Assembly (NCBI GenBank): GCA_002070905.1
Contig: MWEF01000007.1
Span: 1-61,054, forward strand
Length of the DNA stretch: 61,054 nucleotides
Source: Tenericutes bacterium ADurb.Bin087
GTDB lineage: Bacteria; Bacillota_I; Bacilli_A; RFN20; CAG-826
Direction of reading: 5' to 3'
Shown here: one piece after another, positions 1 to 61,054 of the stretch
Numbering within the stretch: position 1 is the stretch's first letter
How the letters are laid out: each line of letters begins with the position of its first letter
The notes under the pieces: model-generated
What the model was told of the DNA's origin: nothing
The model's input: only the letters and a program-made list of their open reading frames with translations
Databases searched by the model: none
Position numbers and translations under genes: made by a program

Positions 1-11
1 GACGGATAATT

Positions 12-36
12 CACTTAGTTTGTGAATCTTTTTGAT
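12..36 (+). terminator. possible rightward terminator-like hairpin
   Basis: A short stem (ATTCAC pairing with GTGAAT) is followed by a run of five T on the + strand. It could end a rightward transcript entering from the left or lie downstream of argS. The stem is AT-rich and only six pairs long, so the call is weak. The rest of positions 1-85 shows only an orphan Shine-Dalgarno-like AAAGGAG after the argS stop, with no ORF behind it. Confidence 0.25.
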
Positions 37-85
37 ATATATTTACTATTTAACTTGATTAAGAATAGTTAATCTCCTTTATATT

Positions 86-1705
86 TTACATCGTTTGGGG
101 TGCACTAACACCTAAAAGTGTTAAAGCATCTTTTAATACAATTTGTGCGGCTATTGATAAGCCTAACCGTGCACTAGTAAGTTGCACATTACTTTCATCT
201 AAAATACGAACTTCAGTGTAGAAAGAGTGCACTAAACTCGCTAGTTTTTGAATATAGTTAGCGATTTTATATGGCTCTCTAGTCATTGTAGCATCACTAA
301 CAGCACTTGGGTAAGCAATTAATTGCTTAATTAGGTTAAGTTCAGCAGCTTCTTTTAAACCTTCCCCACTTGGGTCTAGACTAAACTTTTCACCGCGCGC
401 TAAGACGGCGCTGAGTCTAGCGTGTGCATATTGAGCGTAATAAACTGGATTTGCACTAGAACTTTCAGTTGCTAAATCTAGGTCAAAGTCAAAGTGGGTG
501 GACGCTGATTTAGCAAGGAAAAAGTACCGCGCTGCATCAACCCCAACTTCTTCGCACAATTCTTCTAAAGTAATCGCATTACCTGTCCGTTTAGACATCT
601 TTAACTCTTTTCCGTCTTGAATAATCCGCACTAGTTGAATGATTTGCACTTCAAGTGTATCAGCGGGATAGTTAAACATTTGTAAAGCTGCTTTCATGCG
701 ACCAATATAACCGTGATGGTCAGCACCTAAGACATCAATTAAAAGTGATGAGCCACGACTCAACTTATTTAAATGATAAGCAATGTCGGGTAAGAAATAA
801 GTAAAGTCACCATTGCTTTTAATAATGACACGATCTTTATCATCACCAAAGTCACTTGTCTTTAAGAATGTTGCCCCGTCTTCTTCATAAGTAAAAGGCG
901 CTAATTTTTCCAGTAACTTTGGAATCGTATTTCCTGCTCTTACTTTTGTTTCGTAACTATATACATCAAAGACAACATCAAAATTTTGTAAATCATTTTT
1001 AATAATTTCTAAAAATTTGTTTGTACCTTCAAGTTTAAAGTATTCAAGACCCTCTTTACTCTCTTTAACATATTTATCACCAATTTCAGCTTTTAAACTT
1101 TCCGCGATGGCGATTAAGTCCGTACTATGATAAGCGTCTTTTGGTAACTCTTTTTCAATGCCAAATAAATTTAAGTATCGTACATAAAGTGATTTACCTA
1201 AATTATCAATTTGTACACCAGCGTCATTAACATAAAATTCACGGATAACTTCGTAGCCACTTTTAATAAAGAGTCTTGCTAATGTATCACCAACTGCGGC
1301 TCCGCGCGCATGTCCTAAATGAAGTTTACCAGTCGGATTAGCGCTAACAAATTCAATGTTAACTTTCGTATCTTTTTTACTACCATTACCAAAATTACTG
1401 CCTTCTTTTAAAATAGTCGCAATATATTTTGATAATGTTTCTGGTTTTAAAAAGAAATTAATAAAACCAGGACCAGCAATTTCAATTTTTTCAAATGGCG
1501 TTTGATCCATCGCATTAATGAGTAAAGTCGCTACTTCACGCGGATTCTTGCGTAACGGACGCGCTAGTTGCATCGCAATATTTGTAGCGTAATCCCCATG
1601 AGCACTATCTTTACTCGTTTCAATCACAATTGTGTCTTGGTCTATATCTAGTCCCAGTTTCACAGTTGCATCTTTAATTAATTCTTGTAATCGGATATCA
1701 ATCAT
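86..1705 (-). CDS. argS: arginyl-tRNA synthetase
   Basis: This class I aminoacyl-tRNA synthetase charges tRNA-Arg with arginine in the cytoplasm. The 539-residue product has the usual length. It has an N-terminal Arg-tRNA-synthetase domain (about residues 1-90), the HIGH signature as HLGHARGA near residue 129, and the KMSKS-type loop as MSKRTGN near residue 370. A DALR-type anticodon-binding region, containing an NPVYYAQYAHAR stretch, forms the C-terminus. The start follows GAGG with six bases of spacing. The gene is separated from the upstream broken LRR gene by a terminator and a short promoter region, so it is probably transcribed alone. No T-box leader fits in the 137-base gap. Confidence 0.97.
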   Translation of the reverse strand: MIDIRLQELIKDATVKLGLDIDQDTIVIETSKDSAHGDYATNIAMQLARPLRKNPREVATLLINAMDQTPFEKIEIAGPGFINFFLKPETLSKYIATILKEGSNFGNGSKKDTKVNIEFVSANPTGKLHLGHARGAAVGDTLARLFIKSGYEVIREFYVNDAGVQIDNLGKSLYVRYLNLFGIEKELPKDAYHSTDLIAIAESLKAEIGDKYVKESKEGLEYFKLEGTNKFLEIIKNDLQNFDVVFDVYSYETKVRAGNTIPKLLEKLAPFTYEEDGATFLKTSDFGDDKDRVIIKSNGDFTYFLPDIAYHLNKLSRGSSLLIDVLGADHHGYIGRMKAALQMFNYPADTLEVQIIQLVRIIQDGKELKMSKRTGNAITLEELCEEVGVDAARYFFLAKSASTHFDFDLDLATESSSANPVYYAQYAHARLSAVLARGEKFSLDPSGEGLKEAAELNLIKQLIAYPSAVSDATMTREPYKIANYIQKLASLVHSFYTEVRILDESNVQLTSARLGLSIAAQIVLKDALTLLGVSAPQTM

Positions 1706-1725
1706 TTCTTACCTCAACGATTAAG

Positions 1726-1763
1726 TATACTTTATTTAAAGTATATTATAAAGTAAATCCACT
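1726..1763 (-). promoter_or_regulatory. argS promoter with dyad at the start site
   Basis: On the minus strand TATAAT lies at 1745-1750, with only a weak -35 (CTTGTG, 16 bases upstream). A perfect 8-bp inverted repeat, TATACTTT and AAAGTATA with a 4-base centre, occupies 1726-1745. It spans the predicted transcription start and could be an operator or a 5' stem-loop. Confidence 0.45.
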
Positions 1764-1773
1764 TTTCACAAGC

Positions 1774-1816
1774 AAAAAAGGTGATTATTGCTATAAAACA
1801 AACAACAACCACCTTT
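1774..1816 (-). terminator. rho-independent terminator of the LRR gene
   Basis: Reading leftward, an AAAGGTGGTTGTTG arm pairs with CAATAATCACCTTT through a 12-base loop, allowing two G-U pairs, and is followed by a T-run. It lies between the LRR gene stop (1843) and the argS promoter, so it insulates argS. Confidence 0.75.
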
Positions 1817-1842
1817 CTTTTATAAATAATAACTAGAGTCTA

Positions 1843-4625
1843 TTATTCTGCCCACACTGTAGGCACTCCGTCAACATAACGCCAGTGACTACCATCGTAA
1901 TTAGCGGTTTCACTATACCAATAAACAGGACGATTACCATCATTCCAATCAGCGTGCCATCCATCTGGTAGTGCTGTTGCTTCGGCATAAATTGTTAGAT
2001 TCGCACAACTGCTAAAGGCAGAACGAGCAATATTTGTTACATTTCTAGGAATGACAATTTGCGGTAAAATGGTACAACGACCAAAACACCAACTACCAGT
2101 TTTCTCCAAATTAGCGGGCAGTTTAATCTCTGGTAAAACTTTACAATTATAAAAGGCACTGCCACCAATTTCAGTCACTGTTTCCGGAATATTAACACTC
2201 GTTAAGGAAGTACAATGTGAAAATGTACCAGCATTTATCATCGTAAGTTCACCTTCAATTACGACTGTTTCTAGCTTTCCACAGTCACTAAATGCCCAAT
2301 TACCGATTTTAGTGATACTTGCGGGAATCGTAATACTTTGAATATCAATGCCTGAAAATACTTCTGCTCCTAAAGCTTCAATACTTTCGACAATCACCGT
2401 ATCTTTAACGGCGACCATTAATGTATTTGTGGCCGTTTCGATAATACCATTACAATTTTCGCGTGAGTCGTAATGATTATTTTCACTTACAACATTTAAT
2501 GTTGTTAGCGCCGTACAATCAGCAAAAGCGCCGCTAGAAATATAGCGTACATTTTTAGGAATCGTAATACTTGTTAAACTCTCACACCCTCTAAATGACC
2601 CACTGCCAAACACTCGCAAACTTTCAGATGCTGGAAGGCTAGTTAAGGCAACGCAACTTGAAAAAGCAACGTCACCAATAAACGCTAAATTAGCGCTGTA
2701 AGTAACATTAGCAAGCATTTCACAATTACTAAATGCCCACTCTTTTATCATTGTGACTGAGTCGGGTATCGTAAGTGTTTCTAGTATTTTACAACCACTA
2801 AAAGTCCAGTCCTCAATGACTTTTAAGTTCTTACCTAAGGTTACTGAAGTTAGGCTATTACTATATTGGAACACTGATTTTCCGATTTTAGTGACACTAT
2901 CAGGAATGACAATCGCTGTTAAATTAGTTTGATAAAAAGCATAATCTTCAATTGTCGTGACACTACTTGGAATGACTAAAGGCTCAGTAAATTTCCGGTA
3001 ATAAAATGCTTTTTCACCAATGATTTTTGTGTCTTCTGGAATAAAACCACCATTTAGGCCGAATAGTAAACGATCGGTGTCCTTTTCTAAAATCGCTTTA
3101 TTCGATGGCGAGTAAAAATGCGTGTTATTAGCGGCAACACTAAGAGAGGTTAACGCAATACAATTCTCAAATGCTCCGCTACCAATAAATGACACCTTCT
3201 CTTTAATTTCCACACTTTCAAGACTGGAAGATCCATAAAAAACACCAGGCACTATAAGATGAGTATCAGCGTGAACAGTAAATGTCGTCATCGTTTTTGT
3301 TATTACTTCCATTAAAGCAAAATACGGATTAGCGGTTTCTCCGGCGTCTCCACTTCCTAAATATCGTCCGTTTTCGTAATCAGTGTAGGTAACGCTAGTG
3401 CCATAAAAAACACTTGAATCTATTCGTTCTAAACTATTAGGCAATGTAACATCCGCTAAATCGGGACAATTACTAAACGCCTCATAACAAATTGCTTTAA
3501 GTCCTGTCCCAAAATTTAGACTTGTTAGTTTCGTTTGTTTAAAAGCAGAGTCTGCAATTGTTTCTAAAGAATTTGGTAATGTGATGGCTGTTAATTTAGA
3601 CTGCATAAAGGCACCATAACCTATTGTCTTAAGATTATTACCCCATGAAGTTACTTCTGTCATATTACTTTTGTAACAGGCAAACTCCGCAATAGTCCGC
3701 GTATCAGGATGTAATTTAAATGTTGTTTGTTCTTTGTCAATGATTTCTACAAGAAGTAAATGTTCGCTAAGTGTACTATTCCCAAGATATAAGCCATTTT
3801 CATAAACTTTATATTCAACATTCGGAGACTTATTAAAAACGCCTAACCCAAAAGTTTTAATATTCGCTGACATCCGAACACTTGTTAATGACGGACAATT
3901 AGCGAATGCTTCACCCTAAATTGTCTCAACACTATCTGGTAAAGAAATTGCTTCTAAACTTGGACAATGATCAAATGCCATAAAGCCAATTTCTTGTACG
4001 CCATTACCAAAATCAACATGTTTTAAATTATCACAATCGGCAAACACATCTTCACCGATCTTCCGTAAATTATTTGGAAGTGTCACTGACACTAAATTAT
4101 CAAGATTGAAAAATGCCCATTTTTCGAGCGATACCACTGGTTTATCATTGTAAGTTTCAGGAATGACTACCCTACTAGCACTTCCGTAATATCCGCATAA
4201 AGTGTAACCTTCTCCTGTATCAGCAAAGACGAAATCACGCGGATCCACAACTTCTTTTAAAGCTGTTTTATATTTTGCTACATATGTTGCATCAGCAACA
4301 ACAGGTACAGGTTCAGGATCCCAGCCATTAAACGAATATGTATATGTATCATCATCAGGCCGTGTTGGTGTAGCGCCATCATACTTCGGCATCGTGCCGC
4401 GCTCCACATTTTTATCAACTTCCAGTATTTGGCTATTATAATTTTTCCATGTAATTGTAAAAGTTGTTGCTTCGCTTCCTGAGTCACCTGCACTTGTGAT
4501 AGTTTCAGGCTCCGTTGTATCAGTGCTTGTTGTAACACTTGGACTCTCGCTACTTGGTTTTTTACCACATGATGTTAAAGCTAAAAACGCTAAAATAAGC
4601 CAAAAAGCTATTCTAAATTTTTCAT
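1843..4625 (-). pseudogene. BspA-like leucine-rich-repeat surface lipoprotein, disrupted twice
   Basis: Reconstructed in three pieces, this encodes about 927 residues. It has a lipoprotein signal peptide with lipobox LTSC, a Ser/Thr-rich linker and a Listeria-Bacteroides (InlB B-repeat-like) domain ending ADATYVAKYK. About 20 BspA/LRR_5 repeats of the form 'IPDSVTKIGKSVF..C..LTSV' follow, then a tail ending in WAE. Two lesions are visible. (1) A good SD (GGGGGA) and ATG at 4623-4625 read into a stop after five codons; the signal peptide lies in the -1 frame, and one extra A in the A5 run at 4618-4622 would restore it. (2) An in-frame TAG at 3916-3918 (codon about 237) interrupts a repeat, and the flanking segments are in the same frame. 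Such proteins are usually surface adhesins. It may be a pseudogene, a phase-variable gene, or contain sequencing errors. Confidence 0.85.
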
Positions 4626-4712
4626 AAAAATCTTCCCCCTACGATAACTTCATTTTACTTTTAAAAGAAAGTAAAGCAAAGCCTTTTTTTACTACCTTAT
4701 TAACTTTTACAA

Positions 4713-4742
4713 TTTATAAAAATAATTAGTTATTATAATCAA
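4713..4742 (-). promoter_or_regulatory. putative promoter of the LRR lipoprotein gene
   Basis: Minus-strand TTGATT (4737-4742) and TATAAA (4713-4718) are separated by 18 bases, about 88 bases upstream of the LRR gene ATG. The region is very AT-rich, so a chance match is possible. Confidence 0.4.
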
Positions 4743-4756
4743 TATTATTTAAAAAT

Positions 4757-5884
4757 TCAATTTTTTATTTGTTTTCGCACATTAAATTTGAAAAAGACAA
4801 TGTCGCCATCACGCATTACATAGTCTTTGCCTTCACTGCGGACTCTACCAGCTTCTTTAATTTTCTGTTCACTACCATACTTTTCAAAATCATTATATGA
4901 ATAAACTTCCGCACGGATAAAGCCGCGTTCAAAGTCACTGTGAATAATACCGGCACACTTTTGCGCACTAGTGCCATCTTTAAATGTCCACGCTCTAACT
5001 TCATCTTTGCCGGTCGTGAAAAAAGAAGAAAGTCCTAATGTTTTATATGCAACATTAATTACTTTATTTAACCCTGATTCATTAATCCCAAGTTCTGCTA
5101 AATATAATTCTTGATCAGCACTTGATAAAGTCGCAATTTCTGCTTCAATTTCAGCACTGATTGCCACAAGCTCTGCGCCTTCACGCTTAGCAATTGCTTT
5201 TACTTTTTGATACTCAACATTATCCTCATAAGTTGCGTATTCCGTATCACTAATATTAGCGACATAAATAAGCGGTTTAATCGTTAATAAACCAAAGTGG
5301 AGCTTAACATAATCTGTTTCTGCTTGCGTTAAAGTAGTAACTAGTCGCGCTGGCACTTCGTTTTCTAAGGCGGGGATAAGTTTATTAATAATCTCCAGTT
5401 CAAACACTGAATCTTTATCTTTATTTACCCGCGCTTTTGTTTCAACTTTATCTTTCCTACGATATAGAACTTCTAAGTCTTTAAGAATTAATTCTAAATT
5501 AATAATCTCAATATCGCGTTTAGCGTCAACACTTTGTTCGACATGAATTATTTCTTCGCCACTAAAGCAGCGCACCACCTCTAAAATAACATCACATTCC
5601 CTAATATGTCCAAGAAATTGGTTACCAAGACCTTCACCACGATTAGCGCCCCGCACTAAACCAGCAATATCGTTAAATTCAATCGTTGCATATATTGTTT
5701 TTTCGGGTTCATAATACTCCGCTAGTTTTGTGACACGCGGGTCAAGTACACGGACAGTACCTTTATTTGGATTAATCGTCGCAAAAGGATAATTAGCGGC
5801 CTCAACTTTACTAGCGGTTAAAGCATTAAATAATGTCGATTTGCCGACATTAGGTAAGCCAATAATTCCAACACTTAATCCCAT
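4757..5884 (-). CDS. ychF: redox-regulated ATPase YchF (OLA1 family)
   Basis: YchF is a ribosome-associated P-loop NTPase of the TRAFAC/Obg family that prefers ATP and is implicated in translation control and stress response. The N-terminus has Walker A GLPNVGKST (residues 9-17) and the hallmark NYPFATI switch region. The G4-equivalent motif is NISD, where the GTPase NKxD is altered as expected for an ATPase (other bacteria usually show NxxE). The C-terminal TGS domain ends with VMRDGDIVFFKFNV. At 375 residues it is slightly longer than the usual 363-366. SD GGGAG precedes the ATG and there is a strong promoter just upstream. Confidence 0.97.
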   Translation of the reverse strand: MGLSVGIIGLPNVGKSTLFNALTASKVEAANYPFATINPNKGTVRVLDPRVTKLAEYYEPEKTIYATIEFNDIAGLVRGANRGEGLGNQFLGHIRECDVILEVVRCFSGEEIIHVEQSVDAKRDIEIINLELILKDLEVLYRRKDKVETKARVNKDKDSVFELEIINKLIPALENEVPARLVTTLTQAETDYVKLHFGLLTIKPLIYVANISDTEYATYEDNVEYQKVKAIAKREGAELVAISAEIEAEIATLSSADQELYLAELGINESGLNKVINVAYKTLGLSSFFTTGKDEVRAWTFKDGTSAQKCAGIIHSDFERGFIRAEVYSYNDFEKYGSEQKIKEAGRVRSEGKDYVMRDGDIVFFKFNVRKQIKN

Positions 5885-5900
5885 AATTTACTCCCGCAGT

Positions 5901-5929
5901 ATTATATTACTATTAGTCACGATAAGCAA
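5901..5929 (-). promoter_or_regulatory. ychF promoter
   Basis: Minus-strand TTGCTT (5924-5929), a 17-base spacer and TATAAT (5901-5906) stand about 17 bases upstream of the ychF ATG. This is a near-consensus sigma-A promoter that leaves a very short leader containing the SD. Confidence 0.75.
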
Positions 5930-5940
5930 TAGTGACAATA

Positions 5941-5964
5941 AAAGGCTGCTCATGAGAACAGCCT
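5941..5964 (-). terminator. rho-independent terminator of the cold-shock gene
   Basis: AGGCTG pairs with CAGCCT around a 10-base loop, followed leftward by TTTTATT. It lies 24 bases after the csp stop codon and upstream of the ychF promoter. Confidence 0.8.
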
Positions 5965-5987
5965 CTTATTTACTCATTTAAGTTAAA

Positions 5988-6185
5988 TTATATCTTAACA
6001 ATATTAGATGCGCGTGGTCCGCGATCTGATTGTTCCAAGGTAAATTCGACTTTTTCACCAGCAGTAATGGTTTTGAAGCCATCCATTACAAGTGATGAGT
6101 AGTGGAAAAAGACATCAGTGCCGTCTTCTGCGCGAATAAAGCCGTAACCTCTTTCCTGATTGAATTGTTTAATCGTCCCTTTCAT
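5988..6185 (-). CDS. csp: cold-shock protein, CspA family
   Basis: This 65-residue single cold-shock domain binds single-stranded RNA/DNA and acts as an RNA chaperone. RNP1 (GYGFIR) and RNP2 (DVFFHYS) are both present, and the size is typical. The start at 6185 (MKGTIKQFNQ) is preferred over an upstream in-frame ATG because it is preceded by AAGGA at six bases and matches the family N-terminus. The gene is monocistronic: it has its own extended -10 promoter, a 5' leader with a stem-loop at the first transcribed bases, and a strong terminator. Confidence 0.95.
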   Translation of the reverse strand: MKGTIKQFNQERGYGFIRAEDGTDVFFHYSSLVMDGFKTITAGEKVEFTLEQSDRGPRASNIVKI

Positions 6186-6213
6186 CAGTAATCCTTCCAT
6201 GACATATCGTCTA

Positions 6214-6243
6214 TTTGTGTCTAAGCACAATAGTATTATAACA
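6214..6243 (-). promoter_or_regulatory. csp extended -10 promoter and 5' stem-loop
   Basis: TGTTATAAT (extended -10, TATAAT at 6235-6240) lies upstream with no good -35. The predicted transcript begins with UUGUG, a six-base loop and CACAA (6215-6230), a small stem-loop at the 5' end. This may stabilise the mRNA. The transcription start is inferred. Confidence 0.55.
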
Positions 6244-6299
6244 AAAAGAAAATTTTTCGTTGCTTAAAATAGGAAATAAAAAGTAAGAAAGTCGTAAAG

Positions 6300-9002
6300 T
6301 TATAAATCACGTTTCGAAAACGCTAAAAAATCGAGTTTTTCATGCTGAAATTTAAAATAAGTTAGTAAGAAAATTAGTAATCCTGTTGCAAACGCTAAGA
6401 CAAGTAAATATGGTTTCGGGTTAAACACATATCTGAAACTAGTTTCTAAATATTTCATCAACACTACTTCAACGACAAAAGATAAAATAAATAACTGCAC
6501 AATTGCTAAAAGAATAATAACACCTAGGAAGCGCAGGATATATCTACTAATCACCCCATGAATTGCTTCTTCGTTATAACCCACTAAAAAGAGCCCGCTA
6601 AATTGGTCGCTTGTTTCAGCAACTAATAAGTAAATTGTCATAAAAGTAATAAGGGCCGCTAAAAGAAAAGCGCCAACTGATGCTAAAAAAGTATAACGCT
6701 CTAACTCGTTTAATGTATCGGCAACAAGCACTGAAAAATCTTTATAGGGATAAGAGACACTGAAATGTTTTTGTAAATTTTTCAAGTCTTCATTAGTGAC
6801 ACTCTGATAAATAGCGCCCGTTATCTCTAGAGCAAACGGGAAAACATTGAATACATCTTTATAAAGTAAATATGCCCATAATGGGTGATGGTATATTACA
6901 ACTTCATCATTATCGATTACCCTTTTAATCGACACTTTTATTGTCTCGTATTCTTTTAAATAACCTTCACTTGCTTCTGCAATCGCTACAAGTGCGCCAA
7001 TATGTAATTCCGTATTATGTGCGTCCTTGCTTAACCCTAATTTATTTGCTAAACCAGAAGAAATAATTAGTTCATCAATTCGTAATGGTGTATTAGCGTT
7101 CCGGTAATTAAAACTAGAAAACCCATTATATTGAATGGCAAAATTTAAAATACCCTCAGGTAATTCTAAGTATGAACTAGGTGCACTATGATCATTAATA
7201 TCTGCCCACATTGCCGCTTCTAATAAAGTAATATCCTGCGTAATAAAAAAGTTATGAGCAAAGCCAAGCATCATCATTTCTGGAATAAAAGTTAAACCAT
7301 TACTAAATGTATAAAATTCAGCTTCACTCTCTGAAGAATAACTTTTGAACATACTATTAAAATGCGGAGGACTTTCAAAAACAAGTAACCTATTTTGTAA
7401 ATAAGTTTTGTTGTAAATATATTGAAAATAGTCGTTATTTGCCGTGCAAAACACATAATTTGAGTAATTTAAGGATTGCCACAAGTAATCAAAAGTATTA
7501 TTAAGTAACATATAATTTATCTTTTTAAGTGTCCACGGATATTCTTCGATTTTCGTTAAATTTAATGAACTTGGGAACATCATTTTTTCTTCAAAAATAA
7601 ATGGAATAAAACTAGGCTCACCCATAATAATTTGTGCTTCTCTGCCAAGTGTAACTGTTCGTAATCTAAATATTTGTTCATCAAAATAATCCCAGTTATT
7701 ATTAGTCACTTCAAGCGTTACATAAAAGTTATTATTCTCTAGATACACTCCTAATTCACTTGGGGTTTGACGCATCGGTATTCGTAATACATTTTGGATT
7801 AATTTAAAGTCATCAAATGGTAACACTAATCCAATTTCATCAATTGCTAAATTTGTTACATATGGATAGAGTTGCTCATGTATCTCGTTTATATACAAAC
7901 TTTCATTTAATAAGCCAATATGAAAAGAAGGAAGGACATGGCGAATGCCTAGGTGATTAAACGACAACTCATTTTGATGTGGGAAAAAATCATTAAAATT
8001 ATTTAGATAAAAAGAGCCTAATTCTTTTTCCGCGGAGATGTTTAACGCTATTTCTTCGTGTGACACACTTTTAAGCACATTAATTTCTGGTGCGAACTTC
8101 TTTTGTACATACACCGTTTCATTTGTAAATTCCCCTTTAAAAGTATTTACTAGTTTATAATTAATCGCATTTACTAACATAAATGATAAGCCAAGTCCCA
8201 CTAATCCTAAGTTAACAGCACCACCAGTAAAAAAGTGTCGTGCTTTCTTCGCTTTTAATAATCCCCTAGCTATGTAATCACTATTTTTAGCATATGGTAT
8301 TTCCGGCAATGCTTTTGCGACTCTAAGTTCATTATTTCTTATTGTATTTACACTTTTAAATTCACCATACTCCATTGTGAAAATGGTATCAGCGTACTCA
8401 TTAGCTAAACTTTCATCATGCGTTACTAAAATGATGATGTTTGTTTTTGAGTGTTCCCTAATTAAATCCATTACTATTACAGCATTTTCTCGATCAAGCG
8501 CAGCGGTTGGTTCATCAAAAATATAAAGCGGGACTTCTTTTAAGAGTGTACGAGCAATGGCGCCCCTAGTTTTTTCACCACCTGACAGTGTTTTTACTTT
8601 TTGATTAAGTACTTTTTCAATATTTAAACGCTTCGCTAATTTTTCGACTTTAGAGTTTACTAAATTCTCCAGCGACTTAGTGTGATTAAGCGCTACAAGA
8701 CTAATGTTTTGTCGCATTGTTAATTCTTCGATAAAAACACTGTGCTGAAAAAAAGCGCTTAAATAGCGCGACCTAAAAGTTGTCGTTTCCTTTTTACTAG
8801 CGTGACGATAAGTGCGGTTAAAGAGCTCAACACTTCCAGTATATTCACTATTTAAACCGGTAATAATATTTAAAAGCGTTGTTTTTCCGCAACCTGATGG
8901 ACCAAGAATCACATATAACCCCGGAGCATTAATCTCAAAACTAGCGATATTAAGAATCCGCTCTCCACCGAGTACACATTCTAAATTTTTAATACTAATC
9001 AT
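6300..9002 (-). CDS. ABC transporter, ATPase-permease fusion with large extracellular domain
   Basis: The 900-residue protein starts with a complete ABC ATPase (about residues 1-225): Walker A GPSGCGKTT, Q-loop FQHSVF, signature LSGGEK, Walker B LYIFDEPTAALD and H-loop THD. It continues as a MacB/FtsX-like permease. There is one membrane segment near residue 260, a roughly 450-residue extracytoplasmic region, then three C-terminal membrane segments (about 755-885). This layout fits export of, or protection against, peptides or lipids, or lipoprotein handling, rather than nutrient uptake; the substrate is unknown. It overlaps the upstream permease gene by eight bases and is last in the string. 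Fusion of ATPase to FtsX-type permease is known (MacB), but the ectodomain is larger than usual. Confidence 0.85.
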   Translation of the reverse strand: MISIKNLECVLGGERILNIASFEINAPGLYVILGPSGCGKTTLLNIITGLNSEYTGSVELFNRTYRHASKKETTTFRSRYLSAFFQHSVFIEELTMRQNISLVALNHTKSLENLVNSKVEKLAKRLNIEKVLNQKVKTLSGGEKTRGAIARTLLKEVPLYIFDEPTAALDRENAVIVMDLIREHSKTNIIILVTHDESLANEYADTIFTMEYGEFKSVNTIRNNELRVAKALPEIPYAKNSDYIARGLLKAKKARHFFTGGAVNLGLVGLGLSFMLVNAINYKLVNTFKGEFTNETVYVQKKFAPEINVLKSVSHEEIALNISAEKELGSFYLNNFNDFFPHQNELSFNHLGIRHVLPSFHIGLLNESLYINEIHEQLYPYVTNLAIDEIGLVLPFDDFKLIQNVLRIPMRQTPSELGVYLENNNFYVTLEVTNNNWDYFDEQIFRLRTVTLGREAQIIMGEPSFIPFIFEEKMMFPSSLNLTKIEEYPWTLKKINYMLLNNTFDYLWQSLNYSNYVFCTANNDYFQYIYNKTYLQNRLLVFESPPHFNSMFKSYSSESEAEFYTFSNGLTFIPEMMMLGFAHNFFITQDITLLEAAMWADINDHSAPSSYLELPEGILNFAIQYNGFSSFNYRNANTPLRIDELIISSGLANKLGLSKDAHNTELHIGALVAIAEASEGYLKEYETIKVSIKRVIDNDEVVIYHHPLWAYLLYKDVFNVFPFALEITGAIYQSVTNEDLKNLQKHFSVSYPYKDFSVLVADTLNELERYTFLASVGAFLLAALITFMTIYLLVAETSDQFSGLFLVGYNEEAIHGVISRYILRFLGVIILLAIVQLFILSFVVEVVLMKYLETSFRYVFNPKPYLLVLAFATGLLIFLLTYFKFQHEKLDFLAFSKRDL

Positions 9003-10251
9003 CTATTAATAAATACAATAGTGGGCGACGCATATTTATCAAGAAAATAATTGTGATTAAAATAAGTAGTGTTAGAAGATCAGCGCTAAGCATCAACACT
9101 AACATCGTGTAATTAAGTTCAAGCACAACATAAACACCCATGAGTTTATGTAAAATGAAACTTACAACGGGTAGTAAAGAAGGTAAAAGCAAGAAACTTA
9201 CCGAGCTTAATAAAAAATTAATAATAATCAGAAATAAATATATTTCGTATATTTGCTTTTTACTAGCGCCTAAAACGGCAAAAAGCGCCATTTGTCGTAA
9301 TATCGTTAAAAGTGCAGTATGCGCAATCACCACATAAATGACAACACTCCCAATAATAACAAAGGCTAAAAAGAGTTTCATCAGTATACTTAAATAATCA
9401 TACAATGCATTAAAACTCTCAATTTTGTTAATGTGATCACCACTTACTTCAATCCCGCTTTCATTATTGCTAACTTCATTAACAATATGCATAAATTTAT
9501 CCTTTTGCGCTGCACTTTTAAAGTGACATTTAAAGCGGTAGTTAGATAGTTCATGTTCTGGATTTAAATTAAGCAAATAATTATTAAGTGTTAAACCAGG
9601 CTTTAAAAATATATTACCTAAGGTTGCATCAATCGTATTTTGGGAAATGTATAATTTAGGGACAGAAAAATATGTCGGTTCATCGTATATATAAGTAATA
9701 GGAAACTGATTATAATAATCAATTAACACTTCTTCATCATCGATAAATATTGTCGTCTTTATATAAAAATGTAGCAACATTTCATCATCCTTTATTGATA
9801 CAAGTTTATTAAGTTCGTTGTAAAAGGCTCGGTTAATGCCAATCTCATTAGTGTTCTCCCCAATAATTGTAATTAAGACATTAGGAATTTCTTTACCTAA
9901 AACCATAATTTCTTTTTCATAAAGTAAGGGTGAATAATCTGGTCTAATAACAAAAGATTCTGTTACTTTCATTATCGAATTAAGGTAATCAATACTTGGT
10001 CGTCGATAAGATTTAACATTAATCAGCGGATTGTTAGTAGGTTGCGATTCATAAAGGGCAACATCCACACTTAAATATTCTAAATAACCTTCCGCAAGAG
10101 TTTGGGCTAGTGTTTCACTACTTGAAAAGAAAACTAAAAATAACATCAGCGTGATATTAGTAAAAATCATAAAAATAACCATTAATCGATTTTTCTTTAT
10201 ATTTCGTTTATATAAATTAGCAATAACTTTAAATAATGTTATTATCTTCAT
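8995..10251 (-). CDS. ABC transporter permease, FtsX/MacB-like
   Basis: The 418-residue membrane protein has one N-terminal helix (residues about 25-45), an extracytoplasmic domain of about 230 residues and three C-terminal helices (about 285-410). This is the FtsX/MacB permease topology. SD GGAG lies six bases before the ATG. It overlaps the ATPase gene upstream by 23 bases and the fusion transporter downstream by eight, so the three proteins are probably made together and may form one heteromeric exporter. Part of the ectodomain is rich in Asn, Ile and Tyr. I cannot name the substrate. Confidence 0.75.
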   Translation of the reverse strand: MKIITLFKVIANLYKRNIKKNRLMVIFMIFTNITLMLFLVFFSSSETLAQTLAEGYLEYLSVDVALYESQPTNNPLINVKSYRRPSIDYLNSIMKVTESFVIRPDYSPLLYEKEIMVLGKEIPNVLITIIGENTNEIGINRAFYNELNKLVSIKDDEMLLHFYIKTTIFIDDEEVLIDYYNQFPITYIYDEPTYFSVPKLYISQNTIDATLGNIFLKPGLTLNNYLLNLNPEHELSNYRFKCHFKSAAQKDKFMHIVNEVSNNESGIEVSGDHINKIESFNALYDYLSILMKLFLAFVIIGSVVIYVVIAHTALLTILRQMALFAVLGASKKQIYEIYLFLIIINFLLSSVSFLLLPSLLPVVSFILHKLMGVYVVLELNYTMLVLMLSADLLTLLILITIIFLINMRRPLLYLLIDD

Positions 10252-10852
10252 GAAAAACTCCGTTCTTAATCCTTAAAAAAATAGTATTACCACTTTTAAA
10301 TAAACTTGGTTGGTGTGTTGTTACTATTACGATTTTATTAGCGCTTAATTCGCTAAGAAGCTTCGCTACTATTTGACTATTTTTAAAATCAAGATGGGCT
10401 GTTGGCTCATCAATTAATAAAATGTGTTTTCGTTCAATAATACCACGCAATATATTTGCACGCGCCTTTTCTCCGCCACTACATACATTTGCTCTTCTTT
10501 GCAAAATATGGCTGATTTGCAGTGCTTTAGTGTATTTTTGTCGTATTTTTCGATTGTTTAAATGGCGAAAAAGTGAACTAATTTTAAGATTATCAATTAT
10601 CCTTAAATCACCTAAAAAATATGGATGCTGCAAAACTAAAGTAACATCATTTTTAGTAATCAGTTTATTTTTATATTTAATTTTCCCACTGTTTTTAGGA
10701 ATATAATTAGCGACAATATGTAAAAAGGTTGATTTTCCGCTTCCTGAATAACCAACGATGACATATATCTTCCCACTTTTAAAAGTATAAGAAAGATTAC
10801 TAAATATTTCTTTTTTGCCAAAACTTTTATATAGATTAACGACTTGTAAAAT
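10229..10852 (-). CDS. ABC transporter ATPase with apparent ATT start codon
   Basis: Reading from ATT at 10850-10852 gives a complete 207-residue ABC ATPase. It has an N-terminal beta strand (LQVVNLYKSFG), Walker A GYSGSGKST, Q-loop LQHPYF, signature CSGGEK, Walker B ILLIDEPTAHLD and H-loop TTHQ. The first in-frame ATG gives only 134 residues and would cut off Walker A. AGGAGG lies exactly five bases before the ATT, and an in-frame TAG sits just upstream, so no ATG, GTG or TTG start exists for the full protein. ATT initiation is rare (known for infC). A mutated ATG is the alternative. It overlaps the permease gene that follows. Confidence 0.8.
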   Translation of the reverse strand: MLQVVNLYKSFGKKEIFSNLSYTFKSGKIYVIVGYSGSGKSTFLHIVANYIPKNSGKIKYKNKLITKNDVTLVLQHPYFLGDLRIIDNLKISSLFRHLNNRKIRQKYTKALQISHILQRRANVCSGGEKARANILRGIIERKHILLIDEPTAHLDFKNSQIVAKLLSELSANKIVIVTTHQPSLFKSGNTIFLRIKNGVFHEDNNII

Positions 10853-10880
10853 AGGAACCTCCTACTTTACAAATAAAACA

Positions 10881-11099
10881 TTATTTCGTAAAAATTATCG
10901 TTTCGTGACTAGCAATGTGTTTTTTAAACTTTTGATTAAACTTAATCCTGCTAATTAAAACGATGTTTCCACAACCCTGACATTGCAATTTTAAATCAGC
11001 ACCAAGCATCACCACTTGAAAGCGATGACTCTTATGAATGCAAGGATGCGGCTTCTTCATTTCAATTTCATCATAAAGATCAACTTTAATTAAAGCCAC
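10881..11099 (-). CDS. DUF951 family zinc-finger-like small protein
   Basis: The 72-residue protein matches the DUF951 pattern: DEIEMKKPHPC, a GADLKLQCQGCG segment and an RIKFNQKFKK tail. The CxxC plus the upstream PHPC suggests a metal site. Family members are found in Firmicutes and are often proposed to bind nucleic acid, but the function is not established. The GTG start overlaps the fhs stop (TAGTG) and follows AAGGAGG by seven bases, so translation is coupled to fhs. The C-terminal extension beyond about residue 62 is longer than usual. Confidence 0.85.
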   Translation of the reverse strand: MALIKVDLYDEIEMKKPHPCIHKSHRFQVVMLGADLKLQCQGCGNIVLISRIKFNQKFKKHIASHETIIFTK

Positions 11100-12703
11100 T
11101 AGCGAACCTCCTTCATATTAACCGCAGCAGGTACTTTAGGGAGTCCAGGCATTGTTAATACTTTACCAGTTAGGGCAACGATGAAACCTGCCCCAGCACT
11201 TAGTCTAAATTCGCGGATTGTAATATTGAAGTTTCGTGGCGCATTTTTTAAATTTGGATTATCACTAAATGATAACGGAGTTTTAGCCATACACACCGGT
11301 AATTTAGCAAACCCTTGTTCTTTAATTACCGCAAGTTCGCGTTGTGCTCTTTTACTATATTTAACCCCGCTTGCGCGATATAATTTTTTACATATAATTT
11401 CAATCTTTTCTTCAACTTCTTTCTCAGTATCATAAAGAAATTCGAACTTAGTTTCTTCCGCTAGTAATGCTTTTACTTTATTTGCAAATTCAATACCACC
11501 TTCACTGCCTTTACTCACCGAGCTAACAAGTGCATAATCATATCCTAGTTTTTGCATTTCTTTTTCAAATAACTTAACTTCACTTTTATGATCATTATCA
11601 AAAAGATTAAGAGCAACAAGAACTTTAACACCAAATAAACTTAAGTTTTCATAATGCTGCACTAAGTTTTCAAATCCTTTGGCAAGTGCATCAGTATTTT
11701 CTTCAAAAATTGCACTCATTGGAACGCCACCATGCATCTTTAATGCCTTAATAGTGGCAACTACGACCGCTAGATTAGGCTTTAAATTAGCGGTACGACA
11801 CTTAATATTGAAAAACTTTTCCGCACCTAATTCACTAGCAAAACCTGCTTCAGTGATAACGACTGGTGCTTTACTTAACGCATATTTTGTCGCAATGATT
11901 GAATTACAGCCATGGGCAATATTTGCAAAAGGTCCGCCATGGACAAGAACGGGATTGCCTTCTAATGTTTGCACCAAATTTGGTAATAATGCTTGTTTCA
12001 TTAAGTGCATAATCGCATCTTCTATTTCTAAAGCGGCAAGACGAACAATTTCACCTTCATATGTATAGCCAATAATAATATCTTTTACACGACGAATAAA
12101 GTCATCAGGATCACTAGCAAGACACATAATGGCCATTAGTTCACTAGCGACAGTAATTTGAAATTCTTCGCAGCGAGGAGTACCATTGCCCGTACCTTGA
12201 TTAATTCTAACTTTGCGTAAGCCACGATCATTCATATCTAAAGAGCGTTTCCATGTGATACGTTTCGGGTCTAAATTTAAAGCATTGCCTTGGAAAATAT
12301 GATTATCAATTACTGCGGCAATTAGATTAATGCTTGAAGTAAGAGCGTGGAGATCACCTGTGAAATGAAGATTAATATCGTCACTTGGATAAAGCTTAGC
12401 GCGTCCTGCACCAGTGGCACCACCTTTAATCCCAAACACTGGACCAAGTGAAGGCTCCCGTAAACAAAGTAAACTCTTTGTTCCCGTTTTCCACATTGCG
12501 TCTTGTAGAGCAATTGACATTGTCGTTTTCCCTTCACCAAAAGGTGTTGGTGTAATCGCAGTTACTAAAATTAATTTACCTTGTGGAATAATATCAGTAA
12601 ACGGACTTTTAATCTTTGCTTTATCTTCACCATAAAGTATTACATCTGCAGGTGAAAGACCAACTTTCTTTGCAACTTCTAAAATGTGTAATGTGTTTTT
12701 CAT
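11099..12703 (-). CDS. fhs: formate-tetrahydrofolate ligase
   Basis: The enzyme makes 10-formyl-tetrahydrofolate from formate, THF and ATP in the cytoplasm, feeding purine synthesis and Met-tRNA formylation. The 534-residue product (family about 556) has the P-loop TPFGEGKTT at residues 53-61 and the motifs LREPSLGPVFGIKGGA and VHGGPFANIAHGCNS. It ends LTMPGLPKVPAA, the characteristic family tail. It starts with ATG in an ATGA overlap with the miaA stop, with GAGG upstream. It sits between a tRNA modification gene and DUF951, so it is probably part of the long rny-to-ABC transcript. Confidence 0.97.
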   Translation of the reverse strand: MKNTLHILEVAKKVGLSPADVILYGEDKAKIKSPFTDIIPQGKLILVTAITPTPFGEGKTTMSIALQDAMWKTGTKSLLCLREPSLGPVFGIKGGATGAGRAKLYPSDDINLHFTGDLHALTSSINLIAAVIDNHIFQGNALNLDPKRITWKRSLDMNDRGLRKVRINQGTGNGTPRCEEFQITVASELMAIMCLASDPDDFIRRVKDIIIGYTYEGEIVRLAALEIEDAIMHLMKQALLPNLVQTLEGNPVLVHGGPFANIAHGCNSIIATKYALSKAPVVITEAGFASELGAEKFFNIKCRTANLKPNLAVVVATIKALKMHGGVPMSAIFEENTDALAKGFENLVQHYENLSLFGVKVLVALNLFDNDHKSEVKLFEKEMQKLGYDYALVSSVSKGSEGGIEFANKVKALLAEETKFEFLYDTEKEVEEKIEIICKKLYRASGVKYSKRAQRELAVIKEQGFAKLPVCMAKTPLSFSDNPNLKNAPRNFNITIREFRLSAGAGFIVALTGKVLTMPGLPKVPAAVNMKEVR

Positions 12704-13581
12704 AATGAGTCCTCATACTTTCCTCTTAGATAATTAAACGCTGCTTCTTTATCAGTAAACCATTTAGCGGCAAACTGATTACGAAAAAAAGTTCGCTGTC
12801 TTTTCGCATATTGTCTTGTACGTAAGGCAATTAAATTTATTAATTCTTCATCAGTGGCATTAGGATTTTGCACAATCTCTTTATAACCAATTGCCTGCAT
12901 TCCCTGTGCATTTCGCGGGTATTTCTTGCTTAATGTCATCGCTTCTTCTCTTAATCCCTTGTCAAACATTAACTTAACTCTTGTTTCAATATCGCGATGG
13001 AGCATTTCAGTTTCTTTATCTAAACAAATCATAATATACGGATAAAGTGGCTCACTTGATGTTACTTCTTCAAGCGCAGTTTTTGTTTGAGCGTGAGTTT
13101 TAATTAAAGCGAGTGCCCGCAGTACGCGCTTACGATTATTAGGATGAATCTTAGCGGCAGCTTCTTTATCTAACACTTCTAATTCTTTGTGCAGTGAAGT
13201 ATTACTTATGTTAGGGTCATCAACAATCTTTAAGTCCTTTTCCGGTTGTAAGTTATAGTTATATAAGGCTGCTCTAATATAAAGACCGCTGCCACCAACG
13301 AGCACTATCGGAATTTTTTTAGCTAAATACTTATCTAATATAATCCGTACTTCTTTTTGATAGTTATAAATAGAAAAGCGTTCATCTAATGAAATATTGT
13401 TAAATAAAAAAGTCGGAAGCATCGCTAATTCTTCTTTGGTTGGTTTAGCAGTTCCTATATTTAACTCTTTATAAAAAGCAAACGCATCAGCGTTAATAAT
13501 AATTCCGTTAATTGCTTTAGCAAAGCGGAAGGCTAAATCACTTTTCCCGCTTGCGGTCACACCACCAATGACAAAAATCAT
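12700..13581 (-). CDS. miaA: tRNA dimethylallyltransferase
   Basis: MiaA adds a dimethylallyl group to N6 of A37 in tRNAs reading UNN codons, making i6A, which MiaB then thiolates; both genes are in this string. The 293-residue protein has P-loop GVTASGKSD (7-15), the diagnostic NIGTAKPTKEE, GGSGLYIRA and the tRNA-binding QAIGYKE. The usual DSxQ catalytic segment reads ADAFAFYK, so the Asp is kept but its neighbours are diverged. The gene ends in TGA overlapping the fhs ATG, which shows that TGA is a stop codon here. It overlaps mutL by four bases. Confidence 0.95.
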   Translation of the reverse strand: MIFVIGGVTASGKSDLAFRFAKAINGIIINADAFAFYKELNIGTAKPTKEELAMLPTFLFNNISLDERFSIYNYQKEVRIILDKYLAKKIPIVLVGGSGLYIRAALYNYNLQPEKDLKIVDDPNISNTSLHKELEVLDKEAAAKIHPNNRKRVLRALALIKTHAQTKTALEEVTSSEPLYPYIMICLDKETEMLHRDIETRVKLMFDKGLREEAMTLSKKYPRNAQGMQAIGYKEIVQNPNATDEELINLIALRTRQYAKRQRTFFRNQFAAKWFTDKEAAFNYLRGKYEDSL

Positions 13582-15332
13582 GTGCCTGTCCTCTTAAACA
13601 TTTTTTCTAATTCGTACTTCGTAAACTTAATAATTGTCGGCCGACCATGCGGACAACTAAACGGATTATCACACGCTAGTAATTCTTTTATTAAATGTTG
13701 CATTTCCATAATTGAAAGGCGGTGATTAGCTTTAATTGATGCTTTACAAGCCATTGTTGCAATAGCGTTAGTGCGTAAAAGCTCTTGATTTAAACGCTTA
13801 TCAGTAATAACAGCATCAATGATATCTTGAATATAAATGCGTTCATCATATTCACCTGCCCAACTAGGCACAGCAGTAACTCTTAGTGTATTTGAGCCAA
13901 ATAACTCTGCTTCAATTCCGACATCTTTAAGAATGGTAAATACTTCAGGAGTAAAAAGCGCTATTTCACTATGACTAAAAGATAAAAGTTCAGGCACTAA
14001 AAGTGGTCTAGTTTTTAAATCCATATTTAATACTTTTTGAAATTTCTCATAATTAATCCGTTCATGAGCAGCGTGTTGGTCAATAAGCCAAAAGCCCCCA
14101 TCATTTACTTCGCAAATAATGTAGGTGTTATGGAGTGCTGCAACTGGATTAACAAAACTATTTTCTAATTCACTAATTGTTTTAGTTATTGGTTTTCTAA
14201 TTGCTTCTTGATGATGACTATCACTAATTTTTAATTCACTAGTTTCAGTGCCAAACGGCAAATCAAAAATAAGTTGCTCGGCTCTAGGTTCTTCGTTAGT
14301 AGTGCTTGATAGTGGTTGCACTTTTTGGTGCGGATCTTTAGGGATAAATGCTTCTTTACGGAGCGCTAGCGGAATTTCTTTTAATAAAACATTGCGTAAG
14401 TCTTCTTCTTTTGAAAAACGCACTTCTTTTTTAGTCGGATGCACATTAACATCGACTAATTCTGGTTCTATTTGTAAATTTAAAATGACAAACGGATAAC
14501 GCGTGGGAGCAATAAAGCCGTGATACGCTTCAATTATCGTACTTTGCACTTTCGGCATATATACATTACGACCATTTAAGTTTGTAATGATCCCGTAACG
14601 ATTAGAACGAACTAAATTCGTGTTCCCTAAGAAACCTGTAATCGTAAAATCATTCGTTTTAACACTAATTGGTAATAAGTTTTTAACATATATTAAACCA
14701 TAAATATTTAAAATTGTTTCTTCTAAATTATTTCGCCCACTTGTGCGAAATCTTAACTTATCATCAAATGTTAAACTAAAACTAACATCAGGATGGGCTA
14801 AAGCTATTTTAGTCACAACATCAAGTGTTACAGCGTTTTCGGTATAATCGCGTTTTAAATATTTAAGGCGCGCTGGTGTATTGTAAAAAAGTTCAGAGAC
14901 AGTAATTTTTGTACCACTACTAACTGCACTTGGCTCAATTTTAATATCACCATTTTCAATCTTAGCAAGTGCTCCAGGTTTCCCCTTTTCAGCAGTTTCA
15001 ACTTGCACTTTTGCAATTGAAGCAATACTTGGTAGTGCTTCACCTCTAAACCCTAAAGTTCTTATTCTAAATAAATTGAAAGTTGAATGAATCTTACTTG
15101 TAGCATGTCGCGAAAAAGCTAGCGCTAATTCGTCGCTAGGAATCCCGCTACCATTATCTTGTACAATTATTGCTTTACGTCCGGCTTCATTAATAAAAAC
15201 ATCAATTTTAGTAGCACCAGCGTCAATACTATTTTCCACTAATTCTTTAACAACTGAACTTGGTCTTTCAATTACCTCCCCCGCTGCAATTTGATTAGCA
15301 AGTTCGTTGTCTAGTAAAATGATCTTAGCCAT
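13578..15332 (-). CDS. mutL: DNA mismatch repair protein MutL
   Basis: MutL couples mismatch recognition by MutS to strand removal. The N-terminal GHKL ATPase shows IAAGEVIERP, NSIDAGAT, DNGSGI and RGEAL within residues 1-110. The C-terminal dimerisation domain carries DQHAAHERINYE near residue 420 and CPHGRPTII near 565. These are metal-site motifs of the endonuclease-active MutL found in bacteria without MutH. At 584 residues it is normal in length. It starts at the mutS stop (TAATG overlap) and overlaps miaA, so the genes are coupled. Confidence 0.97.
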   Translation of the reverse strand: MAKIILLDNELANQIAAGEVIERPSSVVKELVENSIDAGATKIDVFINEAGRKAIIVQDNGSGIPSDELALAFSRHATSKIHSTFNLFRIRTLGFRGEALPSIASIAKVQVETAEKGKPGALAKIENGDIKIEPSAVSSGTKITVSELFYNTPARLKYLKRDYTENAVTLDVVTKIALAHPDVSFSLTFDDKLRFRTSGRNNLEETILNIYGLIYVKNLLPISVKTNDFTITGFLGNTNLVRSNRYGIITNLNGRNVYMPKVQSTIIEAYHGFIAPTRYPFVILNLQIEPELVDVNVHPTKKEVRFSKEEDLRNVLLKEIPLALRKEAFIPKDPHQKVQPLSSTTNEEPRAEQLIFDLPFGTETSELKISDSHHQEAIRKPITKTISELENSFVNPVAALHNTYIICEVNDGGFWLIDQHAAHERINYEKFQKVLNMDLKTRPLLVPELLSFSHSEIALFTPEVFTILKDVGIEAELFGSNTLRVTAVPSWAGEYDERIYIQDIIDAVITDKRLNQELLRTNAIATMACKASIKANHRLSIMEMQHLIKELLACDNPFSCPHGRPTIIKFTKYELEKMFKRTGT

Positions 15333-17863
15333 TATTTAAACCCTTCATCTTTAATTTTCTTTAAAAGAATAAGGGCATCTAGGGGAGTCATTTCATCAAT
15401 ATTTAAATTTTCGAGCTGTTGATACCATAATGGTTTTAGTGGCACATATTCTGTTTTAGTCGGATTGCCGCCACTATTGTTAGCGACAAATGTTTGTAAA
15501 TGTTCTTGGGCATTACTTAAAATTTCTAGCGGTAATCCCGCTAAACGGGCAACATTAATCCCGTAACTCTTATTCATAGGACCAGGTTTAATTTTATAAA
15601 GGAAGGTTACATTATTTTCGACTTCTTTTACTTCAACATGAATGTTTTTAATATTAGGATAATGCTCATCAATTGCAGTAATTTCGTGATAGTGCGTGCT
15701 AAATAATGTCTTTACTTTTAACTTGTTAGCAATATATTCAAGCATTGCGTAGGCTAAAGCCATTCCGTCATAAGTTGAAGTGCCGCGACCAATTTCATCA
15801 AATAGTAAAAGTGAATTTGGTGTTGCTTTGCGTAAAGCATAATTTGCTTCAATCATTTCAACCATAAATGTTGATTGTCCGCTTATTAAATCATCGCTTG
15901 CCCCAATCCGTGTAAAGATTTGATCAAAAATCATTAAGTTTGCGCTCTTTGCCGGAACAAAACTGCCAATCTGCGCCATAATCACAATTAGCGCTAATTG
16001 ACGCATAAGTGTCGATTTACCACCCATATTTGGACCAGTAATAATCACGATATCGGTCGCTTCATCTAGCTCAATATCATTTGCAACAAAGGCGTGGTCT
16101 TTAAGTAATTTACTTAAAACAGGGTGCCGTGCTTCTTTAATATCAACCACGCGTGCATCGTTAAATATAGGACGAACATAATTATTAGCGACCGCCACTT
16201 CCGCTAGAGAAATAAAAACATCAATTTCACTTACAACATCGGCACTTTGTTGTAATAATCGTGTTGACTTCTTTAACTCATTTAAAAGCGCACCGAAAAG
16301 TTCTCTTTCTAATTGTTGCCGTCGTTCTTCAGCACTTAGAATTAGTGTTTCTTGTTCTTTAAGCGCTTCATTAATAAAGCGTTCACCGTTCTTTGTTGTT
16401 TGTTTGCGGATATAACCAAATTCATCTTTAACTTGATCTAAATTGCTATTACTAACTTCAATGTAATAACCAAATACACGATTATAACCAATTTTCAAAT
16501 TTTTAATTCCTGTCCGCACTCGTTCTTTTTCTTCAAAAGCACTAATCCATTTTTTACCACCATGCGCTAAATCAATTAGTTCATCAAGCGCTTCATAATA
16601 TCCATACTTAAATATTTCGCCACCAGTTATTTGTAGTGGGGCGTCTTCACTAATTGCTTTTTCCAGTAAGGTAATTAAAGGAATATTACTTGCAAGCTTA
16701 TCATAGAGTTCACTAATTTCAGGTTCTCTAATTTTACCTAAAAGATTACGTGCTTTTTCTAGTGCTTGGAGTGAAGTCTTAAGGCGCAACAAGTCACGCG
16801 GATTAGCGCTACCAAAAGAGATGCGCGCCACTATACGTTCTAAGTCATAAATACTAACAAAATGTTCTTTAACTTCCGCACGTGTTACAAAGTTAACAAT
16901 AAATGTGTTTACAATATTTTGCCGCCGAATAATTTCATCATAATCGTGTGAAGGACGGATAATAAAATCTTTTAGTTTACGACGACCCATCGCTGTTGTT
17001 GTTTCATCTAATAGCCAAAATAGAGACCCGTATTTTGTTTCATTACGAATTGTTCTTGTTAACTCTAAATTAAGGCGTGAAAAAGCATCTATTTGTAAGA
17101 AAGACTGCGGTTTTGTCACAGTAATTGCTTTAAAATATGATAATTGTCGTTTTTTAGTTCGTGTTAAATAGCTCACTAAACGCGCGGCAATCAAATACTC
17201 CCGCTCATCCTTAACATCACTAAATAAATCTTCATATTCTTCATCAATTTTTGTATTCTCTTCAAACGATATAACAAGATTTATATTTGTTTTAATAACA
17301 CCTAAAAGCTTATCACTAAACTGTGGACTCACAACAATTTCACGAGTGTTTAATCCGTTTAAATAACTTACTAAACTCGTATCTTCACGCGGTAAAGTTG
17401 TGACGAAAATGTCACCAGTAGAAACATCTGCATAACTTACAGTAAAAGCATCAGCGTAAGCATCAACCGCCGTGATAAAGTTATTATCACTATCTTCAAA
17501 ATCGACAATCGAACCAGGAGTTACAATTTGGATGATTTCTCTTTTTACAATCCCCTTTGCTGAACTAGGATCTTCCATTTGTTCAACAATTCCAACCTTA
17601 TGCCCAGCGTCAATTAACTTGGCAAGATACGGACCATAAGCGTGATGGGGTATCCCGCACATTGGGATTTTACGATTATTTCCTGCTGCTCTTTTAGTGA
17701 GCACTAATTGTAATTCTTTAGATACAATTTCAGCATCTTCAAAAAAGAACTCATAAAAATCACCAAGTCGATACATAATTAAAATACCCGGGTTTTCCCG
17801 TTTAATTTCTAAATACTGCTCAATCATCGGCGTGTAGACGATTCTTTTCTTCTCTTTTCCCAT
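15332..17863 (-). CDS. mutS: DNA mismatch repair protein MutS
   Basis: MutS recognises mispaired bases as a dimer. The N-terminus has the mismatch-contacting motif GDFYEFF (about residues 31-37). Core and clamp domains follow. The ATPase domain has Walker A TGPNMGGKST near residue 610, FDEIGRGTSTYDG, and STHYHE. It has 843 residues, as usual. The ATG lies 31 bases downstream of the ricA stop, and a perfect 19-bp palindrome occupies this gap. The SD is weak (GGTAAAATG context) and lies beside or inside that palindrome, so translation may depend on its folding. Confidence 0.97.
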   Translation of the reverse strand: MGKEKKRIVYTPMIEQYLEIKRENPGILIMYRLGDFYEFFFEDAEIVSKELQLVLTKRAAGNNRKIPMCGIPHHAYGPYLAKLIDAGHKVGIVEQMEDPSSAKGIVKREIIQIVTPGSIVDFEDSDNNFITAVDAYADAFTVSYADVSTGDIFVTTLPREDTSLVSYLNGLNTREIVVSPQFSDKLLGVIKTNINLVISFEENTKIDEEYEDLFSDVKDEREYLIAARLVSYLTRTKKRQLSYFKAITVTKPQSFLQIDAFSRLNLELTRTIRNETKYGSLFWLLDETTTAMGRRKLKDFIIRPSHDYDEIIRRQNIVNTFIVNFVTRAEVKEHFVSIYDLERIVARISFGSANPRDLLRLKTSLQALEKARNLLGKIREPEISELYDKLASNIPLITLLEKAISEDAPLQITGGEIFKYGYYEALDELIDLAHGGKKWISAFEEKERVRTGIKNLKIGYNRVFGYYIEVSNSNLDQVKDEFGYIRKQTTKNGERFINEALKEQETLILSAEERRQQLERELFGALLNELKKSTRLLQQSADVVSEIDVFISLAEVAVANNYVRPIFNDARVVDIKEARHPVLSKLLKDHAFVANDIELDEATDIVIITGPNMGGKSTLMRQLALIVIMAQIGSFVPAKSANLMIFDQIFTRIGASDDLISGQSTFMVEMIEANYALRKATPNSLLLFDEIGRGTSTYDGMALAYAMLEYIANKLKVKTLFSTHYHEITAIDEHYPNIKNIHVEVKEVENNVTFLYKIKPGPMNKSYGINVARLAGLPLEILSNAQEHLQTFVANNSGGNPTKTEYVPLKPLWYQQLENLNIDEMTPLDALILLKKIKDEGFK

Positions 17864-17871
17864 AGTGTCAT

Positions 17872-17890
17872 TTTACCATAGTATGGTAAA
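17872..17890 (-). promoter_or_regulatory. perfect 19-bp palindrome in the mutS leader
   Basis: TTTACCATA-G-TATGGTAAA is a 9-1-9 perfect inverted repeat between the ricA stop (17895) and the mutS start (17863). It covers the only SD-like sequence of mutS. It could be a repressor operator or, as RNA, a hairpin limiting ribosome access; the one-base centre favours protein binding. There is no T-run, so it is not a terminator. I do not recognise the binding protein. Confidence 0.6.
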
Positions 17891-17894
17891 TTGC

Positions 17895-18206
17895 TTATTC
17901 AATTACTGTTTTTAAAGAGTAAAGTAAATCTTCAATTTCACTTAGCAAACTATTATAATTTATTAGATAAGGATGCGTTTCATAATTGTTTTTTAGTCGT
18001 AAATATTCTCTTTTATACTCGTTATGCTTTTCTTCGTTAAAGGCGTTTTGTGTCATTAATCGTTGTAACTCTTTAAGCCGTGCTTCTGCATTTTTTAAGT
18101 AAGCATCACTTTCAATCAGTGCTTTTACTTTTTTAAATTCTACGACTCTTTTGTCATTCGCTAATTCAGTCGTTAATGCATTTAAGGCTATTTCAACTTT
18201 ATTCAT
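17895..18206 (-). CDS. ricA: YlbF/YmcA family protein, RicA-like
   Basis: This 103-residue, almost wholly helical protein matches the YlbF/YmcA family (DUF964) in its charged helices and the FNEEKHNEYKREYLRL segment. Its position between miaB and mutS is that of Bacillus ymcA (ricA), a partner of RicF and RicT. That complex modulates RNase Y processing, and rny lies four genes upstream. It is shorter than Bacillus RicA (143 residues) and has no cysteine at all, so the C-terminal iron-sulfur ligands known in Bacillus are missing. It overlaps miaB by eight bases. Confidence 0.8.
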   Translation of the reverse strand: MNKVEIALNALTTELANDKRVVEFKKVKALIESDAYLKNAEARLKELQRLMTQNAFNEEKHNEYKREYLRLKNNYETHPYLINYNSLLSEIEDLLYSLKTVIE

Positions 18207-19635
18207 TCACTAGTTCTCCAACAAATGAATAAACGCGTGACTCAGTAATTTTAACTTTAACAATTTTACCGATTAAATCAGGAGTACCTACAAAATGAAC
18301 AACACGATCACTTTCGGTGTATCCACTTAATACACTCGTATCTTTTTTACTGTAACCATCAACTAAAATAAGATACTCATTCCCGACATATAGCGCTGCA
18401 TTAGCTTCGGTTTGGCTATCAACGAGTGCTTTTAACTTGTTAAAGCGCTCACCTTTTTCTTCACGCGAAACATTATCTTCCATAAGGGCAGCGGGAGTAC
18501 CCTTGCGCGGTGAATAAATAAAAGTATAAGCATTTTCGTAATTTACCTTTTCAACAACTTTTAATGTTTCTAAAAATTGTTGCTCTGTTTCATTTGGAAA
18601 GCCAACAATAATATCAGTAGTCAGTGAAATATCAGGCATTCTAGCCCGTAATTTAGTAACTAACTCTAAATAATCTTTAACCGTATAGCGGCGTCCCATT
18701 AACTTTAAAATTTCATCACTACCACTTTGTAACGGTAAATGAATTTTACGCATGATATTAGGATATTTAGCGATAATATCAATCATTTCATCATCAAAGT
18801 TCCATGGGTGCGAAGTAATAAAACGAAGGCGTGGGATGCCAAGTTTTGCTACTTCTTCTAAAATATAACTAAAAGTTGTGCCATCTTTTAAATCAATACC
18901 ATAAGCATTAACATTTTGACCAACGAGTGTAATTTCTTGATAACCAGAATCCACTAAAATTTGACATTCTCGTAAAATATCAGCAGGTAATCGTGAGCGT
19001 TCTTTCCCCCTAGTGTAAGGGACGATACAATATGTACAAAACTTATCACAACCATATGTTATATTGACAAAAGCTTTATGCGGGGCAATGCGTTGCACAG
19101 GGATGTTTTCATAGACATCGGCATCATCACTAGGCACATCCACTACTTTTTTATTTTCCGTTATTCGTAAGGCAATTAAATCAAGTAATTTATGAATAGC
19201 GTTTGTCCCCATAAAAATATCAACATATGGGAATGTTTTTCGTAATTTCGCGAGTGATTCTTCTTGTTGCACAACACAACCCGCAACAATTACTATTAAA
19301 TCTTTATTATTTGTTTTTAGTCCTTTTAAGTTACCGACTTGACCAAAGATTTTTTGTTCAGCCCCTTCACGAACAGCACATGTATTAATAATAATTACAC
19401 TAGCGTCTTTTTCTTCTTCAGTGCGTCGCATATTAGCCATACTTAAAAGACCGGCCATACTTTCTTCGTCGCGTACATTTGCCTGACAGCCAAATGTTTT
19501 AATTAAGAAAAATTTACCACTTAACTTCGCACTAACAATTGACGGTACTTCAATCTTAAGATTTTGAACTATGGACGGATAACGTCTTCGTGCTTTAGTG
19601 AAGGAGGGTAAATTATTAAGTAATGTTTTACTCAT
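18199..19635 (-). CDS. miaB: tRNA-2-methylthio-N6-dimethylallyladenosine synthase
   Basis: MiaB is a radical-SAM enzyme that converts i6A37 to ms2i6A37, acting after MiaA. The 478-residue protein has an N-terminal UPF0004 domain (TFGCQANVRDEESM, about 48-61; further Cys in INTCAVRE and AGCVVQQ) for the second cluster. The radical-SAM motif CDKFCTYC lies near residue 193, and there is a C-terminal TRAM domain. It needs two 4Fe-4S clusters, presumably supplied by the suf system in this window. An extension of about 40 residues precedes the UPF0004 domain, as in Bacillus. It overlaps ymdB and ricA by eight bases each. Confidence 0.97.
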   Translation of the reverse strand: MSKTLLNNLPSFTKARRRYPSIVQNLKIEVPSIVSAKLSGKFFLIKTFGCQANVRDEESMAGLLSMANMRRTEEEKDASVIIINTCAVREGAEQKIFGQVGNLKGLKTNNKDLIVIVAGCVVQQEESLAKLRKTFPYVDIFMGTNAIHKLLDLIALRITENKKVVDVPSDDADVYENIPVQRIAPHKAFVNITYGCDKFCTYCIVPYTRGKERSRLPADILRECQILVDSGYQEITLVGQNVNAYGIDLKDGTTFSYILEEVAKLGIPRLRFITSHPWNFDDEMIDIIAKYPNIMRKIHLPLQSGSDEILKLMGRRYTVKDYLELVTKLRARMPDISLTTDIIVGFPNETEQQFLETLKVVEKVNYENAYTFIYSPRKGTPAALMEDNVSREEKGERFNKLKALVDSQTEANAALYVGNEYLILVDGYSKKDTSVLSGYTESDRVVHFVGTPDLIGKIVKVKITESRVYSFVGELVNE

Positions 19636-20425
19636 CTCTTCTCCATAAGTAATAAAGTGGTGTTATTTTTTCTGTTTTAAATGTATGTTTATTAATTTCT
19701 AAAATGACAGCGCTAAATTGCGCTTCTTTATCTTTGTACTCATAAGTAAACGGTACTTGTTTATCAAACCAAGTCCGCTCGATTACGCGTTCTCTATCTG
19801 CACCAATGATGCCATTATATGCCCCCGTCATACCAACATCACTAATATAAGCTGTACCTTTTGGCAAAATACGGGCGTCACGCGTTTGTACATGAGTGTG
19901 TGTACCTAAAACAGCACTTACTGCACCATCAAATTCCCAGCCAATCGTCATTTTTTCTGCAGTAGCTTCTGCATGATAATCAACGATATGAATCATCTTT
20001 TCTGTATCAGCGTTAAGCATTTTAAGATTAGCGTACGGACTAGTAATGATTTCTTTCATAAATGCTTGTCCTAATACATTAGTGACGCGAACTTTGTCAC
20101 CTTTTTTCGTTGTGACAACGACAGATCCTTCACCAGGATAATTTTCAATTAAGTTTAATGGTCTCACTAAATTATGCACTTCGGTAATGTAATATTTAAG
20201 TTCTGGACGATCATCAAAATGATTACCAAGTGTGATGACATCAATCCCAAGATTTACTAATTCTTCATAATGTTTTTTCGTTAATCCGCGCCCATGCGTT
20301 GTATTTTCGCCGTTAGCGATAATTAAATCAAAGTCATGTTCACGCTTAAGTATAGGCAGGAAATGGGCGAGAGTTTCTCGCCCGATTTTGCCAACAATAT
20401 CACCAATAAATAAAATTTTCACCAT
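19628..20425 (-). CDS. ymdB: metallophosphoesterase YmdB, cyclic-nucleotide phosphodiesterase family
   Basis: YmdB-family proteins are di-iron phosphodiesterases; the Bacillus enzyme acts on 2',3'-cAMP and affects late adaptive gene expression. The 265-residue sequence has the N-terminal metal ligand in ILFIGDIVGKIGR, then NGENTTHGRG, LGNHFDDRPE and GTHTHVQTRD. All are typical of the family. It lies three bases after rny and overlaps miaB, the same order as in Bacillus, which supports the assignment. Confidence 0.95.
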   Translation of the reverse strand: MVKILFIGDIVGKIGRETLAHFLPILKREHDFDLIIANGENTTHGRGLTKKHYEELVNLGIDVITLGNHFDDRPELKYYITEVHNLVRPLNLIENYPGEGSVVVTTKKGDKVRVTNVLGQAFMKEIITSPYANLKMLNADTEKMIHIVDYHAEATAEKMTIGWEFDGAVSAVLGTHTHVQTRDARILPKGTAYISDVGMTGAYNGIIGADRERVIERTWFDKQVPFTYEYKDKEAQFSAVILEINKHTFKTEKITPLYYLWRRDE

Positions 20426-20427
20426 TA

Positions 20428-21978
20428 CTATTTTGCTACATCACTTGCACGGTATTCACGAATAACCGACACTTTAATTTGACCAGGATAAGTCATTTCA
20501 TTTTCAATCCGTTCACGAATATCACGAACGAGTTTATTGACCATAATATCATCCACCTTATCAGGATGGACCATCACGCGTACTTCACGGCCTGATTGCA
20601 TTGCAAAGCTAGTTTGCACACCGTCATACGATTTACAAATTTCTTCAAGTTTTTCTAAACGTTTAATGTAATTTTCAAGCGTTTCAGTCCGAGCACCTGG
20701 TCGCGCTGCACTTAATGTATCAGCAGCGATGACTAATTGACTAAAGATAAAACGCGATTCTTTATCACCGTGGTGGCTTTCAATTGCATCAATAACATAA
20801 TCTGGTTCATTGAATTTTTTCGCTAGTCTTGCTCCAACTTCAACGTGACTTCCTTCAAGTTCAAAATCCGCTGATTTACCAATGTCATGGAATAATCCTG
20901 CACGTTTAGCGCGCGTAATATCAAGCCCTAATTCAGCAGCCATAATGCCACATAAATGGGCGACTTCAATACTATGTTTAAGTGCACTTTGTCCGTAACT
21001 CGTGCGGTATTTTAAGCGGCCAATAAATGGAATCATATCTTTGTGGACATTAGGAATCCCAAGTTCGGCAAGAGCGTCTTTACCAGTCTTAATAATAATT
21101 TCATCAAGTTCTTGCGTTGCTTTTTCCACAACTTCTTCAATACGACTTGGTTGAATTCGGCCGTCTTTGACTAATAGTTCAATCGTCCGTCTAGCGGTCT
21201 CACGGCGAATTGGATCAAAGCATGACACAGTAATAACTTCTGGTGTATCATCAATTAAAATATCAACGCCTAATAGTTGTTCAAGTGTGCGGATGTTGCG
21301 TCCTTCACGACCGATAATGCGTCCTTTCATTTCATCATTTGGTAATTCGACCGTACTAACAGTGCGTTCAGTCGTCACTTCTTGTGAATAACGCGCAATC
21401 GTGTTTGCTAAAATATCACGAGCTTGTTCATTAACTTGTAGTTCGGCTTCTTCTTCTTTTTGCTTAATATACAGCGCGATTTCTTTTTCCAGTTTAGCGT
21501 CAACGCGATGATATAATTCATCTCGCGCCTCACTAACTGTCATTTGTGCGACTGTTTCAAGCTCGCCTAAAATTGAGTCAATCTTAATTTGTAGGTCTTT
21601 TTTGAGTTCATCAGCTTCTTTGATTTTCACTGATAAGTTTTCATGACGAGCGTCAAGTGACTGCTCTTTGCTATGTAATAATTGATCGCGACGTTCAATT
21701 CCTTTTTCACGATCATTAAGGAGCCTTTCTAGCTCACGAATTTGGGCACGCCGTTCTTTGCCGGCTTGTTCGAGTTCTTGTTTTCCTTCATAAATGATTT
21801 GTTTAGCGTCAAGTTCAGCATTCTTTACAATGTGTTCGGCTTTAATTTCCGCTTCTTTTGTTAATTTTTGTGCTTTCGCAAATGCTTGCTTCGCTTTAAA
21901 TGCTGGAATGAGGAAAAATAGTCCGATTCCAAGTCCAAGTCCGACAAGAAAGAATAGTGCATAGTACAAAACTTCCAT
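20428..21978 (-). CDS. rny: ribonuclease Y
   Basis: RNase Y is the membrane-anchored endoribonuclease that starts mRNA decay in many Firmicutes. The 516-residue protein has one N-terminal membrane helix (residues 4-25) and a long coiled coil (about 35-200). A KH domain with GRIIGREGRNIR follows near 215, then an HD domain with FHDIGKS near residue 365. The start is preceded by AAGAAGGA. It is the first gene of the leftward string, with a promoter at 22169-22196 and a structured leader of about 185 bases. Confidence 0.97.
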   Translation of the reverse strand: MEVLYYALFFLVGLGLGIGLFFLIPAFKAKQAFAKAQKLTKEAEIKAEHIVKNAELDAKQIIYEGKQELEQAGKERRAQIRELERLLNDREKGIERRDQLLHSKEQSLDARHENLSVKIKEADELKKDLQIKIDSILGELETVAQMTVSEARDELYHRVDAKLEKEIALYIKQKEEEAELQVNEQARDILANTIARYSQEVTTERTVSTVELPNDEMKGRIIGREGRNIRTLEQLLGVDILIDDTPEVITVSCFDPIRRETARRTIELLVKDGRIQPSRIEEVVEKATQELDEIIIKTGKDALAELGIPNVHKDMIPFIGRLKYRTSYGQSALKHSIEVAHLCGIMAAELGLDITRAKRAGLFHDIGKSADFELEGSHVEVGARLAKKFNEPDYVIDAIESHHGDKESRFIFSQLVIAADTLSAARPGARTETLENYIKRLEKLEEICKSYDGVQTSFAMQSGREVRVMVHPDKVDDIMVNKLVRDIRERIENEMTYPGQIKVSVIREYRASDVAK

Positions 21979-22271
21979 TTTGTGTTCCTTCTTTCTTTGT
22001 TTTTTAAAATTTTGTGTTTGAAAATATATACAAACGAAAAATAGTCTGTTACCTAAATTCCAATGTTACATCATTAATGTTTAGCGATGATTTATGTAAA
22101 TAAATTTCAATAAAGTGAATTAATAACCTAACATGAAGTTTAGGTGAACGCACTTAGTGCGCACTTTGATTATAACAACTTTTTAGCATTAATTAAAGCA
22201 AAGATGATTAGTAAAGTACACAATTTTAAAAATTGTGTTTTTTAATTTTAAAATTTATAAAATAATTGTAA
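21979..22271 (-). other. intergenic region with structured rny leader and recA tail
   Basis: No gene is seen in these 293 bases. Next to the predicted rny start site are two small stem-loops: CGCAC/GTGCG (22149-22161) and CCTAA/TTAGG (22127-22144). Toward recA, an ACACAATTTT hairpin (22218-22239) is followed by T-runs only on the + strand, so it is a poor terminator for leftward recA. It may serve a rightward antisense transcript or simply stabilise the recA 3' end. Confidence 0.5.
22169..22196 (-). promoter_or_regulatory. rny operon promoter
   Basis: Minus-strand TTAATT (22191-22196), a 16-base spacer and TATAAT (22169-22174). The start site inferred near 22162 falls directly on the CGCAC/GTGCG hairpin. 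The -35 is weak. Confidence 0.5.
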
Positions 22272-23273
22272 TTATTTAGTTTCAGTGGCGACTACGCCTG
22301 TTTTAATTTTTTCTTCTAAATCAGCGAGTAATTCTGGGCGCTCCAAAATATAATTTTGCGCTGCTTCGCGGCCTTGTCCAATCTTAAGTCCATCGTGTTC
22401 ATACCACGAACCCGACTTTTTAATAAATCCGCGGTTAACCGCTAATTCAAGAATTTCCCCAATTTTAGAAATACCTTTGCCATAAATTATATCGATTCCA
22501 CAAGCGGCAAATGGTGGTGCAACTTTGTTTTTTACAATACGAATTTTTGCTTGATTACCAATTAATTTAGAACCTTGCTTAATCGCTTCACCGCGTCTAA
22601 TGTCAATACGAATGGAAGAATAAAATTTTAATGCACGACCACCAGAAGTAACTTCAGGATTGCCATAAATTATTCCAACCTTTTCGCGTAGTTGATTAAT
22701 AAAGATAACAGTACACTCAGCTTTATTTAATACACCCGCTAGTTTACGCATTGCTTTTGACATCAGGCGTGCTTGTAGTCCTACTTGGTTATCACCCATT
22801 TCGCCAGATAGTTCTGCTTCAGGTACAAGTGCAGCCACACTATCAACAACGATTAAATCAATCACACCACTTTCGGCAAGACGGACAACAATTTCCAGTG
22901 CTTGTTCACCTGAATCAGGTTGTGCTAAAAGTAATTCATCAATATTTATTCCTAAATTTTTAGCATAAATCGGGTCAATTGCATGTTCAGCATCGACAAA
23001 AGCAGCTTGACCACCTTTCTTTTGACATTCAGCAATTGCGTGCAGCGCTAAAGTAGTTTTCCCACTACTTTCTGGTCCAAAGATTTCAATAATACGCCCT
23101 TTTGGATAGCCACCAACGCCAAGTGCTTCATCAATTAATAATGAGCCGCTCGGAATGACATCAACATTAATAACTGGGCGTTCGCCTAGTTTCATAATGG
23201 CGCCTTTACCAAACGACTTTTCAATTTCTTTTAATGTTTCTTGTAAAATATTTGCATCTTTCTTTTTTGACAT
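22272..23273 (-). CDS. recA: recombinase RecA
   Basis: RecA forms filaments on single-stranded DNA, drives strand exchange and triggers the SOS response. The 333-residue protein has Walker [10 protein letters not shown] at residues 66-74, the [15 protein letters not shown] segment, the L1 region and the MAW-like [15 protein letters not shown] loop. It is slightly shorter than the usual 340-350, with a brief acidic tail. SD AAGGAG precedes the ATG. It follows pgsA and the CinA-domain gene, the classic Firmicute order. I see no LexA box upstream. Confidence 0.98.
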
Positions 23274-23306
23274 AATAATTTTCTCCTTATATAGATATAT
23301 ACAATA

Positions 23307-23780
23307 TTATTCGAAGTTTTTTAACACTCTCGCTAACATTTTTAAGGCAGCATTCACTGCATCAGTGCGGACTTTAAGCCGATCACCTTTAAATTTGAAG
23401 TGTTCAACAATTTCGTCGTTAGCAAACGCTAGGGCAATATAAACATCACCAACTTCTCCGCTTTGGCCTGATGCTGTTGGACCTGCGTCACCCGTAAAGC
23501 CAAAACAAAAATCAACTCCTAATGCTTTTTGGCCATGACGCGCTAAATCAAGCGCTACAACACTTGAAACGGCACTAAATTTTTTTAGATCTTCTTTTTT
23601 AATGTTAAGTAAACGCTCTTTGACATCGTTACTATAAGCCACAATCGTCCCTTTATATGTTTTACTAACACCTGGATAATTCACGAGTGTTGCCGCAAAT
23701 AAACCACCAGTAAAAGACTCAACACTACCAATTGTTAAATTTTTATCAATTAATTCATTAATGAGCAGTTGTGTCGTCAT
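23307..23780 (-). CDS. CinA C-terminal domain protein (nicotinamide-nucleotide amidase, PncC-like)
   Basis: The 157-residue protein consists only of the CinA C-terminal (PncC) domain, whose known activity is hydrolysis of NMN to NaMN and ammonia. Motifs seen are GSVESFTGGLF, GVSKTYKGTIVAYSNDVKERLL and FGFTGDAGPT. The start at 23780 is chosen because it has SD AAGGAG and matches the family N-terminus; a longer reading upstream would lie inside pgsA. It overlaps the pgsA end by 23 bases and precedes recA, the same place as full-length cinA in Bacillus. The molybdopterin-binding-like half is absent. Confidence 0.92.
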   Translation of the reverse strand: MTTQLLINELIDKNLTIGSVESFTGGLFAATLVNYPGVSKTYKGTIVAYSNDVKERLLNIKKEDLKKFSAVSSVVALDLARHGQKALGVDFCFGFTGDAGPTASGQSGEVGDVYIALAFANDEIVEHFKFKGDRLKVRTDAVNAALKMLARVLKNFE

Positions 23781-24396
23781 GCGTCTCCTTAAGTACACTG
23801 ATATTTTGGAATATATAAATAAAGCCTGATAATAATGACACAAATGTAGCAGCGCCAATTACTATCATGCTAACAATCGGAAACGAATCACTTTGCATTT
23901 GGTGTGAAAAGGGCCAATCATTAAATAAAAACATCACAATTGCAATCATTTGTAAAACTGTTTTAGCCTTACCAAAAATATTCGCCGCTAGTACTTTATT
24001 TTGATTTGCAGCAACAAGTCTAAACCCGTCCACTACTGTATCACGCGCAATCATGAGTACAACAAAAATAACAGGTACACTTATTTGCCCGACGAACGCT
24101 TGATGCGGAACTGTAAGGATGATTAACATAGAATTCACCAGCATTTTGTCGGCAATTGGGTCCATAAACTTCCCAAAATTTGTAATTAAATTAAATTTTC
24201 TCGCTAAGTATCCATCGAAGTAATCAGTGATTGCCGCTACTATAAAAACAATTGCGGCAATAAAATAACGCAGATAAACATTAGAAAAAAGAATAATTGG
24301 TTCATTACCTAACCAAGTGGGCGGAATAAGTAAAAAAGCAATTAAAAGGATGACAAGTATCATTCTCGCTACTGTTAATTTATTCGGTAAATTCAT
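23758..24396 (-). CDS. pgsA: CDP-diacylglycerol-glycerol-3-phosphate 3-phosphatidyltransferase
   Basis: PgsA makes phosphatidylglycerol phosphate, the committed step to phosphatidylglycerol, in the membrane. The 212-residue protein has several hydrophobic helices. The CDP-alcohol phosphatidyltransferase signature reads D61-G62-x2-A65-R66-x8-G75-x3-D79-x3-D83, with all catalytic residues present. SD AAAGGAG lies six bases before the ATG. The RNase P RNA 3' end is only about 17 bases upstream, so rnpB and pgsA are probably cotranscribed. Confidence 0.95.
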   Translation of the reverse strand: MNLPNKLTVARMILVILLIAFLLIPPTWLGNEPIILFSNVYLRYFIAAIVFIVAAITDYFDGYLARKFNLITNFGKFMDPIADKMLVNSMLIILTVPHQAFVGQISVPVIFVVLMIARDTVVDGFRLVAANQNKVLAANIFGKAKTVLQMIAIVMFLFNDWPFSHQMQSDSFPIVSMIVIGAATFVSLLSGFIYIFQNISVLKETHDDTTAH

Positions 24397-24413
24397 AATG
24401 CTCCTTTAGGTGA

Positions 24414-24758
24414 GTTTCGATCCTGTAAGCCATGTTCTGTCGCGGATAATTATTTATCTATGTGTGAACACATACGGCGCTAAATTCATTTCTCTATTGC
24501 CGTTTCCCTTACCAAATTTAGGTTTCTCGCTTGCGGGGTTTACCAACGTTCCACTTAAGAGTTTCCCCTTAACTTCGTCACTGTGGCACTTTCAGAAGAT
24601 TAACCATATCTTTCGACTTAGGTCTTTCTTCGCCGTTATAGACTCCTCTATACCTAGTGTTATTTTTTCCACTAGCGCAATCACTACTTGCATCGCAGCA
24701 AGTGCGAGCATGGACTTTCCTCTAATACTTATGTACCAGCAATTATCCAGATCGAATT
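24414..24758 (-). ncRNA. rnpB: RNase P RNA (bacterial class B-like)
   Basis: The leftward RNA of about 345 bases contains the universal 5' element GAGGAAAGTCCATGCTCGC and the 3' element ACAGAACATGGCTTACAG. In between it has GTAAACCCC, GCAAGCGAGAAACC and a GAAAGTGCCACAGTGACGAAG segment, all RNase P core sequences that resemble the Bacillus type. Helix P1 forms from TTCGATC (24750-24756) and GATCGAA (24416-24422), which fixes the ends. It is squeezed between the gpsB stop (24759) and the pgsA SD. It matures the 5' ends of tRNAs together with RnpA, which is not in this window. Confidence 0.95.
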
Positions 24759-25109
24759 TTATTTAAGTTTGCTTGGGTCAATGCCCATTTTCCATAATTG
24801 ACGCTCATACTTATCAATTTTACGTAAGTTTTCCATCGCGGTTCCGCCTTTACTAATTAAGCGTTCTAGCTCTTCAACTTTCTTTTTATATTGAATGTAT
24901 TGCGCTTCAAGATTAACAATCTTAGCTTGTTGAGTTTCATTTTTCAGCCGCAGTAATTCTAATTCTTTTTCAATTTCGAGCATAGATTCATAGTCATTAC
25001 GCACTAAATCAAAAAATTCGTCAACTTCTAAAGCGTCATAGCCACCGCTTTTCGCTTTGAACTTCTTTTTTAAAATTTTGTCTGCGTCTAGTAATCTCTT
25101 TTCTGCCAT
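24759..25109 (-). CDS. gpsB: DivIVA/GpsB family cell-division protein
   Basis: The 116-residue protein has the DivIVA/GpsB N-terminal domain (KKFKAKSGGYDALEVDEFFDLVRNDYE), followed by a coiled coil (about 45-90) and a short C-terminal segment. GpsB links penicillin-binding proteins and the divisome at the membrane. The start at 25109 (MAEKRLL) is preferred: it follows GAGG by six bases. A longer reading from 25127 would begin at the inferred transcription start, since TATAAT lies at 25128-25133. It leads a gpsB-rnpB-pgsA-cinA-recA string. Confidence 0.85.
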   Translation of the reverse strand: MAEKRLLDADKILKKKFKAKSGGYDALEVDEFFDLVRNDYESMLEIEKELELLRLKNETQQAKIVNLEAQYIQYKKKVEELERLISKGGTAMENLRKIDKYERQLWKMGIDPSKLK

Positions 25110-25127
25110 CCTTAACCTCGCATACAT

Positions 25128-25156
25128 ATTATATATGTAATTTTGTTTTGACGCAA
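25128..25156 (-). promoter_or_regulatory. gpsB promoter
   Basis: Minus-strand TTGCGT (25151-25156), 17-base spacer, TATAAT (25128-25133). It gives a leader of about 12 bases containing the SD and may also drive rnpB and pgsA. Confidence 0.75.
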
Positions 25157-25183
25157 CAAAGTGAGACCGCTTTATTATTACTA

Positions 25184-25192
25184 TGTTATAAT
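25184..25192 (+). promoter_or_regulatory. extended -10 promoter giving a leaderless mRNA
   Basis: TGTTATAAT (TATAAT at 25187-25192) ends eight bases before the ATG of the exonuclease gene. There is no SD and no -35, so the transcript probably begins at or next to the ATG. It is divergent from the gpsB promoter. Confidence 0.6.
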
Positions 25193-25200
25193 TTTATAGT

Positions 25201-25926
25201 ATGAAAAAATTAGCGAAAGCAACACGTGGCCGCAAGCAACTTATCTTCCTTGATTTAGAAGGTACACAATTTAGTCATGAACTAATAGCAATTGGGGCAA
25301 TTAAAGCCACAATTAAAACGGACGGAACGATTAAAAAACTTTATCCTGGCTTTAAACATTATGTGCTAGCAACACAAAATGTTGGTAATTATGTTGAAAA
25401 ATTAACTGGCATTACGGATGATTTATTAGCAAGAGAAGGCATTCCTTTTGATAAGATTCTACTGATGCTTAAAAAATATGTTGGCACTAATCTTTCAAAA
25501 ACTAAATTTGTGACATTTGGGGCACACGACATTCGTATCTTACGCCAATCACTTGCCCATACTCCTGAAGCTCATCATACTTTTATTAAAACGATTGCGA
25601 AAAATCATATTGATTTAAGTGCATACATTAATGAATATATAAAAGATGAAAAAAATAATACATTATCTTTGGTGAATTTATGTAAACTTTTCGGCGTTGA
25701 GCCAGTTGAACCTGCTCATGACCCGTTAAATGATGCCCTGATGCTCGCCTATTTATATAGTGAGCTCTTTAAAAAGACTGATATTCTTATTGAACGGTAT
25801 GGTGAGGTACTACTCAATATGAATAATATCCCGCGTCCAATAAAAAGAATGCTCAATAAAATAAAGGCAGGAGAAAGTGTAAATATTGATGATTTACAAG
25901 AATATTTACGCGATGAAATTGTGTAA
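25201..25926 (+). CDS. DEDDh-type 3'-5' exonuclease domain protein
   Basis: The 241-residue protein has an exonuclease fold of the RNase T/DNA polymerase III epsilon class. ExoI motif is IFLDLEGT (D and E near residues 18-20), ExoII lies around FVTFGAHDIRIL, and ExoIII is AHDPLNDALML, giving the DEDDh set. Close families include KapD/ERI-1-like exonucleases and ribonucleases of Bacilli. A helical C-terminal extension of about 60 residues follows. It lacks an SD and seems to be translated from a leaderless message. Its stop overlaps the recU start (TAATG), so the two are one operon; a role in DNA or RNA end processing is inferred. Confidence 0.8.
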   Translation: MKKLAKATRGRKQLIFLDLEGTQFSHELIAIGAIKATIKTDGTIKKLYPGFKHYVLATQNVGNYVEKLTGITDDLLAREGIPFDKILLMLKKYVGTNLSKTKFVTFGAHDIRILRQSLAHTPEAHHTFIKTIAKNHIDLSAYINEYIKDEKNNTLSLVNLCKLFGVEPVEPAHDPLNDALMLAYLYSELFKKTDILIERYGEVLLNMNNIPRPIKRMLNKIKAGESVNIDDLQEYLRDEIV

Positions 25927-26516
25927 TGATTAATTATCCAAACGGTTCTAAACCTAAAAAACAAACAACGAAAGTACCTTCAAAACGAAAAAATATTACG
26001 AAGAGCGCTGCTAATCGTGGCATGGCGCTTGAAAAACTTATCAGTGCTGCTAATGACTATTATTTGATGCACGACATTGCCCTTTTTACTAAACGCCCAA
26101 CACCAATTAATGTCGTAAAAATTGATTACGCTAAAGGGGCAAAAATTACAAACGCCTACTTTGAAAAGCAATCAACAACAGACTTTAACGGGGTTTATAA
26201 AAACCGATATTTCGACTTTGAAGCTAAAAGTACAAGATTAAAAACAAGTTTTCCTTTAAATAATATTTATGAACATCAAATTACCCACTTAGAAAATGTT
26301 ATTCGCCATGGTGGGATTGCTTTCTTTATTGTTGAATTTACAGCTTTTGATGAATATTATGTACTTAGTGCTGCTGATGTTATTGATTTTTATCGCAATG
26401 GCGACCGTAAATCAATCCCTTATGCATCATTTAAAGAAAAAGGCGTATTAGTGCGCCTTGGTCTTAACCCTGTACTTGACTATTTGCCTGCAGTCATAAA
26501 ATTATTTAATTTATAA
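25926..26516 (+). CDS. recU: Holliday junction resolvase RecU
   Basis: RecU cleaves Holliday junctions in Firmicutes and Mollicutes and cooperates with RecA. The 196-residue protein has the family signatures NRGMALEKLI, STTDFNGVYKNRYFDFEAKST (split by the active-site D and E-x-K) and NIYEHQITHL, then HGGIAFFIVEF. The nuclease residues D, E and K are all present. It begins at the exonuclease stop (TAATG). Its 3' end overlaps the convergent nth stop by six bases with no visible terminator. Confidence 0.95.
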   Translation: MINYPNGSKPKKQTTKVPSKRKNITKSAANRGMALEKLISAANDYYLMHDIALFTKRPTPINVVKIDYAKGAKITNAYFEKQSTTDFNGVYKNRYFDFEAKSTRLKTSFPLNNIYEHQITHLENVIRHGGIAFFIVEFTAFDEYYVLSAADVIDFYRNGDRKSIPYASFKEKGVLVRLGLNPVLDYLPAVIKLFNL

Positions 26517-27146
26517 CTTTTTATTTGGTTCTTTACAAATGTCCACAAGCGGACATTTTTTACATAGCGGACTTTGTGCTTTACAAAAATACCGACCAAA
26601 ATGAATCATTTGGTGATGCGTTTTTATATATCTTTCTTTAGGTAAAACTTTACGTAACTTCGCTTCGATGATAGTTACATCATCACTAAACTTAGCAAAA
26701 CCAAGGCGACGCGCTATTCGTGAAACATGAGTGTCCACGGCAATTTCGGGAATGTTAAAGAGTTCAGCGCGTACAACATTCGCGGTTTTAACTCCAACAC
26801 CAGGTAATTTTAAAAGCTCTTCTTTAGCACTAGGAACAACTCCGTTATGATGTTCATTAAGTAAATGAATTAAATTATACACATGTTTTGCTTTGTTGCG
26901 ATACAAGCCAAGTGTTTTAAAATACGCGGCAAATTGTGCTTCTTTTACATTTAATAAGCTTTCAAAAGTTGGATACTTTGCAAATAATTTTCGCGTAACA
27001 TTATTAACCGCTACATCAGTTGATTGTGCGCTTAAAACAACAGCAATAAGCAGTTCATAATCTTTTGTGTATTCTAACTCACCTTTAGCGTCACTATATT
27101 CTTTATCAAGAAAGGCGAGTATTCTTTCTTTATTCGCTTTCGTCAT
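26511..27146 (-). CDS. nth: endonuclease III (DNA glycosylase/AP lyase)
   Basis: Nth removes oxidised pyrimidines and cuts the abasic site. The 211-residue protein has the helix-hairpin-helix LLKLPGVGVKTANVV with the catalytic Lys, the later catalytic Asp in VDTHVSRIARRLGF, and a C-terminal 4Fe-4S motif C-x6-C-x2-C-x5-C (CKAQSPLCKKCPLVDIC). The length is normal. It overlaps dnaD by 17 bases, the dnaD-nth pairing seen in Bacillus. Confidence 0.97.
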   Translation of the reverse strand: MTKANKERILAFLDKEYSDAKGELEYTKDYELLIAVVLSAQSTDVAVNNVTRKLFAKYPTFESLLNVKEAQFAAYFKTLGLYRNKAKHVYNLIHLLNEHHNGVVPSAKEELLKLPGVGVKTANVVRAELFNIPEIAVDTHVSRIARRLGFAKFSDDVTIIEAKLRKVLPKERYIKTHHQMIHFGRYFCKAQSPLCKKCPLVDICKEPNKKL

Positions 27147-27777
27147 CTTGGGCTTTTTTATTCACTTCTTCAAGTGTGTCCTTGATGTTTTTTCGATATG
27201 AATCACTTTGGGCACTTTTACCTTCAAGCGCATAATCCACAGCAGTCGATAATTTAAGTAGCGCCTTATCAATAGCGCGAATGTTATAGCGTTTACGTTT
27301 CATTGTTTGGTCAAGTGCTTCTTTAATCATTGTGATGTTATAACCATAATTAAACCAATCATTAATCGTTTGCAGTTCTACTGCTGAAAGTGAACGGCCA
27401 AAAGCATTTTGAATAAAGGCATAAACTTCTTCAACTTGTGAACTAAATTCTACTGTCGAATTTTCTTTATTCTTTTCATAATCTAACACGAAAAGTTCTT
27501 GTAATTTATTTCGTAACGGATTAAGTGAAGTAACCATTTTCCCGTTTCTAGTCGTAAATTCAATTAAACCTTTACTAACAAGACGAACCATTGCTTCGTC
27601 AATCACTTTGATATCAATATTTGATTGAAGATTAATTAAATCAGGAGTAATAAATTCTGTTTCTTTTTGTTGTAAGTGCTCAATAAAAAGAATGATTACA
27701 AGTTCTGTTTCATTGATACGGAGCTCTTTGTAATATTCAAAAAGCATAAAGCGAAAATCTAGCGCCTTATTATACAC
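27130..27777 (-). CDS. dnaD: DnaD-domain replication initiation protein
   Basis: DnaD helps load the replicative helicase and binds DNA in low-GC Gram-positives. The 215-residue protein has an N-terminal winged-helix region (about 1-100) and a C-terminal DnaD/DnaB_2 domain. That domain reads FGRSLSAVELQTINDWF (residues about 131-147), then MIKEALDQT and YNIRAIDKALLKL. A charged tail follows. The first codon is GTG, overlapping the glmS end; an ATG ten codons later is an alternative and neither has a strong SD, so the start is uncertain. Confidence 0.9.
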   Translation of the reverse strand: MYNKALDFRFMLFEYYKELRINETELVIILFIEHLQQKETEFITPDLINLQSNIDIKVIDEAMVRLVSKGLIEFTTRNGKMVTSLNPLRNKLQELFVLDYEKNKENSTVEFSSQVEEVYAFIQNAFGRSLSAVELQTINDWFNYGYNITMIKEALDQTMKRKRYNIRAIDKALLKLSTAVDYALEGKSAQSDSYRKNIKDTLEEVNKKAQDDESE

Positions 27778-29557
27778 TACGATCTTTAACCGCCTTTGTT
27801 AAATTACGTGGCTTATCAACATCACGTCCTAAGTTAACTGCACAATAATAAGCAAGATACTGCGCGAATACTGCAAAGGTGATTGGACTATGATAACCCT
27901 TAATTGGGTTTGAAATAATAAAGCTATCACCATCATGATTAAATGGCGCAAGTGAGCATACAATTACATTAGCTTTACGATCACGCATTTCTCTAATAAC
28001 TTCCCGCGTTGCTGCTACAGTTAAACTATCACTAATAAAGAAGATAACTGGTGTATTTTCTTCAATAAGCGCAATTGGGCCATGCAGCATTTCTCCGCCC
28101 TGATAAGCTTCAGCATGAATATAGCTAGTTTCTTTTAATTTAAGTTGTGCTTCTACAGCAACATCATAGTCAAACCCGCGCCCTAAGAAAAAGACGTCGC
28201 CTGACTTATAAATTTGATCGGCAATTGCCTTAATCGTATCACGACGCGAGATAATGTTATAGAGCGCTTCAATAACTCTTTCTAATGCTGCAATTGTCGT
28301 AATTTTATTTACTAAGCGCGCGTAAAGCAAAGAAAGAAGTGTAATTTGCGCGATATAAGCCTTTGTACTAGCAACACTAACTTCTGTACCAGCGTGTAGT
28401 AATAAGCGATAATCCGCTGATTGATAAAGTGTAGAAATTTCAACATTAGTAATTGCTAAAACATCAGCGCCATATGCTCTAATTGTGCGTAAACATTTAA
28501 GAATATCCGCTGTTTCACCTGATTGTGAAATTAAAACATATAATGTGTCTTCACCTGATTGATACGGATAAAAAATCCATTCACTAGCGATGAAAACGTC
28601 AACTTTCTTATTAAAGTTTCGTAGATAACGTTGTCCCACTAAAGCGGCATTGTAACTAGTACCAGCCGCAATAAAGACAATCGTTCCCGCATCAATAATT
28701 CGTTTAATAAGCCGGTCATCAAACCGATATTTCGTTCCATCAAAGTAATTGTTGATAAGGCGACGAATAACACCAGGAGCTTCTTCAATTTCTTTAAGCA
28801 TATAGTGTGGATAATCACCTAACTCAAGTGTTTTTTCACTAACTGACACTTCGGTAAAAGACGGTTTTCTTTGTTTAAGTTTGCCGTCATATAAAACCAT
28901 ATTATCACTTGTTAAATAGCCTAACTCTCCGTCATTTGGATAATAATATTCATCGGCTTGATCGGCAATTGGGGTGTAATCTGTACAAATGACCATCCCG
29001 TCATGATTCTTTCCAATAATGAGCGGAACACCATTTTTAGCAAAAAATATTTTCTTACAATTACCGTTAAAGACAGCAAGCAAGGCATAATCACCTTCTA
29101 GTTGTTGCATAGCGCGATGGAGTGCCCGTAGTGGGTCTTCGTTTTCAACAGCGCCGTCTTCAATTAAATTAGCGACAACTTCAACAGCGGAACTAGATCT
29201 AAAACTATATCCGCGTTTTACGAGTCGACGCTTAATCATTTGAATATTATCAATAAGCCCATTAACAACAAGGGTGACATAACCATTTTCACTAGAGAGC
29301 GGATAAACATTTTCAAGAACTTGATGCATGTATGTTGACCATCTAGTGTGAGCAATCCCCATATAACCATCAACTTCTTCCGGAATAAGTGTGACTAATT
29401 CATCTACTTTTCCTACTACACGATATAAATGTTGGCCTTCTTTATTGCAAAAAAGAACTCCTGTGGAGTCATCATCTTTGAACTGAAGTAAGTTTAACGC
29501 ACTTAACAGTTTCTCTTTTACACACGAATTACCAACTCTTCCTATAAATCCACTCAT
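27770..29557 (-). CDS. glmS: GlmS-like glucosamine-6-phosphate synthase with a disabled glutaminase site
   Basis: GlmS normally makes glucosamine-6-phosphate from fructose-6-phosphate and glutamine. This 595-residue homologue keeps the two SIS sugar-isomerase domains: GTSYNA, SQSGETAD (near residue 340), GTEVSVASTKAY, ETSYIHAEAYQGGE, the HGP motif and the C-terminal PRNLTK loop with its Lys. The N-terminal glutaminase fold is recognisable (IAHTRW, NG at 99-100), but the invariant Cys after Met is Ser (MSGFIG, codon AGT). The YRGYDSAG segment is lost, the His after RWAT is Tyr, the HPH His is Leu, and the Asp of ETDTEV is Ala. It may use free ammonia or act as another aldose-ketose isomerase. 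No glmS ribozyme is present in the 54-base upstream gap. Confidence 0.85.
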   Translation of the reverse strand: MSGFIGRVGNSCVKEKLLSALNLLQFKDDDSTGVLFCNKEGQHLYRVVGKVDELVTLIPEEVDGYMGIAHTRWSTYMHQVLENVYPLSSENGYVTLVVNGLIDNIQMIKRRLVKRGYSFRSSSAVEVVANLIEDGAVENEDPLRALHRAMQQLEGDYALLAVFNGNCKKIFFAKNGVPLIIGKNHDGMVICTDYTPIADQADEYYYPNDGELGYLTSDNMVLYDGKLKQRKPSFTEVSVSEKTLELGDYPHYMLKEIEEAPGVIRRLINNYFDGTKYRFDDRLIKRIIDAGTIVFIAAGTSYNAALVGQRYLRNFNKKVDVFIASEWIFYPYQSGEDTLYVLISQSGETADILKCLRTIRAYGADVLAITNVEISTLYQSADYRLLLHAGTEVSVASTKAYIAQITLLSLLYARLVNKITTIAALERVIEALYNIISRRDTIKAIADQIYKSGDVFFLGRGFDYDVAVEAQLKLKETSYIHAEAYQGGEMLHGPIALIEENTPVIFFISDSLTVAATREVIREMRDRKANVIVCSLAPFNHDGDSFIISNPIKGYHSPITFAVFAQYLAYYCAVNLGRDVDKPRNLTKAVKDRSV

Positions 29558-29611
29558 AAAGATTCCCTCACTTTTGGTATTAATAGTTTACACTATTACG
29601 CAATGTAAATC

Positions 29612-30274
29612 TTATAATTTGTACATATTCATTAATTTTTTAAAGATATTTTGCTCTTGTTCTCCCACTTTTCGTATTTCAGCTTTAACTTTTTCTGGAT
29701 TTAGTTTTTTAACAAGATGCGCTAAATCACGAATCGCGTTCTCAGTTAAGGGGTCAATATTTAATTTAAACTTAGCAACAAATCGCAATGCCCGAATAAT
29801 CCGCAGCGGATCTTCTGCAAAACGGGTATAAGGATTGCCAATAACGCGTAAAGTATTTGTATCTAAATCTTTTAAGCCATCACAAAAATCAAGCACTCGA
29901 TAATTTTCATCAATATAAAGTGCGTTAATCGTAAAATCACGTCTAATATAATCTTTAGCGGGGTCTGTTACAAACTTTATATAAGCGGGGTGGCGACTAT
30001 CAATATATTCACCTTCTTCGCGCAAAGTTGTAATTTCCACATGTTCATCTTCATACTTTAAACTTACTGTCCCAAACTTTTCAAACCGATAATTTGCGTC
30101 AGGCAAAAATTCATGCATTTCCGTTGGTGTAGCGTCTGTCGCAAAATCATAGTCGTCGACCGGGTAGTTTAAAAGAAAATCACGGCTTGTCCCTCCAACC
30201 ATGTAGAGTTTAAAGCCGTGCTTGTTGAAAATATTAGCAATCTCGTCAAAAAACTCTAAATATGATTTCAACAT
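29612..30274 (-). CDS. cca: CCA-adding tRNA nucleotidyltransferase, short form
   Basis: The 220-residue protein has the class II nucleotidyltransferase head and neck. Motif A is GGTSRD (27-32) with the catalytic D41-x-D43, motif B is RRDFTINA, and motif D is EDPLRIIRALRF, followed by a short RNA-binding neck. The usual body and tail domains (full proteins are about 390-460 residues) are missing. The reading frame ends at a clean TAA with no coding remnant behind it. It may be a minimal CCA or poly(A) enzyme or a truncated gene. All four tRNA genes in this window encode CCA, so loss of full CCA addition could be tolerated except for repair. It lies between hup and glmS. Confidence 0.85.
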   Translation of the reverse strand: MLKSYLEFFDEIANIFNKHGFKLYMVGGTSRDFLLNYPVDDYDFATDATPTEMHEFLPDANYRFEKFGTVSLKYEDEHVEITTLREEGEYIDSRHPAYIKFVTDPAKDYIRRDFTINALYIDENYRVLDFCDGLKDLDTNTLRVIGNPYTRFAEDPLRIIRALRFVAKFKLNIDPLTENAIRDLAHLVKKLNPEKVKAEIRKVGEQEQNIFKKLMNMYKL

Positions 30275-30295
30275 ACTTCTCTAGCAAAGAGTTAT

Positions 30296-30568
30296 TTATT
30301 GAACTTTTTCTTTGAGAAGTTTTGAAGGTTTGAAAACGATAGTACGGCCGCTTGGAATAACAATTTCCGTACCGGTTTGTGGGCTAACGCCACGACGTTC
30401 TTTACGTTCTCTTGTTTGGAAAGTGCCAAAACCTGTAAGTTTTACATCTTCACCTTTCGCTAAGGTTTCGATGACTGTGTCACAAAATAAATTAATAATT
30501 TCTTCCACAGAACGCTTAGTAATCATAAGCTCATCGGCAATGGCAGCAATTATTTCTGCTTTGTTCAT
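30296..30568 (-). CDS. hup: HU-family DNA-binding protein
   Basis: HU bends and compacts DNA as a dimer. The 90-residue protein has the full family pattern: MNKAEIIAAIADE, GEDVKLTGFGTFQTRERKER, the DNA-binding arm with TGTEIVIPSG, and VVFKPSK-like VFKPSKLL. SD GGAG precedes the ATG, and a CTTTGT/ACAAAG hairpin (30584-30600) abuts the SD, possibly affecting translation. The gene follows der, the order seen in Bacillus. Confidence 0.97.
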   Translation of the reverse strand: MNKAEIIAAIADELMITKRSVEEIINLFCDTVIETLAKGEDVKLTGFGTFQTRERKERRGVSPQTGTEIVIPSGRTIVFKPSKLLKEKVQ

Positions 30569-30583
30569 ATTATTTTCTCACTC

Positions 30584-30600
30584 CTTTGTTTTTTACAAAG
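30584..30600 (-). promoter_or_regulatory. hairpin next to the hup ribosome-binding site
   Basis: CTTTGT and ACAAAG form a six-pair stem with a five-base loop directly before the GGAG of hup. A TATAAT lies about 15 bases further upstream. It may be a 5' stabiliser or a translational control element. Function is inferred only. Confidence 0.3.
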
Positions 30601-30724
30601 TAGCATAATTATATAATTTATACAAGAAATATTTAATATTTTATTGAAAATTATTGCGATGCCTTACGACTTTATTGATTTTTTTACACTTAAAACAACC
30701 CTAAAAATGAACAAATGTTTAATC

Positions 30725-32032
30725 TCATTTACGCTCACGGAATATAAATTTCAGTGGTGTACCATCGAACGGGAACGAGTCACGAATTTGATTTTCTAAG
30801 TAACGCTCATAAGAGAAATGTAGAAAAGCAGGGTTATTCACAAAGAACACAAATGTCGGTGGTTTAGTGCTTACTTGATTAGCGTAGTACACTTTTAAGC
30901 GACCGCCATTAAACACTGGCGGGTCATTATACAATTGAGCGCGATGGATAACTTCATTTAGTAAACTTGTCTCTACACGTCTACGATACGCTTCATTAAC
31001 ATAGTCAATTTGGTCAAAGATTTGATCTACTCGTTGTTTAGTTAAAGCACTAACAAAAACAATTGGAGCATATTCAACAAATTTAAATTCATTTCTAATT
31101 TTATTTGTCCATTCATTCATTGTTTTGTCGTCTTTAGTAATAGCGTCCCATTTATTAACAGCAATAATAATGGCCTTTTTTTCATCAACTGCATAACCAA
31201 CAACGTGTTTATCTTGTTCGCGAATACCCACAACAGCGTCAATGACAAATAAAATAATATCAGCTTTAGCAATCGCGCTGAAAGCCCGAAGCGCTGCATA
31301 TCTATCGACACTTTCATAAATTTTGCCACGCTTTTTTAGCCCAGCAGTGTCAATTACTACATAATTTTTATTGTTTCTAGTAAAAGGCGTATCAATCGCG
31401 TCACGCGTTGTCCCTTCAACATTTGTAACAATGACGCGTTCCCTATTTAGTATCGCGTTTACTAAACTTGATTTTCCGACATTAGGTTGGCCAATAACGG
31501 CAAAAGAAATTACATCCTCTTCATAATCATCTTTTTGTTCCGGTAATACTTTAATAATTTCATCAAGTAAGTCCCCAATCCCAATCCCGTGTTCACCACT
31601 GATAGCGATTGGCTCACCTAAGCCTAAACTATAAAAGTCATGGATGTAATGATGATGTTCAATTCCGTCAATTTTATTAACCGCAACGATAACTGGCTTA
31701 TTAGCGCGATATAGTAAATTAGCAATTTCACGGTCGTCGGTTGTAACACCAAGCGGACCGTCCCCAACATAAACAATAACATCCGCTTCTTCAATCGCAA
31801 TTTCAACTTGCGCTCTAATTTGTTCCTGGAATGCTGTCTTAGCAATTTCAATTCCGCCAGTATCAATAAGATTAAAGCGACGCGTTAACCACTCAGCACT
31901 TCCATAGAGCCGGTCACGGGTCACCCCGCGTTCATCATGAATTATCGCTCGTCTTTCACCGATGATACGATTAAAAACCGTTGATTTACCAACGTTTGGT
32001 GTTCCAACAATTGCCACAACTGGTAATGCCAT
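30725..32032 (-). CDS. der: ribosome biogenesis GTPase Der (EngA)
   Basis: Der is the essential double-GTPase needed for 50S subunit assembly. The 435-residue protein has GTPase 1 (GTPNVGKST at 10-18, DTGG, NKID) and GTPase 2 (GQPNVGKSS near 181, DTAGLKKRG, NKWD). A C-terminal KH-like domain ends PLKFIFRERK. The start overlaps the cmk stop by one base (TAATG). No obvious terminator follows before hup. Confidence 0.98.
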   Translation of the reverse strand: MALPVVAIVGTPNVGKSTVFNRIIGERRAIIHDERGVTRDRLYGSAEWLTRRFNLIDTGGIEIAKTAFQEQIRAQVEIAIEEADVIVYVGDGPLGVTTDDREIANLLYRANKPVIVAVNKIDGIEHHHYIHDFYSLGLGEPIAISGEHGIGIGDLLDEIIKVLPEQKDDYEEDVISFAVIGQPNVGKSSLVNAILNRERVIVTNVEGTTRDAIDTPFTRNNKNYVVIDTAGLKKRGKIYESVDRYAALRAFSAIAKADIILFVIDAVVGIREQDKHVVGYAVDEKKAIIIAVNKWDAITKDDKTMNEWTNKIRNEFKFVEYAPIVFVSALTKQRVDQIFDQIDYVNEAYRRRVETSLLNEVIHRAQLYNDPPVFNGGRLKVYYANQVSTKPPTFVFFVNNPAFLHFSYERYLENQIRDSFPFDGTPLKFIFRERK

Positions 32033-32706
32033 TATTTAACTCCTAATTTCTTATCAACGATCTTGATAATTTCAGCGACAACTTCATCAATTGATAAGTT
32101 GTCAGTATCTAACTCAATAGCGTCATCCGCCTTTTTAAGTGGCGCCATTGCTCTTGTTGAATCAATATGATCACGCATTGCTAGTTCTTTTTCAATATCT
32201 TCTAAACTAGTGGCAATCCCTTTTTCTAAATTTTCTAAGTATCGTCTTTTCGCCCGCACTGCAACAGAAGCGGTTTGAAATATTTTTACAAAAGCGTCTG
32301 GTAAAACATATGTACCAATATCACGGCCATCCATTACGACACTATTAACTTTAGCCATTTCCCGTTGTTGTTCAGTTAAAAATAAACGAATTTTGGGATA
32401 TGAAGCAATGTAGCTTACATTGCCTGAAACACTAGGTTCACGAATTGCTTTACTTACATCTTCACCATTAACAAAAACTTTATAATCAGCAGTTAACCTT
32501 ATCGTTACTTCAGGAATTAAACTATTTGATGCCGTTTCATCTTTTGGATCAACACCGCGTTTTAATACGTACCACGTAAAAGCGCGATACATAGCACCAG
32601 TATCGATATAGACAAAATTGTAATGATTCGCTACTTTTTTAGCAATTGTACTTTTTCCTGCTGCGGCAGGTCCATCAATAGCGATAGCAATATTATTTAT
32701 TCCCAT
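32032..32706 (-). CDS. cmk: cytidylate kinase
   Basis: Cmk phosphorylates CMP and dCMP in nucleotide recycling. The 224-residue protein has P-loop DGPAAAGKST (about 10-19), the substrate-binding DTGAMYRA, VSYIASYP and VMDGRDIGTYVLPDA. All are diagnostic for bacterial Cmk. It overlaps the small membrane-protein gene upstream by 14 bases and der by one base. The cmk-der-hup order resembles Bacillus apart from the missing rpsA-like gene. Confidence 0.97.
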   Translation of the reverse strand: MGINNIAIAIDGPAAAGKSTIAKKVANHYNFVYIDTGAMYRAFTWYVLKRGVDPKDETASNSLIPEVTIRLTADYKVFVNGEDVSKAIREPSVSGNVSYIASYPKIRLFLTEQQREMAKVNSVVMDGRDIGTYVLPDAFVKIFQTASVAVRAKRRYLENLEKGIATSLEDIEKELAMRDHIDSTRAMAPLKKADDAIELDTDNLSIDEVVAEIIKIVDKKLGVK

Positions 32707-33013
32707 ATATTAAAATCATGAAAATAATACCAGCAATAATAAGGAGCAATACGATAATAGCTAGCCCATATAATATGCCTATTGGTCCTTTTTTTACTGC
32801 GCTTTCTTTATTTTCATTTTTCCTTTCATATTCACTAAGTAAAGCTTCAGCCTTTGTCAGCGGTGGTGTTTCAGTCTTTTTAATAGGAGTATTTTCAGCT
32901 TGTTTTTTCCGTGATTCACGCATTTTTTGTTCAACTTCAAAATCATTCGTAATACTCTCACGATATTTTGCCCAGTACTCTACTCTCGTTTTACTTTCTC
33001 TACGCTTTGCCAT
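32693..33013 (-). CDS. small tail-anchored membrane protein of unknown function
   Basis: This 106-residue protein has a highly charged, Lys/Glu-rich N-terminal 75 residues and a single hydrophobic segment (about 77-102, GILYGLAIIVLLL core) followed by GNK. It is probably tail-anchored with its bulk in the cytoplasm. I do not recognise a family. It overlaps cmk and so is probably coexpressed with it. No SD is visible before the ATG, and a TATAAA lies close upstream, so the transcript leader may be very short. Confidence 0.6.
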   Translation of the reverse strand: MAKRRESKTRVEYWAKYRESITNDFEVEQKMRESRKKQAENTPIKKTETPPLTKAEALLSEYERKNENKESAVKKGPIGILYGLAIIVLLLIIAGIIFMILIYGNK

Positions 33014-33087
33014 ACTGTATTTATAATAATATAAATATACATAAAATGCTTACACGACAATTTTATAATTATCGTTTCCAATATGAT

Positions 33088-33116
33088 TTGAATTGATACT
33101 CTCAAATAGTTATAAT
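33088..33116 (+). promoter_or_regulatory. ferredoxin promoter
   Basis: TTGAAT (33088-33093), 17-base spacer, TATAAT (33111-33116), about 20 bases before the AGGAGG and the ATG of the ferredoxin gene. A near-consensus promoter. Confidence 0.8.
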
Positions 33117-33137
33117 ATTATTCATCAGGAGGAAATT

Positions 33138-33332
33138 ATGGCAAAAAAAGTTAAACTCGATAAAGATTTATGTATTAGTTGTGGCGTTTGTAACGCAGTT
33201 TGTCCTTCCCTTTTCGATTGGGATGATGACGGAAAACTCAAAGCTCTCGTTGAAGAAGTTCCAGCAGATTTAGAAGATGCTGCAGCTGAAGCCGAAGCTT
33301 CGTGTCCAACTGGTGCAATCACCGTCGAATAA
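33138..33332 (+). CDS. fer: 4Fe-4S ferredoxin
   Basis: This 64-residue monocluster ferredoxin resembles Bacillus Fer. The motif CISCGVCNAVCP supplies three ligands with spacing C-x2-C-x2-C, and the fourth is in SCPTGAI near the C-terminus; an extra Cys before Pro could be a spare ligand. The protein is very acidic (Asp/Glu-rich middle). The start at 33138 follows AGGAGG and is preferred to an in-frame ATG 15 codons upstream. It is monocistronic with its own promoter and a shared terminator. It is a likely electron carrier; the partner enzymes are not in the window. Confidence 0.93.
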   Translation: MAKKVKLDKDLCISCGVCNAVCPSLFDWDDDGKLKALVEEVPADLEDAAAEAEASCPTGAITVE

Positions 33333-33352
33333 GTTAAGAGAATTAAAAAAAT

Positions 33353-33377
33353 ACCAGCAGCCACTTCGGGTGCTGGT
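33353..33377. terminator. bidirectional terminator between fer and ribU
   Basis: ACCAGCA pairs with TGCTGGT, with an A-run on the left and a T-run on the right. It can therefore end both rightward fer and leftward ribU transcripts, which converge here. Confidence 0.88.
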
Positions 33378-33386
33378 TTTTTTATG

Positions 33387-34046
33387 CTAATAAAACTGAT
33401 TTATAAAGCGACTAATTCGTTTATATACAACGAGTGTTAGTCCGCCGATAATTGTATTTTTAATAATATTAAAAGGGATGACCCATAAAATAAATTGCTC
33501 TGGTGTAAAAGCCCCATATTTATTACTTAATCTCATTGCCATTTTACCGTTAAAAAACATTTCATTGTAAAGATGATAAATAACGAAGTAATTGGCAAGA
33601 CTGCTAACTAAAATTTGCGCAATAAAGGCGATGCCTAAACCAATAAGCGCCCCTTTGAAAGTCCGCCGATATTTATATATGATTGTGGCAGTAAGGACAA
33701 AGCTCGATGAATATATAATATCAGCGACTTCACCGACCATTGCAGTTGATGACATCGGTAGTTTTACTAGAAACCTCACTAATAACACAAGGAATCCGCT
33801 TAAAGGCCCGTAAGCAAAGCCGGCAATAAGTGCAGGAATTTCACTAAAATTAATTTCTAAAAAATTAACAAGCGGGAAAATTGGGAACACAAACGGGGGA
33901 ACTTTAGTAATATAAAGTAAGACTGAAATAGCGGCAAATATTGCCGTACCAGCGACAGTAACTGTTCTTCTGCGTTTACATTTTTGTTGTGCATTAGTTT
34001 CTAAATTATCATTTTGACAATTGGTGTTATTTTTCTCTTTTTCCAT
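33387..34046 (-). CDS. ribU: riboflavin transporter, ECF S-component RibU
   Basis: RibU binds riboflavin in the membrane and works with the shared ECF energy-coupling module, which is not in this window. The 219-residue protein has five or six hydrophobic helices after a charged 25-residue N-terminus. The motif FLEINFSEIPALIAGFAYGP and the following FLVKLPMS resemble other RibU proteins. An FMN riboswitch with its own terminator sits directly upstream, which strongly supports flavin specificity. A single-gene operon ends at the bidirectional terminator. Confidence 0.92.
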   Translation of the reverse strand: MEKEKNNTNCQNDNLETNAQQKCKRRRTVTVAGTAIFAAISVLLYITKVPPFVFPIFPLVNFLEINFSEIPALIAGFAYGPLSGFLVLLVRFLVKLPMSSTAMVGEVADIIYSSSFVLTATIIYKYRRTFKGALIGLGIAFIAQILVSSLANYFVIYHLYNEMFFNGKMAMRLSNKYGAFTPEQFILWVIPFNIIKNTIIGGLTLVVYKRISRFINQFY

Positions 34047-34074
34047 AAAAAATAGCCCTCTCTATTCAGGGCTA
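34047..34074 (-). terminator. riboswitch-controlled terminator before ribU
   Basis: TAGCCCT pairs with AGGGCTA around an eight-base loop, followed by six T immediately before the ribU ATG. The right arm includes the GAGAGG that would act as SD. The hairpin can therefore stop transcription and hide the SD when FMN is bound. Confidence 0.8.
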
Positions 34075-34088
34075 CACATAAAAGAAAC

Positions 34089-34195
34089 AACTTCTTCCAT
34101 CCAGACTTTAACTGTCGCCACTAGAATTTCACTAGTTCAGCTTGCGCTCGCGGGGTATACCGCCGGTGGGGACTTTCACCCCGCCCTGAAGTACT
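34089..34195 (-). promoter_or_regulatory. FMN riboswitch (RFN element)
   Basis: The leftward RNA contains the conserved RFN pieces in order: CTTCAGGGCGGGGTGAAAGT, CCCCACCGGCGGTA, GCGAGC and AAAGTCTGGATGGAAGAAG. The outer arms CTTC and GAAG close helix P1. It controls the riboflavin transporter gene through the downstream terminator hairpin. Confidence 0.96.
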
Positions 34196-34198
34196 TTT

Positions 34199-34227
34199 AT
34201 AATAGTAGTTATCGGTAATAAATTCAA
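34199..34227 (-). promoter_or_regulatory. ribU promoter
   Basis: Minus-strand TTGAAT (34222-34227), 17-base spacer, TATTAT (34199-34204). The inferred start lies at the first base of the RFN element. The promoter abuts the parB stop at 34237. Confidence 0.7.
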
Positions 34228-34236
34228 GATAAATGA

Positions 34237-35043
34237 TTATTTAAAATGTTTGTTTTTAAACGCTAGTGCTTCTTCTTCGGTATTAAACACAATTGTTAAT
34301 TTATTTTTCATTTGAATAACAAAATAATCCTTACCATTATATGTCGCAGTATTTGGTGCTTTTATTAAGGCTTCTAATTCACGGACAGAGAGATTATTAA
34401 CACGAATTAATTCTAAATATTCAAGACTTTTTTCGCGATCAAATGAGATTAAAGCCCGTGCATGTCCAAAAGTTATTTGCTCGTTATTAAGCGCACGAAT
34501 AACTTCTGGCTCAAGCTTTAAAAGTCGTAAAATATTTGTAACCTGCGACCTGCTTCTGAATGTTAAATCCGCAAGTGCTTGGTGAGAATAGCCGTGTTTT
34601 GTCGATAAAACACTAAAGATATACGCTAATTCTAAAACATTAGTACCAAGTTGATCACGCGCTTTCGCCAATAAAATTAATAAGGTTTCTTCATCATTAT
34701 AATTCATAACGATGACGGGAATTTCTTGGATTTCTGTAAGTCTTGCTGCCGCTAGACGCCGGCGTCCAATAATTACTTCGTACTTATCACCTTTTGCTCT
34801 AACCACGAGTGGTTCTAGTAAAATATTACGCTGATAATTTTCAACAAAGCGCGCAATTTTTTTACGGGACAAAGTAATCTTTTTAATAAAATTATTGTCT
34901 ACTATTAAATCAATCGGCAACATTTGAATCGGCCGATTCGTATGTGCTTTCGCAAGTTCTTCTAAAACATTTGATTGCGAATATTTAGAAATTAAATCTG
35001 AAAGGTGTTCTTTTAACAAATTATTCTTCGGCTCGTTCTTCAT
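34237..35043 (-). CDS. parB: ParB/Spo0J-like partition protein, divergent nucleotide-binding motifs
   Basis: ParB-family proteins bind parS sites and spread as CTP-dependent clamps for chromosome segregation. The 268-residue protein has a ParB N-domain (IDLIVD to IPVIVM, about 43-115), a helix-turn-helix ([20 protein letters not shown], about 152-171) and the GHARAL segment. The usual CTP-pocket residues are changed: GERRxRA is GRRRLAAA (93-100), and the ENLQRE-like motif is AKARDQ (126-131), losing the Glu and Asn that hold the metal. The N-terminal ParA-activating peptide is not obvious either. It overlaps parA by 23 bases. It could be a Noc-like or non-sliding ParB variant. Confidence 0.88.
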
Positions 35044-35800
35044 TCTCCATAATCTCCTTAGCTACATTTAAGTAGGCTAATGAACCTTTCGAAGTCGGTT
35101 TATATAAAATGGTTGGCAGCATTTTAGCACTTGCTTCCGCTAGAGCGATATTCCGCGGGATTGGTGTCATAAATGTTGATTCTTTAAATAGACCTCTAAT
35201 TTGTTGGCTAATTTCAATTCCTAGTCTAGTTCTTTCGTCATACATCGTTAACAGAAAACCTTCTATTTTCAGTTCCGAATTATGTGAGGCTTGAACTTGT
35301 TTAATCGTCGCTAAAACTTGGGCAACAGCCTCAAGCGCAAAATATTCACATTGCACAGGAATAATTACACTATTAGCCGCCACTAAAGCATTAGTACTTA
35401 ATAGTCCAAGTGAAGGCGGGCAATCAATAAATATATAATCATAACGGCGATCAATTTCTTTAATTTTTGATTGTAAAACGGTAAACGGGTGTTGCGGAAT
35501 CGTGCTAATTTCCACATCAGTCCGCGCCAGAAAAAGATTAGCGCCAATAATATCTAAACTTTTTAGTGGTGTGCGATAAATAGCTTTATTAATATTAATG
35601 CCCTTGAAAAAAGTATGATAAATCGTATTTTTAATCGTCGCAGGATCAAGCCCAAGCCCACGGCTACTATTGCCTTGCGGGTCCATATCAATTAAAAGTA
35701 CCTTGCGCCCAAAATGTGCAAAAGAGGCACTTAAATTAATTGCGGTCGTTGTTTTGCCAACACCGCCCTTCTGATTTGCAATTGCGATGATTTTAGCCAT
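35021..35800 (-). CDS. parA: chromosome partitioning ATPase ParA/Soj
   Basis: ParA is a deviant Walker ATPase that, with ParB, positions chromosome origins. The 259-residue protein has the deviant P-loop KGGVGKTTT at residues 11-19 (signature Lys present), DMDPQGNSS, and the switch region FIDCPPSLG, as in Soj. It lacks the extra N-terminal DNA-binding domain of plasmid ParA, so it is the short chromosomal type. It lies 33 bases after rsmG. The mnmG-rsmG-parA-parB order is the classic origin-proximal order of bacteria. Confidence 0.96.
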
Positions 35801-35833
35801 ACTATTCCTTGTAATAAGTATATCAAATATACT

Positions 35834-36535
35834 TTAAAGTGGATTTTTCTTAATTTGTGCGAATGGACGCGGATATTTTTTAGGAGTACTTCCCTTTTTA
35901 ATAAAGCGAGCGTTGACCCGCATACTACCGTCACTTGGTAAGAAATGTAAATCTGTTTTTCCAACTTCAACTTTAAGGATGTAAATTGCATTTTCAGCGT
36001 CACTTAATTCAGCATTATAATTTCGCCCCTTCATCATTAAAGCACTGCCATTGATGCGTAAAAACGGTACGCTTAGTTCAAGCATTATACTTAGCGAAGA
36101 CACAGCGCGACTTGTGACTAAATCATATTCACCGCGTTTACTTGCGGCATAATCTTCCGCACGTTCATTAACAACTTCAACATTTGTAAGTTCTAATTCT
36201 TTAACGACAGTATTTAAGAAATTACAACGCTTCTTAATTGGTTCAAGTAAAGTTATTTGTAATTCAGGATAAGCAATCGCTAACACAACTCCTGGAAACC
36301 CTGCACCACTACCGATATCTAATAATGTTTCATTGCGGAAATTATATGTTTCGCGAAGTAATAAGCAATCTAAAAAATGCTTTTCTTCATATTCGCTTGG
36401 GGCAATTGCGGTTAAATTTTGTACCTTATTATGCTCCTCGATAAGTGCAGCATACTTTGCAAATTGCACTTTTAACACTTCAGCATTTTCGCTAAAATGC
36501 TCTTCTAAGTACTGCAAAAATGGGTTATTTTTCAT
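35834..36535 (-). CDS. rsmG: 16S rRNA (guanine-N7) methyltransferase
   Basis: RsmG methylates G527 of 16S rRNA using SAM. The 233-residue protein has the SAM-binding motif LLDIGSGAGFPGVVLAIAYP near residue 70, LLEPIKKRCNFL and TSRAVSSL, matching GidB/RsmG. The start at 36535 (MKNNPF) is chosen because GAGGAGG lies about ten bases upstream; another ATG three codons earlier is almost on top of the SD. It overlaps mnmG by 11 bases. Confidence 0.95.
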   Translation of the reverse strand: MKNNPFLQYLEEHFSENAEVLKVQFAKYAALIEEHNKVQNLTAIAPSEYEEKHFLDCLLLRETYNFRNETLLDIGSGAGFPGVVLAIAYPELQITLLEPIKKRCNFLNTVVKELELTNVEVVNERAEDYAASKRGEYDLVTSRAVSSLSIMLELSVPFLRINGSALMMKGRNYNAELSDAENAIYILKVEVGKTDLHFLPSDGSMRVNARFIKKGSTPKKYPRPFAQIKKNPL

Positions 36536-38408
36536 TTTTACCATACCTCCTCAAATATGTCATTAATATAATAATATCGTTAGGATTAACACCACTAATA
36601 CGTTTAGCTTGACCAATTGTAAGTGGTTTAACTTTAGCTAAGCGCTGCCGCGCTTCGATCCGCAAACCATCTAAATCATCATAAGTGAAAGAAGCAGGAA
36701 TTTCTACTTCTTCAAGCTTCTTTAAACGCTTTGCTTCTTGGCGTTGCTTATTAATATATCCTTCATATTTTATATCAGTTTCTAGTTGAAATAAATCATT
36801 GTGGTTAAGACCCTCAAGTGTTAAGTGTCCTAAAAGCTCTAATAAATCATCTAGTGTAACTCGCGGTCTTTTAATAAGTTCAGCAATGGTTAATCCGCCC
36901 GAATAATTAGGATAACCAACACTTTCGAGAAATTCAACGACAGGAATATCCGCGCTTACTTGTGTTGTTTCTAAAATTGCTCGAGCATCCGCTATGGCTT
37001 TTTGACTTTTTAAAAACTTCGCATAACGATCATCTTTTACTAAGCCAACTTGTCGCCCAATTTCGGTAAGGCGCGAATCAGCGTTATCATGTCTTAAGAG
37101 TAAGCGGTATTCAGATCTACTTGATAATAAACGATATGGCTCTTCAGTGCCTTTTGTCACTAAGTCATCAATCATAACACCAATGTAGGCCTCATCTCTT
37201 TTCAAAATTAAGGGTGGCTTATTATCTATTTTCAACACAGCATTAATTCCTGCTAAAAGACCAAGTCCCGCTGCTTCTTCGTATCCACTTGTGCCAATAA
37301 TTTGACCAGCGCAATATAAGTTATCCCACTTTTTAAGTTCTAGTGTTGGTTTAAGTTCAAGTGGATCAATTGCATCATATTCAATCGCATAACCATATTT
37401 TAATATTTCAACATTTTCTAAACCTTTTAGACTGCGAATCATTTTTTCTTGAACTTCAACTGGCATTGAAGTACTTAATCCTTGTAAATACATTGAATCA
37501 GTGTAACGTGATTCTGGTTCGATGAATAATTGATGACGTTCTTTATCACTAAAGCGCACAATTTTATCTTCAATGCTTGGACAATATCTAGCACCCGTTC
37601 CTGTTACAAGCCCGCTATACATCGCGGAATCACCTAAATGTTCATTAATAATTGCGTGCGTTTCAGGTGTAGTGTAGAGTAAGTGGCAGAGCACCTGTTC
37701 TTCAAGGGTGTGATAGCGCTCACTCATATAGGAAAAATTTAAGTAGCCTTCCATCCCTGGTTCTTCAACCATCACACTATAATCAATCGTATCTTTTTTA
37801 AGTCGCGCTGGTGTTCCAGTTTTAAGTCTAAAGATTTTAAGCCCCATTTTCTCCAAATACGGCGATAAACCTTTACTAGAACGGTCTCCTTCTGGACCAA
37901 TTTCTTTAACAGTGTGACCAACTAAAATTGTTGATTCCATGTATGTTCCAGTTGTTAATATTGTTGCCTTTGCCAATATTTCTTCATCGTTTTCCAAGCG
38001 GACCCCATACACTTTTTCTGTGTCATGAATGACCGAAACTACCATTGCTTCTTTTACAGTTAAATTTGGAGTATTTAGCACAATGCTTTGGACATAACGT
38101 GGATAACCAACTTTATCTTCTTGTGCTCTTAAACAACGGACACCAGGACCCTTACCAGTATTTAAAATTTTAATTTGTAGTGGATCGTGATCAGCAAAAA
38201 TACCCATCATCCCGCCAAGCGCGTCAACTTCACGCACCACAATCCCTTTAGCGCTACCACCAATATTAGGATTACATGGCATATTGGCAATTTTTTTAAT
38301 GTCCATTGTTAAAAGCAGGGTGTTTTTACCCATATGGGCACTAGCTAGCGCAGCTTCAACCCCAGCGTGACCACCGCCAACGACGATTATGTCATAATCA
38401 AACTTCAT
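36525..38408 (-). CDS. mnmG: tRNA uridine-5-carboxymethylaminomethyl modification enzyme MnmG
   Basis: MnmG (GidA), with MnmE, installs cmnm5 at wobble U34 using FAD, NADH and methylene-THF. The 627-residue protein has the FAD motif VGGGHAGVEAALASA (about 11-25), CNPNIGGSAKGIVVREVDALGG, TGTYMESTI, and the C-terminal helical GidA-associated domain ending ARQRLAKVKP and RISGVNPNDI. Its ATG overlaps the sufB stop (TAATG). MnmE, which normally lies just upstream, is absent here and replaced by the suf genes. Confidence 0.97.
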   Translation of the reverse strand: MKFDYDIIVVGGGHAGVEAALASAHMGKNTLLLTMDIKKIANMPCNPNIGGSAKGIVVREVDALGGMMGIFADHDPLQIKILNTGKGPGVRCLRAQEDKVGYPRYVQSIVLNTPNLTVKEAMVVSVIHDTEKVYGVRLENDEEILAKATILTTGTYMESTILVGHTVKEIGPEGDRSSKGLSPYLEKMGLKIFRLKTGTPARLKKDTIDYSVMVEEPGMEGYLNFSYMSERYHTLEEQVLCHLLYTTPETHAIINEHLGDSAMYSGLVTGTGARYCPSIEDKIVRFSDKERHQLFIEPESRYTDSMYLQGLSTSMPVEVQEKMIRSLKGLENVEILKYGYAIEYDAIDPLELKPTLELKKWDNLYCAGQIIGTSGYEEAAGLGLLAGINAVLKIDNKPPLILKRDEAYIGVMIDDLVTKGTEEPYRLLSSRSEYRLLLRHDNADSRLTEIGRQVGLVKDDRYAKFLKSQKAIADARAILETTQVSADIPVVEFLESVGYPNYSGGLTIAELIKRPRVTLDDLLELLGHLTLEGLNHNDLFQLETDIKYEGYINKQRQEAKRLKKLEEVEIPASFTYDDLDGLRIEARQRLAKVKPLTIGQAKRISGVNPNDIIILMTYLRRYGKNEK

Positions 38409-39808
38409 TAACCAAGTGAGCCTTCCATGTCTAGTTTAATCAGACGATTCAATTCCACAGCATATTCCATCGGTAATTCACGAGAGAATGGTTCAATAAA
38501 GCCCATAATAATCATTTGCGTTGCGTCTTCTTCACTTAAACCGCGACTCATTAAATAAAATAACTGTTCTTCACTAATTTTACTTACCGTTGCTTCGTGT
38601 TCAATAAATGACTCGTTGTTATGTATTTCATTAGTAGGAATTGTGTCACTTTTTGATATCCCGTCTAGTATTAAAGTGTCACATTCAATATGTGTTTGTG
38701 AATTAGGAGCATTTTTTGTATGTCGCACTAAACCGCGATAATTTGCCGTGCCGCCACTATGTACGACTGATTTAGAAATAATGGTACTTGATGTATTTGG
38801 TGCTAAGTGAATCATTCTTGCACCTGCATCTTGATATTGACCTTTCCCTGCAACAGCAATCGAAATTGTTGTGCCGCGTGCTCCTTCACCGCGTAAGATA
38901 CAAGCAGGATACTTCATATTAATAGAGCTACCAATATTCCCATCAATCCATTCCATCTGTCCGTTTTCATAAACATCTGCTCTTTTTGTAACGAGATTAA
39001 TAATGTTATTTGACCAGTTTTGAATCGTAGTGTAGCGACATTTAGCGTCTTTATGTACAATAATTTCAACAACAGCAGCGTGTAATGAGTCTTCACTATA
39101 AACTGGAGCAGTACAACCCTCAACATAATGAACACTTGCCCCTTCATCGACAATAATTAATGTTCTTTCAAATTGACCCATCTTTGCCGCATTAAGTCTA
39201 AAGTAACTTTGGAGTGGTTTATCTAGTTCCACACCTTTTGGCACATAAATAAATGAACCACCGCTCCATACAGCCCCATTTAAGGCTGTATATTTATTAT
39301 CGGTATATTTAACAACGGTATTAAAATATTTTTTAAATATCTCAGGATGTTCTTTAAGTGCCTCATCAGTTGATGAAAAAATCACACCCTTTTCTTTAAA
39401 TTCACTAATCATACTAGCGTAAACAACTTCGGAATCATATTGCGTCGCCACACCAGCGAGAAATTTACGCTCAGCTTCAGGAATACCTAACTTTTCAAAA
39501 GTTTCTTTAATCGTGTCCGGAACATCGTCCCACGAGCGTGCCTCATCTTTTACAACACGGTTAAAATAAGTATAAGAATCAAAATCGAGATCTTTTAAAG
39601 ATGGTCCAAATTTAGGGTTTTTCATTAATTCAAACGCGCGAAGTGATTTAAGTCGAAACTCAAGCATCCATTCTGGTTCTTCTTTAAAGGCAGATATTTG
39701 CCGAACAACATCTTCGTTAATACCAATACCAGTACTAGCAATTGATTCTTGGTCATCGGAGAAACCATAAGCATAAGTACCAAATTTTAATTCATCAGCA
39801 CTAGTCAT
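38408..39808 (-). CDS. sufB: Fe-S cluster scaffold protein SufB
   Basis: SufB is the core of the SufBCD scaffold where Fe-S clusters are built. The 466-residue protein has the typical N-terminal helical domain and a right-handed beta-helix. Motifs seen are [47 protein letters not shown], and C-terminal [26 protein letters not shown]. The ligand Cys in ILRGEGARG-like surroundings (PACILRGEG) is present. It is last of the suf genes and is joined to mnmG by a one-base stop-start overlap. Confidence 0.97.
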
Positions 39809-40256
39809 TGTGATTTTCCTCCTCTTTATGTTTTGTAATTAATTCAGCAACCCCGTCCCACCCAATTGTGGCACAGCGAATGCGACTTGGTTGCCGGACT
39901 GTATTTGCAAATACAATTGCTTCATTAAGAATATCTATGTCATAAGGTTCGCTGTTGAGCATTTTTTTGTATTCCGCAATTATTTTCAAGACAGCATCAA
40001 CATTCATTCCTTCAATCATTTCAAGGAGGATTGAGGTAGAGGCAATCGAAATAGTGCAACCAAATCCATCAAAATATCCGGTGATAACTTTATTGTCTTT
40101 AACTTTTAAATAAAGTGTTAAATTATCTATACAACCACTGGAAGTAAGGTGAATTTGCATAAATTCATCCGCATTTTGCGGGGTTTCCTTGTGATAAGGG
40201 TTTTCATAATGCGTTAAAATTGTCGCCCGCATAAGCTCGTTATTAAAAATAGGCAT
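39801..40256 (-). CDS. sufU: SufU, zinc-dependent sulfurtransferase partner of SufS
   Basis: SufU accepts sulfur from SufS through a zinc-bound exchange and passes it to SufB. The 151-residue protein keeps the four zinc/sulfur ligands C42, D44, C67 and C128 ([23 protein letters not shown]), in the spacing of Firmicute SufU and unlike IscU. It overlaps sufS by 14 bases and sufB by eight. The spacing and overlap suggest one polycistronic message. Confidence 0.95.
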
Positions 40257-41457
40257 CTAAATAATTCTCCGCTGTTCTAGCTGCCTCAACAAAGGCATCA
40301 ATTTCTTCTTTTGTCGTATACAAATATAAACTTGCACGTACAGTTGCCACTTCGCGTAAATGTTCTTTCAGCAATTTAGCGCAATGTTCTCCACTACGAA
40401 CGGCAATATTCTTACTATTAAAATATGTAGCAACATCTTGTGCAAACACATTTTTAACATTGAAAGTAATAATACCAGTTTCAGCATTTTCGTTATATAA
40501 AATAATATGATCCATTTCTTTTAATTTAGAAACAGCATATGTTCTTAACTTATGTTCATGTTTACTAATATTTTCAATACCAATCTTATTAATATATTCA
40601 ATCGCGGCATGTAAGCCATAAATCGCCTCGATGTTTAATGTGCCTGCTTCAAACTTAAGTGGGACTTTAAATAATTCATAATTCCCTTCTTTATCATAAC
40701 TAAAATTCATGCCCCCGCCCGTTTGGTAAGGATCCATCTTTTCTAATAATTCTTTTTTACCATAAAGTACACCGATACCTGTTGGCGCTAACATTTTATG
40801 TCCGCTAAACGCTAAAAAGTCAACATCTAAGTCTTGAACATCAACTTTCATATGCGGGACGCTTTGCGCACCATCTAAAACAATAATAGCGCAATTATCA
40901 TGCACTATTTTCGCAATTTGTTTAATACCATGAACATGACCTAAAACATTGCTAACATGAAGTACACTGACAACTTTTGTATGTTCTGTCATATATTTTT
41001 CGACAATTTCTGGAGTGACTTTCCCGTCTTCACTAAGTGGCATATAGACGATTTTAGCACCAGTTTTTTTGGCCACTTGCATCCAGGGTAAGGTGTTAGA
41101 TGCGTGTTCAGCAATTGATAATAATATTTCGTCACCCTCTTTTAAGAACTTCTCACCATAACACTTAGCAACCATATTTAATGAGGCCGTTGTCCCTTGG
41201 GTAAAAACAACTTCTTGCACATGTTTACTATTAATAAATTTATGAATTAAAGCGCGCGTTTCATCAACTCTTTTATCGACTAAATAAGCATTTTGATAAT
41301 CGCCGCGCCCACTATTAGCGGTTTCTTTTGATAAATAATTAGTCACTGCATCGATTACAACTTGTGGTTTATATGTTGTAGCAGCGTTATCTAAATATAT
41401 TGTTTTGTTATTATCAAAAACCGGAAAATCTTTTCTAATTTTATAAACGTCGTACAT
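40243..41457 (-). CDS. sufS: cysteine desulfurase SufS
   Basis: SufS is a PLP enzyme that takes sulfur from cysteine as a persulfide. The 404-residue protein has the PLP-lysine motif FSGHKMLAPTGIGVLYG near residue 220, the early IYLDNAATTYKP, and the catalytic Cys in VRSGEHCAKLL near residue 357, followed by VRASLYLYTTKEEID. These place it in the group II SufS class. It starts at the sufD stop (TAATG) and overlaps sufU. Confidence 0.97.
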   Translation of the reverse strand: MYDVYKIRKDFPVFDNNKTIYLDNAATTYKPQVVIDAVTNYLSKETANSGRGDYQNAYLVDKRVDETRALIHKFINSKHVQEVVFTQGTTASLNMVAKCYGEKFLKEGDEILLSIAEHASNTLPWMQVAKKTGAKIVYMPLSEDGKVTPEIVEKYMTEHTKVVSVLHVSNVLGHVHGIKQIAKIVHDNCAIIVLDGAQSVPHMKVDVQDLDVDFLAFSGHKMLAPTGIGVLYGKKELLEKMDPYQTGGGMNFSYDKEGNYELFKVPLKFEAGTLNIEAIYGLHAAIEYINKIGIENISKHEHKLRTYAVSKLKEMDHIILYNENAETGIITFNVKNVFAQDVATYFNSKNIAVRSGEHCAKLLKEHLREVATVRASLYLYTTKEEIDAFVEAARTAENYLDAYF

Positions 41458-42290
41458 TATAATACCCTCTCAAGCATAGTAATGCAGTTCTCTTTTAAAA
41501 CTTTATCTTCAATATAATTTAATATCGGCATCAGGTAACCTTTTGTAATTAAAAGTTTAGCTTCTTTTTCTGTAAGTCCGCGGGACTTTAAGTAATAAAG
41601 ATGTTCAGCATTTACTTGTCCGACAGTAGCGGCGTGACTTGCAGCGACGACATCATTATGATAAATATTCAAAATTGGATTAGCCTCTGCATGGCTATTT
41701 TCGTCAAAAACAATAATGCGTGCGGTTTGATGGGTTTCCGCGCCCTTCACATTTTCAAAAATTGTTGATTCACCTGTAAATATAAGAGTTGATGCATTAA
41801 GTACTACACCGTAGTTATGCATATCAGCAAATGACTCATTTCCAAAATGTGAAAACGAGATATTAAATACTTTCTTATCAATATTTTGTGAATAAGTAGC
41901 AAGATGCCATTCTGCTCTAGCTTTTCTTTCTGATAGTTTCGTTTCAATATTTACCTTGCGATTACCATTATGGAAATCAGGCATAATTAATTTAACTTCA
42001 GCACCTTCAAGTAAAATAATTTCGCGATCAATGCTAAGATTTTCCTCACTACACATAAACATTACTTTTCCGCGCGTATATGGCGCAAGTTCATAGGTAA
42101 TGAACTTTTTGTTTTGCCGTAATACAACGACAAAATCAATGTCTTTTGATGATTTTAATATAACTTTAGTCACAGAAGTAGGTAAGTCGTTTTCGTCAAA
42201 AATATGATAAACAGTATCGTTTTCACTTAAGATGAGCGTGTCATCATTAATATTCATTTTATTTATTAATAACGCTTTAAAAACACTCAT
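41457..42290 (-). CDS. sufD: Fe-S cluster assembly protein SufD (short)
   Basis: SufD pairs with SufB in the SufBC2D scaffold. The 277-residue protein is much shorter than usual SufD (about 430), mainly because most of the N-terminal domain is missing. The C-terminal beta-helix and closing helices remain, with HNDVVAASHAATVGQVNAEHLYYLKSRGLTEKEAKLL, written here as the HNDVVAASHAATVGQ and YLKSRGLTEKEA parts. The His of SHAAT, which contributes to the cluster site, is present. It begins in an ATGA overlap with sufC. Confidence 0.92.
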   Translation of the reverse strand: MSVFKALLINKMNINDDTLILSENDTVYHIFDENDLPTSVTKVILKSSKDIDFVVVLRQNKKFITYELAPYTRGKVMFMCSEENLSIDREIILLEGAEVKLIMPDFHNGNRKVNIETKLSERKARAEWHLATYSQNIDKKVFNISFSHFGNESFADMHNYGVVLNASTLIFTGESTIFENVKGAETHQTARIIVFDENSHAEANPILNIYHNDVVAASHAATVGQVNAEHLYYLKSRGLTEKEAKLLITKGYLMPILNYIEDKVLKENCITMLERVL

Positions 42291-43099
42291 TGTTTACTTC
42301 TTTCATTGACCGCACATATTTCTAATACAATTGGGCGTTTGTCTTCGCGTTCAATATTAATGTTGTGTTCTACTTGAATCCATTCATAACCTTCTTGGTC
42401 AATGCGCTTAATGACATCCATACCGCCTTCAATCGCTACTCGACCATTAATCATTACAATGGCGCGCGTTGGATTAATAAGTTCATATAGTCTTGCGTAG
42501 TGACTAATAACGAGAAATGTTTTATCTTTTTTCTCTTCATTTATTTGTTGCGAGACAATTCGAATCCCGTCAACATCAAGACCCGAATCAATTTCGTCTA
42601 ACATTGCAAATTCAGGTTTTAATAATTTCATTTGCAAAATTTCATGACGCTTCTTCTCTCCGCCAGAAAAACCTTCATTTAAATTACGCGAGGCAAGGTC
42701 GTGGGGCATTTGCATTTCTTTGCTTGCTTTATCAATCACGCGGAAAAGTTCAATTGGTTTAATTGGTTTTTCACGTTTTGTATTGATAGCGGCGCGTAAG
42801 AAATCACTAATCTGTACACCAGGAACCTCACTTGGGTTTTGCATTGCAAGAAAAAGCCCTGCTCTAGCTCTTTCGTTAACACTCATTGCTAAAACATCTT
42901 GACCTTTATATAAAATTTCACCTTTCGTAACTTTATAATTAGGGTGACCCATAATTACTTGTAGTAAGGTTGATTTGCCATGACCATTAGGACCAAGTAA
43001 GGCCACTACTTCGCCACGGTTAATTTTTAAGTTAACACCACGTAATATTTCAATATCATTTACGGATGCATGTAGATCTTTAATTTCGATTAATACCAT
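42287..43099 (-). CDS. sufC: Fe-S assembly ATPase SufC
   Basis: SufC is the ABC-type ATPase that drives the SufBCD scaffold. The 270-residue protein has Walker A GPNGHGKST, a Q-loop in LAMQNPSEVPGV, signature FSGGEKKR, Walker B AMLDEIDSGLDVD and H-loop ISHYARL. The start at 43099 (MVLIEIKDLHA) matches family N-termini; an in-frame ATG ten codons upstream is possible. It is the first gene of the suf-mnmG-rsmG-parAB string. A leftward terminator hairpin lies about 140 bases upstream. Confidence 0.95.
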   Translation of the reverse strand: MVLIEIKDLHASVNDIEILRGVNLKINRGEVVALLGPNGHGKSTLLQVIMGHPNYKVTKGEILYKGQDVLAMSVNERARAGLFLAMQNPSEVPGVQISDFLRAAINTKREKPIKPIELFRVIDKASKEMQMPHDLASRNLNEGFSGGEKKRHEILQMKLLKPEFAMLDEIDSGLDVDGIRIVSQQINEEKKDKTFLVISHYARLYELINPTRAIVMINGRVAIEGGMDVIKRIDQEGYEWIQVEHNINIEREDKRPIVLEICAVNERSKQ

Positions 43100-43239
43100 C
43101 TTTACAAACTCTCTTTCCGTTGTATGCATATAAAAGATACCTTAAAACACCTAAAAAATAAACTGTTTTACTATCCTATTTTTATTTAAAAATAACATAT
43201 CATTGTTTTATATGCTTATTTATTAATTTTTATTTCAGT

Positions 43240-43270
43240 AAAAAAGGATTTTATATTCCCTAGCATCCTT
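43240..43270 (-). terminator. leftward terminator or attenuator upstream of sufC
   Basis: AAGGAT pairs with ATCCTT through a 15-base loop, with six T behind it on the minus strand. Nothing that I recognise ends here, so it may be a small RNA terminator or an attenuator in the suf leader. Confidence 0.55.
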
Positions 43271-43327
43271 AGTTTTATCATTTATTGCAATGTTTATGTT
43301 TCACCTCCGTTCATCATTATTTATTTC

Positions 43328-43414
43328 ATTCAAGTAAACTATCCTAACAACAATTAGTATTACTTGAATTAGTTTTATTATACTATTATAATTATAGTGT
43401 TAGCAACGGCTAAC
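43328..43414 (+). promoter_or_regulatory. copA promoter with two inverted repeats
   Basis: TTGAAT (43364-43369), 17-base spacer and TATAAT (43387-43392) form a strong promoter. A perfect 10-bp inverted repeat, ATTCAAGTAA (43328-43337) and TTACTTGAAT (43360-43369), overlaps the -35. A second, GTTAGC-aacg-GCTAAC (43399-43414), starts at the inferred transcription start. These look like operator sites for a metal sensor, or the second may be a 5' mRNA stem-loop. The regulator gene is not adjacent. Confidence 0.65.
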
Positions 43415-43426
43415 TGGTAGGGAAAT

Positions 43427-45553
43427 ATGAAAACAACATTAATAATCCCAAATATTGGTTGTCCGAATTGTGCCATGGCAATTACTGAGCACTTTAAAAC
43501 ATTAAACATCGAAGCAAAAGTAAATGTCAATCAGAAAAAAGTGACCTTTACATATAGTGATAAAGATTCTTTCACCATCATATTAAAAGAGTTAAAAGCG
43601 ATTGGGTTCCCTGCTGCGCCAATTGATTACGATGAAAAAAGACGTCGGAAATATGAAAAAGTCCGTTTAATAGTTGCGACAATTTTAGTGTTACCACTTG
43701 CATACACAATGTTTGATAATTTTGGATTAAACATTGTCCCCGATATTATGCTAAACGGCTATTTCCAAATGGGTTTTGCTGCAATATTGCAATTTATTTT
43801 TGGATTTAGATTTTATAAAAATGCTTTTTATCAAATAAAAAATAAAAATTTAGGAATGGATGTTTTAATCGTTTTAGGTACTTCAGTAGCGTTCTTTTAT
43901 AGTTTGTATTTAACTATTTTTACAGATAAAACTCAATTGTTTTTTGAAACGAGCGGTATGCTTATTTGGATGGTAACAATTGGTGATTATTTAGAACATC
44001 TCTCACAAGCAAAAACAACGGATACATTAAAATCATTAATGGCACTTGCGGTTGATGAAGTTAGGCTTATAAAAAACGGAGAGGAACAAATAGTTTCACT
44101 TAATGATGTGAATGTTGGCGATGTTATAAAAGTGCTTGCCGGCGAAAAAATCGCTTTAGATGGTGAAATTGTTGATGGCGCTAGTTATATTGATGATTCA
44201 GTTATAACAGGCGAATCAATCCCTAAATATCTTAGTGTAGGTGATACCGCTGTAGGGTCTACCACTAATTTATCTAATACAATTTTGATTAAAGTAAGTG
44301 CTATCGGCAGTGATACTGTACTAGCTAAAATTATTAAAACGGTTGAAGAAACTTCGCTTATTAAGCCCAAATTCCAAAAAGCTGTGGATGTTATTGCTAA
44401 ATATTTCGTTTTTATTATTTTAATGATTGCCCTTGTATCATTTCTTGTTTATCAATTTATTTTAGGGAAAGAACTCTCAATTTCTCTCGAGGTGACTACT
44501 GCGGTCTTGGTAGTTTCATGTCCTTGTGCTCTTGGGTTAGCAACACCAACTTCAATTGCAGTTGCAAGCGGATTAGCATTTAAAAATAAAATTCTATATA
44601 AAGGCGGTGAGTTTTTTGAACTCGCCAATAAAATTGATGCGATTGCTTTTGATAAAACAGGAACCCTTACTAAAGGTGATTTAATAGTCAGCGATTATCT
44701 TGGCGATATTAGATATTTAAGTTATACAAAAGGCTTAGAAATCCATTCCACTCATCCAATCGGAAAATCTATCAATAACTATCGAAAAGATATTATTCCT
44801 TTTGCAATTGAGGAATATGAAATAATTGATGGCAAAGGTATTAAAGGCACATATTTACAAGATCAAATTATAGTGGGTTCTGCTACTTTTATTGCTGAAG
44901 CTAATATTAGTAATCCTTTCTTAAATGAATTTGAAAAATTTACAGGTGAAGGTAAGGTCGTCATCTTTACTGCGATTAATAAAAAGGTCGTAAATATGAT
45001 TATTTTGGAAGATGAAATAAAAGCTGAAAGTCAGACTTTAATTACAGCACTTAAAAAGATGAACATCAATGTCTACCTAATTACCGGCGATAATGAAAAT
45101 ACCGCTAAATACTTAGCAAATAAAGTTGGAATTGAGAATTATTATAGTGGTGTGTTACCGAATGAAAAAGCTCATATCATCAAAAAATTACAAGAAAAGC
45201 ATAGTGTAGTTGCTTTTGTTGGTGACGGAATTAATGATGCACCTGCCCTAAAACAAGCGGATGTTAGTTTCTCTGTCAGTAATGCTTCTGATATCGCCAC
45301 TGATACAGCAGATGTAACTCTCTTAGATAACGATTTAAAACTAGTGTTAATTGCTATTGATTTATCAAAGAAAACAACAGCCAATATTAAACAAAATATA
45401 ATATGGGCATTTTTATATAACTTAGTAATGATTCCGCTTGCAATATTTAATATCGCTACACCACTAGTAGGTGGTGTCCTCCATGTTATTTCTAGTCTTC
45501 TCGTCGTTTTTAATGCACTGCGTCTCAATTTATATAAGCACAAAATAAAATAG
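43427..45553 (+). CDS. copA: copper-translocating P1B-type ATPase
   Basis: The protein exports copper(I), or possibly another soft metal, across the membrane using ATP. The 708-residue sequence has one N-terminal HMA domain with GCPNCA (C12, C15) and eight expected membrane helices. It has TGES (VITGESIP), CPC in VVSCPCALG near residue 365, DKTGT near 408, the HP motif THPIGKS, and GDGINDAPA. YN in helix 7 (FLYNLVMIP) and SS in helix 8 (ISSLLVVFNALRL) favour copper. SD is GGTAGGG. It is monocistronic with an operator-rich promoter. Confidence 0.93.
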   Translation: MKTTLIIPNIGCPNCAMAITEHFKTLNIEAKVNVNQKKVTFTYSDKDSFTIILKELKAIGFPAAPIDYDEKRRRKYEKVRLIVATILVLPLAYTMFDNFGLNIVPDIMLNGYFQMGFAAILQFIFGFRFYKNAFYQIKNKNLGMDVLIVLGTSVAFFYSLYLTIFTDKTQLFFETSGMLIWMVTIGDYLEHLSQAKTTDTLKSLMALAVDEVRLIKNGEEQIVSLNDVNVGDVIKVLAGEKIALDGEIVDGASYIDDSVITGESIPKYLSVGDTAVGSTTNLSNTILIKVSAIGSDTVLAKIIKTVEETSLIKPKFQKAVDVIAKYFVFIILMIALVSFLVYQFILGKELSISLEVTTAVLVVSCPCALGLATPTSIAVASGLAFKNKILYKGGEFFELANKIDAIAFDKTGTLTKGDLIVSDYLGDIRYLSYTKGLEIHSTHPIGKSINNYRKDIIPFAIEEYEIIDGKGIKGTYLQDQIIVGSATFIAEANISNPFLNEFEKFTGEGKVVIFTAINKKVVNMIILEDEIKAESQTLITALKKMNINVYLITGDNENTAKYLANKVGIENYYSGVLPNEKAHIIKKLQEKHSVVAFVGDGINDAPALKQADVSFSVSNASDIATDTADVTLLDNDLKLVLIAIDLSKKTTANIKQNIIWAFLYNLVMIPLAIFNIATPLVGGVLHVISSLLVVFNALRLNLYKHKIK

Positions 45554-45817
45554 TATCTTCGTTCCTATTAATTTTGATTTATTAATTATCATTTTTGAAA
45601 ATTCAAACTTTAGAAAATACACAAATATCTCTTTTGCTTTTTCATAATATTTGTATAAACCTTAAAATATCATGAAAAATTCAATATTTTCGTATTCTAT
45701 TTTTATATAAAAATAAGTTATTGGTTAATTTATCGACTATTAACGCTTATTTTTGTTGAAAAGGTTGGAAGTTAAGTATAGAATATAAAAGCATATTATT
45801 AGGAGGTATAGCATTAT
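45554..45817. other. intergenic region before the lipoprotein pair
   Basis: I see no gene in these 264 AT-rich bases. A copy of the palindromic motif found upstream of copA lies at 45693-45716. A TTTGAA/TTCAAA dyad follows copA, which has no strong terminator. The lipoprotein promoter is at the right end. Confidence 0.45.
45753..45782 (+). promoter_or_regulatory. promoter of the lipoprotein pair
   Basis: TTGTTG (45753-45758), 18-base spacer, TATAGA (45777-45782), followed by AGGAGG and the ATG at 45818. A moderate match. Confidence 0.5.
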
Positions 45818-47572
45818 ATGAGAAAACCAAGACACTTTATTGCTGGTCTAGCGCTCTCAGCACTACTGCTTGTTGGCTGTAGTAAAGATTTAGTCGCGGA
45901 CAAAAACGGCAATATTGTGACGGTGACAATCGATGGTAACCCAGTACATATTAATGCAGGGGATATGTTTGAAGACTATTTTAAATCCTCTGATGGACTT
46001 AAGGATTATTACGATGCCGTCTATGAAGTTGTGGTTCGTGCTCTTTTCGAAGAAGAAAAGCAAGCGACTGAGCGAACCGAAATTTATGATATTGCTGCCC
46101 TTGGCGTTAACGATGTCAAAGAACAAGCGAAAAACAACGCTAAAGGTGGTGGCAAGTACGACGATGAACTTAAGAAGATTCTTAAGACTAAAAACGTCGA
46201 AACATTAAAAGAATTAGAAGAGAAACTCGCATACGATGAAATGCAAGTCCGTCTCAAAAAGCAATTCTTTGATGGAGGCGAAGGGGCCTGGATTGAAAAT
46301 GCCATGGAAGAATTAATCGTTGGTGAACGTAACGCCGCTGGTGATTTAATTCTTGATGACAACGGAAACCCTGTTTATGAAGGTTATTTGAATAATAAAC
46401 TTCCATATCACGTCCGTCACTTACTCGTTAAAGTCGGTGCCGCAAACAACGACTTTGTTACTGGTAAGATTTCAAAAGATGATGCAAACAAACTAAGTTC
46501 TGTTATCGTTGCCTTAGCTAATCATCAAGATACCTTCGGACTTTTAGCCAACCGCTACTCCGAAGACGAAGGTAGTGCTCGTCAATTTGGTGACTTAGGC
46601 ATTATGAACTTCACCACAAACTTTGTTAATGAGTTTAAATTAGGAGTTTATGCTTATGACGCTCTTTACAATAACGATGGCGTTATGACCCCTGCGGCTA
46701 AAGCAGCTAAACTCAAGATTCCTGGCACTGCTCAAGTTAAATTAGATACGCTCGGGCTTGATGAAATTCCGTATGGAGCCGCTATCAAATTAGCGGAAGT
46801 TCGTGAAATTGAAAAATCGGACACAGGAAAAGAAGTTAACGACGGTAAAGCCGAGTTCTTCCCCCGTAACGTTATGTTCAATAAATACTTTAATAAACAC
46901 AACATTGGTGTTATTACGCCAAATGATGTTGTCATCGCTGACGAAGTTGGGGTTGAAAACCCCGCCTTTGCTGCCCTTCCCGGATTTAAAGCTCTTCCCG
47001 AACTCGGTGGTAAAAAAGTTTTAACCGACGAAAAAGGTAATGTCATCTTAGTCGTCCGTGCTGGCTCAGCGGGAAGTTATGAAGGACTCCACTTCATCGT
47101 CGTCGAACGCAGTGCTCTTTATGACAAAGTAAATGGTGTAACTTTAAAAGACTATTACACAATTGAGACTCCAGGAACAGCAGCATTCCCAAAAGTTGAA
47201 GGAACAGATGATGATATCGATGCATTTGTTAACTTCTTAGAACTTGATGCCCGTGGTACTAAAGAACGGATTGATAAAATTCGTAACGAAGTTAAAGCGT
47301 TTGACCCAACGATCAATGATCGCATTTTCCAAAAGTTAGTGACGCATCTTGATGTTAAATTCCATGACGCTGAACTTAAAGCGGCGCTTGATAAGTATCT
47401 CGCAAACCAATACGCTCGCTCCCAATTCCAACTCGACCAAGATCTTGATAAATTATGGAGCGAATGGATTGAATATTTAGATCAACAAGGAGTTAATCGT
47501 GCCGAACGTCTTATTCCAGAAAGCTATATTGCGGAATTTAAGGCTGGTAATGATTACAATTACGGAGGTTAA
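45818..47572 (+). CDS. PrsA-like parvulin-type peptidyl-prolyl isomerase lipoprotein
   Basis: The 584-residue protein has a lipoprotein signal peptide ending LLLVGC. A long helical N-domain (about 40-190) comes next, then a parvulin-like segment: YHVRHLLVKVGAA near 193, FGLLANRYSEDEGSARQFGDLGIMNF near 245, with LHFIVVE later. PrsA proteins fold secreted proteins outside the membrane. At nearly twice the length of Bacillus PrsA, it has additional unknown regions. AGGAGG lies 11 bases before the ATG. Codon use favours C-ending codons and the base composition is less AT-rich than its neighbours, which may reflect high expression or transfer. It is followed at once by a related lipoprotein. Confidence 0.8.
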   Translation: MRKPRHFIAGLALSALLLVGCSKDLVADKNGNIVTVTIDGNPVHINAGDMFEDYFKSSDGLKDYYDAVYEVVVRALFEEEKQATERTEIYDIAALGVNDVKEQAKNNAKGGGKYDDELKKILKTKNVETLKELEEKLAYDEMQVRLKKQFFDGGEGAWIENAMEELIVGERNAAGDLILDDNGNPVYEGYLNNKLPYHVRHLLVKVGAANNDFVTGKISKDDANKLSSVIVALANHQDTFGLLANRYSEDEGSARQFGDLGIMNFTTNFVNEFKLGVYAYDALYNNDGVMTPAAKAAKLKIPGTAQVKLDTLGLDEIPYGAAIKLAEVREIEKSDTGKEVNDGKAEFFPRNVMFNKYFNKHNIGVITPNDVVIADEVGVENPAFAALPGFKALPELGGKKVLTDEKGNVILVVRAGSAGSYEGLHFIVVERSALYDKVNGVTLKDYYTIETPGTAAFPKVEGTDDDIDAFVNFLELDARGTKERIDKIRNEVKAFDPTINDRIFQKLVTHLDVKFHDAELKAALDKYLANQYARSQFQLDQDLDKLWSEWIEYLDQQGVNRAERLIPESYIAEFKAGNDYNYGG

Positions 47573-47576
47573 TGCC

Positions 47577-49139
47577 ATGAAACGTAAATATTTATTAGGC
47601 CTAGCCGTTGCCGCACTTCTCTTAACTGGTTGTGACAAAATCACCGCGGAACCAGTTGATTTGGATAAGACTGTGCTTATTGATGAATTAAGCGATGTTG
47701 TCAACAACACCTTAGAAAACGTTTATAAAAAATATCACGATTCACCAAACTTTAAGCAATATGTTTTAGACGAAGTCTTGCTCACGATTGCTGAACATGA
47801 ATTTGGTGCTTACGCTGATTTAGCGGCCGATAATCCTTTCAAAATAGCAGTTGATAAACGCGCTAAACACTACTTCTACGATGAACTTTTAAGTGGTTCA
47901 TACACTTATCGCTCAATCTTTGATGAAAAGAAATACGTCATTGAAAGAGTTTATGGAACGGAAAATAGCTACTTAGTGGACGCTAATGGCGATGAAGTGG
48001 CAATTGGTGCAATTGACACCTTAGCATTTTATAAAGAAGGCTTATTCCTTCCAATTGTTAATAAAGACAATTTTGATGACCCCGCGTTTAAACTCGTCCA
48101 CATCGATTACTACAAACATTACATGGAAGATCGTTTCGTGGATCGTATTTACCGTGAAAAATTAACCGAAAAATTCGTGCTTGAAGAACAACGCTCCACT
48201 CTTGGACGTAACTATGCACGTAAGGTTGAATACGTTGCTATTAAGAATAATAGTAACCATCCCACGGCCGCAAGTGCGCTCGTCAACGCCTTTATTGACA
48301 ACAATATCTTAGGCGATCAACCAGCCGACTTCCACATCCTTGCTAATGCTTGGCGAGGCTATGTCCCCGACTTTGTTGGTAACGAAGCTGCTTTACTTGC
48401 CGCGAGTGGTTTAAAAGATGGTGGAGTGGACAAAACCTTAATTGGTGATATTGAAAGTGATTTCGCCAAAATTAAACCAAACCCAGACTTAACCGATACC
48501 GCTATTGAAGATCGTTTCACTGGTTCTGGTAAATATCCAAAAGAAGTCGGTAAGCAAATTGAAATTAATGAAGTCCGTAAACAATCATTTGTGACTAAAG
48601 ACTGGGGTATTAAAGATGGTGGCTTTAGTGCTTTACCGGAAGCTATTCGTTCCCGTCTCTTCAACATTGGTGTCGCTAACAGTGTCGACTTCCTAAAAGA
48701 TGACGGCGGCGTTCTTGCTAATGCTGGTCAATGGCTTGGTGATGATGAAAACAAGAAAGTCGCATCTACTTTCGTTCGTAATATTCATGGCGATTATTAC
48801 TTAGTCCCCAAAACTTACGAAAAAGGTAACAACCGTAACTTCCTCTTCTTTGAAAGCGATACTTTCTATATCGTTAAAATCGTTGAGGCAGTTAATACCG
48901 CTAAACTTGCAGCGAAAGATGATGACTTAAATTCATACGAAAACTTCAAAACTGAAGCCGAAATTACCGAAATTATTGATCACGTCACGGAAAGCTTAGC
49001 TCGTCTTGAAGCAACTAAAACTAATGCTCTTAACTTCTATATGAAAGACTTAAAAATTGTCTTCCATGACGAAGATGTCTATGAGTTCTTTAAAGAAAAA
49101 TTCCCCGACATCTTTGATGACGAAAAAAAGAAGAAATAA
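47577..49139 (+). CDS. PrsA-related lipoprotein with degenerate isomerase domain
   Basis: The 520-residue protein starts with a signal peptide and lipobox LLLTGC at an ATG (47577) preceded by GGAGG inside the end of the upstream gene. An earlier in-frame start lies within that gene and is rejected. Its layout parallels its neighbour: VEYVAIKNNSNHP sits where VRHLLVK sits there, a GGFSALPEAIRSRLF segment follows, and both C-termini contain a similar FHD motif (KFHDAELKAAL; VFHDEDVYEFF). The parvulin motif is not clearly kept, so it may be a chaperone without isomerase activity. It has the same C-rich codon use. It ends in a Lys-rich tail before a strong terminator. Confidence 0.75.
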   Translation: MKRKYLLGLAVAALLLTGCDKITAEPVDLDKTVLIDELSDVVNNTLENVYKKYHDSPNFKQYVLDEVLLTIAEHEFGAYADLAADNPFKIAVDKRAKHYFYDELLSGSYTYRSIFDEKKYVIERVYGTENSYLVDANGDEVAIGAIDTLAFYKEGLFLPIVNKDNFDDPAFKLVHIDYYKHYMEDRFVDRIYREKLTEKFVLEEQRSTLGRNYARKVEYVAIKNNSNHPTAASALVNAFIDNNILGDQPADFHILANAWRGYVPDFVGNEAALLAASGLKDGGVDKTLIGDIESDFAKIKPNPDLTDTAIEDRFTGSGKYPKEVGKQIEINEVRKQSFVTKDWGIKDGGFSALPEAIRSRLFNIGVANSVDFLKDDGGVLANAGQWLGDDENKKVASTFVRNIHGDYYLVPKTYEKGNNRNFLFFESDTFYIVKIVEAVNTAKLAAKDDDLNSYENFKTEAEITEIIDHVTESLARLEATKTNALNFYMKDLKIVFHDEDVYEFFKEKFPDIFDDEKKKK

Positions 49140-49163
49140 GTATATCTCCTATCCTATAAAAAG

Positions 49164-49190
49164 AACCGCGGGTTAATTCCTGCGGTTTTT
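49164..49190 (+). terminator. rho-independent terminator of the lipoprotein pair
   Basis: AACCGC(GG) pairs with (CC)GCGGTT and is followed by TTTATT, 25 bases after the stop codon. Confidence 0.85.
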
Positions 49191-49237
49191 ATTAATAAAA
49201 TTAGTTATAATAATGTATAGAAAAAAGGAGAGATATT

Positions 49238-49654
49238 ATGAGTAAAGATTGTGTTTTTTGTAAAATAATTAGACGCGAAATACCAGGATCAATCGTTTAT
49301 GAAGATAATGATGTACTAGCTTTTCTTGATATTTCACCAACAGCGCCAGGTCATACTTTAGTTATTCCAAAAGAACATCATGAAACCTTTTTAGGAACAC
49401 CGCGGCGGTTAATGCATAATGTGCTTGACGTTGCCCAACGCATTGGCCAAGTGCAAATTAAAACATTGAAAGCACAAGGCGTTAACATTTTAATTAATAA
49501 CTATCCCCCAGCTGGGCAAAGTGTGCCACACTTTCATGTTCACGTAATCCCACGTTATGGTAAGACCGACGGATTAAAAATCGCCATGGTTGAACACCTT
49601 GATGGCGATTTAAATTTCCCAGTCGTAGTCGAAAAAATTAAGTCAGGTTTATAA
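49238..49654 (+). CDS. hit: HIT family nucleotide hydrolase
   Basis: This 138-residue histidine-triad protein is of the bacterial Hit/HinT-like type, which hydrolyses AMP conjugates such as adenosine phosphoramidates. The catalytic triad is in HFHVHVIPR near residue 99. The N-terminal CVFCKI supplies two zinc ligands. SD AAGGAG precedes the ATG and TATAAT lies at 49206-49211 without a good -35. Its stop abuts the stop of the convergent yhaM gene with no terminator between. Confidence 0.93.
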   Translation: MSKDCVFCKIIRREIPGSIVYEDNDVLAFLDISPTAPGHTLVIPKEHHETFLGTPRRLMHNVLDVAQRIGQVQIKTLKAQGVNILINNYPPAGQSVPHFHVHVIPRYGKTDGLKIAMVEHLDGDLNFPVVVEKIKSGL

Positions 49655-50605
49655 TTATTTTTTAGGTTTATAAAAACTAGCCGAATCAAGCGCCCATAGG
49701 CGATCAGTGAATTCACCACTGTTTGTCGAACTGAGCGCTTTTTCTATTAATTTCATTTTGGCATCTAAGTCATCAAGCATACTGACTAGAAACGCTTCTT
49801 TGGTCATTGGGATAACAGGGGACCCATATTCCAACTTCCCATGATGCGCTAAAATAATGTGTGATAAAAGTGTCGGAATTTCACTCTTAATTTCTAATTC
49901 TTCACAAACTTTAAGTAACTCGGCATTAATCAAAGAGATATGTCCAATTAATTTTCCTTCAAGCGTATAATTAGTTAAAACTGGTCCGCTCAGTTCAATT
50001 GTTTTACCTAGGTCATGAAGTAAAATGCCCGCAATCACTAAATCGCGATTAATATGCCAGTCACCTTCATATAATTCCAAATAATATTCAATAATCCGAT
50101 CCGCTAAGTTTGCCAGAGTAATCGTATGTTCTAATAATCCATGTGTATATTCATGGTGTAATCTACTTGCAGCGGGATAAGTAATAAAAGCTTCATAGTG
50201 GTCACTAATGAGACGCTCCACTATTTTTTGAATGTCTGGATCACTGAGTGACGATAATAATTTATCCAATTCCGCGGTTAAGACTTCTAATTTAACAGGA
50301 CTAGCCATCGTAAATTCATCAAGACGAATATCTTTGGGGTTAAGTACTTCGCCCGTCATAACTTTAAGTTGTAAGTTCGAGCGATATTCAATGACATCAG
50401 CGACAACTTTAACAAAATTACCTTGTTTAAATACTTCCACATCAGTTTCGGTTGCATCCCACACTCGACCTTCAATTTGACCAGTGTTATCTTGTAAACT
50501 GACCGTTAAATACATTTGGCCATTATTGGAAATACCTTTCGTCACATTGGTCACTAAATAATTCTCAATAACACGAATACCTTCATTTAAGTCTTTAATC
50601 TTCAT
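49655..50605 (-). CDS. yhaM: 3'-5' exoribonuclease YhaM
   Basis: YhaM trims single-stranded RNA 3' ends and single-stranded DNA. The 316-residue protein has an N-terminal OB-fold (about 10-95, TVSLQDNTGQIEGRVWD) and an HD domain with HGLLEHTITLANLA and LLHDLGKTIELSG. The conserved AHHGKLEYGSPVIPMTKEA follows. The start at 50605 (MKIKDL) is nine bases after GGAGG; an ATG three codons earlier touches the SD and is rejected. The result matches the Bacillus length of 314. It overlaps recX by 11 bases. Confidence 0.95.
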   Translation of the reverse strand: MKIKDLNEGIRVIENYLVTNVTKGISNNGQMYLTVSLQDNTGQIEGRVWDATETDVEVFKQGNFVKVVADVIEYRSNLQLKVMTGEVLNPKDIRLDEFTMASPVKLEVLTAELDKLLSSLSDPDIQKIVERLISDHYEAFITYPAASRLHHEYTHGLLEHTITLANLADRIIEYYLELYEGDWHINRDLVIAGILLHDLGKTIELSGPVLTNYTLEGKLIGHISLINAELLKVCEELEIKSEIPTLLSHIILAHHGKLEYGSPVIPMTKEAFLVSMLDDLDAKMKLIEKALSSTNSGEFTDRLWALDSASFYKPKK

Positions 50606-51365
50606 CTTGAACATCCTCCATTACTATTTTTATAAGTGAAGTCTTATATCCTGCTATAACCAGTTTATTATACAACACTTTAGGGTCATTTTTCGCCTTC
50701 TTTTTTAACTTTACTAAGGCTTTCTGTAGATTTTCTTTTTCATCAATATAATCTTCTAAGTTAAAAGTTGCCAAAACTTCATTAATATTATCACCTTCAA
50801 AACCAAGACTATATAATTTTGTTTTAATCTTTTGATGGGCACGTCTAAGCGAATCATTACGATATTGTCTAATTAAACGGGGAATGATTATTTCTAATTC
50901 TCGTCTTTCATCGCGCGGTACTTTAGCTAGCGAATCTGCAATAACGTGGGGATGAACACCTCTTCTTAGTAAATCATGTTCAATTGCTTTAGTTGAATAC
51001 TTTTTAGCATTAATTAAGTATTGTATTTTTTCTAAAGTATAACGGGTATCATTTAGTAAATTAAGCCGTTTAAGCCGCGCGACAAGTAAATCAATTACTT
51101 CTTCATTTACCTTCCTTTTGCGCAGTTTTTCGCGTATTTCATGTGTTGTGTAGGGTCTTCTTGCTAAAAGGTTTGCGGCATACCGAAAATGGACGACCTG
51201 TGCTTCGTATTCCTTAATTTTCGCTAATTCTTTTAACGATATTTCTTTGCCAATATAAAGAAAGAATTCAGCGATTGTATCTTCGCTTACAACCATTTCC
51301 TCACCATTATCAAAAGTAAGGTGATGACCTTTTTTCTTTATTTCATAATTTATAATCGTGACCAT
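50595..51365 (-). CDS. recX: recombination regulator RecX
   Basis: RecX binds and moderates RecA filaments. The 256-residue protein is built of three-helix repeats: LLARRPYTTHEIREKLRKR near 78 and DDTRYT-like NDTRYTLEKIQYLINAKKYSTKAIEHDL, seen as NDTRYTLEK and KYSTKAIEHDLLRRGV. It belongs to the longer Firmicute type. The ATG at 51365 overlaps the stop of the glycosyltransferase (TAATG). It is unlinked to recA, 27 kb away. Confidence 0.9.
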   Translation of the reverse strand: MVTIINYEIKKKGHHLTFDNGEEMVVSEDTIAEFFLYIGKEISLKELAKIKEYEAQVVHFRYAANLLARRPYTTHEIREKLRKRKVNEEVIDLLVARLKRLNLLNDTRYTLEKIQYLINAKKYSTKAIEHDLLRRGVHPHVIADSLAKVPRDERRELEIIIPRLIRQYRNDSLRRAHQKIKTKLYSLGFEGDNINEVLATFNLEDYIDEKENLQKALVKLKKKAKNDPKVLYNKLVIAGYKTSLIKIVMEDVQDED

Positions 51366-52534
51366 TACCAACTATTTCTAAGCGCTCTTAAATAGACGTG
51401 CTCGCATCTTTCGACAAAGCGTTCATTACTATAGTAATCAACTATCACATTCGCCGTATCTAATATTTCGCGAATTTTCTTTTTTGATAAACTACGAATT
51501 TTATTGACCATAGCGCCAAAGTCTTCTTCACTTCGGAAAAAGTATCCTGACTCACCATCTTTAATTACTCCCACTAACCCTTCATCAAACCGACAAAGTA
51601 AAATACGTTCCGCCGCCATTGCTTCCATAAAGGTTAAGCCTTGCGTTTCACTAATGGAGGCACTGACAAAAACTTCGCCTAAGTGATAGTATTTACCAAT
51701 GTCATTTGGTAGTACTTTACCAACAAAGTGAACAAGGGAAGTAATGTGGAGTTGGTCCGCGAGTTCTTCTAATTCAGGAATTGCCGGTCCACCACCAACA
51801 ATAATAAGCCGTGAATTATGTTCGGGATTATCTTTAACATAGAGAGCATACCCCCTTATAACAACATCAATACTCTTTTCTTTCGCCACACGACCGACAT
51901 ACACTAAATTAAAAGTATTGTCTAAGCCGTATTCTTTTTTATAATTATCAAGAAAATCTTTATCAGCAGGATTATATTTAAATTTCGAAAAGTCCACGCC
52001 TGTTGGAATAACATTTACGTACCGTTGAACACCATATTCACGAAGTGAAACCTTCGTTTTTTCACTTGGAGAAATAAATTCATCAGCAATTTCGGCTTGC
52101 CAACGTGAAAAGCGTCGAATAATCGTTTTCGCAAATGTTTCCATTCGTCCTTTGGTAGCGTAATAAGTATAATCTTCATACATTGTATGGTATGTATAGA
52201 CATATGGTATTTTTTGTTTACGGGCAAAGCTTTTACCAAAAATACCCATCCCCGCTTCACTTTGAACATGAACTACATCAATTTTAAGTTTGCGCAGAAT
52301 CTTTTGTGCTTTCCGGTTTGGCGCCGCAAAGTTATAACCATAAAGTTGTTTCATCTCAATACCAGGAATACGTAAAACATTATCTTCAAAGGTAACTTCT
52401 TTGGAAAAAGGATTAGAAGTAACGACCACACAATAATGTCCACGATCATTTAAAGCTTTAAATAGGTTATAGGACGAAACCGCTACTCCGTTTGTATCGG
52501 GAATAAACGTATCCGTGAACATCGCTATTCGCAT
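51365..52534 (-). CDS. GT4 glycosyltransferase, probable 1,2-diacylglycerol 3-glucosyltransferase
   Basis: The 389-residue GT-B enzyme closely resembles the monoglucosyl-diacylglycerol synthases of Acholeplasma and Gram-positives. It has an N-terminal MRIAMFTDTFIPDTNGVAVS, VHVQSEAGMG, HTMYEDY, the donor-site VGGGPA and the E-x7-E motif ETQGLTFME. The likely role is transfer of glucose from UDP-glucose to diacylglycerol at the inner membrane face, making non-bilayer glycolipid. It starts at the stop of the upstream membrane-protein gene, and the pair is probably cotranscribed. The exact sugar is inferred. Confidence 0.87.
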   Translation of the reverse strand: MRIAMFTDTFIPDTNGVAVSSYNLFKALNDRGHYCVVVTSNPFSKEVTFEDNVLRIPGIEMKQLYGYNFAAPNRKAQKILRKLKIDVVHVQSEAGMGIFGKSFARKQKIPYVYTYHTMYEDYTYYATKGRMETFAKTIIRRFSRWQAEIADEFISPSEKTKVSLREYGVQRYVNVIPTGVDFSKFKYNPADKDFLDNYKKEYGLDNTFNLVYVGRVAKEKSIDVVIRGYALYVKDNPEHNSRLIIVGGGPAIPELEELADQLHITSLVHFVGKVLPNDIGKYYHLGEVFVSASISETQGLTFMEAMAAERILLCRFDEGLVGVIKDGESGYFFRSEEDFGAMVNKIRSLSKKKIREILDTANVIVDYYSNERFVERCEHVYLRALRNSW

Positions 52535-53826
52535 TATTCGTCGCCCTCTTCTTTCTTACCACGGAAGCGTCGTTTTTTCTTAGGCGCTAAGCGACGTTGA
52601 ATTTCTTTAATTGATAATTGACTGGTAGCGTACATCGTAATACTTGTTTCATGATGTTCAGCAAAGGTGTAGCTTTGAACTTCTTCAAAGGTTTTAACAT
52701 GACCCGTTTCATCAACAATTTCTTCCATACTTGAGCGATAGAAGGCTGTAACAAGACCACCAACAATGAGATTAATATAGAACGTTGAAACCCGCCACAC
52801 AAGCTGAACGGCTTTGGTAAAGGCAACATCTCCAGCGAAAACGGGCGAGAAAATAACTTCATAAAAATATTCAGCAAACCCAGCGGCCCCTGGAATGGGA
52901 ATAAAGCCCGTAATCATCCCTAAGAAACTGGTTTTTGTAATTGTTTCCCAAAAAGAAATAGTTCCATATAATCCAGGATTTAACATTAGTGCCACAAAAT
53001 AAGTAACCGAATAATTAACAATAAATTTTAGGAAAAAGAGTACCATAATTAGGATTGAGGCCGGAACGTTTGAACTTAAACGACGAAGTTCTACACGGAA
53101 GTTTTCCGTGGCTATATATAATTTATTTTTACGATATTCAGGGCGTTTAACAATTTTGAGTTTCGCTAAGATATCTACGCCTTTGTTGATAACAAAATTG
53201 TGAAGACGACTAGAATAAGATAATAAGAACAATCCGACAATTGTAATTAAGTTTAAAGCAAATCCAACGGAGGAGAAAACTGACACCGGAATTTTAAGTT
53301 TTAAAATAGTAATAGGCGCTAATCTAGCAAATTCTCCTAAGTTTAATAAAATTGATAAACCGCCAAATAAAACAAGAATAATTTGGAACAAGATAAAGTG
53401 CATCACCATAATTGATGCCCCAATTGCAACGGGAACACCTTGTTGGGCAAATGTTTTTACTTGGGCAAATTGACCACCGGTCGAACTCGGAGTAATGTCA
53501 CTATAAAATTGACCGACAAAAGCATTCGCAACCCCGCGGTGTATTTTATAAGTGGGAGTATAAAGTCGCGCAAATATGAATAAAATAACACCTTCAATTA
53601 AAAATTTAAGCGCAATTAATACAATAATGATGACGACCATCCGATAATCAGCTTCAGTCCCACGAAAAACGTTAACAACCGCTGGAAGTTCATTCCATAA
53701 AGAAAAGGTAGTATATCCAAAAGTGATAACCAAAATAACAATAATGTTAATTAAATAGCGGCGATCCCGCTTCTGTTGTTTTTCTACTTTTAACTCTTGG
53801 GTAGTACCAGTTTTCGCTTCACTCAT
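52534..53826 (-). CDS. flippase-like integral membrane protein (UPF0104/AglD/MprF-N family)
   Basis: The 430-residue protein has about eight hydrophobic helices and the features of the lysylphosphatidylglycerol-synthase transmembrane (UPF0104) family, including GQFYSDITPSSTGGQFAQV and GFIPIPGAAGFAEYFY. Relatives flip or support lipid-linked molecules. The start at 53826 (MSEAKT) is preferred because TATAAT at 53837-53842 would exclude the upstream in-frame start. The mRNA leader is only a few bases and no SD exists. Coupling with the diacylglycerol glucosyltransferase suggests glycolipid handling. The C-terminal tail is basic (KKKRRFRGKK). Confidence 0.82.
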   Translation of the reverse strand: MSEAKTGTTQELKVEKQQKRDRRYLINIIVILVITFGYTTFSLWNELPAVVNVFRGTEADYRMVVIIIVLIALKFLIEGVILFIFARLYTPTYKIHRGVANAFVGQFYSDITPSSTGGQFAQVKTFAQQGVPVAIGASIMVMHFILFQIILVLFGGLSILLNLGEFARLAPITILKLKIPVSVFSSVGFALNLITIVGLFLLSYSSRLHNFVINKGVDILAKLKIVKRPEYRKNKLYIATENFRVELRRLSSNVPASILIMVLFFLKFIVNYSVTYFVALMLNPGLYGTISFWETITKTSFLGMITGFIPIPGAAGFAEYFYEVIFSPVFAGDVAFTKAVQLVWRVSTFYINLIVGGLVTAFYRSSMEEIVDETGHVKTFEEVQSYTFAEHHETSITMYATSQLSIKEIQRRLAPKKKRRFRGKKEEGDE

Positions 53827-53836
53827 ACGCAAGTAA

Positions 53837-53866
53837 ATTATAGCACGAAAGGACACTAGTCCTTAA
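53837..53866 (-). promoter_or_regulatory. extended -10 promoter with operator-like repeat
   Basis: Minus-strand TTAAGG (53861-53866), 18-base spacer and TGCTATAAT (TATAAT at 53837-53842). The inverted repeat AAGGAC-acta-GTCCTT (53849-53864) fills the spacer, as an operator would. The start site falls about three bases before the ATG. Confidence 0.55.
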
Positions 53867-53901
53867 CCTAGATAATGCAAAAAGAGCATTCGCACAACGA
53901 T

Positions 53902-56307
53902 CTATTTCTTTTTCTTTAAAAATTTAATGATTCCACGGAGTGGTTTACCGTTGACAATTAGCAAAATACCATCACGTTGATTATTACCTACTTCACCTGA
54001 ACTTAGTGCGGTTAAACTGCGGAAAGGTAGTTCTTTAACTGTTTCTATCGCCATCTCTTGAAGGACGGCATCTTTTCCCGCTAATTTACGTGAAGTGTTA
54101 ATCATCATATTGTAAACTCGGCGTCCCCACCAGTAGTCAGTAGTGTCACCAATATTACTTTCCAAAGTAAATGGGCGTTTCCTATTTGGAAAATAGAGGG
54201 GTAATGAGTCACCACCAAAAAGAGTCGCGAAATCTTTAATAGTCGGTTCAAAACTATTATGTTTATAGTAAACATTATTGGCGTTTTTATATTCTTTTAA
54301 ATGTGCTAAATTTTCACCATCAGTAATATCAATTTGGAACATTTCTTCGGCATTTTGCACGTTAATGCCAACAAAAATGTTATATGTGGTATTTTCTAAC
54401 ACCCATTTCTTTTTAATTGGATCATAAGCCTTTAAAGATTCTTTAGGCAAGAAAAGTTTAACTATTTTCTTTTCGCCTGGATCAAGAAATACTTTCTTAA
54501 AGGCTTTTAATTCTTTGCGCGGTCCATATAGTAATGAATTATCTTTACCTGTATATATTCCAATTACTTCTCCACCGCGAAGATGACCAATATTAGTAAT
54601 TTCAGCGCTTACTTCATATCCTGCTTTTACTTCCTTAATTTCATGATTACGAATAACAAACTGGGTATAACTTAAACCATAGCCAAAAGGAAAGAGTATT
54701 TGTTCTTTAAAGGTATCATAATAACGATACCCAACATAAAGTGATTCGCGATAAAGTACATTTTGATCACTAGTTAAAAACGCTGCGCCTGGTAATCCTT
54801 TCGCTAGTGAAAGCGGATAAGTTTCACTTAATTTACCCGATGGATTAACTTGGCCGAACAATAGATTATGCGTCGCCGGACCAGTCATACTTCCAGCAAG
54901 ATGCATGAGTAAAATACCCTTAGCGTTATTAATCCACGGCATTGTTACTGCTGAACCTGTTGATAATACGACAATAACATTTGGATTAACTTTTGCCACT
55001 GCTTCAATTAATGCGGTATGGCTTGGTGGCATATCTAATGTTTTACGATCATATCCTTCGACTTCGTAACTTTCTGGTAATCCGACACATAGTACAGCAA
55101 CATCACATTTTTTAGCAACATAAACTGCTTCTTCAATTTTTTTGACATTCGGAATGACTTCATGTTCTAAATATCCATCGGCGTACACAAAGTTCACATT
55201 GTTTTTAACAAAAGCATCATGAACACTGATTAAGGTATGGGGATTAATACGACTTGAACCACTTCCTTGATAACGTGGGTTTTTGGCAAAGTTACCAATT
55301 AACGCTATTTTGGCAGTCGGGCTAATTGGTAAAATATTATCTTCGTTTTTCAAAAGAACGGCACTATTTTCAGCAATTTCTTGCGCTACTTCTAAATTTT
55401 TAATATATTCACACTTTATTTGTTTCTTGGGGTTATCACGCTTATACATCATAAACTTTAATAGCGGAGTAATCATTTCATCAATTGTTTCAAGTTTTAA
55501 ATCGCCTTTTTTCACCGCTGCTTCGAGTTCTTTAGTGTCTTGATGACCACCAGGCATTTCTAAATTAAGACCAGCATTAATACTATCCACGTGATTTACG
55601 ACCGCGCCCCAATCACTAACAATCAGTCCTGCAAAGTTAGCTTCATTACGAAGTTTTTCGGTTAGTAACTTGTAGTTACGACTAGCGTGTCTACCATTTA
55701 TTTGGTTATAAGAACACATTACCGAAAAAGGTTTAGCGTTTTTGATAACATCATGGAACGCTTTTAGATATATTTCATTAAGTGCTCTAGCATCAACAAT
55801 AGCATTGGTCGTATAACGTTCTTTTTCTTGGTTATTCGCCGCGTAGTGTTTAAGCGTCGCTCCCACACCTTTACTTTGTAACCCTTTTACAAGGCCAGTC
55901 GCCATTTCACTAGTTAAATATGGGTCTTCACTAAAGTATTCAAAATTACGACCGCAAAGCGGACTTCTTTTAATGTTAATCCCTGGGCCAAGTAAAAGAT
56001 CTACACCTTGATCAATACATTCAGTAGCAAGTGCTTGTCCCATTTTTTCTAAAAGTTCAGGATCAAATGAACTTGCGAGCGCACTAGTAGTGGGAAATGC
56101 GGTCGCCGGATAAACTTCCATCAGCATCCCCGAGTCAAGATTAACGGTTGGTTTTCTAACCCCAAAAGGACCGTCATTCATCACAATGATTGGTAAGTTG
56201 GTGCCTGCTACTTTTTCACTTTCCCAAAAATTAGCGCCCGTTAAAAGTTTTAATTTCGCTTCTAAAGATAAGGTGTGGAGCAAGGTTTTTAATTCTTCGT
56301 TAGTCAT
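53902..56307 (-). CDS. GH3 family beta-glucosidase
   Basis: The 801-residue protein has the GH3 N-terminal barrel with GRNFEYFSEDPYLTSEMA, KHYAANNQE and the nucleophile Asp in LIVSDWGAV near residue 237. A GH3 C-terminal domain follows (LLKNEDNILPI, SGSSRINPH, VEGYDRKTLDMP). A fibronectin-III-like domain (GYRYYDTF, FPFGYGLSYTQF, then AEITNIG) and about 130 extra C-terminal residues complete it. No signal peptide is seen, so it probably cleaves imported beta-glucosides in the cytoplasm. It lies two bases after the alpha/beta hydrolase gene and is cotranscribed with it. Confidence 0.92.
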   Translation of the reverse strand: MTNEELKTLLHTLSLEAKLKLLTGANFWESEKVAGTNLPIIVMNDGPFGVRKPTVNLDSGMLMEVYPATAFPTTSALASSFDPELLEKMGQALATECIDQGVDLLLGPGINIKRSPLCGRNFEYFSEDPYLTSEMATGLVKGLQSKGVGATLKHYAANNQEKERYTTNAIVDARALNEIYLKAFHDVIKNAKPFSVMCSYNQINGRHASRNYKLLTEKLRNEANFAGLIVSDWGAVVNHVDSINAGLNLEMPGGHQDTKELEAAVKKGDLKLETIDEMITPLLKFMMYKRDNPKKQIKCEYIKNLEVAQEIAENSAVLLKNEDNILPISPTAKIALIGNFAKNPRYQGSGSSRINPHTLISVHDAFVKNNVNFVYADGYLEHEVIPNVKKIEEAVYVAKKCDVAVLCVGLPESYEVEGYDRKTLDMPPSHTALIEAVAKVNPNVIVVLSTGSAVTMPWINNAKGILLMHLAGSMTGPATHNLLFGQVNPSGKLSETYPLSLAKGLPGAAFLTSDQNVLYRESLYVGYRYYDTFKEQILFPFGYGLSYTQFVIRNHEIKEVKAGYEVSAEITNIGHLRGGEVIGIYTGKDNSLLYGPRKELKAFKKVFLDPGEKKIVKLFLPKESLKAYDPIKKKWVLENTTYNIFVGINVQNAEEMFQIDITDGENLAHLKEYKNANNVYYKHNSFEPTIKDFATLFGGDSLPLYFPNRKRPFTLESNIGDTTDYWWGRRVYNMMINTSRKLAGKDAVLQEMAIETVKELPFRSLTALSSGEVGNNQRDGILLIVNGKPLRGIIKFLKKKK

Positions 56308-56309
56308 AA

Positions 56310-57332
56310 CTATTCCCCTTTAACAAATTTTTTGATGACCTCTAATGTTTTTGCATCATTTTCAACTGTCTTAGTAAAATCATAATTGATAATTTTCTCT
56401 TTTAGTTCTTCATCTTTTACTTTTTGTTTATTATATTCCATGGTCATACTCATCAACTCACCTAAATGCTTTTCTCCATCCACTGTTAGGTAAACAAGAT
56501 GATTTTTATCATTTTCAAAATGAAATTTAATATTGCTGTATTTATCTTTTTGTAAGACAAGGCTGCTAATAAACGGAGTAAAAGGCACAACTACATCTTT
56601 TTCGCCATGCATTATCAAATGAGGGATAGGTGTATTTTTAATATTATCGCGCGTCGTGGCAAATGCAAATTTACCATACTTAAATGCACTAAAAAGCCGG
56701 AACATTGGAACAAATAAATAGGGGGCTCTTGCTAGGGTTTTAATATATAAACCAAAATCAGTAACTCCGTTAAGGTCCACTACTTTGATAATATTTTTAT
56801 CTTTATTAAATGGATAAAGATTCGTAGCAACATATCCGCCCCAACTGTGACCGATTAACACTAATTTTTTGCCTTTATAGGTTGGTACTGTTTGGAGATA
56901 CGCTAAAAACGAATGAGCGTCCACCAGTGGTTGGACAATATGTATAATATTTTTACCCGCACTTAAATCGCATCCAGTGTAATCAAAAGTAAGTAAAGGC
57001 ATCTCTAGCGTAGTGACTAAGTCATTAATTAAGGTCGTATAAGCCTCATGTCCTCCCCCATACCCATGGAAAAAGACAAGATAAGTGTCATCTTTTAATC
57101 CCTTTCTTGTATAAAGCCTCCCACTCAAGTTTAATCCTTTATCATTTTTAAAAGTAAAGGTTTTAGCCTCAAGTCCAGGATAATCTTCAGTGGTAAAATA
57201 CTTAAAAAGGGGATTTTTATCTTGCCTATTTTTCATTTTTACGTTCATCATAATATAAATTAAAAGCGAAAAAAGGAACATTACTAAAAAATAGGCTCCA
57301 AATACTATTAAAATGATTTGCCAAACTTCCAT
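56310..57332 (-). CDS. alpha/beta hydrolase with N-terminal membrane anchor
   Basis: The 340-residue protein has one N-terminal hydrophobic helix (about 5-28) followed by an alpha/beta hydrolase domain. Oxyanion-region HGYGGGHE is near residue 90, the nucleophile elbow GHSWGG near 160, the acid Asp in HGEKDVVVPF near 243, and the His in KNHLVYLT near 275. The triad is complete. The substrate is unknown; esterase or lysophospholipase-like activity is plausible. SD AGAGGA lies eight bases before the ATG. It heads a two-gene operon with the GH3 enzyme. Confidence 0.82.
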   Translation of the reverse strand: MEVWQIILIVFGAYFLVMFLFSLLIYIMMNVKMKNRQDKNPLFKYFTTEDYPGLEAKTFTFKNDKGLNLSGRLYTRKGLKDDTYLVFFHGYGGGHEAYTTLINDLVTTLEMPLLTFDYTGCDLSAGKNIIHIVQPLVDAHSFLAYLQTVPTYKGKKLVLIGHSWGGYVATNLYPFNKDKNIIKVVDLNGVTDFGLYIKTLARAPYLFVPMFRLFSAFKYGKFAFATTRDNIKNTPIPHLIMHGEKDVVVPFTPFISSLVLQKDKYSNIKFHFENDKNHLVYLTVDGEKHLGELMSMTMEYNKQKVKDEELKEKIINYDFTKTVENDAKTLEVIKKFVKGE

Positions 57333-57546
57333 ATGATAAATCCTCTACATCTTTTATTATATAATAACGAAAGTCAGAATTGTTAAAAGGCGAGACATTT
57401 TTAATGTTGCTATTAAAAATTCGATAATTGAAAAAATTAATTTAATCATTAAGAACGCATTTTGTTTATTTGCCTATTAATTAATTCTTTTTACAATCTA
57501 ATTATGCTTTATCTAATAATAAAAAGAATGTTTGTTTGTGAGAAAC
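57333..57546. other. AT-rich intergenic stretch, no gene seen
   Basis: About 214 bases between the hydrolase start and the tRNA terminator hold no recognisable gene. A TATAAT at 57356-57361 (minus) is likely the hydrolase -10, but the -35 is poor (TTAACA at 19 bases). Confidence 0.4.
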
Positions 57547-57570
57547 AAAAAAAGCCCTTGACAAGGCTTT
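57547..57570 (-). terminator. terminator of the tRNA cluster
   Basis: AAAGCC(CTT) and (AAG)GGCTTT form a stem, followed by T7 leftward, nine bases after the tRNA-Leu CCA end. Confidence 0.85.
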
Positions 57571-57578
57571 TTAATCCG

Positions 57579-57663
57579 TGGTGCAAACGACAGGAATCGA
57601 ACCTGCATGGGTCTCCCCACTAGATCCTAAGTCTAGCGCGTCTGCCAGTTCCGCCACGTTTGC
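57579..57663 (-). tRNA. tRNA-Leu (anticodon UAG)
   Basis: An 85-base class II tRNA with a long variable arm. The acceptor GCAAACG pairs with CGTTTGC, the anticodon loop is CTTAGGA (UAG, reads CUN), the T-loop is TTCGATTC, and the 3' CCA is encoded. It is the last gene of a Val-Thr-Leu cluster transcribed leftward. Confidence 0.96.
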
Positions 57664-57670
57664 AATTAAA

Positions 57671-57746
57671 TGGTGCCGACGATAGGACTCGAACCTACAA
57701 CCTACTGATTACAAATCAGTTGCTCTGCCAATTGAGCCACGTCGGC
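57671..57746 (-). tRNA. tRNA-Thr (anticodon UGU)
   Basis: A 76-base cloverleaf. The acceptor GCCGACG pairs with CGTCGGC, the anticodon stem CTGAT/ATCAG encloses TTTGTAA (UGU), the T-loop is TTCGAGT, and CCA is encoded. Seven bases separate it from tRNA-Leu. Confidence 0.96.
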
Positions 57747-57756
57747 GTTAAATAAA

Positions 57757-57832
57757 TGGTGGACACTGAGGGGATCGAACCCCCGACCTCTTCCGTGTGA
57801 AGGAAACGCTCTCCCATCTGAGCTAAGTGTCC
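57757..57832 (-). tRNA. tRNA-Val (anticodon CAC)
   Basis: A 76-base cloverleaf. The acceptor GGACACT pairs with AGTGTCC, the anticodon loop TTCACAC gives CAC (reads GUG), and the T-arm GGGGG/CCCCT has loop TTCGATC. CCA is encoded. A CAC-anticodon valine tRNA is less common than UAC in AT-rich Firmicutes, so a UAC species is expected elsewhere. Confidence 0.92.
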
Positions 57833-57841
57833 GGAGGGTGA

Positions 57842-57894
57842 CCTTGTAATATGATAGCAAAAGCGATTATAAATAGCAATAAATACTTACAAGG
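57842..57894 (-). promoter_or_regulatory. tRNA cluster promoter flanked by an 8-bp inverted repeat
   Basis: Minus-strand TTGCTA (57874-57879), 17-base spacer and TATCAT (57851-57856, with upstream TGC). The perfect repeat CCTTGTAA (57842-57849) and TTACAAGG (57887-57894) brackets the promoter. It could also fold in the pepO 3' end, but it lacks a T-run. Confidence 0.6.
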
Positions 57895-57911
57895 AACCCT
57901 TAATTAACTAA

Positions 57912-59813
57912 TTACCAAATTTCGACCATTTTATCTTTTGGTAAATACATTTCGTCTTTTTCATTTAATTCATAATATTCTTGAAATTCCACGAGGTTTT
58001 TAAGTTGCATATTAGCGCGTAAGTTCGAAGGACTATGGACATCAATCGTTAACAGTAATTGCATAATTTGCGGACTGGCTTTTTGGCGCCAAACACGAGC
58101 CCAGTTTTTAAAGAATTCTTCATAATTATGATCTTTTTCTTTCTTACTAGCTTCTAAGGCACAGCGAATACCGCCACTATCAGCGATGTTTTCGGAAACA
58201 GTTAAAGTGCCATTACATGGACCATAACCCGATTCCACACCATCAAATAAGGCAATCATGTCTTTGGCTTTTTCTTCAAACGTTTTTAAGTCGGCATCGG
58301 TCCACCAGTTTTTAAGTGATCCAAATTCATCAAACTTGGCCCCATTATTATCAAAGGCATGGGAGATTTCATGGGCAATTACCGCCCCAATTCCCCCATA
58401 ATTTGCGCTTCGCCCTTGTTTTAAACTGTAATAAGGTTTTTGTAAAATCGCGGCCGGGAACACAATTTGATTGTTCGTTGGTTGGTAATAAGCATTAACC
58501 ATTGACGCGGGCATAGCCCATAGGTTTCGATTCGGCTTTTTGTTATATTTTTTAAAGTTTTCTTTTTGCACTAATTGGCTATATTTAATCTTTTCTAGTA
58601 CTAAATTAGAGCCTTCCGCATAACTTCCAACTTTATATTTATCATAGTATTTTGGTAACTCATTGGGATAACCAATATGGACATTCATTGTCTTTAATTT
58701 AAGAATCGCTTTCGCTTTTGTTTCTTCGTTAAGCCATGTATTCTTGGCAATGCGATCTTTATAAACGCTAATGATTGTTTTAACCATATCTTCAACATCT
58801 TTTTTGGCCTCAGGACCAAAATAATTGATGCCGTAATATAGTCCCACCGCTTGGGAGAGACGATCATACGCTTGATAGAACGCAAATTTTTCTTGGGATT
58901 GAGCTTCAGCAATACCTTGTAAAGCGCGGCCAAAAGCTCCACTTGCGACCCGTAAGTTTTCGGTTAATTGCGGACTAAACGCAAGAATGTTTGCCACTAC
59001 CATCCATGCTTTAATTAACTCAAAGTTTGCGTTCGTAATAATCTCTTCGAACTTATTGATAAAATCTAAATTCATAGCAATGACTTTATCAACGTCTTGC
59101 CCCACTAAGTCACACGCAACTTTATGAACATTAAAGGTTTTCGTTTTACTTAAAAGTTCTTCTTTTAAAACAGGATTATACATTTTCACATAATCAGCTT
59201 TTTCTACACTTGATTTAGTAACGGGCACTAAAAGCGCATCGAACGCTAATGCTTTATTTAACAAGTCTTGGGCAATATCCCCTTCTAAACCATACAAACC
59301 TAAGACTTGCATCGTCGTCATTTGGAAAAGGCCCATGAGCTGTTGTTTCATCTCTTCGTTTTGATAATAAGAAGTATCAGGTAAGAATAAATCAGTCGCG
59401 GAAAAATAGAGAACTTGGTTATTGGAATCTTTAAAGTCTTGGAAGATTTGGAAACCAAATGGCAAATCAATTCCATCGAGAGTAAATTCTTTCATCTTTT
59501 TTTCTAAATCTTTTAATGATTTTAAGTCTACAATCCTTTGAATAACTGGTTTTAAAGGTTCGGCCCCTAATTTTTCTCTAGTGTCAAAGTCTTTGGTCAT
59601 TTTATAGAGATTAACAAATTGGACGAGATGGTCATTTAATCCTGTTTGATCTTTAACCCATTTCTTAGCTAAGCTCATTAACTTCTTTTCAATATCTAAA
59701 TGAAGTTCCAAGAACGCGGACATCATTGGTTGATCGCTTGGAATTTCTGCCTTGTCAATCCAGTCTTTATTGACAGCTTCATAATAATTAGTTTTGATTA
59801 ATTCTTTTTTCAT
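57912..59813 (-). CDS. pepO: M13 family metallopeptidase (PepO-like oligopeptidase)
   Basis: The 633-residue zinc endopeptidase has HEISH in VIAHEISHAFDNNGAKFD near residue 481, the third ligand Glu in SENIADSGG near 542, and the substrate-contacting NAYYQP before them. A VHSPSNLRANMQ segment lies at the C-terminal end. No signal peptide or membrane anchor is seen, as in lactic acid bacterial PepO, so it probably degrades peptides in the cytoplasm. SD is AGGTG. Its promoter has an extended -10. Confidence 0.95.
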   Translation of the reverse strand: MKKELIKTNYYEAVNKDWIDKAEIPSDQPMMSAFLELHLDIEKKLMSLAKKWVKDQTGLNDHLVQFVNLYKMTKDFDTREKLGAEPLKPVIQRIVDLKSLKDLEKKMKEFTLDGIDLPFGFQIFQDFKDSNNQVLYFSATDLFLPDTSYYQNEEMKQQLMGLFQMTTMQVLGLYGLEGDIAQDLLNKALAFDALLVPVTKSSVEKADYVKMYNPVLKEELLSKTKTFNVHKVACDLVGQDVDKVIAMNLDFINKFEEIITNANFELIKAWMVVANILAFSPQLTENLRVASGAFGRALQGIAEAQSQEKFAFYQAYDRLSQAVGLYYGINYFGPEAKKDVEDMVKTIISVYKDRIAKNTWLNEETKAKAILKLKTMNVHIGYPNELPKYYDKYKVGSYAEGSNLVLEKIKYSQLVQKENFKKYNKKPNRNLWAMPASMVNAYYQPTNNQIVFPAAILQKPYYSLKQGRSANYGGIGAVIAHEISHAFDNNGAKFDEFGSLKNWWTDADLKTFEEKAKDMIALFDGVESGYGPCNGTLTVSENIADSGGIRCALEASKKEKDHNYEEFFKNWARVWRQKASPQIMQLLLTIDVHSPSNLRANMQLKNLVEFQEYYELNEKDEMYLPKDKMVEIW

Positions 59814-59832
59814 ATTTTCACCTCACTTGCTT

Positions 59833-59859
59833 ATTCTAACATTAAAAAGGGGGAAGCAA
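59833..59859 (-). promoter_or_regulatory. pepO promoter
   Basis: Minus-strand TTGCTT (59854-59859), a 15-base spacer and TAGAAT (59833-59838) with an extended TGT. The spacing is short, so the extended -10 may carry the activity. Confidence 0.45.
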
Positions 59860-59881
59860 TGATACTTTACTTTTTCTTTAC

Positions 59882-59905
59882 AAAAAAATCACTACTAAGT
59901 AGTGA
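59882..59905 (-). terminator. terminator downstream of tRNA-Ile
   Basis: TCACTAC pairs with GTAGTGA around a three-base loop, followed by seven T leftward. It overlaps the end of a 25-codon ORF. Confidence 0.85.
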
Positions 59906-59972
59906 CTTTATGGTTTACTTGTTCCCAATCTACTGTACCACCTTTTGGTCCAATTTTAGGGAGCATGTTCAT
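59895..59972 (-). CDS. 25-codon ORF between tRNA-Ile and its terminator, possible gene remnant
   Basis: An ATG six bases after the tRNA-Ile CCA opens a 25-residue frame (MNMLPKIGPKGG, then TVDWEQVNHKVTT) that ends exactly in the terminator stem. The composition looks protein-like, with Gly, Pro, Trp and charged residues, unlike random AT-rich intergenic translation. There is no SD. It could be the C-terminal end of a gene brought by past integration at the tRNA 3' end, or chance. I do not recognise a family. Confidence 0.3.
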   Translation of the reverse strand: MNMLPKIGPKGGTVDWEQVNHKVTT

Positions 59973-59978
59973 CGCAAA

Positions 59979-60055
<77 letters not shown>

Positions 60056-60073
60056 ATTTGCCAACGCTTATAT

Positions 60074-60102
60074 ATAATATAACAACATCTTCATTAATGC
60101 AA
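60074..60102 (-). promoter_or_regulatory. tRNA-Ile promoter
   Basis: Minus-strand TTGCAT (60097-60102), 17-base spacer, TATTAT (60074-60079), about 19 bases upstream of the mature tRNA 5' end. Confidence 0.65.
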
Positions 60103-60136
60103 CTTTTTTAACATTATGCTTAGAATTTAAAAAGAA

Positions 60137-60160
60137 AAAGCCTGGTTTTATCCAGACTTT
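60137..60160 (-). terminator. terminator of the rplM-rpsI operon
   Basis: AAAGTCTGG pairs with CCAGGCTTT (one G-U) around a six-base loop, followed leftward by TTCTTTTT, 23 bases after the rpsI stop. Confidence 0.85.
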
Positions 60161-60182
60161 TAATAGTTTTCGTATATAACGA

Positions 60183-60581
60183 TTAACGTTTGGAAAATTG
60201 GGGAGCACGACGAGCAGCTTTAAGTCCGTATTTCTTCCGTTCTTTTACGCGGGCGTCGCGGGTTAACATTCCTGCTTTTTTCAGCGTGCCGCGATCATGA
60301 CCAGCTTCAAGTAAGGCCCGTGCGATTCCTAAACGAATGGCGCCCGCTTGGCCCGTGAAGCCGCCACCATGAACATTAGCGACGACATCATATTTGTCGG
60401 CCACATCAAGTAAAGTTAATGGTTGTTTTAAGTCCATTACTAATGTTTGATAAGGCATATAAGCATTGACGTCTTCTTCATTAATAATAATTTGACCTTT
60501 ACCAGGTTTTAAGAAAACACGAGCGACGCTTGATTTACGACGACCAGTGCCTAAATAAACTTCTGTTTTTTTCTTCGCCAT
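60183..60581 (-). CDS. rpsI: 30S ribosomal protein S9
   Basis: S9 binds the 3' domain of 16S rRNA near the P site. The 132-residue protein has [12 protein letters not shown] near the N-terminus, [33 protein letters not shown], and the invariant C-terminal KR (RAPQFSKR) that contacts P-site tRNA. It starts at the rplM stop (one-base overlap, TAATG), in the universal rplM-rpsI order. Confidence 0.98.
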
Positions 60582-61036
60582 TATTTACTTCCTCCAATAT
60601 AACGTAAGGGTAAGTCCACTGGTTGTTGGGCACTATGTTTGTGCTCCGGTCCAGCATAGACAAATAATTTCTTGATAATTTGACGACCGAGACGACCTTT
60701 GGGAACCATACCCCATATTGCTCTTTCCATCATTTCAACAGGATAATTTTCGAGCATTTCACCCGCAGTCCGGACTCTTAAACCGCCTGGACGTTGGCTT
60801 GTGTTGTAATATTTTTTTGTTTTAAGTTTATTGCCGCTTAAACTAACCTTGTCCGCATTGACAACAATAACATAATCACCACAATCAACGTGCGGTGTAT
60901 AATCAGGTTTGTTTTTACCCATAAGCGTCATGGCAATTTCGCTCGCCAACCGACCGAGTGGAAGATCAGTAGCGTCAACGACATACCATTTACGTTCGAT
61001 GGTAGCAGCATTTGCTTGTGTTGTTTGACGTAGCAT
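60581..61036 (-). CDS. rplM: 50S ribosomal protein L13
   Basis: L13 is an early-assembly protein of the large subunit. The 151-residue sequence has [40 protein letters not shown], the MVPKGRLGR motif and a [14 protein letters not shown] tail. All are typical. SD AAGGAG lies ten bases before the ATG at 61036. The upstream region is cut by the window edge, so the promoter is not visible. Confidence 0.98.
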
Positions 61037-61054
61037 ATTTGTATTTCTCCTTTA

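Follow-up and report, generated by a model that had tools for sequence, protein, structure and literature searches.

GlmS forms the cell wall's first amino sugar, and in one small-genome, Bacilli-like genus the half of this enzyme that takes nitrogen from glutamine is, judging from its sequence, lost. What, then, does the remaining protein do? The gene in question lies within a stretch of DNA (termed here the window) that is a complete contig (61,054 nt; MWEF01000007.1) of the Tenericutes bacterium ADurb.Bin087 assembly GCA_002070905.1; this assembly (G000) comprises 50 contigs and 1.09 Mb, is 88% complete, and is compared here with three other assemblies of the same genus (G001, G002 and G003). 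An original prediction, made from the DNA itself, proposed a dead glutaminase site joined to an intact isomerase and left three functions open: the use of free ammonia, the receipt of ammonia from a partner, or some other sugar-isomerase role. The relevant features of the window are as follows:

27770..29557, minus strand: glmS-like gene (595 aa), a GlmS orthologue of pseudo-glutaminase form, over the TIGR01135 cut-off
28886..29554, minus strand: N-terminal class II glutaminase (Ntn) domain, residues 2-224, dead by sequence and predicted to fold (C1S, G27D, Y28D, H77Y, H86Y, D123A)
29552..29554, minus strand: codon 2, AGT (Ser), replacing the catalytic Cys codon TGT; AGT also in G001, G002 and G003
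27773..28825, minus strand: C-terminal isomerase (SIS) region, residues 245-595, with equivalents of E488, H504 and K603 kept
29612..30274, minus strand: short CCA-adding/poly(A) polymerase-like gene upstream of glmS (PF01743), a synteny marker outside the mechanism; order kept in G001-G003
27130..27777, minus strand: DnaD-like gene overlapping the end of glmS (PF21984, PF07261), a synteny marker; order kept in G002 and G003

The two halves of the protein

The window protein scores 493.5 bits against the curated glmS model TIGR01135 (cut-off 418.05), spanning model positions 2-604 of 607; in Pfam the match is strong for the SIS isomerase domains and weak for the glutamine amidotransferase domain (PF13522, PF13537). 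Its open reading frame starts with ATG AGT GGA (Met-Ser-Gly), so that the N-terminal Cys nucleophile of class II (Ntn) glutamine amidotransferases is missing and Ser follows Met. An RNA-family scan found neither a glmS ribozyme nor any other RNA element at the gene.

With E. coli residue numbering taken from an alignment to PDB 1jxa, the window protein departs from that sequence at C1 (to S), Y25 (F), R26 (K), G27 (D), Y28 (D), A75 (S), H77 (Y), G78 (M), H86 (Y), T122 (S) and D123 (A), and keeps R73, W74, T76, N98 and G99. Residue 1 is Ser in all four genus assemblies and Cys in all 79 of the other GlmS sequences with which they were compared (taken from family relatives and public genomes); Tyr25-Tyr28, His77, His86 and Asp123 are likewise canonical in every one of these 79. 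Nor is this due to chance: over the N-terminal domain as a whole, all genus members have replacements at 14 of 40 near-invariant columns, as against at most one in each of 71 canonical sequences. H77Y and D123A are found throughout the genus, as are the retained R73, T76 and G99; the oxyanion-hole Asn98, which three of the four assemblies keep, is also lost from the G001 copy (N98H). Because Cys1, Asp123, His77/86 and Tyr28/Arg26 are gone, dependence on glutamine by the known mechanism is impossible. The two most distant genus members, between which the rest of the domain is 55% identical, share 11 of the 14 replacements; although small in number, these shared replacements hint that the pocket has been reshaped and is not simply decaying.

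The original prediction of a dead glutaminase site is borne out in nearly every particular: the YRGYDSAG segment has been lost (Tyr25-Arg26-Gly27-Tyr28 now reading Phe-Lys-Asp-Asp), the His after RWAT is Tyr, and the Asp of ETDTEV is Ala. The reported change of an HPH His to Leu, however, concerned the second His, which varies among real GlmS sequences (H in 63, Q in 8 and V in 6 of 79); it is the first, invariant His that has been replaced, here by Tyr85.

The catalytic isomerase residues of GlmS are Glu488, His504 and Lys603 (PMC9272926). All three are retained wherever the sequence is present (the main G001 fragment stops before Lys603), and so are SQSGET, VASTKA and the sugar-phosphate loops. 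Nevertheless, to call this half 'intact', as had been done, is slightly too strong: every member that has the position differs from the canonical sequences at 5 of 54 near-invariant columns (the main G001 fragment ending before the tail), among them K503, which lies beside H504 and is now Leu, and two within the C-tail after K603. In GlmS and GFAT the C-tail and the Tyr28/Arg26 loop pack round Trp74 and so seal the ammonia channel (PMC7948480). An AlphaFold model of the window protein, the sole GlmS modelled, is of high overall confidence (mean pLDDT 89.7, pTM 0.82) and superimposes on the E. coli GlmS structures 1jxa and 2j6h with TM scores of 0.90-0.91; its confidence is lower at residues 21-30, 71-80 and 581-595, which are the channel-sealing elements.

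Descent and selection within the genus

The GlmS with a dead glutaminase domain occurs in all four genus assemblies, with the same neighbors as far as the contigs reach. Since G000 and G002 are nearly identical (99.7% over the glmS locus), these assemblies amount to about three independent species. The agreement of the protein and its AGT codon among them rules out a sequencing error, as had been argued from the number of separate losses within the single sequence. The G000 and G002 glmS genes differ at seven bases, each of which alters an amino acid (one being a Pro-to-Gln change in the isomerase loop), and the copy in the window assembly may contain read or assembly errors.

In protein-family searches, the window gene was the sole TIGR01135 match in its own assembly, and no second, canonical GlmS was found in that genome, a check that had been proposed with the original prediction. 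A survey of relatives for the Cys-to-Ser change had been proposed as well; no case was found outside of the genus among the sequences read from the top 80 public loci and the top 30 loci of a family scan (which covered matches in 224 family genomes, part of them read residue by residue); rare cases beyond the best 80 public loci are possible. In a tree of the isomerase domain, the genus group is nested within the family's own GlmS clade (support 100/100) on a long stem of 0.92, which indicates vertical descent and a single event and rules out a GlmS-like paralogue of horizontal origin.

Within the genus, dN/dS is about 0.13-0.29 for the N-terminal domain and 0.05-0.13 for the C-terminal domain, values that are rough inasmuch as synonymous sites are near saturation; the ratio of dN between the two domains (N:C) is about 2-3, versus about 0.8-1.6 in canonical pairs. 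Taken together, these measures indicate that the dead domain is relaxed yet still constrained by purifying selection; moreover, dN/dS and the open frames rule out a recent pseudogene. The loss of the glutaminase site is thus real, genus-wide and selected. A search of the open-access literature turned up no description of a naturally occurring GlmS whose glutaminase domain is dead, which does not by itself prove that none exists.

Nitrogen for glucosamine 6-phosphate

Both GlmM and GlmU score over their cut-offs in all four genus assemblies, so that glucosamine 6-phosphate (GlcN6P) is needed. (Presence and absence calls for genomes are based here on family searches.) Salvage through NagA is rejected, since NagA was not found in any of the four. 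Nor did these searches find a glutamine synthetase or a class I glutamine amidotransferase domain (PF00117, of the PyrG, GuaA and CarA kind) in any of them, the controls for the latter being positive in 14 of 14. The chance that incompleteness accounts for one gene being missed in all is about 9e-5 for four independent assemblies and 7e-4 for three species. This genus, it seems, has given up much of its glutamine-amide chemistry.

A corresponding pattern holds across the family. Glutamine synthetase is present in 14 of the 16 genomes with a canonical GlmS versus 1 of the 14 without GlmS (Fisher p = 2e-5, the genera being not fully independent), and in about ten of those 14 genomes glnA adjoins the canonical glmS by coordinates (e.g., at L003, L005, L007, L009, L012 and L013)--possibly a glutamine-supply pair, which would be missing in this genus. 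There are exceptions: G022 and G027 have a canonical GlmS without glutamine synthetase, so that loss of the synthetase does not force a change in GlmS, and another family relative with a canonical GlmS, G023, lacks PF00117, the absence of which is thus a trend rather than a strict rule. Furthermore, because the glutaminase was lost in one event, its correlation with missing glutamine chemistry constitutes a single data point for the genus.

With both the synthetase and the class I amidotransferases absent, use of free ammonia is probable. More specifically, we consider it reasonably likely, from the sequences compared here, that the GlmS of this genus is an ammonia-dependent GlcN6P synthase that feeds GlmM and GlmU and no longer hydrolyses glutamine. 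Fructose 6-phosphate (Fru6P) would bind at the isomerase domain as in GlmS; loss of Tyr28/Arg26, together with the altered C-tail, would leave the ammonia passage open to solvent, so that ammonia would reach this domain from solvent, possibly via the old channel that no longer closes; Fru6P would then be aminated with free ammonia, the resulting fructosimine 6-phosphate would be isomerised to GlcN6P by the kept Glu, His and Lys, and GlcN6P would pass to GlmM and GlmU. The dead domain may have been retained for assembly, allostery or ammonia entry. Historically, the lineage, its glutamine synthetase gone, would have moved the GlcN6P step from glutamine to ammonia. Thus, among the three functions originally left open, the first is favored by the presence of GlmM and GlmU and by the absence of NagA, glutamine synthetase and class I amidotransferases; a partner and another isomerase role are disfavored.

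Against this proposal, an inability to use ammonia has been given as an unusual feature of GlmS among amidotransferases (PMC9272926), in which case ammonia use would have required a change in the isomerase domain; and the changes that are seen there, K503L and those of the C-tail, could instead mean reduced amination.

Three comparisons place the proposal among known systems. E. coli GlmS (TIGR01135; 1jxa, 2j6h, 4amv) shares with the window protein its domain order, isomerase catalytic residues and predicted fold, and differs in having Cys1, Asp123, His77/86 and Tyr28/Arg26. The closest precedent in logic for ammonia use is carbamoyl-phosphate synthetase I of land vertebrates, the glutaminase domain of which has lost its catalytic Cys and for which free ammonia is the sole nitrogen source (PMC7657897); it is, however, no family member, being an unrelated class I amidotransferase with another acceptor. 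The SIS-type GlcN6P deaminases (NagB-II and archaeal GlmD) have an isomerase fold that handles GlcN6P, Fru6P and free ammonia, but no glutaminase domain, whereas the window protein keeps a full-length dead one that is predicted to fold.

Interest in the case stems from the conflict between ammonia use and the inability ascribed to GlmS (PMC9272926), an enzyme described as strictly dependent on glutamine. If the proposal is true, a natural ammonia-using GlmS would be the bacterial equivalent of carbamoyl-phosphate synthetase I, would illustrate how an enzyme can abandon ammonia channelling, and would provide a ready-made ammonia-driven glucosamine synthase of possible use. The glutaminase site of the genus enzyme should be insensitive to glutamine analogues that inhibit GlmS.

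Alternative readings

The main rival, to which we assign a modest chance, is that a NagB homologue makes GlcN6P from Fru6P and ammonia, and that the GlmS homologue serves as a regulator or in some other sugar-phosphate role. A search for nagB, proposed with the original prediction, succeeded in part: a homologue exceeds the TIGR00502 cut-off in each of the three sister assemblies (G001-G003), but with an active-site substitution of its own, and none was found in the window's assembly. The loci are:

L119:812-1636, minus strand: NagB homologue, DGH and NEP residues kept
L120:7585-8409, minus strand: NagB homologue, DGH and NEP residues kept
L121:8906-9730, plus strand: NagB homologue, DGH and NEP residues kept

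Its absence from the window's assembly, which counts against this reading, is probably a gap: the 4.5-kb stretch around the homologue has no match whatsoever there. Another objection is that LDEY has become LYEF, so that a conserved Asp (E. coli Asp72, which we take to be the proton-transfer base) is Tyr in all three genus NagBs but Asp in all 34 family NagBs. In addition, the catalytic residues of the GlmS isomerase are intact, and the isomerase is the more constrained GlmS domain. On the other side, the NagB homologue is 87-100% identical within the genus, versus 65-86% for GlmS, and this greater conservation implies some strongly selected role. There is also precedent for the reaction: in Giardia, NagB acts anabolically, converting Fru6P and ammonia to GlcN6P, and an anabolic NagB without GlmS is likewise found in Entamoeba (PMC4281351). 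The reaction is the one proposed here for the genus GlmS, although carried out by an unrelated protein family in organisms without GlmS. Finally, nagB adjoins glmM in some family members without glmS (G009:C25:446-3383; G028:C15:67979-70753), where a short GlmU-C-like acetyltransferase also lies alongside and there is no real nagA match; as read from gene order, this arrangement suggests that NagB makes GlcN6P from ammonia in those relatives.

There is a slim chance that the two proteins cooperate in one ammonia-driven GlcN6P system, the altered GlmS, with a glutamine-free pocket reshaped by replacements of which 11 of 14 are fixed across the genus, serving for ammonium entry or as a ligand sensor alongside the highly conserved but Asp-less NagB.

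That the GlmS homologue instead works in reverse, as a GlcN6P deaminase like the SIS-type NagB-II/GlmD passing amino sugar to glycolysis, is improbable. SIS-only deaminases are indeed related to the isomerase domain (structure matches include 8eol and 2cb0), and with the conserved Asp missing from the genus NagB the deaminase role may be vacant; the lack of NagA in the four genomes, however, the presence of GlmM and GlmU with their requirement for GlcN6P, and orthology to the biosynthetic GlmS all point the other way.

Quite improbable is a separate glutaminase, or another ammonia-releasing partner, that docks on the dead domain. Purifying selection on that domain, its predicted fold and the 11 of 14 replacements identical across the genus would fit such docking, but no class I glutamine amidotransferase or glutamine synthetase was found in these genomes, nor any linked candidate gene beside glmS.

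That the GlmS homologue is an enzyme like phosphoglucose isomerase (PGI) is very improbable: Fru6P/Glc6P isomerase activity is documented for GlmS and GFAT (PMC7948480), and PGI matches are weak in the genus and missing in G000 and G003; yet G001 and G002 each have a PGI match above the cut-off, relatives with a canonical GlmS (G244, G017) show comparably weak ones, and this reading leaves GlcN6P without a maker.

It is highly unlikely that Ser1 acts as an Ntn nucleophile and that glutamine is still used. The conserved R73, T76 and G99, and N98 in three of four assemblies, accord with such a role, but D123, H77, H86, R26 and Y28 are lost, and N98 as well in G001. Ser or Thr does serve as the nucleophile in other Ntn hydrolases, which counts in favor of this reading. 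Hardly credible, lastly, is a decaying gene without function: the N-terminal domain does evolve faster, but the frame is open in all four assemblies, dN/dS is well below 1 in both domains, and synteny is conserved.

Two minor observations concern other genes of the window. The poly(A) polymerase/CCA-adding enzyme-like gene at 29612-30274 encodes 220 aa, and its counterparts in the sister assemblies are similarly short (about 220-250 aa). At 23307-23858 there is a stand-alone gene that, judged by eye, encodes a CinA/PncC-like amidase, a type of enzyme that releases ammonia.
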